Program-made: the position numbers and the translations under genes | DNA from: an uncultured Lachnospiraceae bacterium | Lineage (GTDB): Bacteria; Bacillota; Clostridia; Lachnospirales; Lachnospiraceae | DNA length: 41,442 nucleotides | NCBI GenBank assembly: GCA_947566705.1 | Contig: CANOLA010000021.1 | Span: forward strand, 1-41,442 | Direction of reading: 5' to 3' | Shown: one piece after another, positions 1 through 41,442 of the stretch | Position numbering within the stretch: position 1 is the stretch's first letter | Layout: each line of letters opens with the position of its first letter | The notes under the pieces: generated by a model | Database searches by the model: none | Seen by the model: only the letters and a program-made list of their open reading frames with translations | What the model was told of the DNA's origin: nothing

Positions 1-11
1 TCATCTGTCAT
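1..11 (-). CDS. start of the gene downstream of proB (partial, possibly proA)
   Basis: An ATG lies at 11-9 on the minus strand, preceded by AGGCGG about 4 bases upstream. Only the first three or so codons (M-T-D) are inside the window. Its position 49 bases after the proB stop, on the same strand, is where proA (gamma-glutamyl phosphate reductase) usually sits, but nothing in the visible bases proves that identity. Confidence 0.3.
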
Positions 12-60
12 TTTGCCGCCTGATTCCTTTCTTTCACTTTAAAATTTTTAATCTTATCTC

Positions 61-891
61 CTATTCTAAAATATATTCTGCAAGATTAAAATCCGGATTT
101 TCATGCGCCATAAAAAGGGTTCCCCTGTAATCATCTGCAAAAATATCAGAAATCACCCGGACATCCGCACCATTGGCAATAATCATATCCGTACCGGAAT
201 TTGTTGCAATCTTTGCCGCAGTCAGTTTGGTTGTCATTCCTCCCGTTCCCACATTACTTCCGGTTGTTTTTTTTGCCATTCCGTTAATTCGTTCATCAAT
301 TGAATCCACCACACGAATCAGTTCGGCATCAGGATTTTTATGGGGATCATCCGTATACAGTCCGTCAATATCTGACAGCAGGATTAAAAGATCAGCCCCG
401 ACAAGCGAGGAAACCAGTGCGGATAATGTGTCATTATCGCCAAACTGCATTTCATAGGTGCTGACGGTGTCATTTTCATTGACGACCGGAATTACTCCCA
501 GCTTAAACAGCTCTTCAAATGTGTTTTTTGCATTCTCCCTTGAAACCGGATTTATCATGGTATTTTTTGTAATCAGAACCTGTCCTGCAGTATGGTTATA
601 TTCTGCAAACAGCTTCTGGTATGTCATCATCAGCCGTCCCTGCCCGACTGCGGCACATGCCTGTTTCATGGAAATATTGGTCGGACGTTTTTTGATTCCC
701 ATCGCCGCACGCCCAACCGCAATTGCCCCGGAACTCACCAGGCAGACATCTGTCCCCTGGTTTCTAAGGTCACAGAGCGCACGAACAAGATGTTCCAGTT
801 TGCCAAGGTTCTGCCGTCCGGTCTGTGCGTGTGTGATGGAGGAGGAACCGATTTTTACTACTACCCTTTTGTATTTTATTTGATTGTCCAT
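61..891 (-). CDS. proB: glutamate 5-kinase, short form without PUA domain
   Basis: ATP-dependent phosphorylation of glutamate to gamma-glutamyl phosphate, the first step of proline synthesis, in the cytoplasm. The 276-residue protein has the amino-acid kinase fold: VVKIGSSSIT near residue 11, SSGAIAVG near 53, NENDTVS near 138, FGDNDTLSALVSSL near 150 and LLSDIDGLYTDDP near 171, then the GTGGMTTKLTAA segment near 215. It stops after the kinase domain, so the C-terminal PUA RNA-binding domain of the roughly 367-residue enterobacterial enzyme is absent, as in many Firmicutes. AAAGGAAAG sits just before the ATG. The next gene starts 49 bases downstream on the same strand, consistent with a proBA operon. 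The family call is secure; the absence of PUA is seen directly. Confidence 0.95.
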   Translation of the reverse strand: MDNQIKYKRVVVKIGSSSITHAQTGRQNLGKLEHLVRALCDLRNQGTDVCLVSSGAIAVGRAAMGIKKRPTNISMKQACAAVGQGRLMMTYQKLFAEYNHTAGQVLITKNTMINPVSRENAKNTFEELFKLGVIPVVNENDTVSTYEMQFGDNDTLSALVSSLVGADLLILLSDIDGLYTDDPHKNPDAELIRVVDSIDERINGMAKKTTGSNVGTGGMTTKLTAAKIATNSGTDMIIANGADVRVISDIFADDYRGTLFMAHENPDFNLAEYILE

Positions 892-967
892 AGTCTTTCC
901 TTTTAATAAATTTATATATAATTCTAAAGATTGTACTGTAATTTTTTATCTTGTATTCCTGGTGTTC

Positions 968-1558
968 TTAGATATCATAAAGTCCTTCTTTATTTTTTGA
1001 AAGCCCCATAAAATATATAACCAGACTGACCACCTCAATTACCAGCCCCGGAATATTCCATGTAATAAGAGAAAAAACACCATGGAACAATGCACTGGCA
1101 ATATTCCACTCAAGCATTCCTTTCATTCCTGTTCCGGCAATTACCCCATACAAATTCGCTGCTCCGTAAATCACTATAATAATTACATCCAGGGGATTGC
1201 ACAGCTCAAAAACAAGTAAAAGAAAAAACATTACAAACAAAATAGCAGACATTATAAGAAATGCCTTCATTTTTGTCACCTTAAGCTGTCCGCGCATTTT
1301 TTCACCGGTATGATTCCGAAAGATACAAAAAATACAGTAAAAAACTCCGGCAAAAGAGCCCGACAGCAGAAATGCCAGAACAGAAATAAACCTTGCCGCT
1401 GAATCCAGAATCAAGGCATCCTTTTTGGAATTCAAAAGTCTGGATTTCCAGAACATAATATATGTAACTGCCAAAATCACGTTACCTAACAGCGAAAAAG
1501 ACGCTCCAATTCCGGTAACAACATTTATGCCATCTTCTGCCGTCATAAAATTTTCCAT
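968..1558 (-). CDS. small polytopic membrane protein of unknown function
   Basis: I do not recognise a family. The 196-residue protein is strongly hydrophobic, with roughly six likely membrane segments near residues 15-36, 56-80, 98-120, 122-142, 147-168 and 170-187. Short charged loops separate them (KSRLLNSKKD near 38, RNHTGEKMRGQLKVTKMK near 81). AAGG directly abuts the first ATG (1558), so the in-frame ATG four codons later (1546), with AAGGATGG upstream, is an equally good start. It is separated from proB by 76 bases and from the upstream helical-repeat gene by about 100 bases, so operon membership is uncertain. No catalytic motif is visible. Confidence 0.6.
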   Translation of the reverse strand: MENFMTAEDGINVVTGIGASFSLLGNVILAVTYIMFWKSRLLNSKKDALILDSAARFISVLAFLLSGSFAGVFYCIFCIFRNHTGEKMRGQLKVTKMKAFLIMSAILFVMFFLLLVFELCNPLDVIIIVIYGAANLYGVIAGTGMKGMLEWNIASALFHGVFSLITWNIPGLVIEVVSLVIYFMGLSKNKEGLYDI

Positions 1559-1655
1559 CCTTAATACTATAATTTACTGTTGCATTCAGAAAATATTTTA
1601 GCACAGTTCCCAGGTGATAACAAGTTTCTTTCACCTGATTTGCGTAGCAACCTTC

Positions 1656-2711
1656 TTATATGATTTGCTCCATATAGTAAGAATTCCCATTCCGCTCGTC
1701 AAACCGTTTTGCAACTTCAACATACCCATTATAATATAACTCTGCCAGCTCCGCTACCCGGTATCCGTCCTTTGTTTTTTCAACCGGCATCTGCGGCAGT
1801 GAAATATTAAGAAATTCGCGTTCCTTCTGCAGTGCCAGGAAAAACTGCCGGGAGCCTTTTGCAAACATCATTTTATAATAAGGATTGCGGTTGTCCAGTT
1901 CCTGTTTTATCACTTTTTGAAAGATTTCAATTCCCTGCGCCAAATCATACAGACTGCAGTAATAAAGCATGTCTCCAACTATCTCTCCGGTCAGCCCAAA
2001 GGCTTTTCTTTTAAAAACAAGCTGATGAAGAAGTTCAAAATATTTTTTGCTTTCTTTATGATGTCTTTGGTTACAGTAATATGTCATTAGCATACGGTAG
2101 GTTCTGCCCGGAACCTCTCCACAGCTGAGCTCATGGTTTAAGATTGGCTTTATCTCATCAAATGCCTTATCCACCTGACCTGTAATTAAATCATATGCCG
2201 CCTGCTCATCCAGTTCGCAGGCTTCACAGTCACTTAGATAATCCCTCTGGGACATCTGCATTTTCCAGTTGGCTTCTTTTGCTTTTTCTTCATCAATATC
2301 CATATACACAAAGCGGATTTTCTGGTAATAGGAACGCAGGGAATATCCGTATCTTTTACAACTTTTTTTGTATTCCTCAAAATATGAGTCGATCTCGTTT
2401 AAGGAAATCTGCGGGAACTCCTTTGCCCCTGTTAAAATCCATTTAAAAGCCCAGCAGATATCATAAGGGTCCACATATCCGGGATTTTGTTCATCCATTG
2501 CAATCAGCTGCGGAAAGATAACCAGTGCGTCCATCGTATCCCCGTAAAAGACTGACTCCTCAACTAAATCCAGACGAAACTTTAACTGGTTTCTAATATC
2601 CTTTTCCAGATCCGCCTGCTGGATTGCAGCCTTCAGTGCGCTGATTTTTGCCTCTCCGTGCGACGCTTTTTTGTACTCATTCATAAATTCATTTGAATTA
2701 TAATTATCCAT
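1656..2711 (-). CDS. helical TPR-like protein of the HSP90-like operon
   Basis: Function unknown. The 351-residue protein is all soluble and appears almost wholly alpha-helical, with repeated aromatic and Leu/Ala spacing like degenerate tetratricopeptide repeats (for example residues 160-275, around AAYDLITGQVDKAFDEIKPI and KESKKYFELLHQL). There is no signal peptide or membrane segment. It is the third gene of an apparent operon with the 261-residue protein (42 bases upstream) and the HSP90-like ATPase. AAAGGAG lies about 11 bases before the ATG. The last five residues, M-E-Q-I-I, and the stop are encoded by a copy of the 16-base repeat core that also ends the ATPase gene. TPR-like partners near an HSP90-type ATPase suggest a scaffold or co-chaperone role; this is inference only. 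Confidence 0.65.
   Translation of the reverse strand: MDNYNSNEFMNEYKKASHGEAKISALKAAIQQADLEKDIRNQLKFRLDLVEESVFYGDTMDALVIFPQLIAMDEQNPGYVDPYDICWAFKWILTGAKEFPQISLNEIDSYFEEYKKSCKRYGYSLRSYYQKIRFVYMDIDEEKAKEANWKMQMSQRDYLSDCEACELDEQAAYDLITGQVDKAFDEIKPILNHELSCGEVPGRTYRMLMTYYCNQRHHKESKKYFELLHQLVFKRKAFGLTGEIVGDMLYYCSLYDLAQGIEIFQKVIKQELDNRNPYYKMMFAKGSRQFFLALQKEREFLNISLPQMPVEKTKDGYRVAELAELYYNGYVEVAKRFDERNGNSYYMEQII
1658..1673 (-). repeat. 16-base repeat core supplying the MEQII C-terminus
   Basis: This 16-base stretch (minus strand ATGGAGCAAATCATAT) is identical to those at 3560-3575, 3635-3650 and 3711-3726. Here it encodes the last five residues of the 351-residue protein and runs into its TAA stop. 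The downstream palindromic half seen at 3560-3710 is absent or decayed; only a second GCAAATCA follows about 17 bases later. Confidence 0.8.
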
Positions 2712-2753
2712 TTTCTTTCAAGCTCCTTTTTACCTGGATTTCCCAAAGCCTTT

Positions 2754-3539
2754 TTACTTTTTTAATATTTTTTCCATCTCATCCTGAAAAGGAATTTTTA
2801 AAGCCGAAAAATGTTCCATGTCAATGTCCTCTTTTAGAAAAGCCGGTGTTTCTGCAATATCCAGTTCAACATTCATGCCATACCGCTTTGCAGTTTTTAA
2901 CAGTCCGATTGTCGTAAAATCAATTACGGTTGCGTAGCTTGTCATATTTTTTCTGTATTTTTTAACTCGTTTAACAAGCTCCTCTTTCAATAATTCTTCA
3001 TTCTGATTCAGCAAAGCATTATAAATGCCTTTTAAAAACTGAGGTTTAATATAATACACTTCCGGTCTTTTTTCATCAATTTCCGGCAATTGTTCTACCA
3101 GTTTTTTTGCTTTTTCTTTTTCCCCCAGATACAGACTGCCCATTATTGTATCTTCATAACAGTCTGAAAACTCATCAAAACACCCAGTCGTTATTGCTTT
3201 GCAAATATAATCCTCCATCCTGGAAAAAATATTTGTATAAATCTGTTTCGTAGGAATTTCAGCTTTTTTCATCCGGCAAGCATAAAAGAAAGACTTTACT
3301 GCCATGCAGGTTGTCTGTATTACCTTTTCCTGATTACCTTTAGCCAGATATTCCCATGCCCACATATCATATGTATTTGCTAAACATACACACAGCCTGA
3401 AATAATCAGAAGATTCTGCACATTCTTCTGTCAGTTCACTGATTTCATGCTGGTATCCCATACCCATGATTTTCTCGCCCTCAAGCAAATGCGCAATAAC
3501 CTGGTTCCATTTTTTACTCTGATATGCCAGATTTTTCAT
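2754..3539 (-). CDS. helical TPR-like protein, middle gene of the HSP90-like operon
   Basis: Function unknown. The 261-residue soluble protein is predicted mainly helical, with TPR-like pairs such as residues 46-80 (YFRLCVCLANTYDMWAWEYL) and a following AVKSFFYACRMKKA segment. It has no signal peptide or clear catalytic motif. The start is the first ATG after the last repeat copy; its Shine-Dalgarno is weak (GGGGTATTAGGG before the ATG). It lies 42 bases upstream of the 351-residue gene and about 170 bases downstream of the HSP90-like gene, with that gap almost filled by two tandem repeat units. The shared fold type and order suggest it works with the ATPase. No named family could be assigned by eye. 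Confidence 0.6.
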   Translation of the reverse strand: MKNLAYQSKKWNQVIAHLLEGEKIMGMGYQHEISELTEECAESSDYFRLCVCLANTYDMWAWEYLAKGNQEKVIQTTCMAVKSFFYACRMKKAEIPTKQIYTNIFSRMEDYICKAITTGCFDEFSDCYEDTIMGSLYLGEKEKAKKLVEQLPEIDEKRPEVYYIKPQFLKGIYNALLNQNEELLKEELVKRVKKYRKNMTSYATVIDFTTIGLLKTAKRYGMNVELDIAETPAFLKEDIDMEHFSALKIPFQDEMEKILKK

Positions 3540-3559
3540 TTACCCTAATACCCCTTTTT

Positions 3560-3634
3560 ATATGATTTGCTCCATCATCTGTGACGCCCCGCAGGGGCGT
3601 TGCCTGCGCAAATCATTTCGCGCAGCGAACTTTC
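3560..3634 (-). repeat. palindromic repeat unit, copy 1 (75 bp)
   Basis: A 75-base unit, nearly identical to 3635-3710. On the minus strand it starts ATGGAGCAAATCATAT, then has two hairpin-forming parts: CTGCGC pairing with GCGCAG across about 10 bases, and ACGCCCC pairing with GGGGCGT across TGC. There is no U-tract, so it is not a simple terminator. GCAAATCAT near the start can also pair with ATGATTTGC further on, giving alternative folds. This copy ends just before the 261-residue gene. Confidence 0.9.
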
Positions 3635-3710
3635 ATATGATTTGCTCCATTATCTGTGACGCCCCGCAGGGGCGTTGCCTGCGCAAATCATTTCGCGCAG
3701 CGAACTTTTC
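3635..3710 (-). repeat. palindromic repeat unit, copy 2 (76 bp)
   Basis: A tandem copy of 3560-3634, differing by one extra base in a T run on the plus strand and by one base after the 16-base core (t versus c). It directly abuts the end of the HSP90-like gene. A 20-codon open frame starts at an ATG overlapping that gene's TGA stop and ends in a TAA overlapping the next ATG, so the unit contains end-to-end overlapping stop/start codons. Confidence 0.9.
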
Positions 3711-5493
3711 ATATGATTTGCTCCATTAACTCCAGAATCTTCCTGTTCATCACCTGCAGTTCATTATTCCGAAGCGGAAATCCCCCAATCATCAGGGCCT
3801 GCACATACAGGATTTCAATCACCATTTTTACCTGCTCTGTCTGCTCAAATTCGCAGAGCTTTTTAATAATCGGGTTATTATAATTAAAATACAGAACTGC
3901 ACAGGCTTTATCCTGAAGCTCACTGGCGAAAGAATCCAGCATCCCCATAAACAGGCTGCCTGATTTTTCCTTTGCCTGGTTTAATTCCCGCAAAAGCTTT
4001 GCATCACTGTCCACATAATAAAACACTGGAAGCTGGTCTGGCCGAAAATGTTTAAATTCCACCTCACAGTCGTACTTTTTCATAACATTTCCTGCAGTTA
4101 TTTTAAAACGGTCCAGTTTTTCCAGTTCATCAATGCTGCAGTTTTTCATCAGTGCAAGGATATCCTGCTCCTGCAGAGCGTTTATTTTTATACCAAACAA
4201 CTCTGACATCCTGTGCAGAAGCTCTCCGTCATACACATATCCGGCATTAATGAGCAGCCTGCCCTGTGCAAAAAATATCTGTGACATCTGGTTAAACTGT
4301 TCGATTTCCGTGGTATAAATTAATTCTTCTCCCAAATCCAGCAAATCCTTTCCGTTTAACATCCCCTGTGTTGTATGGAACTGGAAATAAGGAATCAGAA
4401 TCTCAAACAGCTCCTGGTTTTCAATGGCAATTGATTTTAAACCGCGCTGGTGGATACTTAAAAACGTACTGAACTTCTGACCGCCCGTTTTTGATAACTC
4501 TATAATATAAGCTGCAATACATCCGGCAACTTCCCTGCGCGTTTCTGCAAGCACCCTGTCCTTGTAAAAATTTTCCCTCGAAGCCGTAGGCCGCAGCGCT
4601 TTCGCATTTAAAATACACCTGACAAATACCGCCCATTCCGGAATCAGTCCGTCCCCGTCCTCCGTAAGCAGCATATTTTTCAGATATAAACGGTGGTTCT
4701 GTGTTCCGGCGGCAGAAACCTCATATGGCAGAATATAGGCAACCCCGTCTACTTTTCCGCTTTCGGAATGAATCGGAATATAATCAAAAAACTGCTCCCC
4801 GAACGTAAGCAGACCAAATGAAAGAATTTCGTCCCGGTTTGGATTTTCTCCCTCCCACGGAAGATATACTTTATTAATCTGCCTGCATTCACTGCCGTCA
4901 TTTAATGTAATCGGATAAGGCAGAAGCATTCCGTAATAATGAACCAGCATGCGGATAAGCTCGGATGAACAATAGTCTTCACAGCCGCTTTTGCACTTTA
5001 AAAATATGCTGCTGCCCCCGTCCTTAATACGGTCAGGAATTTCTGTTTCCTTAATTGTATAGGTTCCGTCCGGTTTTCCGCACCATTCATGGCAGGAACC
5101 GTCTTTGACAGAATGGGTTTTTAAAATAATTTCATCGGATACCATAAAACAGGAAAGAATACCGATTCCAAATCTGCCGATAAATTCTTCTGACAAAACC
5201 CCGTTTTCCAGGTCACGTTTGGAGGATTCCCCGATAATCGCAAGAAACTGGTGGATTTCGGCTTCTGTGAGTCCGGTTCCGCTGTCGGAAAAAAGTATGG
5301 ACTCTTTTTCTTTAATATCTATGTATATACTGCCGCTGTCATAGGAACTATCCAGCATTTTCCTTGCCTGTATGGCATCCATTCCGTTCTGGAGCAGTTC
5401 ACGGATATAAACAGCCGGACTGCTGTAGAGGTGTTCGGAAAGTATATCAATCATTCCTCCCAGATTTACTTTAAAGCGAAAATTGTCTTCCAT
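3709..5493 (-). CDS. HSP90-family (GHKL) ATPase, HtpG-like, divergent
   Basis: A 594-residue protein with the HSP90/GHKL ATP-binding Bergerat fold at the N-terminus: RELLQNGMDA (residues 31-40, catalytic Glu and Mg-binding Asn), FSDSGTGL (68-75, the adenine-binding DxGxG) and GRFGIGILS (106-114, lid glycines). A middle-domain RPTASREN motif near residue 300 matches the conserved Ser-Arg-Glu loop of HtpG. The C-terminal part is shorter and unlike canonical HtpG. It ends L-M-E-Q-I-I, with the last five codons supplied by the repeat at 3711-3726. It is the first gene of an operon with two TPR-like helical proteins, which suggests an ATP-driven chaperone-like machine with dedicated partners rather than the housekeeping HtpG. 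The fold is secure; the function is open. Confidence 0.85.
   Translation of the reverse strand: MEDNFRFKVNLGGMIDILSEHLYSSPAVYIRELLQNGMDAIQARKMLDSSYDSGSIYIDIKEKESILFSDSGTGLTEAEIHQFLAIIGESSKRDLENGVLSEEFIGRFGIGILSCFMVSDEIILKTHSVKDGSCHEWCGKPDGTYTIKETEIPDRIKDGGSSIFLKCKSGCEDYCSSELIRMLVHYYGMLLPYPITLNDGSECRQINKVYLPWEGENPNRDEILSFGLLTFGEQFFDYIPIHSESGKVDGVAYILPYEVSAAGTQNHRLYLKNMLLTEDGDGLIPEWAVFVRCILNAKALRPTASRENFYKDRVLAETRREVAGCIAAYIIELSKTGGQKFSTFLSIHQRGLKSIAIENQELFEILIPYFQFHTTQGMLNGKDLLDLGEELIYTTEIEQFNQMSQIFFAQGRLLINAGYVYDGELLHRMSELFGIKINALQEQDILALMKNCSIDELEKLDRFKITAGNVMKKYDCEVEFKHFRPDQLPVFYYVDSDAKLLRELNQAKEKSGSLFMGMLDSFASELQDKACAVLYFNYNNPIIKKLCEFEQTEQVKMVIEILYVQALMIGGFPLRNNELQVMNRKILELMEQII
3711..3726 (-). 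repeat. 16-base repeat core inside the end of the HSP90-like gene
   Basis: An identical copy of the core, coding for M-E-Q-I-I at the C-terminus of the ATPase. It is directly contiguous with the 76-base unit, so the tandem array is two full units plus this partial third. Confidence 0.85.
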
Positions 5494-5651
5494 ATATATT
5501 TCCCAGCCTTTCCCGTTTAAGTGTTATGTTTCTTATTTTACACTATTTCTTATAAATTTGCTCGCTTTTTCTATAAATTTGATTTTTTAACAAAAAAATT
5601 CAGTCCGCATCCCGGCATTTAATAGCTGAACTGAAAAAATTATAAATAATT

Positions 5652-5693
5652 AAGAATTAAATTCTTGTTTCACAGAAAAATTTGTTGTATCCT
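5652..5693 (+). promoter_or_regulatory. probable apbE promoter with a 15-base palindrome
   Basis: TTGTTT (5665-5670), a 17-base spacer and TATCCT (5688-5693) form a moderate sigma-A-type promoter. A perfect palindrome AAGAATT-A-AATTCTT (5652-5666) ends on the -35 element and could be an operator. No regulator is recognised. Confidence 0.4.
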
Positions 5694-5718
5694 ACTGTTA
5701 AAGAATGGAGTAACTACT

Positions 5719-6759
5719 ATGAAAAAATATAACAGAATATTATCTGTACTTTCAGCGGTTCTTGTCCTTTCGCTGTTATGCAGCTGCAAACCGGAAGAAA
5801 AAAGTGTCTCTAAAACCGGATTTTATTTTGACACAATCATCACCATTACCCTTTATGGTACAGATAATGAAAAATATATTGAGTCCTGCTTCTCCCTTGC
5901 CAGTGACTATGAAAGAAAGTTTTCCAATACCATTGCAGACAGTGAAATCTCACAGATTAACCAGTCTGCCGGAAAATATGTCACGGTAAGTGATGAAACC
6001 GTGGAACTGTTGCAGGACGGAATTTCCTATGGAAAACTCAGTAACGGCAAATTTGATATTACCATCGGAAAACTGACGGAATTATGGAACTTTTCCGAAA
6101 TTGCAAAGAATCTGAAAACCTCAGATAATGAAACAGATTCTTCTGTCCTTCCTGATGATCAAGAAATAAAGAATGCCGTATCCCATATCAGTTACAAATC
6201 CATAAAAATAAAGGGAAATAAAGTAAAACTGACAGATTCCAGTGCAAAAATCGACCTTGGCGGAATCGCAAAGGGGTATATCGCAGATAAAATGCGGGAA
6301 TATCTGACAGACCAGGGGATTACAAAAGGCATTATCAGTCTGGGGGGAAATGTCATGACCCTTGGACCCAAATCCGATGGTGAATTCTATTCCATTGGTA
6401 TCCAGAAACCTTTTGCCAAAACCGGTACCAGCCTTGGAACACTGAAGGTAAAAGATGCTTCCGTGGTCTCATCCGGGATTTATGAACGCTATTACCGCGT
6501 GGACGACAGACTCTACCATCATATTTTAAATACCAGAACCGGATATCCTGTGGAAAACAATCTGTACCAGGTAACGATTATCAGCAAAAGCTCCATGGAC
6601 GGCGATGCACTCAGCACAACAGTATTTGCACTTGGTGCCAGAGACGGCATGGAACTGGTTGAAAATACGAAGGATACAGAGGCCATTTTTGTAATGGAAG
6701 ACGGGGAAATCATACAAAGCTCCGGAATCGGAGGAGAGATTATATTTACGGAAGAATAA
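5719..6759 (+). CDS. apbE: FAD:protein FMN transferase, lipoprotein
   Basis: Transfers FMN from FAD to a Thr of target flavoproteins, notably RnfG and RnfD, at the outer face of the membrane. The 346-residue protein starts at ATG 5719 with GGAG 8 bases upstream; an upstream TTG (5665) lies in the promoter and is unlikely. It has a lipoprotein-type signal, hydrophobic residues 7-20 ending in LLCSCKPE. ApbE motifs follow: TGFYFDTIITITLYG, the KFSNTIADSEISQIN segment, KIDLGGIAKGYIADKM, GISLGGNV-like ISLGGNVMTLG, and HHILNTRTGYPV with the Mg-site DGDALSTTVFALG near the end. It faces the rnf operon convergently and shares a bidirectional terminator with rnfB, so its substrates are probably encoded next door. 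Confidence 0.95.
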   Translation: MKKYNRILSVLSAVLVLSLLCSCKPEEKSVSKTGFYFDTIITITLYGTDNEKYIESCFSLASDYERKFSNTIADSEISQINQSAGKYVTVSDETVELLQDGISYGKLSNGKFDITIGKLTELWNFSEIAKNLKTSDNETDSSVLPDDQEIKNAVSHISYKSIKIKGNKVKLTDSSAKIDLGGIAKGYIADKMREYLTDQGITKGIISLGGNVMTLGPKSDGEFYSIGIQKPFAKTGTSLGTLKVKDASVVSSGIYERYYRVDDRLYHHILNTRTGYPVENNLYQVTIISKSSMDGDALSTTVFALGARDGMELVENTKDTEAIFVMEDGEIIQSSGIGGEIIFTEE

Positions 6760-6760
6760 A

Positions 6761-6793
6761 AAACGGTACAGCCGGAAATGGCTGTACCGTTTT
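6761..6793. terminator. bidirectional terminator between apbE and rnfB
   Basis: A 13-base-pair stem (AAACGGTACAGCC with its complement) around a 6-base loop, with A-rich and T-rich flanks on the two sides. It would end both the apbE transcript and the convergent rnf transcript. Confidence 0.85.
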
Positions 6794-6794
6794 C

Positions 6795-7586
6795 TTATAA
6801 AATGATTTTCTTTGGACATTTTTCAGCACAGATTCCACATCCTGTACATTTCTCCTGGTCAATATATGCAACGTTGTCAATCACATGGACAGCATCACTC
6901 GGACAATTCTTTTCGCACAGATGACATCCGATACATCCCACAGAGCAGGCTGCCATAACATCCTTGCCCTTATCCTTGGAGTTACACTGTACCAGATGTA
7001 CGGCCTCATAAGGTACCAGTTCAATCAGGTTCTTCGGACATGCAGCGACACATTTGCCGCAGGCTTTACATGCCTTCTGGTCTACCTTCGCAATGCCGTC
7101 CACAATATGGATGGCGTCAAACGGACATGCCTTTACGCAGGTACCATATCCAAGGCATCCGTAATTACAGGATTTCGGTCCGCCGTTTGGTACAAATGCC
7201 ATAGCGGTACAGTCCGCAATACCAGTGTAATCATAATCTTTGTTTGCTTTCTCGCAGGTTCCGGCACATTTAACAAATGCCACCTTCTTTACGCCTGCTT
7301 CTGCAGAAACACCCATGATTTCACCGATTTTGGCTGCTACCGGGTCACCGCCGACCGGACACTGCCCAACCGGAGCCTCACCCTTTGCAATTGCTGCAGC
7401 CAGTCCGGAACATCCGGCATATCCGCAGCCACCGCAGTTGTTGCCCGGAAGCTCGCCTAAAATAGCTTCTTCACGGGGATCAACTTCTACCTTGAATTTT
7501 TCTCCAGATACACCGAGGAAAAATCCAAGAATAATTCCCACGCAGCCTACAACAAGGGCTGCTACAATAATTGCAGTAACATTCAT
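6795..7586 (-). CDS. rnfB: Rnf complex subunit B, iron-sulfur electron carrier
   Basis: Membrane-anchored ferredoxin-like subunit that carries electrons between ferredoxin and the rest of the Rnf ferredoxin:NAD+ oxidoreductase. The 263-residue protein has an N-terminal membrane helix (residues 3-24), the four-Cys domain NNCGGCGYAGCSGLA with CPVGG (about 49-83), a CAGTC...CNYGCLGYGTCVKACP stretch, and further CxxCxxCxxxCP clusters (CKACGKCVAACP, CIGCHLCEKNCP, CTGCGICAEKCP). It is the last gene of rnfCDGEAB and lies 13 bases after rnfA, with AGGAGG before its ATG. Length and motif order are standard. Confidence 0.95.
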   Translation of the reverse strand: MNVTAIIVAALVVGCVGIILGFFLGVSGEKFKVEVDPREEAILGELPGNNCGGCGYAGCSGLAAAIAKGEAPVGQCPVGGDPVAAKIGEIMGVSAEAGVKKVAFVKCAGTCEKANKDYDYTGIADCTAMAFVPNGGPKSCNYGCLGYGTCVKACPFDAIHIVDGIAKVDQKACKACGKCVAACPKNLIELVPYEAVHLVQCNSKDKGKDVMAACSVGCIGCHLCEKNCPSDAVHVIDNVAYIDQEKCTGCGICAEKCPKKIIL

Positions 7587-7599
7587 ATGTCTTTTCCTC

Positions 7600-8205
7600 C
7601 TATATCATTCCTGAGAAGCCCATGAATGCAATGGACATCAGACAGGCAGTTAAAAGTACAATCGCTGTCCCCTGAAACGGCTTTGGAATATCATTGTATT
7701 CAATTTTCTCGCGAAGTCCGGCCATAAGCACGATGGCAATGAAAAAACCTACGGCTGTGGCAAGACCATATACAACACTCTCTAACAGATTGTACTCAAA
7801 GGTTACACAGTTAAGTGCAACACCAAGTACCGCACAGTTTGTGGTAATCAGCGGAAGGAATACGCCAAGTGATTCATACAATGGCGGCATCTGTTTCTTT
7901 AAAAACATTTCAACAAACTGTACCAGTGCTGCAATTACAAGAATAAAAACAATCGTCTGCAGGAAACGCAGATCAATCCCTTTTTTCAGTAATGCAGAAT
8001 TAGCAAGTATAAATTTATAAATCAGTCCGGTTACAAAAGATGCTACTGTAATTACGAAAATTACAGCTCCGCCCATGCCGGCTGCTGTCTTTGTATTCTT
8101 AGATACTCCAAGGAAAGGACAGATACCGAGAAACTGACTTAACACTACGTTGTTTACGATTGCAGCAGATACTGCAAGCAGTACTAATGATGCTAATGAA
8201 CTCAT
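7600..8205 (-). CDS. rnfA: Rnf complex subunit A, membrane
   Basis: Integral membrane subunit of the Rnf ion-pumping ferredoxin:NAD+ oxidoreductase, paralogous to RnfE and NqrE/D. The 201-residue protein has about six membrane segments and the family sequences NNVVLSQFLGICPFLGVS (residues 18-35) and LITTNCAVLGVAL (about 98-110), whose Cys residues match those that bind the buried iron-sulfur centre shared with RnfE. AAGGAGG precedes the ATG. It sits 14 bases downstream of rnfE and 13 bases upstream of rnfB. No oddities. Confidence 0.95.
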   Translation of the reverse strand: MSSLASLVLLAVSAAIVNNVVLSQFLGICPFLGVSKNTKTAAGMGGAVIFVITVASFVTGLIYKFILANSALLKKGIDLRFLQTIVFILVIAALVQFVEMFLKKQMPPLYESLGVFLPLITTNCAVLGVALNCVTFEYNLLESVVYGLATAVGFFIAIVLMAGLREKIEYNDIPKPFQGTAIVLLTACLMSIAFMGFSGMI

Positions 8206-8219
8206 CCCTACTCTCCTCC

Positions 8220-8933
8220 TTATTCAGATTTCCCGGCTGCCTGGCTTTTTCCTGTACATCCCGCAGACATTCCGCAGTTTGCACAGTCACCGGACAGACA
8301 TCCTGCCGGCTCAGCAAGCGGCTTTCCTTTGGCTTCCATTTTTTTGCGGACAATATTCATTCCTGCAACTAAAAATCCCAGTACAAGGAATGCTCCCGGT
8401 GCCATAATAAAAATGGTAGCCGGTGTATATCCTTTAATAGATGACAGAAACGCAAGACCAAAGAATGTACCTGCACCTAAAATTTCACGGATTAAACCGA
8501 TAATGGTCAGCCCCATCGTAAATCCAAGTCCCATACCAATTCCGTCAAACACAGACTCCAGCGGTCCGTTTTTGGAAGCATAGCTTTCTGCACGGCCTAA
8601 AATAATACAGTTTACAACAATCAGGGGGATGTATACACCCAGTGATTTTGACAGTGCCGGCAGATATGCCTGCATTAAAAGCTGCACAACCGTAACAAGT
8701 GATGCCACAATTACGATAAATGCAGGAATTCGCACACCATTTGGGATGATATTACGGAACAGGGAAATCAGAAGGTTGGAACATACCAGCACCACCAGTG
8801 TGGAAAGTCCCATGCCAAGTCCGTTAATAGCTGAAGATGTAACCGCAAGTGTCGGACACATCCCAAGCATCAGGACAAAAGTCGGATTCTCCTTAATTAC
8901 GCCGTTGTATAAACGTTCTGTGTATTTATTCAT
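8220..8933 (-). CDS. rnfE: Rnf complex subunit E, membrane
   Basis: Integral membrane subunit paralogous to RnfA; together they form the pseudo-symmetric core of the Rnf pump. The start at ATG 8933 (MNKYTERLYNG) is preferred because AGGAGG lies 8 bases upstream; the in-frame GTG at 8942 abuts it. The sequence has NPTFVLMLGMCPTLAVTSS and VYIPLIVVNCIILGRAE, the paired Cys motifs of the family, within about six membrane segments. An unusual Cys-rich C-terminal tail (CLSGDCANCGMSAGCTGKSQ) follows the last helix and is not needed for the core fold. It overlaps the end of rnfG by 8 bases, implying translational coupling. Confidence 0.95.
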   Translation of the reverse strand: MNKYTERLYNGVIKENPTFVLMLGMCPTLAVTSSAINGLGMGLSTLVVLVCSNLLISLFRNIIPNGVRIPAFIVIVASLVTVVQLLMQAYLPALSKSLGVYIPLIVVNCIILGRAESYASKNGPLESVFDGIGMGLGFTMGLTIIGLIREILGAGTFFGLAFLSSIKGYTPATIFIMAPGAFLVLGFLVAGMNIVRKKMEAKGKPLAEPAGCLSGDCANCGMSAGCTGKSQAAGKSE

Positions 8934-9537
8934 TACCTGCACCTCCTAACGCATTCTGGAAGTAATAAATAGCAGCATTACAGCCGTTTGCCATTGCCTT
9001 TGAAGTAATTGTGGAACCAGTGATTGCTTCAATTTCATTTTCAGCTGAAGGAGCCTGTTTGACTACTGTAAACTCAGATACATTCTTACCCTCAAACTGG
9101 CTGTAGAACTCCTCTTCCTCTGCCTTCATTCCAAGTCCCGGAGTCTCGGCAATATCCGTTATGGAATATCCGTTTACCGTACCGTCATTTTTAATTCCAA
9201 CGGAAAATGTAATACTTGCCTGGCTTGCATCCTTTGCTGTTACTGTAATAACATAACCAAGCGGATTGCCGCTTTTGTCTGCTGCAAGCTCAATGTCATC
9301 AATGGTATCGCTGAATCCGGCTTCGGAAACCAGCTTATTTGCCTCTTCCTTGTCGAATTCCTGCGGAGTAAAGCTGTCAGCATCCTTAAAAACCGTCTGG
9401 TATGCTTCTTTTGCAGCTTCCTCATTTGCTTTTTCAATCGGTGTCTTTGTAATTTCATATACAAAGCCCAGAATCAGTCCAAGCGCCAGTGTAAAGGCAG
9501 TTAAAATCAAAGCGTCATGTACAATCTTTTTATTCAT
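8926..9537 (-). CDS. rnfG: Rnf complex subunit G, covalently flavinylated
   Basis: Single-pass membrane protein with an extracytoplasmic domain carrying covalent FMN in the Rnf electron path. The 203-residue protein has an N-terminal membrane helix (residues 7-28) and an FMN-binding domain ending in AITGSTITSKAMANG (171-185). TGST fits the ApbE target motif, making Thr176 the likely FMN attachment site. ETPGLG near 131 is also conserved. The gene overlaps rnfD by 8 bases upstream and rnfE by 8 bases downstream. The nearby apbE gene supplies the required transferase. Confidence 0.94.
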   Translation of the reverse strand: MNKKIVHDALILTAFTLALGLILGFVYEITKTPIEKANEEAAKEAYQTVFKDADSFTPQEFDKEEANKLVSEAGFSDTIDDIELAADKSGNPLGYVITVTAKDASQASITFSVGIKNDGTVNGYSITDIAETPGLGMKAEEEEFYSQFEGKNVSEFTVVKQAPSAENEIEAITGSTITSKAMANGCNAAIYYFQNALGGAGNE

Positions 9538-10492
9538 TCTTCCCTGCCTCCTTTACCTTCACAACCCCGAATGCCCTTGGAACCGTAAATTTCTCAATAA
9601 TCGGTACGAGCAGGTTGCTTAATATAATTGCAAAGGAAACACCCTCTGCATTCGCGCCGAAGCATCGGAACAGTCCCGTTAAAAGACCGCAGCAGATACC
9701 GAATATAATCTGCCCCTTCGGTGTAATCGGGGAGGTTACATAATCGGTTGCCATAAAGAATGCACCAAGCATCAGACCGCCACCGCATAACTGTGCAACC
9801 ACATAATTCATGTTAAATCTTTCTGCCCCGAAAATGAACATGAATACGGCAAATGTAATAATATAGGATGCCGGAATCTTAAGGTCAATTACGCCAAAGA
9901 GAATCATAATAATTGCTCCGATTAAAATAGCGATAACTGATGTCTCACCGATGGTTCCCGGAATCTTACCTGTCAGCATATCCATGACATTCACGGAAGA
10001 AAGCCCTTCATTTCTTATCATTGCAAGAGGAGTCGCCCCGGAATATGCCTCAAATTTACTGCTTGCATAATTTGTCATATCAGCAGCAAAAGCAATCAGC
10101 AGGAAACAGCGTCCGCCAAGTGCCGGATTCATAAAGTTCTGCCCAAGTCCTCCAAACATCATTTTTACAATGATAATTGCAAAAACAGCGCCAATGACTG
10201 CCTCCCACCATGGAAGCGATGCCGGAAGATTCATTGCAAGCAGAAGTCCTGTAACAACTGCACTTAAATCCGGAACAGAATTCTTTCTATGTACAATCCT
10301 GTCAAACACCCATTCCGATGCAACACAGGCTGCAATGGTTACTAAAATTAAAATCAATGCTTTGTAGCCAAAGTTATAGATACCAAACAGCGCAGCCGGA
10401 AGCAATGCAATGATTACATACAGCATCACGTTACTGGTAGAGTCCTTGGCACGAACATGCGGTGAAGATGAAACCTGATATTTTTCACTCAC
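9530..10492 (-). CDS. rnfD: Rnf complex subunit D, membrane flavoprotein
   Basis: Polytopic subunit with covalent FMN, proposed ion-translocating component. The 320-residue protein starts at GTG 10492 with GAGGTGG upstream. It has about nine membrane segments, the NPALGGRCFLL segment (122-132), and AYSGATPLAM (149-158), where Thr154 is the expected ApbE-dependent FMN site. Later conserved features are MATDYVTSPITPKGQ and CCGLLTGLFRCFG. It is 19 bases downstream of rnfC, and its last 8 bases overlap the rnfG start. Length is normal. Confidence 0.95.
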   Translation of the reverse strand: MSEKYQVSSSPHVRAKDSTSNVMLYVIIALLPAALFGIYNFGYKALILILVTIAACVASEWVFDRIVHRKNSVPDLSAVVTGLLLAMNLPASLPWWEAVIGAVFAIIIVKMMFGGLGQNFMNPALGGRCFLLIAFAADMTNYASSKFEAYSGATPLAMIRNEGLSSVNVMDMLTGKIPGTIGETSVIAILIGAIIMILFGVIDLKIPASYIITFAVFMFIFGAERFNMNYVVAQLCGGGLMLGAFFMATDYVTSPITPKGQIIFGICCGLLTGLFRCFGANAEGVSFAIILSNLLVPIIEKFTVPRAFGVVKVKEAGKNE

Positions 10493-10511
10493 AACTATCC
10501 ACCTCTTTCTT

Positions 10512-11837
10512 TTATTTTTGTTTTCTCTTTTCTGCTAAAACCAGTTTTTTCATGGTCTTTACGGACTGTGCAACCTGGCGTCTGGAAGGACATACATATG
10601 TGCAGCTTCCGCACTCAATACACTCCAGTCCGTGCCATGCCTCAAACGCTTCCATCTGTCCGGTATTGCCGAATTTTGCAAGCCTGCTCGGAATCAGGTT
10701 CTCCGGACATGCCTCCACACAGCGTCCGCAGTTAATGCATGCAAGCGGCTCTCCCATCTCTTTTACGGCATCCTTGCTGAAACAGAGAATGGATGAGGAA
10801 GTCTTGGTCGTTGGAATATCCAGACTGAACATGGAAAATCCCATCATTGGACCACCGGAAATGATTTTTTCCGGCTCTGTGGTAAATCCTCCGGCTGCAT
10901 CCACAAGCTGCTGGTACGGTGTTCCCATACTGTAAAGGAAATTGGATGGATTTTTTATGGCGTCACCAGTCACGGTTGATACACGCTTCATAACCGGAAT
11001 ACCATTTTTGACCGCCTGGTAAACTGCAATAATGGTTTCTACATTGTCCACAATACATCCCGCGTCAGCCGGAAGCATTTTGGAATTAATGGCTCTTCCA
11101 GTAACTGCATAAATCAGCTGACGCTCACCGCCCTGCGGGTACTTCGTCATAAGCTCGCATACTTCCATGCGGGGCTCATCCTTTGTCAGCTCCCTTAACT
11201 TTTCAATACAGTCCGGTTTGTTGTTTTCTACACCAAATACACCTTTTGCATTTTCAAAGAGCTGCAGAATAATCTTCATGCCGGCAACCAGTTCGTCCGG
11301 ATTTTCAATCATTCTGCGGTAATCTGCCGTCAGATACGGTTCACATTCCGCACAGTTGGCAATGATGTACTCAATTTTGTCCGGCTCCTTCGGTGACAGC
11401 TTGACGTGTGTCGGGAATCCGGCTCCGCCCATACCTACCACTCCGGCCTCTTTTACTTTGCCGATAATTTCTTCTTTTGATAATGAAGCCACATCATCAA
11501 CTGCTGCGTATTCTACCTCCTGAAACTGGTCATCGCTTTCAATTACAATGGAATTAACCAGATCCCCGACAGCTACCCGCCGCGGTTCAATCTTTGTAAC
11601 TTTTCCGGAAACAGATGAATAAATCGGGGAAGAAACGAAGCCGCCCGCTTCTGCAATCTTCTGTCCTTTTAACACCGCATCTCCTACTGCGACAACCGGA
11701 GTCGCTGGCGCACCGATATGCTGGGACATCGGAAATACCAGTTCTCCCTTGGGTAAAACCTCTTTGATTGGCGCATCCTTTGCCAGTTCCTTTCCTTCAT
11801 AAGGATGAACGCCGCCTTTAAATGTTTTCAAACCCAT
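10512..11837 (-). CDS. rnfC: Rnf complex subunit C, NADH-binding iron-sulfur protein
   Basis: Cytoplasmic-face subunit that exchanges electrons with NAD+/NADH. The 441-residue protein has the N-terminal RnfC barrel (FKGGVHPYEGKELAKD), the FMN/NADH-binding glycine loop GVVGMGGAGFPTHVKL (residues 132-147), and two 4Fe-4S motifs, CINCGRCVEACP (367-378) and CIECGSCTYVCP (406-417). The Lys-rich C-terminal tail is short, unlike the long Ala/Lys tails of proteobacterial RnfC. It is first in the operon, with AGAGGAAAGAGGG before the ATG. The Rnf complex couples reduced ferredoxin oxidation to NAD+ reduction and export of Na+ or H+; which ion cannot be told here. Confidence 0.95.
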   Translation of the reverse strand: MGLKTFKGGVHPYEGKELAKDAPIKEVLPKGELVFPMSQHIGAPATPVVAVGDAVLKGQKIAEAGGFVSSPIYSSVSGKVTKIEPRRVAVGDLVNSIVIESDDQFQEVEYAAVDDVASLSKEEIIGKVKEAGVVGMGGAGFPTHVKLSPKEPDKIEYIIANCAECEPYLTADYRRMIENPDELVAGMKIILQLFENAKGVFGVENNKPDCIEKLRELTKDEPRMEVCELMTKYPQGGERQLIYAVTGRAINSKMLPADAGCIVDNVETIIAVYQAVKNGIPVMKRVSTVTGDAIKNPSNFLYSMGTPYQQLVDAAGGFTTEPEKIISGGPMMGFSMFSLDIPTTKTSSSILCFSKDAVKEMGEPLACINCGRCVEACPENLIPSRLAKFGNTGQMEAFEAWHGLECIECGSCTYVCPSRRQVAQSVKTMKKLVLAEKRKQK

Positions 11838-11862
11838 TCTTGTGCCCTCTTTCCTCTTATTT

Positions 11863-11953
11863 CGTAACCATCAGTTACGTTTATTCCTGTCAAAACTACA
11901 TAGTTTCCGACAGATTATCATTTAAATTATAGCACTTTTTCCCTAATTTTGAA
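11863..11953 (-). promoter_or_regulatory. rnf operon promoter and structured 5' leader
   Basis: On the minus strand, TTCAAA (11953-11948), a 16-base spacer and TATAAT (11931-11926) with an extended -10 TG (TGCTATAAT). The leader can form two hairpins before rnfC: CTGTC/AAACTA pairing with TAGTTT/GACAG (11887-11913), and CGTAAC with GTTACG (11863-11879). No Rex-type operator (TTGTTAAN4TTAACAA) was found. The hairpins may tune stability or initiation; that is inference. Confidence 0.6.
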
Positions 11954-12005
11954 GATGAAAATTTAATTTTTTATTTATATTTTGTATTATTTTTCGTACA
12001 AGAAA

Positions 12006-12034
12006 GTGACGCTTTCCAGAATTTGTGGTAAAAT
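12006..12034 (+). promoter_or_regulatory. promoter of the YprB-like nuclease gene
   Basis: GTGACG (12006-12011), a 17-base spacer and TAAAAT (12029-12034) with an upstream TGG giving an extended -10. It lies 38 bases before the chosen start codon. Confidence 0.55.
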
Positions 12035-12071
12035 AAATGAAACAGTGTATACAACAGATAAAGGAGCTGCC

Positions 12072-13175
12072 ATGAAAACAACACACAAAGAACAATTATA
12101 TATAAAACAGGATATGCTTACAGACCAGCTTTTTGATGAACATTCCATTTTTTTTGATATTGAAACGACCGGATTTTCCCCAAAACAGTCCAGCCTTTAC
12201 ATGATTGGCTGTGCCGCCAGGTCAGAAGGCAAAATATGTATCGACCAGTTTTTTGCAGAAAACCCTTCCGAGGAAAAAATGGTAATTTCCGCCTTTCTGG
12301 ATGTGCTGAAACAGTATGACACCATTATTTCCTTTAACGGCGTGGGCTTTGATATTCCCTACCTTAAGGCAAAATGCGATTTTTACCAGCTTCCTGAAAA
12401 TCTGAGGGATTACAATTACCTGGATATATTTAAATCAGTTTCTGAACTGAAATTTTTGCTGAAGCTGCCAAACTATAAACAAAAATCCATTGAAGCATTT
12501 TTAGGGATTAACCGGGAGGACAGGCAGACAGGGGGAGAGCTGATTAATGTATATCTGGATTACGTGAAAAATCCTGATGAAAAAGCATATGAACTTCTGC
12601 ATCTGCATAATTATGAAGACGTTATTGGTATGATTGACCTGCTTCCCGTACTCTCCTATCTGGAACTTTTTAACGGACAGTATGCAATTCTTTCCACAAG
12701 AATTGACACTTACCATACATTTACGGGAAAAACCGGAACTGAATTAATTATCACTATGGCTAACGATTATCCCGTACCTAAACGGATTTCCCACAAACTG
12801 AATGATTTTTACCTGATGATCAGTCAGGAACGTACCTCCATAAGGGTACCGATTTTTGAAGGTGAACTGCACTATTTTTATCCTGATTATAAAAATTATT
12901 ACTATCTTCCCAAAGAAGATATGGCAGTACACAAAAGCGTTTCCTCCTATGTGGATAAGGAATTCCGGGAACCAGCCAGCGCAGCAAACTGCTATACCAG
13001 AAAATCCGGAAGTTTCCTTCCCCAGCAGCGCAACATCATGAAACCTGAATTTCTGAAACAATATAGGGATAAAACCAGTTATTTTGAAGTCACGGATGAC
13101 TTCTGCTCCTCTGATATTATGCTCCGGCGTTATGTGGATCATATTCTAAAATATATGTTTGAAACAAAAAAATAG
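12072..13175 (+). CDS. RNase H-like exonuclease, YprB type
   Basis: Probable 3'-5' exonuclease of the DnaQ/RNase H-like superfamily. The start is ATG 12072 with AAGGAG 5-6 bases upstream; the open frame extends further 5' across the promoter. The 367-residue protein carries the acidic exonuclease motifs: FFDIETTGFSP (about residues 27-37, Exo I Asp/Glu), ISFNGVGFDIPYLKAKC (about 92-108, Exo II Asp) and LHNYEDVIGM (about 180-189, Exo III Asp). An uncharacterised roughly 170-residue C-terminal region follows. It matches the Firmicute YprB family (ribonuclease H-like domain) in length and motif order. It is a single gene, not in an operon. The substrate is unknown. Confidence 0.8.
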   Translation: MKTTHKEQLYIKQDMLTDQLFDEHSIFFDIETTGFSPKQSSLYMIGCAARSEGKICIDQFFAENPSEEKMVISAFLDVLKQYDTIISFNGVGFDIPYLKAKCDFYQLPENLRDYNYLDIFKSVSELKFLLKLPNYKQKSIEAFLGINREDRQTGGELINVYLDYVKNPDEKAYELLHLHNYEDVIGMIDLLPVLSYLELFNGQYAILSTRIDTYHTFTGKTGTELIITMANDYPVPKRISHKLNDFYLMISQERTSIRVPIFEGELHYFYPDYKNYYYLPKEDMAVHKSVSSYVDKEFREPASAANCYTRKSGSFLPQQRNIMKPEFLKQYRDKTSYFEVTDDFCSSDIMLRRYVDHILKYMFETKK

Positions 13176-13201
13176 TCCGGATAAACCGGAATTATCAAGT
13201 T

Positions 13202-13231
13202 AAAAAAGGCTTTCCCCCGTCAGGGGAAAGC
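13202..13231 (-). terminator. terminator of cheR
   Basis: GCTTTCCCC pairs with GGGGAAAGC around a 5-base loop; on the minus strand it is followed by CTTTTTT. On the plus strand it may also end the nuclease transcript, though the T run there is weak. Confidence 0.8.
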
Positions 13232-13235
13232 TGTG

Positions 13236-14015
13236 TTATTCATCCTTTGAAAAATAAAAACTGCTCATCCTGTTATATCCAAGCTCTTTGTAATTAGTAA
13301 TCTGCTCCGTACTTCCGATAAAAAGAACCCCGTGTTTTTTCAGTGACTGATAGAAGTTTTTGTAAATCATATCCTTTGCCTCATCCGTAAAATAAATTAC
13401 CACATTCCGACAGAGAATCAGATCAAATCCCTTTGGATAAGGATCCTTAAGGAGATTATGTTCTTTAAAAATTACACAGCGTTTTATTTCATTCGCAATC
13501 TGGTAAGACCTTCCAACCTGTGTAAAATATTTCTTTTTTAAGTCAGCCGGAACATTTGCAACACTTTTTTCATTGTACAGACCAACCTGTGCATGCTCAA
13601 TTACCTGCTTGTCAATATCAGTCGCCGTAATATGTATGTTTGACAGCGGAATATGCCTGGAAAATGCCATAACAAGCGAATACGGCTCATCACCGGTCGA
13701 ACAGGCAGCGCTCCAGATATTAATGGATCTGCCCTGGTCTTTTAAAAGCTTCGGTATCACTTCTTCATCCATCAGCTTCCACTGGTCCGGATTCCGGTAG
13801 AACTCGGATACGTTGATTGTAAGAAAATTAACAAATTTTTCAAACTTTTCTGTATCTGATTTAATCAGCCTGATATAGTCATCATAATTCTTGCACCCGT
13901 TCTTTCCGGCAATTGTATCAATACGGCGGCGCATCTGTTTTTCCTTATAGAAATTAAGATCTATTTTTGTCAGCTGCAGAACATCCTTTTTAAACTTTTC
14001 ATAATTGTCAAACAT
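13236..14015 (-). CDS. cheR: chemotaxis protein methyltransferase
   Basis: Methylates glutamates of chemoreceptors with S-adenosylmethionine, setting adaptation in chemotaxis. The chosen start at 14015 (MFDNYEKFKKD) has GGGGAGGAAATT directly upstream; the frame could extend nine codons further. The 259-residue protein has the CheR N-terminal helical domain with KEKQMRRRIDTIA (about 26-38) and the methyltransferase domain with NIWSAACSTGDEPYSLVMAF (about 107-126, AdoMet loop) and LILCRNVVIYF (about 199-209). No other che gene is adjacent, so this is a solitary cheR; a CheY-like/CheX-like pair lies 16 kb away. Confidence 0.93.
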   Translation of the reverse strand: MFDNYEKFKKDVLQLTKIDLNFYKEKQMRRRIDTIAGKNGCKNYDDYIRLIKSDTEKFEKFVNFLTINVSEFYRNPDQWKLMDEEVIPKLLKDQGRSINIWSAACSTGDEPYSLVMAFSRHIPLSNIHITATDIDKQVIEHAQVGLYNEKSVANVPADLKKKYFTQVGRSYQIANEIKRCVIFKEHNLLKDPYPKGFDLILCRNVVIYFTDEAKDMIYKNFYQSLKKHGVLFIGSTEQITNYKELGYNRMSSFYFSKDE

Positions 14016-14083
14016 AATTTCCTCCCCTGGAACCGGTCGCATGTCTCCTGTACAGAAATTCCCCGAATGGCAGTTACAGTAAC

Positions 14084-14121
14084 AAAAACTAAGAAGCTGC
14101 CATATCCAACAGCTCCTTAGT
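14084..14121 (-). terminator. terminator of the cmk-ispH-S1 operon
   Basis: ACTAAGGAGCTG pairs with CAGCTTCTTAGT (one G-U or mismatch pair) around a 10-base loop, followed on the minus strand by TTTTGTT. It lies 13 bases after the S1 gene stop. The palindrome GTTACAGTAAC at 14073-14083 is next to it, in the cheR upstream region. Confidence 0.8.
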
Positions 14122-14133
14122 CGTTTGTCTTCT

Positions 14134-15216
14134 TTAGTCCTCTGATGCAGTCTCTGTATCCGCTGCTGCTGTCAAAGCTTTCATGCTTAAGCTGATTTTC
14201 TTGTCGGCTTCATTAAAATCTACAATCTTAGCTTCCACTTCCTGCCCGATTTTTAGTACATCGGAAGGCTTCTCCACATGATCCTGTGAAATCTGGGAAA
14301 CATGAAGCAGTGCATCCACACCCGGTGCCAGTTCAACGAATGCCCCAAAATCTGTCATCCTGGCAACCTTTCCGGTTACCACATTTCCTACAGCATACTT
14401 TTCTGTTGCACCGTTCCATGGATTTTCATCATCAAATTTCATACTGAGAGCAATTTTGGTCTCAGTCATATTTTTAATAAATACCCGGACCTGCTGTCCA
14501 ACGGTAAAGACCTTCTTCGGACTCTCTACCCTGCCCCATGACATCTCTGAAATGTGAAGCAGTCCGTCCACACCTCCCAGATCAATGAATGCACCAAAAT
14601 CAGTAACATTCTTAACAGTTCCTTCCACAACGTCACCAATATGAAGTCTGGAGAACAGTTCCTTCTGGATTTCTGCCTTTCTGGCTACCAGTAAAGTTTT
14701 GCGGTTACCAATGATTCTTCTCTTTTTCGGATCAAATTCCGTAATAATGAATTCAATCTCCTGGTCCTTGAATTTGGTTAAATCCTTCTCATACGTATCG
14801 GATACCAGGCTGGCCGGGATAAATACCCTTGTCTCATCCACAATGGCACAGACACCGCCGGCAAGTACCTGGCTGACCTTTGCCTTAAGGACTTCCTGGC
14901 TTTCAAATGCCTCTTCCAGTCTCTTGCTTCCTTTTTCAGCAGCAAGCCGCTTGTAGGAAAGGAGAACCTGTCCTTCGCCGTCATTCAGCTTAAGGACTTT
15001 GGCTTCCAGGGTATCGCCCGGTTTGACTACTGTAGTAAGGTCTATATTTGGTTCGTTTGTATATTCGCTGCGCGTAATGATTCCTTCTGACTTATAGCCG
15101 ATGTTAAGGATTATCTCATCTGGCTTGACATCAATAACGGTACCCTCTACCACTTCTCCATTTCTTATAGATTTTAAAGATTCTTCCAACATTTGTTCAA
15201 AGCTCATTTCTGACAT
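14134..15216 (-). CDS. S1 RNA-binding domain protein (ribosomal protein S1-like)
   Basis: A 360-residue protein made of four S1 domains, starting near residues 17, 100, 188 and 272 (GEVVEGTVIDVKPDEIILNI; SQVLAGGVCAIVDETRVFIP; GDVVEGTVKNVTDFGAFIDL; GNVVTGKVARMTDFGAFVEL). The last two have the strongest S1 consensus (GVDGLLHISEMSWGRV and GVDALLHVSQIS). It binds mRNA and probably helps translation initiation or RNA handling. In many Clostridia this protein is fused to IspH; here it is separate and its start overlaps the ispH end by 20 bases, with its GAGGAGGT ribosome binding site inside the ispH codons for Glu-Glu-Val. That arrangement implies translational coupling. Confidence 0.9.
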   Translation of the reverse strand: MSEMSFEQMLEESLKSIRNGEVVEGTVIDVKPDEIILNIGYKSEGIITRSEYTNEPNIDLTTVVKPGDTLEAKVLKLNDGEGQVLLSYKRLAAEKGSKRLEEAFESQEVLKAKVSQVLAGGVCAIVDETRVFIPASLVSDTYEKDLTKFKDQEIEFIITEFDPKKRRIIGNRKTLLVARKAEIQKELFSRLHIGDVVEGTVKNVTDFGAFIDLGGVDGLLHISEMSWGRVESPKKVFTVGQQVRVFIKNMTETKIALSMKFDDENPWNGATEKYAVGNVVTGKVARMTDFGAFVELAPGVDALLHVSQISQDHVEKPSDVLKIGQEVEAKIVDFNEADKKISLSMKALTAAADTETASED

Positions 15217-16051
15217 TCTTTGAAACCTCCTCGATGATATAGTTTGGGGTCGAAGCCCCTGCGGTAATACCTACGTTATTGATGGAGTGTATCTGACGAT
15301 AATCCATATCCCTGCTCGTTTGTATATAGTAAGTATTTTCACATTCCTTTTTAGATATCTCATACAGTTTCTGTGTATTGGAGCTGTGTCTGTCTCCAAT
15401 CACAATCATGGCATCGGACCGGCGGGCTAATATACGTGCTTCTGCCTGCCGCTCTTCTGTCGCATTGCAGATGGTATCTAAAACACTTATATCATACCCT
15501 TTTTTTCCGATAATTTCAACTAATTCTTGAAATTTATTGTAGTTAAATGTCGTTTGCGCCACAAAACAAACTTTTTCACCCTCTTTTATGGGCAGATTTT
15601 CTATATCTTCAGGGGATGAAACGGTAAATGAGTTCTGGTTGTACACCCACCCCAGAATCCCCAGAACCTCCGGGTGTTTGTTATTTCCGGCAATAACGAC
15701 CGTGTATCCTTTTCTGCTGTATTCTTCCACAAGGCGGTGGATTTTTTTGACAAAAGGACAGGTTACATCAACGATTTCAAACCCGGATTCTTCCATCTGT
15801 TTATACTCTGCCCTGCTGATTCCGTGGGAACGGATGATGATTCTGCCTTTGGGAAGCGAAGCCATCTCTTTGGGATTCTGAATGACCTTTACCCCTTTTT
15901 TTTCAAGGTCATGCACAACTTCCTCATTGTGGATAATTGGTCCGTATGTGTAAACAGGAATATCAGAGTTTTTAATTTCCTTATACACCTGCTCCATTGC
16001 CCGTTTTACCCCGAAACAAAAGCCTGCGCTTTCTGCAACTACCAGATTCAT
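15197..16051 (-). CDS. ispH: 4-hydroxy-3-methylbut-2-enyl diphosphate reductase
   Basis: Last step of the MEP isoprenoid pathway: reductive dehydroxylation of HMBPP to IPP and DMAPP by an iron-sulfur enzyme. The 284-residue protein has the conserved AESAGFCFGVKRAM (residues 6-19, first cluster Cys), YGPIIHNEEVV (36-46), RSHGISRAEY (74-83), DVTCPFVKKIH (95-105, second Cys), ANNKHPEVLG-like GNNKHPEVLG, VLDTICNATEERQAEA (third Cys, near 193), and the final GASTPNYIIEEV. Its ATG overlaps the cmk TGA (ATGA), and its end overlaps the S1 gene by 20 bases. The order cmk-ispH-S1 is common in Clostridia. Confidence 0.95.
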   Translation of the reverse strand: MNLVVAESAGFCFGVKRAMEQVYKEIKNSDIPVYTYGPIIHNEEVVHDLEKKGVKVIQNPKEMASLPKGRIIIRSHGISRAEYKQMEESGFEIVDVTCPFVKKIHRLVEEYSRKGYTVVIAGNNKHPEVLGILGWVYNQNSFTVSSPEDIENLPIKEGEKVCFVAQTTFNYNKFQELVEIIGKKGYDISVLDTICNATEERQAEARILARRSDAMIVIGDRHSSNTQKLYEISKKECENTYYIQTSRDMDYRQIHSINNVGITAGASTPNYIIEEVSKNVRNEL

Positions 16052-16716
16052 CCCACTGCCTCTTTAATGATTTTTTTCATTTCAGAAACCACACCGTCAA
16101 TATCCAGATCTGAGGAATCAAGAAGAACGGCATCGTCTGCCTGCTTTAACGGGGAAACATCCCTGTGCATGTCACGGTAATCCCGGTCTTTTATATCCTT
16201 TTCGATTTCTTCCAGATTACATTCCACGCCCTTTTCACACAGCTCGTCAAATCGTCTTTTTGCACGTACTGCGGAACTGGCCGTGAGATAAATTTTAACA
16301 TCTGCATCCGGCAGAACCACCGTTCCTATATCACGGCCGTCCATAATAACGTTTTCCTTTGCTGCCAGCTGCCTCTGCAGTTCCACAAGCTTTGTCCGGA
16401 CAACAGGATACACGCTGGTTTCACTTGCCATCCTTCCTACTTCTTCCCTGCGGATAAAGGCACTGACATTTTCCCCGTTTAAAAGTACCTGCTGTTCCCC
16501 GCCTTCATACCTTATCGTAACATCGACATCCCTGCATGCACTGGCAACTGCCTGTTCATCCCCTGCTTCTATGCCGCTTTGTATAAAATAATATGCCATG
16601 GCACGGTACATCGCTCCGGTATCCACATAAATGTAGGACAAATCCTTTGCGAGTTTTCTGGCAATGGTGCTTTTTCCGGCTCCCGCCGGTCCGTCAATTG
16701 CAATATTAAATGACAT
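16048..16716 (-). CDS. cmk: cytidylate kinase
   Basis: Phosphorylates CMP and dCMP to the diphosphates with ATP. The chosen start, ATG 16716 (MSFNIAIDGPAGAGKST), has GGAGG 7-8 bases upstream; the open frame extends ten codons further without a better site. The 222-residue protein has the P-loop GPAGAGKSTIA near residue 9, DTGAMYRAMAYY near 32, DGRDIGTVVLPDADVKIYLTA near 130, and DRDYRDMHRDVSPLKQADDAVLLDSS near 180. It is the first gene of cmk-ispH-S1, with a 4-base overlap to ispH. Confidence 0.95.
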   Translation of the reverse strand: MSFNIAIDGPAGAGKSTIARKLAKDLSYIYVDTGAMYRAMAYYFIQSGIEAGDEQAVASACRDVDVTIRYEGGEQQVLLNGENVSAFIRREEVGRMASETSVYPVVRTKLVELQRQLAAKENVIMDGRDIGTVVLPDADVKIYLTASSAVRAKRRFDELCEKGVECNLEEIEKDIKDRDYRDMHRDVSPLKQADDAVLLDSSDLDIDGVVSEMKKIIKEAVG

Positions 16717-16738
16717 TGTTTTTCCTCCATGGACTGTA

Positions 16739-16766
16739 ATAGGCATATTACTCTTATTATGCCTAT
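16739..16766 (-). promoter_or_regulatory. inverted repeat in the cmk upstream region
   Basis: ATAGGCATA and its complement TATGCCTAT are separated by 10 bases, 22 bases before the cmk start. A weak promoter with TTGAAA and TAGATT lies just upstream on the minus strand (about 16770-16800). The element could be an operator or an mRNA hairpin; no regulator is known to me. Confidence 0.5.
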
Positions 16767-16818
16767 GAAAAATCTATCATATACCAGTCAGATTTTCAAC
16801 CAATAATTGTTAATTTGG

Positions 16819-16846
16819 TTGACGAATATCCGGAATATAGTAAAAT
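16819..16846 (+). promoter_or_regulatory. tyrA promoter
   Basis: TTGACG (16819-16824), a 16-base spacer and TAAAAT (16841-16846). It lies about 35 bases before the tyrA ATG, and is divergent from the cmk promoter region. Confidence 0.65.
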
Positions 16847-16881
16847 AGTATTCAGCAGATTATTAAAGAAGGGAATTTTAT

Positions 16882-17733
16882 ATGAATTTTCAGACAATCG
16901 GTTTTATCGGACTGGGACTGATCGGAGGTTCCATTGCAAAAAAAATAAAATCCATTCATCCGGCCGTAAAAATATATGCAGGCGCCCGCCACAAAGAAAC
17001 CATAGAAGCGGCATACCGTAACGGTCTTATTGAAAACAGCGCTCCTTTTCCTCTGTCCGGCTTTCGTGACTGTGACTGTATTTTTTTATGTGCGCCGGTG
17101 CAGAAAAATATTTCTTGTCTCAGGGAATTAAAGGAAATCATCAAAAAAGACTGTATTATTACAGATGTCGGCAGTACCAAGACGCAGATTCATGAGGAAA
17201 TAAAAGCCCTCGGACTTGAAAAGAACTTTATCGGCGGACATCCCATGACCGGTTCCGAAAAAACAGGCATTCAGAATGCCGATGCAGAAATTTTAAAGGA
17301 TGCCTGTTATATTATTACCCCCTGCAGCGAAACTTCTGAAGCAGATGTGGAGGATTTCAGGAAGTTTGTACAGTCGCTTGGCTCGGTTCCGCTTGTCATG
17401 GACTGTAAAACCCATGATTATGCCACTGCGGCAGTCAGCCATCTGCCGCATATGATTTCCTACACCCTGGTAAATCTTGTGCAGAATGCCGATAACACAC
17501 AGCAGACCATGAAAACAATTGCTGCCGGAGGATTTAAGGACCTGACAAGAATCGCCTCCTCTTCCCCGGAAATCTGGCAGAATATCTGTATGTCCAACCA
17601 GTCTTCCATCCTTTCGCTGCTGGATGATTATATGGGACTGCTTACAGTGCTCCGCGGTTATATTAATTCTGGTAATGAAGAAGCGCTTCTTGATTTTTTC
17701 CAGAAAGCAAAAGATTACCGGGACAGCATGTAA
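16882..17733 (+). CDS. tyrA: prephenate dehydrogenase
   Basis: NAD(P)+-dependent oxidative decarboxylation of prephenate to 4-hydroxyphenylpyruvate for tyrosine synthesis. The 283-residue protein has the Rossmann loop IGFIGLGLIGGSIAKK (residues 6-21), the CDCIFLCAPVQ segment, ITDVGSTKTQIHEEI near 96, and GGHPMTGSEKTGI near 118 with the catalytic His. A C-terminal helical domain follows (HLPHMISYTLVNL). There is no ACT or chorismate mutase domain, so feedback control by a fused ACT domain is absent. AAGAAGGGA precedes the ATG. It ends 3 bases before the convergent aroA stop; both are shikimate-pathway genes. Confidence 0.93.
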   Translation: MNFQTIGFIGLGLIGGSIAKKIKSIHPAVKIYAGARHKETIEAAYRNGLIENSAPFPLSGFRDCDCIFLCAPVQKNISCLRELKEIIKKDCIITDVGSTKTQIHEEIKALGLEKNFIGGHPMTGSEKTGIQNADAEILKDACYIITPCSETSEADVEDFRKFVQSLGSVPLVMDCKTHDYATAAVSHLPHMISYTLVNLVQNADNTQQTMKTIAAGGFKDLTRIASSSPEIWQNICMSNQSSILSLLDDYMGLLTVLRGYINSGNEEALLDFFQKAKDYRDSM

Positions 17734-17746
17734 AGCTTATCCCGGT
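17717..17746. terminator. hairpin spanning the convergent tyrA and aroA stop codons
   Basis: ACCGGGA pairs with TCCCGGT across a 16-base loop that contains an inner AGC/GCT pair. It covers both gene ends. T-tracts are weak on either strand, so termination is possible but not certain. Confidence 0.45.
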
Positions 17747-19056
17747 TCCTTTATTACCTGTTCTTCCAGAATCTCAAAATAATTTTCAAAGGTCTTTCCG
17801 CAGCAGGATGGATTTTTAATTATGATATTATCTGTTACAAGACCGGGAATGGCAAATGCCATTGCCACCCTGTGGTCAGAAAACGTTTCGATTTCACATC
17901 CGTGCGGTTTTCCAGGATGAATCCTGATGCTGTCCTCTCCCGGCTGTTCACAGTCAATTCCCATACCGGAAAGGTTTGTAAGAATCGCCTGTATTCTGTC
18001 ACATTCCTGGTATCTGATATGCCCGATTCCTGTAATGGTAACATCCGAATCTGCAAACATGCTGACTGCGGCAAGCGTCAGCGCCTGGTCGGAAAATGCA
18101 GACAAATCAAAGGTTCCGCCGTGCAGTTTTCCGTTTTCAGGCGGTTCAAGCAAAATTTCCCCGGCTTCTTCCTTCAGGCGGCACCCCATCTGCTCCAGCA
18201 CACGCAGAAACTGAATATCCCCCTGCAGACAGTCTGTGCGGACATGCATTACCTTTGCCGGTACACCCAGAACCGGACACATGGCATAAAAATATGCAGC
18301 TGCCGAAATATCCGGCTCAATCCGGTAGTTTCTGGCTTTATATGCAGCGTTTCCAGATATCAGGAAGGTATTTTTATCCTTTCTGGTTACCTGCACACCG
18401 AACGCTGCCATCATTGCCATTGTCATTTCTACATAAGCCATGCCGTGACGGCCCTTCACATGAATCAGAAAGTCCTCTGTAAAAAGAACGGATGAAATCA
18501 GAAGCGCACTTAAAAACTGGCTGCTTCTGTCCACATCTATTGTCACTTCATATTTTTTAATTCCATGATTCCAGATACGAAACGGAAAATGATACGGCTC
18601 CTCTTCAAAAGAAATTTCTGCGCCAAGTCCTTCCAGGGCTTGAAGCAGCTCCTGCATCGGCCGTCTTTTCATCTGTTCAGAGGAATGGATTCTGAAATTC
18701 CCTTCTGACAGACCTAAAAATGCTGTCAGAAAACGGGCAGCTGTTCCAGCGCTGCCGACATACACCTCCGGCTGTCCGCCGTTTTTATTTTCCACAGCCG
18801 GTATTTTCCCGCCAAATCCGGTTATGCAGACCTTTGCTCCTGCTTCATCTGTTTCCACCGGAAAACCAAGTTCTTCCAGTGCATGCAGGAAACAGCGGCT
18901 GTCATCGGAAAACAGTACATTTTCCAGCTCGCTTTTTCCTTCACAAAGCGCTGCTATTAAAAGCGCACGGTTCGTAATACTTTTGGAACCTGGAACCTCT
19001 ATGGCAAGCGGATGCTTTGCCGCCCTTTTTACCTCATATTTATCCTGTAATTTCAT
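17737..19056 (-). CDS. aroA: 3-phosphoshikimate 1-carboxyvinyltransferase (EPSP synthase)
   Basis: Joins PEP and shikimate 3-phosphate to EPSP in the chorismate pathway. The start is placed at ATG 19056 (MKLQDKYEVKRA) behind GGGAGGACGGA; the frame runs 16 codons further upstream with no ribosome binding site. The 439-residue protein shows EVPGSKSITNRALLIAAL (about residues 20-37, shikimate-phosphate binding), VYVGSAGTAARFLTAFLGL (about 96-114), the RPMQELLQALEGLGAE segment, and ETFSDHRVAMAFAIPGLV (about 401-418), with the conserved Asp-His-Arg. The usual DVSAAAYF-type motif reads EPDISAAAYFYA. It is a complete enzyme and a single gene, convergent with tyrA. Confidence 0.93.
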   Translation of the reverse strand: MKLQDKYEVKRAAKHPLAIEVPGSKSITNRALLIAALCEGKSELENVLFSDDSRCFLHALEELGFPVETDEAGAKVCITGFGGKIPAVENKNGGQPEVYVGSAGTAARFLTAFLGLSEGNFRIHSSEQMKRRPMQELLQALEGLGAEISFEEEPYHFPFRIWNHGIKKYEVTIDVDRSSQFLSALLISSVLFTEDFLIHVKGRHGMAYVEMTMAMMAAFGVQVTRKDKNTFLISGNAAYKARNYRIEPDISAAAYFYAMCPVLGVPAKVMHVRTDCLQGDIQFLRVLEQMGCRLKEEAGEILLEPPENGKLHGGTFDLSAFSDQALTLAAVSMFADSDVTITGIGHIRYQECDRIQAILTNLSGMGIDCEQPGEDSIRIHPGKPHGCEIETFSDHRVAMAFAIPGLVTDNIIIKNPSCCGKTFENYFEILEEQVIKEPG

Positions 19057-19110
19057 TCCGTCCTCCCATGGAAAAACATCTCCGATGCCAATGCCGCTCC
19101 CCATACAGTA

Positions 19111-19136
19111 AAAAAGAGACTGCAGGCAGTCTCTTT
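19111..19136 (-). terminator. terminator of the PilZ gene
   Basis: AAAGAGAC and GTCTCTTT form a stem around a short GC-rich loop, followed on the minus strand by TTTTTT-rich sequence. It lies 5 bases past the PilZ stop. Confidence 0.8.
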
Positions 19137-19140
19137 ATTT

Positions 19141-19479
19141 TTAAAGATCATTGAACATCTGGTAGATATCGATTTTAAGCGCATCTGTATCCGGCATTCC
19201 GATAAATATGGCACCATATCTGTATCCGTCTTCATTGGAATCACAGCGGATAATTTCTACTACCGAATCAATTACTTCTTTTGTCCAGATCTGAATCTTT
19301 GTATCATAATAAGAACCAATATCCAGTTTATTCTGACAACGGAATCCGATTCCGCTTTTTGAAATATCCGTTACATCAACATGAACATACTTAAGAGTCG
19401 TAACCCCTGCTTCATCCAGTCTCTCCAGCTGTACATCCACCCCAAGATCCAGTCTTTTGTTTCTTCTCTTTTCTTCCAT
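19141..19479 (-). CDS. PilZ domain protein (cyclic di-GMP receptor)
   Basis: A 112-residue protein that is essentially one PilZ domain. The start is ATG 19479 (MEEKRRNKRLDLG), with GGGAG upstream; the longer frame includes the promoter and is rejected. Cyclic di-GMP binding residues are visible: the RRNKR Arg motif at residues 5-9, and DVTDISKSGIGFRC at about 35-48, matching D/NxSxxG. There is no catalytic or output domain, so it likely acts by protein contact or as a small adaptor, perhaps in motility or surface behaviour. It has its own promoter and terminator. Confidence 0.85.
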   Translation of the reverse strand: MEEKRRNKRLDLGVDVQLERLDEAGVTTLKYVHVDVTDISKSGIGFRCQNKLDIGSYYDTKIQIWTKEVIDSVVEIIRCDSNEDGYRYGAIFIGMPDTDALKIDIYQMFNDL

Positions 19480-19532
19480 GTTCCCACTCCCTATCTGCTT
19501 TTGTTTCCGTAAACGCATTATATAATATAGAT

Positions 19533-19561
19533 ATTGTAATATAATTCCGGCAGTTTGACAA
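19533..19561 (-). promoter_or_regulatory. promoter of the PilZ gene
   Basis: TTGTCA (19561-19556), an exact 17-base spacer and TACAAT (19538-19533) on the minus strand. It lies about 54 bases before the ATG. Confidence 0.7.
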
Positions 19562-19620
19562 GAGGAAGCGGCAGTTTTTACACTGCGGCCAGCCATCGCC
19601 TGTTTTACGTGTGAATCCTG

Positions 19621-20646
19621 CTATACAATCAGCATCGCATCCCCGAATGAGAAAAAACGGTAAGATTCCTGTACGGCAGTCCGGTAGGCTGACAGTACAT
19701 GGTCACGCCCTGCAAAAGCAGATACCAGCATCACAAGGGTGGACTGCGGCAGATGAAAGTTCGTTATCAGACCGTCGATTACCTTAAACTCATACCCCGG
19801 ATAAATAAAGATATCGGTCCACCCGCTCTTTTCATGAAGCATTCCGTTTTCATCAGCGGCAGACTCCAGTGTTCTGGTACTCGTGGTACCTACAGAAATC
19901 ACTTTATGTCCAAGCTTTCTTGCGCAGTTAATCTTTTCTGCCGCCTCCGCAGAAACCATATAAAATTCTGAATGCATATGGTGCTCCAGAATATTGGCAG
20001 TCTTAACCGGACGAAACGTGCCAAGACCGACATGAAGCGTTATTTCTGCAATCTCCACTCCCTTCTGGCGCACCTGTTCCAGCAGTTCCTTTGTAAAATG
20101 TAGACCTGCCGTCGGAGCGGCTGCAGAACCGTCATGCTTTGCATATACGGTCTGGTAACGGTTTTTGTCCTGCAGCTGGTGTGTGATGTAAGGCGGCAGC
20201 GGCATTTGTCCGAGACGGTCTAAAATTTCCTCAAAAATTCCTTCATAAGAAAACTGAATCAGCCGGTTGCCGTCTTCTGCCACATCAATAACCTTACCGG
20301 TCAAAAGACCATCGGCGAACACAATTGTTGTACCGGGTTTCGCCTTTTTCCCTGGCTTTACCAGTGTTTCCCAGATATCATTTTCCAAGCGTTTTAAAAG
20401 CAGTATTTCAATTCCTGCACCAGTCTCCTTTTTTGTGCCGAATAAACGCGCAGGAATTACCTTTGTATTATTAATCACCAGGCAGTCTCCGGGATTCAGG
20501 TATTCCAGAATATCTGTAAATTTTCTGTGTTCTACCATTCCGCTTTTTCTGCCAAGTACCATAAGGCGGGAGGCAGAGCGGTCCTTAAGGGGATCCTGCG
20601 CGATCAGCTCCTCAGGAAGTTCATAATCAAAATCTTTTACATCCAT
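19621..20646 (-). CDS. queA: tRNA preQ1(34) S-adenosylmethionine ribosyltransferase-isomerase
   Basis: Transfers and isomerises ribose from AdoMet onto 7-aminomethyl-7-deazaguanine in tRNA to form epoxyqueuosine. The 341-residue protein has the family sequences [23 protein letters not shown] near the N-terminus, [14 protein letters not shown] (about 56-69), [17 protein letters not shown] (about 170-186), [11 protein letters not shown] (about 204-214), and [19 protein letters not shown] near 295. It is 15 bases downstream of pheT with AGGAG in the gap, making a pheS-pheT-queA operon. No other queuosine genes are in the window. Confidence 0.95.
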
Positions 20647-20661
20647 GTCAGACCTGCTCTC

Positions 20662-23082
20662 CTATGCGCGAAGCGTAATTCCAAGATCCTTTTCCAGGTT
20701 CTTAAGAATTTTCTTCACGAAACCTTCTGTCATCTCACTGTTAAATTCCTCTTCACGCGGTGTAAAAACAACTGTAAACGCCATGCTCTTTTTGCCTGGT
20801 CCAAGCTGGATTCCTTCATACACATCAAAAAGTTTTACATCCGTGACATAGCTGCAGGCATTTTTAATTCCGTTTTCAATCTGCGCACAGGTAATGTCTT
20901 TATCTGCCACAAAGGCGAAGTCCCGTTTCTCCTGGGCATATTTCGGGAGCGGCGTATACATCTGTGTCTTTGCATACCACTGGGAAAGAACACGCAGGTC
21001 AAGTTCCATTACAAACGCCGGAACACGCATATCCAGTTCATCCATAAGTTCATATGCCACTTTTCCCAGATATCCGATTTTCTCACCCTCACAGAATACT
21101 TCCGCCGTCTGGTACGGATGCAGGAACGGTTTTTCTGCTGGCTCATAGGTAAACTCTAAATCCAGTGTTTCTGCCACAGTTTCTGAAAATCCCTTTAGTG
21201 TATAAAAGGATTCTTTTTCCCCAAACACACCGACGCACAGGGTTTCCCTCTCATCCGGGTATTGGGTAAGCGGCAGCTCATCCGGAATAAATATATTTCC
21301 AAGCTCAAAAATCCTGCCTTCCAGAATGCCCTTTTTCTGGTTGCCAGCCAGTGCATGCAGCATCTGCGGAACAAGCGTTGTACGCATCAGGGACAGATCC
21401 ACATTAATCGGATTAACCAGCCGGATGGCATGACGCTCTTTTGCATCTTCCGGAAAACGTAACAAATCCAGATCCGAAGGGGAAAAGAAGGAATAATGAA
21501 TCCCTTCATAAGCGCCTGCAGCACAAAGTGCCTGTTTTATTTTCAGCTCCTTTTTCTGCTTTGCATTTAATCCGCCCATTGTCACTTTTGCAGTCGGCAT
21601 AAAAGACGGAATTACTTTGTCATAACCGTACATCCGGATGACTTCTTCCGCAATATCCGGATAAGAATCAATATCCTCACGGTAAGCTGGCACCTGGATT
21701 GTAAGCTCATCCCCTGAAATAACCGGGGAGAAATTAAGTCCTGTTAAAATGCGAAGAATTTCCTCATTCGGAACTTCAATACCAATCACTCCATTAACGC
21801 GTTTCACACTGACCTTCATCTCCTGCGGCTCTATGGAATTTCCTGTGGAAAATTCTTCATGTGTGGAAGAAATTTTACCGCATCCAAGCTCTTCCACCAG
21901 GTGTAGCGCCCGTTTCATGGCCATAACAGTTGTATATTCGTATACCCCTTTGGAATACATGGCACTGGAATCAGAGGACTGTCCAAGCGCACGGGAGCTT
22001 TTTCTGATGTTGTCACGGACAAATTTGGCAGCTTCAAATGTCACTGCTTTAGTGGTATCCAGAATTTCAGAATTCAGACCGCCCATAATTCCGGCAAGCG
22101 CCACCGGCTTTTTACCGTCACAGATTACAAGACTGGAGGAGTCCAGTTCAAATTCCTTCTCATCCAGTGTGACGATTTTTTCTCCCTGTCCTGCACGCCT
22201 GACGGTAATACTGTTCCCTTCCAGATATGCATCGTCAAACGCATGCATCGGCTGTCCAAGCTCCCTTAAAATATAGTTGGTAATATCCACGATGTTTGAA
22301 ATGGAACCAATTCCGGTCAGAGCAAGCCTGCGGCGCATCCATGCCGGAGACTGTTCAATTTTTACATCATAAATATAATGTGCGATATAGCGCGGACACA
22401 AATCCGGCGCTTCCACACTTACGGTAAAGCCTTCTTTTTTTATGTCGGTTTCTGTGTAGTCCAGAGCCGGCATTTTGCATTCTTTTCCAAGTACGGCTGC
22501 AACCTCCCTGGCAATTCCATAAATACTCTGGCAGTCCGGCCGGTTTGCAGTAACGGCAATATCGAAAATCCAGTCATCCAGACCGAGTAACGGCTTTACA
22601 TCCGTTCCTGCAGCAGCATCTTCCGGCAAAACAAGCAGTCCGTTATAACCGGCCCCCGGATATAAATCCTCATTCAGTCCAAGCTCCACCCCTGAACAGA
22701 GCATTCCATGGGATTCATATCCGCGCAGCTTGCCTTTTTTTATCTTCATGACGCCTTCAATGGTAACATGGTCTTTTGCCGTTGCATAAACCGTTGCGCC
22801 CACAAGTGCCAGCGGATATTTTCCGCCTGTATGCACATTGTCCGCCCCGCAGCAGACCTGAAAAACCCCGTGTTCTCCTGCGTCCACCTGGCACAGGCTT
22901 AAATGTGTCTCCGGAATCGGTTCACACTCCTTTACTTCTCCAACTACCACATGACTGATATCTTTTCCTGTTTCAGTCAGCTCTTCTACTTCAAATCCGC
23001 AGGAAAACAGTTTTTCCTCCAGCTCCTGCGGGGTTATATCTATATCCACATATTCTTTTAACCAGCTTAATGGTGCTAACAT
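20662..23082 (-). CDS. pheT: phenylalanine--tRNA ligase beta subunit
   Basis: Large subunit of PheRS, which charges tRNA(Phe). The 806-residue protein has the usual parts: N-terminal MLAPLSWLKEYVDIDI, a tRNA-binding EMAP-like domain (VVVGEVKECEPIPETHLSLCQVD near 46-70), B3/B4 editing domains, B5 (residues about 400-470), a class II-like core with RLVNPINVDLSLMRTTLVPQML near 565, and the C-terminal anticodon-binding FDX-ACB domain (PKYAQEKRDFAFVADKDI to the end). Length is standard. It lies 25 bases after pheS. Confidence 0.96.
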   Translation of the reverse strand: MLAPLSWLKEYVDIDITPQELEEKLFSCGFEVEELTETGKDISHVVVGEVKECEPIPETHLSLCQVDAGEHGVFQVCCGADNVHTGGKYPLALVGATVYATAKDHVTIEGVMKIKKGKLRGYESHGMLCSGVELGLNEDLYPGAGYNGLLVLPEDAAAGTDVKPLLGLDDWIFDIAVTANRPDCQSIYGIAREVAAVLGKECKMPALDYTETDIKKEGFTVSVEAPDLCPRYIAHYIYDVKIEQSPAWMRRRLALTGIGSISNIVDITNYILRELGQPMHAFDDAYLEGNSITVRRAGQGEKIVTLDEKEFELDSSSLVICDGKKPVALAGIMGGLNSEILDTTKAVTFEAAKFVRDNIRKSSRALGQSSDSSAMYSKGVYEYTTVMAMKRALHLVEELGCGKISSTHEEFSTGNSIEPQEMKVSVKRVNGVIGIEVPNEEILRILTGLNFSPVISGDELTIQVPAYREDIDSYPDIAEEVIRMYGYDKVIPSFMPTAKVTMGGLNAKQKKELKIKQALCAAGAYEGIHYSFFSPSDLDLLRFPEDAKERHAIRLVNPINVDLSLMRTTLVPQMLHALAGNQKKGILEGRIFELGNIFIPDELPLTQYPDERETLCVGVFGEKESFYTLKGFSETVAETLDLEFTYEPAEKPFLHPYQTAEVFCEGEKIGYLGKVAYELMDELDMRVPAFVMELDLRVLSQWYAKTQMYTPLPKYAQEKRDFAFVADKDITCAQIENGIKNACSYVTDVKLFDVYEGIQLGPGKKSMAFTVVFTPREEEFNSEMTEGFVKKILKNLEKDLGITLRA

Positions 23083-23107
23083 AACATGCCTCCTTATTTT
23101 TCAGAAA

Positions 23108-24130
23108 TCAGTCATCAATCTGCTTTAATACACGCAGATCAGATTCAAACAGTAATTTGATATTGTTAATACCATATTTTAACATGGCGATTCGCTCAAT
23201 CCCGATACCGAATGCAAATCCGCTGTATTCGTCCGTATTGATTCCGCAGCCTTCCAGAACCCTGTGGTTGACAACACCTGCACCAAGTACTTCAATCCAG
23301 CCGGTTCCCTTGCAGAGTCTGCAGCCTTTTCCGCCGCACTCAAAACAGCTTACATCCACTTCGACCGACGGCTCCGTAAACGGGAAATAAGACGGACGCA
23401 GACGTGTTGTTACATTCTTACCGAAAATTCTGCGGGCAAATTCCTCCAGCATCCCTTTTAAATCACAGAGGGTAATTCCATGGTCGACCACAAGTCCTTC
23501 CATCTGCGTAAACATCGGGGAATGCGTCGCATCATCATCAGAACGGAACACCTTTCCCGGTGAAATAATTTTAATCGGCGGTTTCTCCTTCTCCATAACA
23601 TGAATCTGTCCTGCAGACGTCTGGGTACGGAGCAGAAATTCCGGGGACAGGTAAAAGGTATCCTGCATATCCCTTGCCGGATGGTCGTCCGGCGTATTTA
23701 ATGCAGTAAAATTATAATAATCCGTCTCAATCTCTGTGCCCTCATATATTTCAAATCCCATGGATGCAAAGATATCTGTCAGCTGGTTTCGTACCTGCGT
23801 CACCGGATGAAGATTTCCCTTCTCATGCTTTTCGGCAGGCATGGTTACATCGATTTTTTCTTTTTCATACCGCAGACGCAGCGCCTCTGCCTCAAACGCT
23901 TTCTTCTTTTCATCCAGAATCGCTTCAATTGCCTCACGCGTTTCATTCACCCACTGTCCGACTTTCGGTCTGTCTTCCGGCGCCACTTCCTTCATTTTTT
24001 TAAGGACGGCTGTAAGCTCTCCCTTTTTTCCAAGAACTGCAGAACGGACTTCGTTTAATCTGTCAAGTCCTTCGGAATTCTCGATTTCAGCAATTGCATG
24101 TTCCCTGATTTTTTGCAGTTTTTCCTTCAT
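23108..24130 (-). CDS. pheS: phenylalanine--tRNA ligase alpha subunit
   Basis: Catalytic subunit of PheRS. The preferred start is the second of two adjacent ATGs (24130), with AAGGAG six bases upstream; a TTG farther upstream (24160) also opens the frame. The roughly 340-residue protein has an N-terminal coiled-coil region ([21 protein letters not shown]) and class II synthetase motifs: [20 protein letters not shown] (motif 1), [14 protein letters not shown] with [23 protein letters not shown] (motif 2), and [13 protein letters not shown] (motif 3). [21 protein letters not shown] is a Cys-rich insert typical of this family. It is controlled by the upstream T-box. Confidence 0.96.
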
Positions 24131-24249
24131 CATTTTCTCCTTTTCGATTTTTTCTTTCAAAATTTTTAAGATTTTTCCAGATATTGTGGTCGGTTCATGT
24201 CACTTCCCCAAAATAGACTTTTCTTCCAAAACCAGGAATAATTTATGCA

Positions 24250-24535
24250 TAAAAAAAATCCCCTGCAATTTTCCAATTGCAAGGGACGAAAAATTCCGCG
24301 TTACCACCCTGGTTCCTGTATCATTATTTCCCTGTGGGAAATATTTTTGTCATAACAGGCTCTCATTTCTGCTTAACGTGCAGTCTCCGTTGCATTCATT
24401 GCACAGCTCCTGTGGGGAAATTCGTTTTCTAACCTGAACTTAAGGAAGCTTACAGCCAGCGACTTCCTCTCTCTGCAAGTGTATTAGAAACTACTGAACA
24501 CATTCATTGCCTTTACATATCACATTTGATTGTCA
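24250..24535 (-). promoter_or_regulatory. T-box leader of pheST, probably tRNA(Phe)-sensing
   Basis: The antiterminator carries the T-box signature AGGGTGGTAACGCGG (24310-24296 on the minus strand), which pairs with the tRNA acceptor end. It is followed by an intrinsic terminator: stem 24259-24270 with 24275-24286, one mismatch, then a T run (24251-24258). Upstream Stem I sequence includes the AGAGA element and a likely TTC (Phe) specifier in GTTCAG (24438-24436). Uncharged tRNA(Phe) would favour read-through into pheS. Between the terminator and pheS a 10-codon open frame (24166-24198) has GGGGAAG before its ATG, function unknown. Confidence 0.92.
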
Positions 24536-24563
24536 TTTTAACACAAGAAATCTTCTCCTGCAA
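24535..24563 (-). promoter_or_regulatory. promoter of the pheST T-box transcript
   Basis: TTGCAG (24563-24558), a 17-base spacer and TAAAAT (24540-24535) with an extended -10 TG (TGTTAAAAT). It lies between the spoIID-like stop and the T-box. Confidence 0.6.
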
Positions 24564-24587
24564 GCATTTTTTCGTTTTGAGATTCTG

Positions 24588-26297
24588 CTAATCAAAAACA
24601 TCTGTTATTTCCACATCACTGTAATAAAAATTCAAAATCTCCTGCCAGCTCTTTCCTTCTTTTCCCATACAGTCTGCCCCGTACTGGCTCATGCCAATAC
24701 CATGGCCAAAGCCGCCGCCTGCCAGTACAATTTTTCCATTCTTCTGGCTTTTTACTTCAAAGCAGGCGCTTGGCACGGAAGAATAATCCGTCCGCTTTGT
24801 CCCGTCGGCAAGTTTTAGTGAAAGCAGGTATTTTCCGAGTGCAAACCTGATATCATTTTCTTTTTCATAGGTCCGCTCTCCCTGTTCAAAGACAATGGTC
24901 AGAGATAAAACATACCCTGATTTACTCCTCTCATTTACTTTCAGGCTTTTTAACCGTCCGTATTTTTCATCCATACCAAGCTCGCCTGAAAGTGTTGCCG
25001 TCCATCTGTAGTAAGGGGAATCTGCATCATACGACTCCACGGAATCAGAAATAAATTTGTGAAAAGTTCTCTTTTTTGACAAATTTTTCGTTTTTTCCTT
25101 TGTATGGTTTTCGGCGGTAAGGTATCCCGGCGATTTTGCATCCCATACTTCTAAGTCTTCCGAATATCCCGAAGAGGTAGAATAATAATAGCATTCAATC
25201 AGCTTCCCTTTATAGGTAAGAACCAGTCCTGCAGTATCTTCAACTGCCCGGTCCGTCACGTCATAGGTGGAGGCGGCATGATAAACCTGGAAGGCTGTCG
25301 TATCATCCAGGTTTGCACCGTACTTTGCATAGGTATCATTCCTTATCTGCTGGTAGGCAAATGTCCGTGCACAGACTGCCTGTGCCTTTAATGCTTCATA
25401 GGAAAAACTGACAGGCATCTCCGAAGGCAGTACATAACGCACGTATTCTTCAATGGGCAGTTCGTTAATTAAAACATAACCGCCTTTCTCCTTACGGATA
25501 ATAAAATCCCCCGCATATCCGGATTTTCTGCTTTTTCCGTTGGCATCACAGATATAAAGCTGTCCTTTATCTGTATGAATGCGCAGTTCCTTTCCGTTTT
25601 TACAGCCCTTCAGACATTTTTTTGCTTCCGTAATATTTTTTTTGGCGACAGATGATTTGTCAACAGTGTATGAAGCGTCACATGTTATGTAAATATTGGG
25701 ATAAAGCACCTCGTTACCGTTTTTCAGCAGTACCCTCACATTATCAACCTGGTCTTTTTTATACTGTACCATTGCACATGCCTGACCTTCTGCCACGACA
25801 AGTTCCACTTCAGAATTTCCAATCACAAGATTTCTGACCGAAGTCTGGCGGACCTGCACAGATTCCTCTGTTTCATCTGTCACCAGATAAACTGGAAGTG
25901 TTTCGCTGCATGGAAGGGGTTCATATCCATCAATCTGCACGGAATTTTCGGAATAACTGGCAAGGGTTCCTTTCACACTTCCGCTTTTTGCATATATTTT
26001 TGTAATCTTGCCTTGCGAAAGTTCAATATCAGCCACACCCGTATAATTACTGGAAGCTGTTTCTTTTGCAAGATAATTTTTCCCATCATAAAGTACGATA
26101 ATTTCATTTTTTCCATTTGCCCTGATATATGCATTATCCAATGTACCACTGAACGATTCCTCAAAGTGTTCTTTTGGAATCTCTTTATCAGCCGTTTGGG
26201 ACAGATGAGATACAATCATAAATGTCACAATGACAGCCGCAGCTGTAAGAATCAGCAGGGCAATCCCCAGTATTTTCATTTTGTCATTTTTTTTCAT
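24588..26297 (-). CDS. SpoIID/LytB-type peptidoglycan lytic protein, membrane-anchored
   Basis: A SpoIID-domain protein, a family of lytic transglycosylases that cut denuded peptidoglycan in engulfment or sporulation. The 569-residue protein has an N-terminal membrane helix (residues 10-30), then a long extracytoplasmic region (about 40-270) with no recognised domain. The SpoIID domain follows: INELPIEEYVRYVLPSEMPVSFSYEALKAQAVCARTFA (about 283-321), whose LPSEMP contains the expected catalytic Glu. The GGGFGHGIGMSQYGADCMG motif near residue 533 completes it. It is longer than SpoIID proper (about 340 residues), so it may be a SpoIID-like paralogue. AGGAG lies 8 bases before the ATG. Confidence 0.85.
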   Translation of the reverse strand: MKKNDKMKILGIALLILTAAAVIVTFMIVSHLSQTADKEIPKEHFEESFSGTLDNAYIRANGKNEIIVLYDGKNYLAKETASSNYTGVADIELSQGKITKIYAKSGSVKGTLASYSENSVQIDGYEPLPCSETLPVYLVTDETEESVQVRQTSVRNLVIGNSEVELVVAEGQACAMVQYKKDQVDNVRVLLKNGNEVLYPNIYITCDASYTVDKSSVAKKNITEAKKCLKGCKNGKELRIHTDKGQLYICDANGKSRKSGYAGDFIIRKEKGGYVLINELPIEEYVRYVLPSEMPVSFSYEALKAQAVCARTFAYQQIRNDTYAKYGANLDDTTAFQVYHAASTYDVTDRAVEDTAGLVLTYKGKLIECYYYSTSSGYSEDLEVWDAKSPGYLTAENHTKEKTKNLSKKRTFHKFISDSVESYDADSPYYRWTATLSGELGMDEKYGRLKSLKVNERSKSGYVLSLTIVFEQGERTYEKENDIRFALGKYLLSLKLADGTKRTDYSSVPSACFEVKSQKNGKIVLAGGGFGHGIGMSQYGADCMGKEGKSWQEILNFYYSDVEITDVFD

Positions 26298-26336
26298 AAT
26301 TTAAACTCCTAAGGTTATATTTCAGGGCAAACTTAA

Positions 26337-26359
26337 GGAGCTGCCAAAATAGCAGCTCC
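26337..26359 (-). terminator. hairpin ahead of the SpoIID-like gene
   Basis: GGAGCTGC and GCAGCTCC form an 8-base-pair stem around a 7-base loop; on the minus strand it is followed only by TTAAGTTT. It may end the 6S transcript weakly or stabilise the leader of the SpoIID-like gene. Confidence 0.45.
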
Positions 26360-26364
26360 CCTCG

Positions 26365-26397
26365 TCTTAAGTATATTATGAATTTTATCTTAAGTAT
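26365..26397. repeat. 10-base direct repeat pair
   Basis: TCTTAAGTAT occurs at 26365-26374 and 26388-26397, 23 bases apart, about two helical turns. Each contains the CTTAAG palindrome. It sits between the 6S RNA and the SpoIID-like gene and could be a regulator site. Confidence 0.6.
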
Positions 26398-26430
26398 CCC
26401 ATGTTATTTTTCTTATGCATAACCCAAAAT

Positions 26431-26601
26431 GCCGGTTCCTGCAATTTAGACTCCTAGCGCATGCTAGGTGGGTGACCGCAGCTTACCTTCTGCCTTCCAC
26501 TGATACGAGGCGGCCTGACATCCAGTAAAATCATATAGGAATCCCGTTTAAAGTAGATGTAGGTTCTAAATAGCAGGAGTTGTCGAACATTCCAGGCTTA
26601 G
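26431..26601 (-). ncRNA. ssrS: 6S RNA (RNA polymerase regulator), Firmicute type
   Basis: A structured RNA in a 540-base gap with no protein gene. The closing stem is long: TCCTGC-T-ATTTAGA near the 5' end pairs with TCTAAAT-T-GCAGGA near the 3' end (13 pairs with one T-T mismatch), with GCCTGG/CCGGC outside. The 5' part has GGAATGTTCGACAAC, similar to the 5' arm of known 6S RNAs; the middle has TTTAAACGGGATTCC and the 3' arm has GCGGTCACCCACCTAGC, both familiar from clostridial 6S RNA. A small hairpin CCTAGC-ATGC-GCTAGG lies in the 3' arm. 6S binds sigma-70-type holoenzyme in stationary phase. The ends are approximate and no database search was run; another structured RNA remains possible. 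Confidence 0.75.
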
Positions 26602-26649
26602 GATTTATCTTTTGTACTCTTTTGTTTTTTCTCTTTTGTAACTGTCTTT

Positions 26650-26678
26650 ATTATACTTTATTATCCCATGAATTTCAA
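26650..26678 (-). promoter_or_regulatory. promoter of the 6S RNA
   Basis: TTGAAA (26678-26673), exactly 17 bases, then TATAAT (26655-26650) on the minus strand. Transcription would start near 26642, about 40 bases before the conserved 5' arm, so 5' processing is likely. Confidence 0.75.
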
Positions 26679-26721
26679 TGATAAATTCTAAGTACATTCT
26701 TCCAAATTTCCCATGGAAAAT

Positions 26722-26844
26722 TTATGTAATTAGAACAAATGTCTGGTAATGGTCACCGGTATAATAAATCAGACCGTCGCTGGAATAAATAATCCGCTCT
26801 GTTCCCCTTTCCAGGGCACCCAAAGTATTAATGTCACATTCTTA
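26722..26844 (-). pseudogene. stop-separated catalytic end of a barnase-type ribonuclease
   Basis: Directly after the TAA (26844-26842) that ends the Ig-like protein, the same frame continues for 39 codons to a second TAA at 26724-26722. It reads E-C-D-I-N, then ERIIYSSDGLIYYTGDHYQTF. This matches the second half of barnase (READIN...DRILYSSDWLIYKTTDHYQTF), including the catalytic Glu, Arg and His. The stop is in frame, so one base change (TAT to TAA) explains it rather than a frameshift. This segment has no start of its own and would be made only by read-through. Confidence 0.8.
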
Positions 26845-27603
26845 ATAAATACGTTCTTTTGTATGGTCCAGTTTATTTTCAAAATCCCTGTATACATCTC
26901 CTCCAATACATTTATATTTTGCATACGGCAAAAGCGAACCTCCGCTCCATCCCAGATTCTGTGCTTCTGTTTTTGTAATAAAATTTGCCGGAAGCTTTCC
27001 GTATGTACGCAGATATTCTGCGACCTTTTCCCTGCTGGTATAAATACCGTCCTCTGTTATGGCATCGCTTTCCCCGGATAAGACATGCACGGTACAGGAA
27101 TAGCTTTTCCCGCCGCATCTGGCAGTAATAACTGCAGTCCCGACCGATTTTGCCTCAATAGTTCCATTTTCGCAAAAAGCAATCTTCTGGTTTGAAGAAA
27201 ACCATGCAGTCTTAAATGCTGCATTTTTTAATATAATAGTTTCTTTTGTTCCATAATTAATTGTCAGCTCAGTTTTACTTAAATAAGTCTTTTGTACCTT
27301 TACTTTACACTGGTAAGTCCTGCCGGCACATTTTGCAGTAATAACCGCAGTTCCGCCCTTTTTTGCCTTAACTTTCCCTTTCTGGGAAACTGTGGCGACA
27401 CTTTTGTTTTTCGATTTCCAGGATACATTCTGCTTTGCATTTTTTAGCTTTAGCTGGTATGCCTGCCCCTCTTTTAAGGTTAGGGAAGTTTTATTTAATG
27501 CGGGCTTTACAGCTGCGGAAGCATCAGGTATAAAACGAATCACAAGAATCAGTGCCAGAAAAAACATAAAGAATTTTTTTATTGAATATTTTTGAATACG
27601 CAT
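26842..27603 (-). CDS. secreted Ig-like (Big_2) protein with N-terminal half of a barnase-like RNase
   Basis: The start is ATG 27603, with AGGAGG nine bases upstream; the ATG at 27612 abuts the Shine-Dalgarno. The 253-residue product has a signal peptide (about residues 8-30, ending ASAAV) and two bacterial Ig-like domains: KPALNKTSLTLKEGQAYQLK to KVKVQ, and LSKTELTINYGTKETIILK to VHVLSG. Then comes a segment matching the front half of barnase: EKVAEYLRTYGKLPANFITK, TEAQNLGW and IGGDVYRDFENKL. It ends at TAA in place of a Tyr codon, just before the catalytic Glu, so the product as read lacks all catalytic residues. No barstar-like inhibitor gene was seen nearby. It is probably a nonsense-inactivated secreted ribonuclease, perhaps once a toxin. 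Confidence 0.8.
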   Translation of the reverse strand: MRIQKYSIKKFFMFFLALILVIRFIPDASAAVKPALNKTSLTLKEGQAYQLKLKNAKQNVSWKSKNKSVATVSQKGKVKAKKGGTAVITAKCAGRTYQCKVKVQKTYLSKTELTINYGTKETIILKNAAFKTAWFSSNQKIAFCENGTIEAKSVGTAVITARCGGKSYSCTVHVLSGESDAITEDGIYTSREKVAEYLRTYGKLPANFITKTEAQNLGWSGGSLLPYAKYKCIGGDVYRDFENKLDHTKERIY

Positions 27604-27627
27604 AGAACTCATCCTCCTTTCCTGTAT

Positions 27628-27660
27628 AAAAATCAGGAGAACACCTTAGTGTCCTCCTGA
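27628..27660 (-). terminator. terminator of pckA
   Basis: TCAGGAGGACAC pairs with GTGTTCTCCTGA around TAAG (one G-T pair), followed by TTTTT on the minus strand. It lies 15 bases past the pckA stop. Confidence 0.88.
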
Positions 27661-27674
27661 ATGAATAAACCGTA

Positions 27675-29393
27675 TTATGACAGAGCGTCAACTAACTTCT
27701 TAAGAGCTGCAAGAGCCTCATCCGGAAGCTTGTCATAACCTTCCTTCTTAACTGCGAAATCTTCCACAGCCTTTACACGGTTCTCCATTGCATTCTTAAG
27801 GGCAGCCTTGTACTCTGCATTGTTAAGATCCGGATTAAAGTCAGCAGACTTTCCTGACCAGTCATACATAATCTCGATATCCTCGAAATTGCCCCACTTC
27901 TCGAACTTAGCCTTTCCTTCAACGATTGTCTCTAAGATTCCGAGTGTATCGGCAGGCTTACACTTCGTTCCCATGAAATCACCGGTATTAACAATATAGC
28001 AGTCTACATTCTTCTCTTCTACCAGCTTCTTGAACTTCTCATAGTCATTTACCAGCGGATAGGTTCTGAACGGGTTTGCATACGGTACGATACGAAGCGC
28101 ATTCAGGTCTGTTCCTGCTGCCACACGCTCTGCTGTGGATGTCTTTGTTGCAAGTGTTGCACCCATAACGGAAGCAAGGGCTGCTCCCTTAAGCTTAATT
28201 ACCGGCGGAATGGTCGGATCTTTCATAATCCAGAAAATTGCATTAACCGGGGCATCAATCTTATCCACACGGTTTGGAGACCATAACTTGGACTTGATTG
28301 CCCGTCCGTTACCATTACGGATATCCTCTGTCACAAGCTGGATCTTTCCGTTCTCATCCAGGGTTGCAGAACAGTTCTGTGCTGTCAGCAGATATTCGTT
28401 ATCCGGGCATCCGGTAGGATAATCTGCTGTCTTGTCAAAGTAGGTCGGCTCAAGTGCGATGGATGCGCAGGTATCTGTATTGATAATGAACGCGTCATCA
28501 TGAAGTACCTTGATACCACCGAATGAATCATATTTTCCGCCGTGCTTTGCATGTGTAAGGGTTGACTTACCGGAGCCTGAAAGACCATATACGGAAGCAA
28601 CGAATTTCTTTCCGCCCTCCAGGGAGTATTCCTTCTGTCCGCCGTGGCAGGATGCATAACCATTACGGTTTGCAAGAGCCCATGCCATAGTAAGGGTTCC
28701 TTTCTTGTGCTCACCGAAATATCTCATACCAAGAATTGCTGCGCAGTTTTCATTGGTATCGAAGTAGCAGAGGGTAAGCGGGTCGCTTAAGCAGCTGTAA
28801 TCAACATCCGGTGCATCATGCGGTGCCCACTGCGGGTCGGAGAAAATATAGATATCCGGCTCGTTTCCGTCTGCAATCGGCTTGGAACTCTTATACATCT
28901 TTACATATTCATCAGACATATACTGGAAATTTAACATCCAGTTGTAAAGAATGTTTTCTTCTCCTTCCGGAATCAGAAGATGTGCCTTAACCATGAATTC
29001 AGGATCCAGTCCGATGAAGCACTCTGCATGGTAAAGGGTTTTCCAGCGGGTCTCATATACCGCATCCATAACCACCTTGTCCAGCTTGGCATCATCCACG
29101 CCCGGCTCACCTTTAATTCGGCGTGCTGCTGCGTAGCGTCCGGTAACTGCACCATCGTTGAATAAAAGAACCTTGGCATCCTTTTCAAGACCAAATGTCT
29201 CGCCATCCTTGACCGGCATATCGGTTACGATGGTTCCCGGTGAATTCTTTGCCAGCTCGTAAGCTTCTTTTAAGGTATTTACCTTTACTACATTGTTGCC
29301 GTAAAAAGCGGCCTCGATGATGGAACGGGTTTTGGAAAAACCAACTTTGCCAGCACCGATTTCATTCAGCGGATAATACGCTTTTGTTGCCAT
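27675..29393 (-). CDS. pckA: phosphoenolpyruvate carboxykinase (ATP type)
   Basis: Interconverts oxaloacetate + ATP and PEP + ADP + CO2; in fermenting anaerobes it often runs towards oxaloacetate. The 572-residue protein has the PCK kinase-1a P-loop VYGLSGSGKSTLTH (about 268-281), and a downstream FGGIKVLHDDAFIINTD segment with the metal-binding Asp pair (kinase-2). A conserved early part contains EPDIYIFSDPQWAPHD, and a later ALEPTYFDKTADYPTGCPDNEYLLTAQN. A late SVMGATLATKTSTAERV-type segment follows. It is somewhat longer than E. coli PckA (540) and diverged, but the ATP-type domain order is clear. AAGGAGG precedes the ATG. It is a single-gene transcript with promoter and terminator. Confidence 0.9.
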   Translation of the reverse strand: MATKAYYPLNEIGAGKVGFSKTRSIIEAAFYGNNVVKVNTLKEAYELAKNSPGTIVTDMPVKDGETFGLEKDAKVLLFNDGAVTGRYAAARRIKGEPGVDDAKLDKVVMDAVYETRWKTLYHAECFIGLDPEFMVKAHLLIPEGEENILYNWMLNFQYMSDEYVKMYKSSKPIADGNEPDIYIFSDPQWAPHDAPDVDYSCLSDPLTLCYFDTNENCAAILGMRYFGEHKKGTLTMAWALANRNGYASCHGGQKEYSLEGGKKFVASVYGLSGSGKSTLTHAKHGGKYDSFGGIKVLHDDAFIINTDTCASIALEPTYFDKTADYPTGCPDNEYLLTAQNCSATLDENGKIQLVTEDIRNGNGRAIKSKLWSPNRVDKIDAPVNAIFWIMKDPTIPPVIKLKGAALASVMGATLATKTSTAERVAAGTDLNALRIVPYANPFRTYPLVNDYEKFKKLVEEKNVDCYIVNTGDFMGTKCKPADTLGILETIVEGKAKFEKWGNFEDIEIMYDWSGKSADFNPDLNNAEYKAALKNAMENRVKAVEDFAVKKEGYDKLPDEALAALKKLVDALS

Positions 29394-29452
29394 AAAACAT
29401 GTCCTCCTTAAACTATAATTATAGGATTTTACCTAAATATTCCATAGTAAAT

Positions 29453-29480
29453 ATCATACACTATGTTATTTTTTTGTCAA
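29453..29480 (-). promoter_or_regulatory. pckA promoter
   Basis: A perfect TTGACA (29480-29475), a 16-base spacer rich in A, and TATGAT (29458-29453) on the minus strand, about 60 bases before the pckA start. Confidence 0.75.
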
Positions 29481-29485
29481 TCTTT

Positions 29486-29830
29486 TTAGGGAAAATATTT
29501 TTTTTTCGCCGTTTTCATCTGATGGGAAAACCCTGCCAGGGCAATTAAAAATACGAAAAGCTCCATCAGTCCCCATATGCGTCCCACGGCAATCACCCCG
29601 GTGTCACAAAGTACCTCAAACACGCCGGTTGCCGCTGCCACCACCCCGAACAGAAACATGGGCGGTATGATGTCCTTTAAATATTCTGCAGTTTTCCTGC
29701 ACTTTCCTATTTCATTCTCGGACAGGACAAGCGGACTGATTTTTCCGGTTTTCTTCATATAAACTGCCACAACTGCCAGATAAATGCCAACGCAGGCAAT
29801 TGCAATATCCATAAGCAGAACTGATTTCAT
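29486..29830 (-). CDS. small membrane protein, three to four helices
   Basis: Function unknown. The start is ATG 29830 with AGGAG seven bases upstream; a GTG two codons earlier abuts the Shine-Dalgarno. The 114-residue protein has membrane segments near residues 3-24, 51-73 and 77-98, with a Lys-rich tail (HQMKTAKKKYFP). It resembles in size and layout small Firmicute membrane proteins of the DUF3784 type, but I could not assign it with confidence. It lies just upstream of the pckA promoter on the same strand; its stop and the pckA -35 element are only about 5 bases apart. Confidence 0.55.
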   Translation of the reverse strand: MKSVLLMDIAIACVGIYLAVVAVYMKKTGKISPLVLSENEIGKCRKTAEYLKDIIPPMFLFGVVAAATGVFEVLCDTGVIAVGRIWGLMELFVFLIALAGFSHQMKTAKKKYFP

Positions 29831-29966
29831 ATGCACTCTCCTTCTTCTGTGCTGTAATGCCCTTTTTCAGGCATTACCTGCACTTTTATTTCAAATCCCA
29901 ATAATTATTCTACCACTTCTTCCGCCGGTATGGAAATATTTTTTCGGCAAATTCAGGCAAAATGGA

Positions 29967-29995
29967 TTGAAAAAGACATGACAATATAGTAAAAT
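29967..29995 (+). promoter_or_regulatory. promoter of the CheY-like/CheX-like pair
   Basis: TTGAAA (29967-29972), a 17-base spacer and TAAAAT (29990-29995). The -10 hexamer ends about 30 bases before the start codon. Confidence 0.7.
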
Positions 29996-30025
29996 GTACG
30001 TATACACGAAAAAGGAGCGACAAAT

Positions 30026-30403
30026 ATGAATATCAATGAGCTGACAATCTTAATCTGTGATGATTCGATACTGGCAAGAAAACAAATCAAAGACATCCTG
30101 TCTACTCTCGGTACTCCTGTCTTTGCTGAAGCAACAGACGGCCAGGGAGCCGTTGACAAATACAAAGAGATTAAGCCGGATCTTGTTTTTCTTGATATTG
30201 TAATGCCAAAGAAAGACGGAAACGCTGCAATCCAGGAGATCATGGAATTCGACCCTGACGCAACCATTATCATCGCCTCTTCCGTTGGAACACAGTCACA
30301 GCTGAAAAGCGCCATTGAGGCTGGTGCCAGGGACTTTGTCCAGAAGCCTTTAGATAAAAACCAGGTTCTTACTATTGTAAATAATTTCCTCGAAGGGAGA
30401 TAA
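30026..30403 (+). CDS. CheY-like single-domain response regulator
   Basis: A 125-residue receiver domain with no output domain. Phosphorylation-site residues are in place: Asp12-Asp13 (CDDS), Asp57 (VFLDIVMP), Ser85 or Ser86 (IASSVG) and Lys107 (VQKPLD). It has a strong AAAGGAG before the ATG. It lies 3 bases upstream of the CheX-like protein, so the two are translationally linked. A receiver and a CheX-type phosphatase in one operon suggest a local phosphorylation switch in chemotaxis or another signalling path; no kinase gene is adjacent. Confidence 0.9.
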   Translation: MNINELTILICDDSILARKQIKDILSTLGTPVFAEATDGQGAVDKYKEIKPDLVFLDIVMPKKDGNAAIQEIMEFDPDATIIIASSVGTQSQLKSAIEAGARDFVQKPLDKNQVLTIVNNFLEGR

Positions 30404-30406
30404 TAT

Positions 30407-31303
30407 ATGTACACACAATTTTTTGGCAACTATCTGCTTGCAAACGGTTATGTTACGCAGGAACAGCTTTTTTCCGCCATGCGGCGTCAGGCAGACAAAC
30501 ACATCAAACTTGGAACCATCGCAATGCATGCCGGTTACATGACAGCTTCAGAAGTGGATACGGTCTATATCCGGCAGACACATGAAGACCGTAAGTTTGG
30601 CGAACTTGCAATTGAGGAAGGATTTCTTTCCAATGAACAGACCATTGAACTTTTAAGGCTTCAGGTTCCTGATTTTCTCGGACTTGGACAGGTTTTTCTG
30701 GATGACGGAATTCTTACCAACACAGAATTTGAAAATATTCTGGCTGACTACCGTTCCCAGAACGAACTGGTTGATCTGGATATGCTGATTGAGGAACCGG
30801 AAGCTATTACAAAGCTTTTTGAAAATTTCCTCATCGTTGCTGAAACACCGATTACCCATAACGGACATATGTTTACCGAACTGCTCTTCAACAACTTTGT
30901 CCGCTTTGTCGGAGAGGATTACACACCTATTACCGTTGAGGAACTTACCGAGTTTCCGGCGGAATGCTGCGTAAAACAGGAAATCAAAGGAAATTACTCC
31001 ATTGTAACTTATCTGGCAATGGATGAAGAAACGGCAATTGCTTTTGCTTCCCGTTATGCTGAAGAGAATTTTGAAGCATATGATGAATATGTACAGGCTT
31101 CCCTGGAAGACTTTTTAAATTTACATAACGGTCTTTTTATTGTTAATGTTTCCAATGATTCTTCCACAGAGCTTTCCATTGGAACACCGGAGCATGTTGA
31201 AGAACCGCTTCTGCTCTTTGACCATGTGACCTATCATTTTCCAATTCTGTATACTTTTGGAACCGTGCATTTTCTTATCGAAGCTGTCAAGCTTGACGAT
31301 TAA
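30407..31303 (+). CDS. two-domain signalling protein: MshEN-like repeats plus CheX-like domain
   Basis: The 298-residue protein has two parts. The first 130 residues hold three related segments (LLANGYVTQEQLFSAM; FGELAIEEGFLSNEQTIELL; LGQVFLDDGILTNTEFENIL), spaced like the MshEN fold, a c-di-GMP-binding module of pilus and secretion ATPases. The C-terminal part (about 140-298) has the CheX/CheC-type layout, ending EASLEDFLNLHNGLFIVNVSNDSSTELSI-like sequence near residues 225-260 with the Glu and Asn of the CheX phosphatase motif (ExxN) recognisable. It is co-transcribed with the CheY-like gene and likely dephosphorylates it. The fusion of a putative nucleotide sensor to a CheX domain is unusual. 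The domain calls are by eye. Confidence 0.65.
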   Translation: MYTQFFGNYLLANGYVTQEQLFSAMRRQADKHIKLGTIAMHAGYMTASEVDTVYIRQTHEDRKFGELAIEEGFLSNEQTIELLRLQVPDFLGLGQVFLDDGILTNTEFENILADYRSQNELVDLDMLIEEPEAITKLFENFLIVAETPITHNGHMFTELLFNNFVRFVGEDYTPITVEELTEFPAECCVKQEIKGNYSIVTYLAMDEETAIAFASRYAEENFEAYDEYVQASLEDFLNLHNGLFIVNVSNDSSTELSIGTPEHVEEPLLLFDHVTYHFPILYTFGTVHFLIEAVKLDD

Positions 31304-31307
31304 AAGA

Positions 31308-31333
31308 AACCCCCGCTGAACTCAGCGGGGGTT
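31308..31333. terminator. bidirectional terminator between the CheX-like gene and thrC
   Basis: AACCCCCGCTGA pairs with TCAGCGGGGGTT around a very short loop, with an A-rich flank on one side and TTTTG on the other. It lies 4 bases after the CheX-like stop and 13 bases before the thrC stop. Confidence 0.9.
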
Positions 31334-31346
31334 TTGTTATTCCTTT

Positions 31347-32837
31347 TTATTTTACTTTTAAAAACTCTTTTACCACTTCCAGCATATCTTCCACTTCACA
31401 CACCACGTCATGAAGTACCGGTGCGTTCCTGATTTCCTCAATTGCCCGTGGAATTTTTACACGTCCGATTTTTGACAGTTCGTCTGCCAGTTCAAAATCA
31501 TCCATTTTGTCGTATTCCGGATTAATTGCAGTCATCACACTTCTTGTAAATTTAAACGGACTTGCTGTACTTGCAATCACAGTTTTTGTCTGGTCTTTTG
31601 TATCCGCCTGGTATTTATGGAATACAGCGGACGCTACTGCTGTATGCGTATCAATAATATATCCGCAGTCCTCATAAATCTTTTTAATTGCTGCCGCAGT
31701 CTCCTCTTCACTGGCATAGTTTCCATAGAAACCGGAAAGCTGCGCGCGCATTTCCTCTGTAATCTCATATCTGCCTTCGTTTGCAAGCGCTTCCATCAGC
31801 TTTTTGTTCTTTTCGGCATCATTTCCGGCAATCCGGTAAATAAGCCGCTCAAGATTGGAAGAAATTAGAATATCCATGGACGGGGAACTTGTCAGGATAA
31901 AATCACGGTTTTTATCGTATGCCCCGGTTTGGAAGAAATCAACAAGGACTTTATTTTCATTGGATGCACAGATTAACTTTGCAATTGGAAGTCCCATATT
32001 CTTAGCATAAAAAGCTGCCAGAATATTACCAAAGTTTCCGGTTGGCACAACCACATTGATTTTCTCATCCTTTGCAACCACGCCTTTTTTGTATAATTTT
32101 GCATAGGCATACACATAATATGCCACCTGCGGAATCAGACGTCCAATGTTAATGGAATTGGCTGATGAAAACTGGAATCCGGCTGCATCCAGCTCTGCGG
32201 CAAGCGCACTGTCGTTAAACATCTTTTTGACCCCTGTCTGCGCCTGGTCAAAGTTCCCATTGATCCCAACTACAAATGTATTGTCCCCTTTCTGGGTTAC
32301 CATCTGCTTTTCCTGAATCGGACTTACCCCGTTCTTTGGATAGAATACAATGATCTTTGTCCCCTCTACTCCGGCGAAACCTGCAAGTGCGGCCTTTCCG
32401 GTATCACCGGAGGTGGCTGTTAAAATAACAATATCATTTTTCACATTGTTCTTTTTTGCAGAGGTAATCAGAAGATGCGGGAGAATCGAAAGCGCCATAT
32501 CCTTAAATGCAATGGTCGGCCCGTGAAACAGCTCAAGGTAATTCGCATTGTCTGCTTCTGTAATCGGCACAATCTCTTCTGTGTCAAATTTACTGTCATA
32601 TGCCCTGCGGATGCAGTCCTTTAATTCTTCTTCGGTAAAATCCGTGAAAAAACGGCTCATAACCGCGTAGGCAGTTTCCTGGTAGTTCATATCTGCCAGT
32701 TCTTCGATACTGATATCCAGCGACGGAATGGTCTCCGGTACAAACAGCCCCCCGTCGTCTGCAAGCCCCTTTAAAATTGCGGCGGATGCAGTCATTTTTA
32801 TTTTGTCATTTCTGGTACTTGAATACATTAAATCCAT
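31347..32837 (-). CDS. thrC: threonine synthase
   Basis: Pyridoxal-phosphate enzyme making threonine from O-phosphohomoserine. The 496-residue protein has the long form typical of threonine synthases of plants, fungi and many anaerobes, with MDLMYSSTRNDKIKMTASAAIL at the start, HGPTIAFKDMALSILP (about 104-119, the PLP-binding Lys in FKD), TATSGDTGKAALAG (about 139-152), and VVVPTGNFGNILAAFYAKNMG near 263. The C-terminal part ends with a conserved DDFELADELSKIGRVKIP segment. AGGAAG precedes the ATG. It stands alone under its own strong promoter; no thrB or hom is adjacent. Confidence 0.94.
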   Translation of the reverse strand: MDLMYSSTRNDKIKMTASAAILKGLADDGGLFVPETIPSLDISIEELADMNYQETAYAVMSRFFTDFTEEELKDCIRRAYDSKFDTEEIVPITEADNANYLELFHGPTIAFKDMALSILPHLLITSAKKNNVKNDIVILTATSGDTGKAALAGFAGVEGTKIIVFYPKNGVSPIQEKQMVTQKGDNTFVVGINGNFDQAQTGVKKMFNDSALAAELDAAGFQFSSANSINIGRLIPQVAYYVYAYAKLYKKGVVAKDEKINVVVPTGNFGNILAAFYAKNMGLPIAKLICASNENKVLVDFFQTGAYDKNRDFILTSSPSMDILISSNLERLIYRIAGNDAEKNKKLMEALANEGRYEITEEMRAQLSGFYGNYASEEETAAAIKKIYEDCGYIIDTHTAVASAVFHKYQADTKDQTKTVIASTASPFKFTRSVMTAINPEYDKMDDFELADELSKIGRVKIPRAIEEIRNAPVLHDVVCEVEDMLEVVKEFLKVK

Positions 32838-32908
32838 TGTTCTTCCTCGTTTTTAAAAATTTAAACTGTAACGTTTGATATTTTATTCTCTTTTTGTACT
32901 TCCCGTTC

Positions 32909-32937
32909 ATTATAGAAAAAAAAACAAGTGGTGTCAA
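32909..32937 (-). promoter_or_regulatory. thrC promoter, perfect consensus
   Basis: TTGACA (32937-32932), 17 bases including nine T residues, and TATAAT (32914-32909) on the minus strand. Both hexamers are exact consensus, so thrC is expected to be strongly transcribed unless repressed. It lies about 12 bases from the divergent AP2-gene promoter. Confidence 0.85.
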
Positions 32938-32945
32938 TTAAATTA

Positions 32946-32991
32946 TGGTATAATAAGCAAAGAACGCTTGTTATAATAAACAAAAGGCGTT
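32946..32991 (+). promoter_or_regulatory. promoter and imperfect palindrome of the AP2-protein gene
   Basis: TGGTATAAT (32946-32954) is an extended -10. Just downstream an imperfect palindrome AACGCTTGTT...AACAAAAGGCGTT (32963-32991) surrounds a second TATAAT (32972-32977). Its place over the start of transcription suggests an operator, perhaps for self-control; the regulator is not known. Confidence 0.5.
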
Positions 32992-33020
32992 TATCAATCA
33001 TTAACTAAGGAGAATCAACC

Positions 33021-33824
33021 ATGAAACCAGGCGTCTATCCTGCAGTCCGAACCAACGGAAGCGCTTACTTCCGTTCCAGCATCACCTTCCGCGGAAAACA
33101 TATCAGTCTTGGCAGCTATGATACGGAAGATGAGGCTCACAGTGCCTATACAGACGCCTCCCGGATTTTAAACTGTGAACTGTCCATTGATGATGCATTT
33201 GAACAGTTCCAGACCATTCCATTTGACAAACTGGTTTCCCTTATTAATTTCCGGGATAACAATATGTATATACCAAATCCCATCTATCTGCAGAAACACC
33301 ATTTCAGTTATTATCTGGATACCAGCCGGGAGCTGAAGTTTGATATTGACGACCTGTTTTATTACAGTGAACACAAAATTCTCCAGCGAAAGGGGCATCT
33401 TTATGTCAACGACTACGGCATGCAGGTTACCATACAGAGCCGCTATGGGATTAAAAGCCATGCCGTCTGCGGACGGGATTACCGTTTTGTCAACGGTGAT
33501 ACGAATGATTACCGTTATTCAAATATCGAAGTCATCAACCCTTACTTCGGTGTGGCACGGTTTGAAAAGGCCGGACAGTTCTGCTACCGGGTACGGATTC
33601 ATATTAATGGAAATTACACCATTGGCACTTACCATGACGAAATCCGCGCTGCCATCGCCTACAACAAAGCTGTTGATATGGCAAAACAGGCAGGCATACA
33701 GAAAGAATTTCCTGAAAACTACATTGAAAGTCTTTCTGCACGGGAATACGCGGATCTCTATATCGGAGTAAAAATCTCTCCCAGATATATTCAGTTTCTG
33801 GAAAGCCTTAACGGTTCTGGTTAA
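33021..33824 (+). CDS. two-AP2-domain protein with degenerate HNH core
   Basis: A 267-residue protein with an AP2-like DNA-binding domain at each end. The first is [20 protein letters not shown] to [18 protein letters not shown] (residues 4-53). The second is [20 protein letters not shown] to [20 protein letters not shown] (about 175-224). Between them, [27 protein letters not shown] looks like the last part of an HNH homing endonuclease, but the usual paired His and Asn residues (HHxxGN) are missing. Mobile AP2-HNH endonucleases commonly have this order. A domesticated DNA-binding protein is the best guess. AAGGAG precedes the ATG. It overlaps the convergent leuD by 17 bases. No intron or mobile element was seen. 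Confidence 0.65.
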
Positions 33825-34299
33825 TATAGTTTACCAGTCCTTCACAGTCAATGATTTTCTGCATGAACGGCGGGAACGCCTGGCCCTGGTAGGTTTTTCC
33901 CGTTGTGACGTCTGTAATCACCCCGGAATCAAAATCAACTTTAACCTCATCTCCTGCTGCAATTTCCACTGCAGCCTCTGGACATTCGATAATCGGCAGT
34001 CCAATGTTAATGGAATTCCGGTAAAAAATACGTGCAAATGTCTCTGCAATCACACAGCTGACCCCGGATGCCTTAATTGCAATCGGTGCATGCTCCCTTG
34101 AGGAACCGCAGCCGAAGTTTTTGTTTGCAACAATAATATCCCCTTCGTTTACTTTCTCATAAAATCCCTGGTCAATATCCTCCATACAGTGTTCGGCAAG
34201 CTCCTTTGGGTCAGAGGAATTTAAGTATCTTGCCGGAATAATAACGTCTGTATCCACGTTGTCTCCGTATTTAAATACGCTTCCATGTGCTTCTTTCAT
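33808..34299 (-). CDS. leuD: 3-isopropylmalate dehydratase small subunit
   Basis: With LeuC isomerises 2-isopropylmalate to 3-isopropylmalate in leucine synthesis. The 163-residue protein has the small-subunit sequences [20 protein letters not shown] (residues 6-25), [20 protein letters not shown] (about 56-75) and [16 protein letters not shown] (about 88-103). This short, archaeal-type form is usual in Clostridia. It is 45 bases downstream of leuC, and its last 17 bases overlap the convergent AP2-protein gene. Confidence 0.94.
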
Positions 34300-34344
34300 G
34301 TTTCTGCCTCCTGACTATTATAAAAAACTGCTATTGGCCGTACA

Positions 34345-35613
34345 TCAAAGATGTACGACAGCATCCGGACCGGAAATCCTGCCGGTTACCGCGCTTGCCG
34401 CTGCCACTGCAGGACTTGCAAGATAGACCTCAGACTCCACATGTCCCATACGTCCAACAAAGTTACGGTTTGTCGTGGATACACAGCGTTCCCCTTTTGC
34501 AAGAACACCCATGTAACCGCCAAGGCACGGACCGCAGGTCGGTGTACTTACAATTGCTCCCGCTTCGATAAAGGTTTTCAGCAGTCCTTCCTGCATGGCA
34601 TCCAGGTAAATCTGCTGGGTGGCCGGAATCACTATAACACGGACTCCCTCTGCCACTTTTTTGTCCTTTAATATTTCGGCTGCAGTCCTTAAGTCTTCCA
34701 TCCTGCCGTTGGTACAGGAGCCGATGACAACCTGGTCAATTTTTACTTCACCCACTTCGTCAATGGTTTTTGTATTTTCAGGAAGATGCGGAAATGAAAC
34801 CGTTGGCTTTAAGGTACTTAAGTCAATGGTATACTCCCTGTCATATTCAGCATCCGCATCTGCTTCATACGTTACAAACGGTCTTTTTGAATGCTCTTTC
34901 ATATAGGAAACTGTCAGCTCATCCACCGGGAAAATCCCATTCTTTCCGCCCGCTTCAATCGCCATATTTGCAATGGTAAAACGGTCATCCATGGACAGAT
35001 TCTTTATCCCGTCCCCGGTAAACTCCATGGACTGGTAAAGAGCACCGTCCACACCAATCATTCCGATAATATGAAGAATTACATCTTTTCCGCTTACCCA
35101 TCTGGAAGGCTTTCCGGTAAGCGTAAATTTTATGGCAGACGGAACCTTAAACCAGGCTTTTCCGGTTGCCATTCCTGCCGCCATATCAGTACTTCCGACA
35201 CCTGTCGAAAAAGCACCAAGCGCTCCGTAAGTGCAGGTATGGGAATCTGCGCCAATAATCACATCACCTGCAACAGTAAGACCTTTTTCCGGCAAAAGTG
35301 CATGTTCAATTCCCATCTTTCCAACATCAAAATAATTACTGATATCATGTTTGCACGCAAACTCCCTGACGCATTTGCAGTGCTCTGCAGACTTAATATC
35401 CTTATTCGGTGCAAAATGGTCCATGACCAGCGCGATTTTGTCCTTGTGGAACACGCCGTCCACCTTCATTTTTTCAATTTCGTGAATTGCGACCGGAGAG
35501 GTAATATCATTACCTAAAACCAGATCAAGTTCTGCCTCTATCAGCTGCCCTGCACTGACAGAAGGCAGTCCCGCATGTGCTGCGAGAATTTTCTGGGTCA
35601 TTGTCATTCCCAT
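34345..35613 (-). CDS. leuC: 3-isopropylmalate dehydratase large subunit
   Basis: Iron-sulfur large subunit of isopropylmalate isomerase. The 422-residue protein has the aconitase-type motifs [17 protein letters not shown] near residue 64, [27 protein letters not shown] (about 119-145), [20 protein letters not shown] (about 297-316) and [15 protein letters not shown] (about 354-368); the Cys residues in the last two regions ligate the 4Fe-4S cluster. Length matches the archaeal/clostridial class. AGGAGG precedes the ATG. It is followed by leuD and is divergent from a LysR-type regulator that may control it. Confidence 0.95.
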
Positions 35614-35647
35614 GGTATTCTCCTCCTTGTTTCTTATTCATACAAGC

Positions 35648-35653
35648 ATTTTA
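35648..35653 (-). promoter_or_regulatory. leuC -10 element
   Basis: TAAAAT (35653-35648) with an upstream TGG gives an extended -10; the matching -35 (TTTATT, 17 bases upstream) is weak. This is typical of an activator-dependent promoter and suits control by the divergent LysR-type regulator. AT-rich sequence between 35660 and 35700 has several ATAA/TTAT pairs that could hold its binding sites. Confidence 0.45.
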
Positions 35654-35692
35654 CCACATCCCATTTCATAAATAAAATACATAATAAACATA

Positions 35693-35721
35693 TTTACCAT
35701 AACTGCGCTGCATGATATAAT
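35693..35721 (+). promoter_or_regulatory. promoter of the LysR-type regulator gene
   Basis: TTTACC (35693-35698), 17 bases, and TATAAT (35716-35721) with an extended -10 (TGATATAAT). The -10 ends about 42 bases before the start codon. Confidence 0.7.
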
Positions 35722-35762
35722 GTAAGTAAAGAAACGGACAGTGCCAGAACGGAGGAGCACCC

Positions 35763-36701
35763 ATGAACCAGAATTTATCATCTTACTGGATTTTTTATAC
35801 TGTTGCAGGCGCCGGAAATATTTCAAAAGCAGCCAAAGAACTTTATATCAGCCAGCCTGCCATCAGCAAATCCATCCAGAAGCTGGAGGAAAACTTAGGA
35901 TGCAGGCTTTTTTCCAGAAGCTCCCGCGGCGTCCAGCTGACAGACGAAGGACAGCTTTTGTACGGACACGTCAGAGAGGCCTTTGACACTTTAAGCACCG
36001 GAGAGGAAAAACTAAAACGCTCTATTGAGCTTGGCGTGGGACATCTGCAAATCGGCGTCAGTACCACACTCTGCAAGCATATGCTTCTGCCCTGCTTAAA
36101 GGAATTTATTCGGAAAAACCCGCATATCCGTATTTCCATCAGCTGCCAGTCTACCAACGATACACTGCATCTGCTGGATGAGAATAAAATTGATATCGGA
36201 TTAATCGGCAGACCGGAAAACCTAAAGAATATGAGTTTCTATTTTTTAGGTGAGATTGAGGATATCTTTACGGCAAGTCCGGATTATCTTGCCAATCTGA
36301 AAAAACGCGGAACCGGCAGCGACATTCTGGAAAATGCAACGCTTATGCTGCTTGACAAAAATAATATGACAAGGCGCTATATTGACGATTATCTGCAGGA
36401 AAACCATATTACAGCAGCTGATTTTATTGATATTTCGGATATGGATTTACTGATAGAATTTGCAAAAATCGGAGTAGGCGCTGCGTGTGTCATTAAAAAT
36501 TTTGTATCCAGGGAGCTTGCTGACGGCAGTCTGGTTGAAATTCCTTTAAAAATTCCAATCAAAAAACGAGAGGTTGGTTTTGCCTGCAGGGAGCATGTAA
36601 AACCTTCCAGGGCATTACAGACCTTTATTGACTTTTTTACCACAAATATACCGGAGAAAAAAAATCTTCCGGATTCAAAGAAAGGATCATACTGCATATG
36701 A
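35763..36701 (+). CDS. LysR-type transcriptional regulator next to leuCD
   Basis: A 312-residue LysR-family protein. The N-terminal winged helix has YTVAGAGNISKAAKELYISQPAISKSIQKLEENLGCRLF (about residues 11-49), ending in the usual LFSRSSRGVQLTDEG. The C-terminal effector-binding domain (about 90-300) includes LQIGVSTTLCKHMLLPCLKEF and DIGLIGRPENL. GGAGGAGC lies just before the ATG. It diverges from leuCD and overlaps the DUF6062-type gene by 4 bases (ATGA). Control of leuCD in response to a leucine-pathway intermediate is a reasonable guess, not shown by the sequence. Confidence 0.88.
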   Translation: MNQNLSSYWIFYTVAGAGNISKAAKELYISQPAISKSIQKLEENLGCRLFSRSSRGVQLTDEGQLLYGHVREAFDTLSTGEEKLKRSIELGVGHLQIGVSTTLCKHMLLPCLKEFIRKNPHIRISISCQSTNDTLHLLDENKIDIGLIGRPENLKNMSFYFLGEIEDIFTASPDYLANLKKRGTGSDILENATLMLLDKNNMTRRYIDDYLQENHITAADFIDISDMDLLIEFAKIGVGAACVIKNFVSRELADGSLVEIPLKIPIKKREVGFACREHVKPSRALQTFIDFFTTNIPEKKNLPDSKKGSYCI

Positions 36702-37459
36702 AAGAACAAATTCACACCATACCAATTTCAGAAGCCATGGAAAACGCCGGAGAATGTCCGTTCTGCTATATTGAGCGGCGCACGGAGGAACACATGATGA
36801 ACTTTGTACTCGGACACGGGGCATCCTATATGGAGGCTGACATCCGCGATATGACAGACCGTGAAGGCTTCTGCCGTGCACATTTTAAAAAGATGTTCGA
36901 TTTCGGCAACTCCCTGGGAAATGCATGGATTTTAAAAACGCTTTATAAACGCCATCTGGAGGAAATGGACAAAGAGTTTAAAAATTTCAAACCGGAAAGC
37001 TCCGGGAAAAAGGGACTTTTTGGGAAAAAAGCAGAATCAGACAATAGTATTGTGGACTGGATCAACCGCAGGGAATCCTCCTGCTTTATCTGCACCAGTG
37101 TCAGCAACACATTTCATGCCTATATGAAAACATTTTTTAACATGTACAAAAGTGATGCGGATTTTCGCAGACAGGTCGCCGAAACCAAAGGCTTCTGCCT
37201 TGACCACTTTAAGGTACTCTGTGAAGGCGCAGACACCATGCTTACGGACAAAGAACGGAAGGATTTCTATGATACCATGCTTCCTCTTATGAAAGAAAAT
37301 GTAAACCGTGTTTATGAAGACATCGCATGGTTTGTGGAAAAATACGATTACAAAAACCGTGATGCAGACTGGAAGAATTCCAAGGACGCCATCCAGCGCG
37401 GAATGCAAAAGCTGCGCGGAAGCGACCCTTCTCTCCCGCCGCATGTGTTAAAAAAATAA
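36698..37459 (+). CDS. Cys/His-rich cytoplasmic protein, DUF6062-like
   Basis: Function unknown. The 253-residue soluble protein has paired Cys motifs that look like metal or cluster ligands: CPFCYIERRTEEH (about 21-33), GFCRAHFKKM (about 57-66), SSCFICTSVSNTF (about 129-141), and GFCLDHFKVLCEGA (about 166-179). Two similar halves, each with CxxC then C-x2-H, suggest a duplicated zinc- or iron-binding fold. It resembles what is annotated DUF6062 in Lachnospiraceae. Its ATG overlaps the LysR-gene stop (ATGA), so the two are translationally coupled. Its last 12 bases overlap the convergent YwaF-type gene. Confidence 0.65.
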   Translation: MKEQIHTIPISEAMENAGECPFCYIERRTEEHMMNFVLGHGASYMEADIRDMTDREGFCRAHFKKMFDFGNSLGNAWILKTLYKRHLEEMDKEFKNFKPESSGKKGLFGKKAESDNSIVDWINRRESSCFICTSVSNTFHAYMKTFFNMYKSDADFRRQVAETKGFCLDHFKVLCEGADTMLTDKERKDFYDTMLPLMKENVNRVYEDIAWFVEKYDYKNRDADWKNSKDAIQRGMQKLRGSDPSLPPHVLKK

Positions 37460-38194
37460 TTTCCGAATGATTTTATGTCCTGCATACATAAGCAGAATGC
37501 AGAGTATCACCAGAAAGGCATATCCGGCCAGGTATCCGGGGTTTCCCCACCAGTCTGCAAGCAGTTCCAGCGGGGAACCTTCGGATGGCCAGTTCACGAA
37601 CATATAATTCGTATGAAAATGCTTGTCAAAAAAATAAACCGGAGCAACTGTCAGCGCAAGAAACGCAATAACCTGCAAGATTTTTCCGGATTCCGGCACA
37701 ATCTTATGCGAATACAGCATGGCGGACACATACATTACGATTTCAATATGGAACAGAAATCCCTCAATGGTGATAAAATGCACCAGGGGATAAAACGCCC
37801 AGTTTGGGAAAACCAGTGCAAGCACTGTCCCGGGCAGTCCCAGGGTATACAGCACCTGCCCCGTCCATTTCCATCCGGTCATACAGTGCAGGGCACACAG
37901 TATTCCCGTCAGGCTGCACAGATGAAACGGAAGCTCATAAAGAAGCTGTTCATGTATGATAATAATATAAATTATCCGAAGCAGTATCCATGCCGGCATG
38001 GAATATGCAAGAATCTGCTCTGCCCGTCTTCTTTTACTGCTGTCTGCTTTTATATAATAACACATAAAACAGACGGTAAACAGGATACAAATGAACAGCC
38101 AGACCAGATGTCCTGTGTGAAACAGTCCAAACCCGATTCCATCGGGCATTTGTGTCTCATATGTAAAAAAATATTCCAAATATGAAATCTTCAC
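37448..38194 (-). CDS. TIGR02206/YwaF-type membrane protein
   Basis: A 248-residue polytopic protein with about seven membrane segments, in the YwaF (TIGR02206, TMEM164-like) family judged by HTGHLVWLF near 27, the conserved LPFHLCSLTGILCALH (about 87-102), LGLPGTVLALVFPNW near 117, and FHTNYMFVNWP near 192. The start is GTG 38194 with AGGGATAAGA upstream. Its function is not established; the family has been linked to membrane lipids only by weak analogy. It overlaps the end of the convergent DUF6062-like gene by 12 bases. Confidence 0.8.
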   Translation of the reverse strand: MKISYLEYFFTYETQMPDGIGFGLFHTGHLVWLFICILFTVCFMCYYIKADSSKRRRAEQILAYSMPAWILLRIIYIIIIHEQLLYELPFHLCSLTGILCALHCMTGWKWTGQVLYTLGLPGTVLALVFPNWAFYPLVHFITIEGFLFHIEIVMYVSAMLYSHKIVPESGKILQVIAFLALTVAPVYFFDKHFHTNYMFVNWPSEGSPLELLADWWGNPGYLAGYAFLVILCILLMYAGHKIIRKLFF

Positions 38195-38226
38195 TCTTAT
38201 CCCTGACTTTCAAAAATATGTCTTAT

Positions 38227-39271
38227 TTATGCTATTATTACCAGCTTTTGATAATTCATACCGGATTGTATTTTAAATTTCTTTTTTCCGCTGATGGCTT
38301 TTACTTTTACCTTTTTGTCCAGCCCGGCTTTCTGGAACAGTTTTTTGTATTTTTTCAGGCAGCTTTTCGGGACTTTTATTACGGTGTTTTTGTTGAGTCC
38401 TAAGAATGCTCCTTTATAAATGTGGTTTAGGTTTTTGGACTTAATGGTAATTACTTTTAATTTTTTACAGTCCTGAAAAATTCCATAGCGGCTGTATGTA
38501 TTTTTTTCTATATAAAAGTTTGTCACATTTTCCGGAATTTCAACGGATGTAATTCCAGCCCCCATAAAGGCAGCTGAATCTATTTTTTTCACCGAAACTG
38601 GTATTTTAACTTTCCGTAGTCTTTTACAATTACGGAACAGCCCCTCTTCAATTGTCTTCAATTTATCAGGTAAGTAAATATATTCAAGATTCTTGCATTC
38701 GGCAAAAGCATATACTCCTATCTTAGTTACTTTATCAGGAATTTCAATTTTCTTTAAGTTCCAACATCCGCCAAACACACATCTGCCTATGGTGACTACT
38801 TTTTTGGGAATACAAATTTCTGGTAAATTACGGCAGGCAGAAAACGCATAATTTCCAATTTAAAGTAATATTATCTGACATGATAACTGTTTCAAGGCTC
38901 CAACAGTTTTGAAATACGCCCTCTCCTATATAAGTTACCGTGTCAGGCAGCTTAATCGTTTTTAGTTTATAAAAATCCATAAACTCCTCCCCCGGCAGAC
39001 CAGTAATTCCATTTTCAATCACAAGGTGTTCAGCTTCCTCACTCCAGCACCACCACTCCGGTTCCGGGCTGTGACCGTCCAGTTCAAAATACTTCAGGTC
39101 TTTTGTTCCAGAAAAAGTCAGTGTTCTGTTTTTTCTTTCGTACTTCCATGTATTTCCATTTGCATCCTGTCCGGATAATGTTTTTCCTTTAGCAGCCAGA
39201 GTATTTCCATTCAGAAAAAACATACTTACAGCCAGAAACAGCAGGGCTGCCTTTTTTATCATCCTTTTCAT
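38227..39271 (-). pseudogene. BspA-type leucine-rich repeat surface protein, frameshifted
   Basis: A tandem copy of the gene at 39315-40427. It starts at ATG 39271 (MKRMIKKAALLF, RBS GGGGAGGC) with a signal peptide. It reads correctly as far as ETVIMSDNIT and then runs out of frame to a stop (38828). Shifting frame by one base at about 38860 restores the paralogue-like sequence IGNYAFSACRNLPEICIPKK, then VTIGRCVFGGCWNLKKIEIP, and the open frame continues to 38227. A single extra base (or a two-base loss) explains the break. The repaired product would be about 350 residues with a signal peptide and LRR_5 repeats (23-residue type, IPxxVTxIGxxAF). No second fault was seen. Confidence 0.85.
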
Positions 39272-39314
39272 TCTGCCTCCCCGTATTATTTCCATCCCTT
39301 CAAAATCGTTTCAA

Positions 39315-40427
39315 TTATTTATTGTCAGCATTACCAGCCACTTTACATATCCCATATTTATGCCCTGATATCGTGACTCGGGTTTTTGTTACCGGACAGT
39401 CTTTTACTATAATGGGACTGAATTTCTTTTTGCCGCTGATGGCTTTCACCTTTACCTTTTTGTCCAGTCCCGCTTTATGGAACATCTTTTTGTATTTTTT
39501 CAGGCAGCTTTTCGGGACTTTTATTACGGTGTTTTTGCTGAGTCCTGAGAATGCTCCTTTATAAATGTAATTTAGGTTTTTGGACTTAATGGTAATTACC
39601 TTTAAATTTTTACATTTTTGAAATATTCCATTAGTGTCATATTCATACATTCCTTTTCCCTTATAAAAACTCATCACATTTTCTGGTATTTCCATACTTG
39701 TAATTCCAGAACCTAAAAAAGCAGCTATTTGAATTTTTTTCACTGAAGTTGGCAGTATCACTTTCAAAAGTTTTTTACAATTGCGAAACAATCCCTCTTC
39801 AATTACTGTTAAATCTTTCGGTAACTTTATGGCTTCAAGATTCTCACATTCAGCAAAAGCTAACGCTCCTATTTTAGTCACTTTTTCTGGTATTTCTAAT
39901 TTTTTTATACTCTTACATCCACAAAATGCTCCCTCACCAATAGTAGTCACTTTTTCCGGTATCGAGATATCTTGTAAATTATGGCAACTAATAAATGCAT
40001 TATTACCTATAGAAATAATGTTTTTTGGCATATTAATTGTTTTCAATTCTCTGCAATTATCGAAAACGCAATGCCCAATATATGTTACAGTATCCGGCAG
40101 TTCAACCGTTTTCAACTTATAGAAATCAGAAAATTCCTCCCCTGGCAGACCAGTAATTCCATTTTCAATTACAAGATGTTCAGCTTCATTATTCCAGCAC
40201 CACCACCCGGGTTCCGGGCTGTGCCCGTCAAGCTCAAATTCTTCTAAATCCGTTGTTCCTGAAAAGGTCAGCGTCTTTGTTTCCCTGTCATAAACCCATT
40301 TATTTCCGTTGTAATCCTCTCCGGATAATGGTTTTTGTTTTGCCTGCGGCGTATTAATATTTAAAAAAAACAAACTGCCAAATAACAGAAAAACCATGAT
40401 TATCTTTCTGCAAATCCGCTCTTTCAA
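39315..40427 (-). CDS. secreted BspA-type leucine-rich repeat protein
   Basis: A surface-type protein, probably an adhesin or scaffold. The preferred start is TTG 40427 (KERICRKIIMVFLLFGSLFF), with GGGGTGAT upstream and aligned to the start of its tandem copy; ATG 40451 is an alternative. A signal peptide is followed by a domain seen also in the copy (TLTFSGTTDLEEFELDGHSP and WWCWNNEAEHLVIENG), then about eight LRR_5 units (LPDTVTYIGHCVFDNCRELK, IPEKVTTIGEGAFCGCKSIK, IPEKVTKIGALAFAECENLE and so on). The C-terminal KTRVTISGHKYGIC segment is not shared with the copy. It follows the subtilase gene closely, suggesting co-transcription of a secreted cluster. Confidence 0.85.
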   Translation of the reverse strand: MKERICRKIIMVFLLFGSLFFLNINTPQAKQKPLSGEDYNGNKWVYDRETKTLTFSGTTDLEEFELDGHSPEPGWWCWNNEAEHLVIENGITGLPGEEFSDFYKLKTVELPDTVTYIGHCVFDNCRELKTINMPKNIISIGNNAFISCHNLQDISIPEKVTTIGEGAFCGCKSIKKLEIPEKVTKIGALAFAECENLEAIKLPKDLTVIEEGLFRNCKKLLKVILPTSVKKIQIAAFLGSGITSMEIPENVMSFYKGKGMYEYDTNGIFQKCKNLKVITIKSKNLNYIYKGAFSGLSKNTVIKVPKSCLKKYKKMFHKAGLDKKVKVKAISGKKKFSPIIVKDCPVTKTRVTISGHKYGICKVAGNADNK

Positions 40428-40441
40428 TTTATCACCCCATA

Positions 40442-41442
40442 CTATTTCCATTGCTCAACCACCTTTTTTACTTTTGCATTACTGGCATTATTTACGATTT
40501 CCTTAAGCTTTTTATTATCACCAGGTTTTAAATAGTCAGAGAGTTTTATTATGCCATATGAATTAATTACATATTTCTTCTTTTGTGCATCTCCTTTATA
40601 CTTTTTTGCTGTGGAACATTTCTTGTAATACTTGATTTCCGTAAAAACATCCTTTGTGCCTGCTTTCTGTTTATTTATCGAAGTAGCAAATATTTTATTG
40701 CACACACGCTTTGCACTGGTCCATCTGTTTTTAATACAGCCCGGATTATCGACAAAATCCGTTTCAGGATATGGCTTGCCGGTTTTTGGATCTTTGGGAC
40801 CATGTGTAAGACGTTTCCAGCTGGAACATAAAGTGTTCAGGCTCTTTTTCTCCAAATTCTTTCTTTGGTCTTCCATTCCTTTTATACCTGCCGTGCTGTG
40901 TGCAAAAATATCAGCAACTGTATGAAGTGACATTCCGTACAGAAAAAGCCCCTTTTCTTCCTGCCTGGTACATTTGTATTCATGAAATCCCCCATACTTT
41001 TCCGTTGTATTAACCAGCTGTTTTAACAGTTTCTTTTCATCCTTGTCCGCACAGTCTTTTTCTGCAATCCACTCCCCGTCCTTATACATTTTTGTCGCAG
41101 CCTTTGATATAAATCGGTATGCTTTCACATAATTATATTCGGAGTAACCGTGAAAGGCGGGATTATCATGCCCGTTTACTTTTGATTTCTTTTTATCCGG
41201 CCAGAGAGTTCCTTCCCGTATCATTTCCATTTTCTTTGATGTAATTTCATGCTGGTTCTTTTTCCAGTATCCTTCCACCGTCTCCTCATCCAGGCACAGC
41301 AGCGCATCCATATTACTGTCTATCTCATACTCTTCCACAGCCGTCTCCGGCGCATGGTACTGCTGCCACAGCACTGCCGCAAGCGCAGTCACCTGCGGCG
41401 CCGCCATGCTCGAACCGGAGAAGCTCGTCAGCATCCCGAACG
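40442..41442 (-). CDS. C-terminal part of a subtilisin-like protease fused to a His/Asp-rich domain (partial)
   Basis: The gene runs off the right end of the window. The visible 333 or so residues begin at F-G-M-L-T-S-F-S-G-S-S-M-A-A-P, the catalytic-Ser motif (GTSMAAP-like) of S8 subtilases. About 50 residues later a different domain starts: AFHGYSEYNYVKAYRFISKAAT (about residues 95-116), and LFLYGMSLHTVADIFAHSTAG (about 165-185). HxxxDxxxH (H-T-V-A-D-I-F-A-H) resembles the metal-binding helix of zinc-dependent phospholipase C-like proteins. The C-terminal tail is Lys-rich. The stop is 15 bases before the LRR-protein start. Confidence 0.75.
   Translation of the reverse strand, partial: FGMLTSFSGSSMAAPQVTALAAVLWQQYHAPETAVEEYEIDSNMDALLCLDEETVEGYWKKNQHEITSKKMEMIREGTLWPDKKKSKVNGHDNPAFHGYSEYNYVKAYRFISKAATKMYKDGEWIAEKDCADKDEKKLLKQLVNTTEKYGGFHEYKCTRQEEKGLFLYGMSLHTVADIFAHSTAGIKGMEDQRKNLEKKSLNTLCSSWKRLTHGPKDPKTGKPYPETDFVDNPGCIKNRWTSAKRVCNKIFATSINKQKAGTKDVFTEIKYYKKCSTAKKYKGDAQKKKYVINSYGIIKLSDYLKPGDNKKLKEIVNNASNAKVKKVVEQWK

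What the first reader, a model, noticed from the sequence alone, without database searches (positions are those of the whole stretch)
26722..27603. Secreted barnase-type ribonuclease stopped one codon before its catalytic Glu
Seen in sequence: after a signal peptide and two Ig-like domains the frame matches barnase up to the middle of the fold, then TAA, then in the same frame E-C-D-I-N and YSSDGLIYYTGDHYQTF, which carry the rest of barnase including the catalytic Glu, Arg and His. The stop replaces a position where Tyr (TAT) is likely, so a one-base change explains it. The domain pairing (Big_2 plus barnase fold) and the absence of a barstar-like gene nearby fit a surface-exposed or exported toxin. 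Either it has recently been silenced, or read-through yields a small amount of active enzyme.
Basis: partly seen in the sequence, partly recalled or inferred. Interest (0 to 1): 0.75.

Follow-up and report, generated by a model that had tools for sequence, protein, structure and literature searches.

The report
Silenced secreted ribonuclease gene, immunity partner gone
A gene for an exported RNA-cutting enzyme carries a stop signal just before its active site and lacks the neighbouring protective gene that its close relatives have, so it is most likely a recently dead toxin-type gene: a tidy but ordinary case of gene decay.

Summary
On the minus strand, 26842-27603 encodes a signal peptide, Ig-like (Big_2) domains and the N-terminal part of a barnase-family RNase, ending in TAA at 26842-26844. 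The next 39 in-frame codons are the rest of barnase; their first residue aligns with barnase residue 73, the catalytic Glu. Scored across the stop: 65 bits, E 2.1e-17.

The four nearest Big_2-barnases each have a barstar gene directly downstream, as do 81 of 93 RNase genes in a family sample. The window has none, and none was found in its 84%-complete draft genome. Sister genomes have PEPCK-terminator-6S RNA without an RNase; in the window the 6S flank begins at the RNase's last codons, leaving no room for barstar.

Best reading: a barnase-barstar module that lost its immunity gene and was silenced recently. Five invariant active-site residues and an open frame persist. An assembly error or rare variant cannot be excluded; read-through has no support. 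Against a tight link between the two losses: one other intact RNase lacks any detected barstar, and one broken RNase keeps its barstar. Ordinary pseudogene of a known kind.

The parts
26845..27603 (-). Truncated coding frame, 253 codons before the stop: signal peptide, Ig-like domains, N-terminal part of barnase
   Evidence: start chosen by GGAGG spacing (by eye)
27511..27603 (-). Signal peptide (about 31 residues)
   Evidence: by eye translation; no predictor run
27334..27498 (-). Big_2 Ig-like domain, best stretch
   Evidence: PF02368 44.3 bits over the whole protein, 2 stretches
27064..27291 (-). Second Ig-like domain
   Evidence: (2 stretches) and alignment with relatives, (49-59% identity over 76 residues)
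26845..27027 (-). N-terminal part of the barnase domain, holding the residue aligned with barnase Lys27
26842..26844 (-). In-frame TAA, one codon before the residue aligned with barnase Glu73
26725..26841 (-). 39 open codons after the stop: C-terminal part of barnase with the residues aligned with Glu73, Arg83, Arg87, His102; last three codons look derived from the 6S flank
26722..26724 (-). Final TAA of the frame; lies within sequence shared with the 6S flank of sister genomes
27633..27660 (-). Terminator of the upstream PEPCK gene (12-pair stem, T run)
   Evidence: z -5.29
27675..29393 (-). PEPCK gene, upstream neighbour, conserved in sisters
26650..26678 (-). Promoter-like site of 6S RNA (11 of 12 matches)
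   Evidence: aligned flank in sisters
26417..26601 (-). 6S RNA, downstream neighbour
   Evidence: RF00013, 72 bits

Best explanation
It is the relic of a secreted barnase-type RNase that once belonged to a toxin-immunity pair (RNase gene followed by barstar). Shown: the RNase frame is cut by a stop between the N- and C-terminal parts of the fold, the barstar gene is absent beside it and undetected in the draft genome, and the gene sits between a PEPCK terminator and the 6S promoter where sister genomes have no RNase. Inferred: the module was inserted there, barstar and the last codons of the RNase were lost at the 6S-side junction, and the nonsense change silenced the enzyme recently. Inferred product: at most a secreted Ig-like protein with a partial, inactive RNase fold. 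Which loss came first is not known; loss of the enzyme would remove the need for barstar, and loss of barstar would favour loss of the enzyme.
For: The stop removes four of the five residues that are invariant in 89 of 89 secreted relatives and align with barnase Lys27, Glu73, Arg83, Arg87, His102; Glu73 and His102 are named as catalytic and the other three as vital for RNA binding and activity in PMC9321962 (one passage). Barstar directly downstream in 81 of 93 family RNase genes, gap at most 314 nt, median 34, and in all 3 genus members with an intact RNase, G017, G030, G032. The tree places the window beside G032 (92/92) in a set of five Big_2-barnases (100/92), the other four of which have barstar next door. 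No barstar in the own genome at E<=10 by profile; best single-sequence match E 0.52, 26% identity, inside a 1280-aa frame. Sister PEPCK loci: none of 29 matches the RNase part, 18 match the 6S side; 17 of 19 scanned have 6S; in 14 of those 17 the interval is 87-270 nt. Flank similarity resumes at 26725 in G031, G032, G025. Recency: only one stop, no frameshift, C-part 67-72% identical to four relatives with pN 0.18-0.21 against pS 0.79-0.87. Expressed barnase is toxic to its host without barstar (PMC8403359, passages).
Against: Barstar pairing is not universal: of 93 family RNases 1 has it upstream, 6 elsewhere in the genome, 5 nowhere detected, including G294, an apparently intact secreted RNase; 9 of 80 named loci have none in reach. 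G342 has an apparently frame-broken RNase that still has barstar, so breakage and barstar loss are not tightly linked. The draft genome is 84% complete, so a distant barstar could be missing. Five of the window's seven departures from conserved columns are at positions where the intact G032 copy departs too, so no extra decay is visible beyond the stop and the C-terminus.
Confidence: 0.72

Rival explanations
1. Assembly or sequencing error, or a minority variant in the sampled population: the gene is intact in most cells.
For: Draft genome of 160 contigs, 84.24% complete, probably assembled from a metagenome. Among 93 family RNase hits only this one and G173 (another class) carry a stop inside the match, and 0 of 80 named loci do. 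The post-stop part looks fully functional. A second gene of the contig, the LRR-type copy at 38227-39295, is frameshifted, which could reflect assembly quality.
Against: The missing barstar and altered C-terminus are independent signs of a defunct module. The long conserved genes of the contig (PheT 806 aa, PEPCK 572 aa and others) are uninterrupted in the ORF list.
Confidence: 0.17
2. The truncated protein (signal peptide, Ig-like domains, partial RNase fold) is kept as a secreted binding protein without RNase activity.
For: The Ig-like part is open and shows ordinary similarity to relatives (47-59% identity for the pairs with both domains).
Against: The unused C-part is as conserved as in working genes, so too little time has passed to show a new role; no promoter match lies between the PEPCK terminator and the start, though the same scan finds none upstream of the intact L004 gene either.
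Confidence: 0.07
3. Stop-codon read-through yields a small dose of active RNase, a way to live with an RNase without barstar.
For: Post-stop frame open and conserved with all the invariant residues.
Against: TAA codon; no unusual RNA fold around the stop (z -0.40, -0.37); synonymous sites after the stop saturated, so no conserved recoding signal; none of the relatives surveyed has a stop at this place.
Confidence: 0.04

Closest known systems
Simple barnase-barstar gene pairs (toxin-then-immunity order, PMC3482391)
   Same: PF00545 RNase with export-type N-terminus; relatives in the genus and family have barstar directly downstream; passage in PMC3482391 calls such pairs widely distributed
   Different: Here barstar is missing and the RNase is interrupted
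Barnase of Bacillus amyloliquefaciens
   Same: Both pieces align to barnase 7-65 and 73-109
   Different: Ig-like domains in front; stop inside the domain; Ser57 and Arg59 of barnase are not kept, nor are they in the family consensus
Polymorphic-toxin barnase domains (G143, G233, G173 type)
   Same: PF00545 C-terminal part
   Different: Their N-part differs (20 of 40 conserved columns of the secreted set depart) and they have no barstar detected; G173 carries its own TAG

Membership tests
Barnase-type RNase (PF00545) | Profile match over the domain | tested here: met
   65 bits across the stop; pieces 13.2 and 37.9 bits
Barnase-type RNase (PF00545) | Active-site residues Lys27, Glu73, Arg83, Arg87, His102 encoded | tested here: met
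   All five present in the DNA frame; four lie after the stop
Barnase-type RNase (PF00545) | One uninterrupted reading frame giving a complete enzyme | tested here: not met
   TAA at 26842-26844
Barnase-type RNase (PF00545) | RNase activity | not testable with these tools
   needs an assay
Barnase-barstar toxin-immunity pair | Barstar gene next to the RNase | tested here: not met
   No ORF room between RNase end and 6S promoter; none in genome
Barnase-barstar toxin-immunity pair | Close relatives are such pairs | tested here: met
   L004, L005, L120, L127
Programmed stop-codon read-through | Stop conserved at the same place in relatives | tested here: not met
Programmed stop-codon read-through | Product longer than the stop detected | not testable with these tools
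   needs proteomics or reporter

The most novel reading that the evidence does not exclude
The stop is a kept dose limiter: in a lineage that has lost barstar, rare read-through of the TAA supplies just enough secreted RNase to be useful without harming the producer.
Probability: 0.04. Interest if true: 0.7.

Novelty: new member of a known kind. Interest (0 to 1): 0.2.

Why it matters
It is a clean snapshot of a toxin-immunity module dying at a defined chromosomal place: partner gene gone, enzyme stopped before its active site, rest of the frame still fresh. If several strains could be compared, the order of the two losses could be read off. The survey also shows how common secreted barnase-barstar pairs are in the sampled family: 92 of 397 genomes have the RNase at E<=1e-5. 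For the single locus itself the lesson is ordinary gene decay.

Tried and rejected
Second RNase copy: the weak hit on contig C81 (12.3 bits) lies in what reads by eye as a PdxS gene; rejected. Extra decay upstream of the stop: the window departs at 7 of 40 conserved columns, against 0-6 in 89 relatives, but five of these positions also depart in the intact G032 copy; not used as evidence of decay. A statistical link between stop and barstar loss: looked promising because both stop-bearing hits, G000 and G173, are among the five of 93 genomes-with-RNase hits without barstar, but G173 is of the polymorphic-toxin class and G342 is broken with barstar present, so I dropped it. Promoter absence: weak, because the intact L004 gene also shows no promoter match upstream, while L127 does. 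Named relatives by the window's own N-part: no relative found. Literature: seven searches of the open-access library listed no paper on a broken barnase gene of this group; listings only, apart from passages of PMC3482391, PMC9321962 and PMC8403359.

Full report
Observation. The minus-strand frame 27603-26842 and its in-frame continuation to 26722 are as described. Searched apart, the two pieces are complementary parts of PF00545: profile 3-52 (13.2 bits, below cut-off on its own) and 56-97 (37.9 bits, E 2.6e-9). Both align to barnase in the solved-structure set, residues 7-65 and 73-109. The first codon after the stop encodes the residue aligned with Glu73. The tool's whole-domain score across the stop is 65 bits, E 2.1e-17. 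NCBIfam has no model for either piece at E<=0.01.

Genome. The window is the whole of contig C21 of a draft genome (3.4 Mb, 160 contigs, 84.24% complete, 1.6% contamination). It probably belongs to Lachnospiraceae: five family-sample loci are identical to named records, and three of these five are titled Lachnospiraceae, one Clostridiaceae, one Bacteroides.

Active site. In 89 secreted relatives aligned with the window (96 extracted domains, less the window, five of the polymorphic-toxin type and the broken G342), the residues matching barnase Lys27, Glu73, Arg83, Arg87 and His102 are invariant, 89 of 89 each. The window's DNA frame keeps all five, four of them after the stop. PMC9321962 (one passage) names Glu73 and His102 as catalytic and Lys27, Ser57, Arg59, Arg83, Arg87 as vital; Ser57 and Arg59 are not kept in the window, nor in the family consensus.

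Relatives are pairs. In the genus 5 of 62 genomes have a PF00545 match over the cut-off: the window, a C-terminal fragment in G004, and three intact genes in G017, G030 and G032. Each of these three has a barstar ORF directly downstream, confirmed by Pfam at 54.5-77 bits. In a family sample 92 of 397 genomes have the RNase, 93 matches. A barstar match lies directly downstream on the same strand in 81 of 93, within 314 nt, median 34; one has it upstream, six elsewhere in the genome, five nowhere: G000, G294, G143, G233, G173 (barstar rows down to 20.8 bits). Five of the 80 are the same DNA as family-sample loci. PMC3482391 describes simple barnase-barstar pairs as widely distributed with toxin-immunity gene order (passages).

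Stops in relatives. Of the 93 matches only G000 (TAA) and G173 (TAG) have a stop inside. G173 belongs to the polymorphic-toxin class. G342 is partial and its upstream part is out of frame, yet its barstar is present. None of the 80 named matches has an internal stop.

Barstar in this genome. Profile search: no match at E<=10. The barstar of the closest relative: best E 0.52, 26% identity inside a 1280-aa frame, which is chance level. The missing 16% of the genome is unknown.

Place in the chromosome. The gene lies between the PEPCK terminator (27633-27660; fold z -5.29) and the promoter-like site of 6S RNA (26650-26678; 6S RNA 26417-26601). PEPCK was found in 28 of 62 genus genomes, the window's included. 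Of the 29 PEPCK loci other than the window's own, 18 match the 6S side of the query and none the RNase part. Of 19 sister loci given to Rfam, 17 have 6S RNA near PEPCK. In 14 of those 17 the interval is 87-270 nt; in three it is 920-977 nt and holds another ORF of 205-227 aa. G032 has an empty interval here although it carries an RNase-barstar pair on another contig. In G031, G032 and G025 similarity to the window's 6S flank starts at 26725, that is at the last codon of the RNase frame. The last three codons and the final stop of the frame therefore probably come from the flank, and barstar has no room.

Age. The window RNase is 55-64% identical to four relatives before the stop and 67-72% after it; after the stop pN is 0.18-0.21 and pS 0.79-0.87. 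No further stop or frameshift is present. Five of seven departures at conserved columns occur at positions where the intact G032 copy departs as well; the two at the C-terminus do not. The silencing is thus recent. The tree puts the window with G032 (92/92) within a set of four (99/89) and of five (100/92) Big_2-barnases; it rests on few columns and its bootstrap had not settled. PEPCK of G032 is 96% identical to the window's, far more than the RNases, so the RNase was either acquired apart or evolves fast.

Mechanism. A stop before Glu73 leaves a protein without Glu73, Arg83, Arg87 and His102, so no activity is expected (inference from the family). PMC8403359 (passages) states that barnase expressed without its inhibitor is toxic to the host; a lineage without barstar is therefore expected to tolerate only a silent or very weakly expressed copy. 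G294, apparently intact and without detected barstar, shows this is not absolute. Read-through has no positive evidence: TAA, no unusual fold, no conserved recoding signal.

Verdict. Relic of a known toxin-immunity pair, probability 0.72; error or minority variant 0.17. The reading of the missing barstar is corrected: it is a lost partner, not a sign of an exported toxin that needs none.

Noticed in passing
window 38227-39295 (-): A tandem copy of the secreted leucine-rich-repeat-like protein at 39315-40451 is split by a frameshift (67% identity to the intact copy in two frames): a second broken secreted-type gene on the contig.
   Followed up: partly
PEPCK-6S interval; L043, L047, L049: In 3 of 17 sister intervals another ORF of 205-227 aa sits between PEPCK and 6S RNA; the place seems to accept inserts repeatedly.
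   Followed up: partly
L089 (G342): RNase gene whose N-terminal part is out of frame although barstar follows: another apparently broken barnase.
   Followed up: no
L081 (G173), L079 (G143), L080 (G233): Polymorphic-toxin type barnase domains without detected barstar; G173 carries a TAG inside the match.
   Followed up: no
L149/L006 (G004): A 55-aa C-terminal barnase fragment as a free-standing ORF.
   Followed up: no
window 24279-24516 (-): T-box leader upstream of pheS-pheT (gene names by eye).
   Followed up: no
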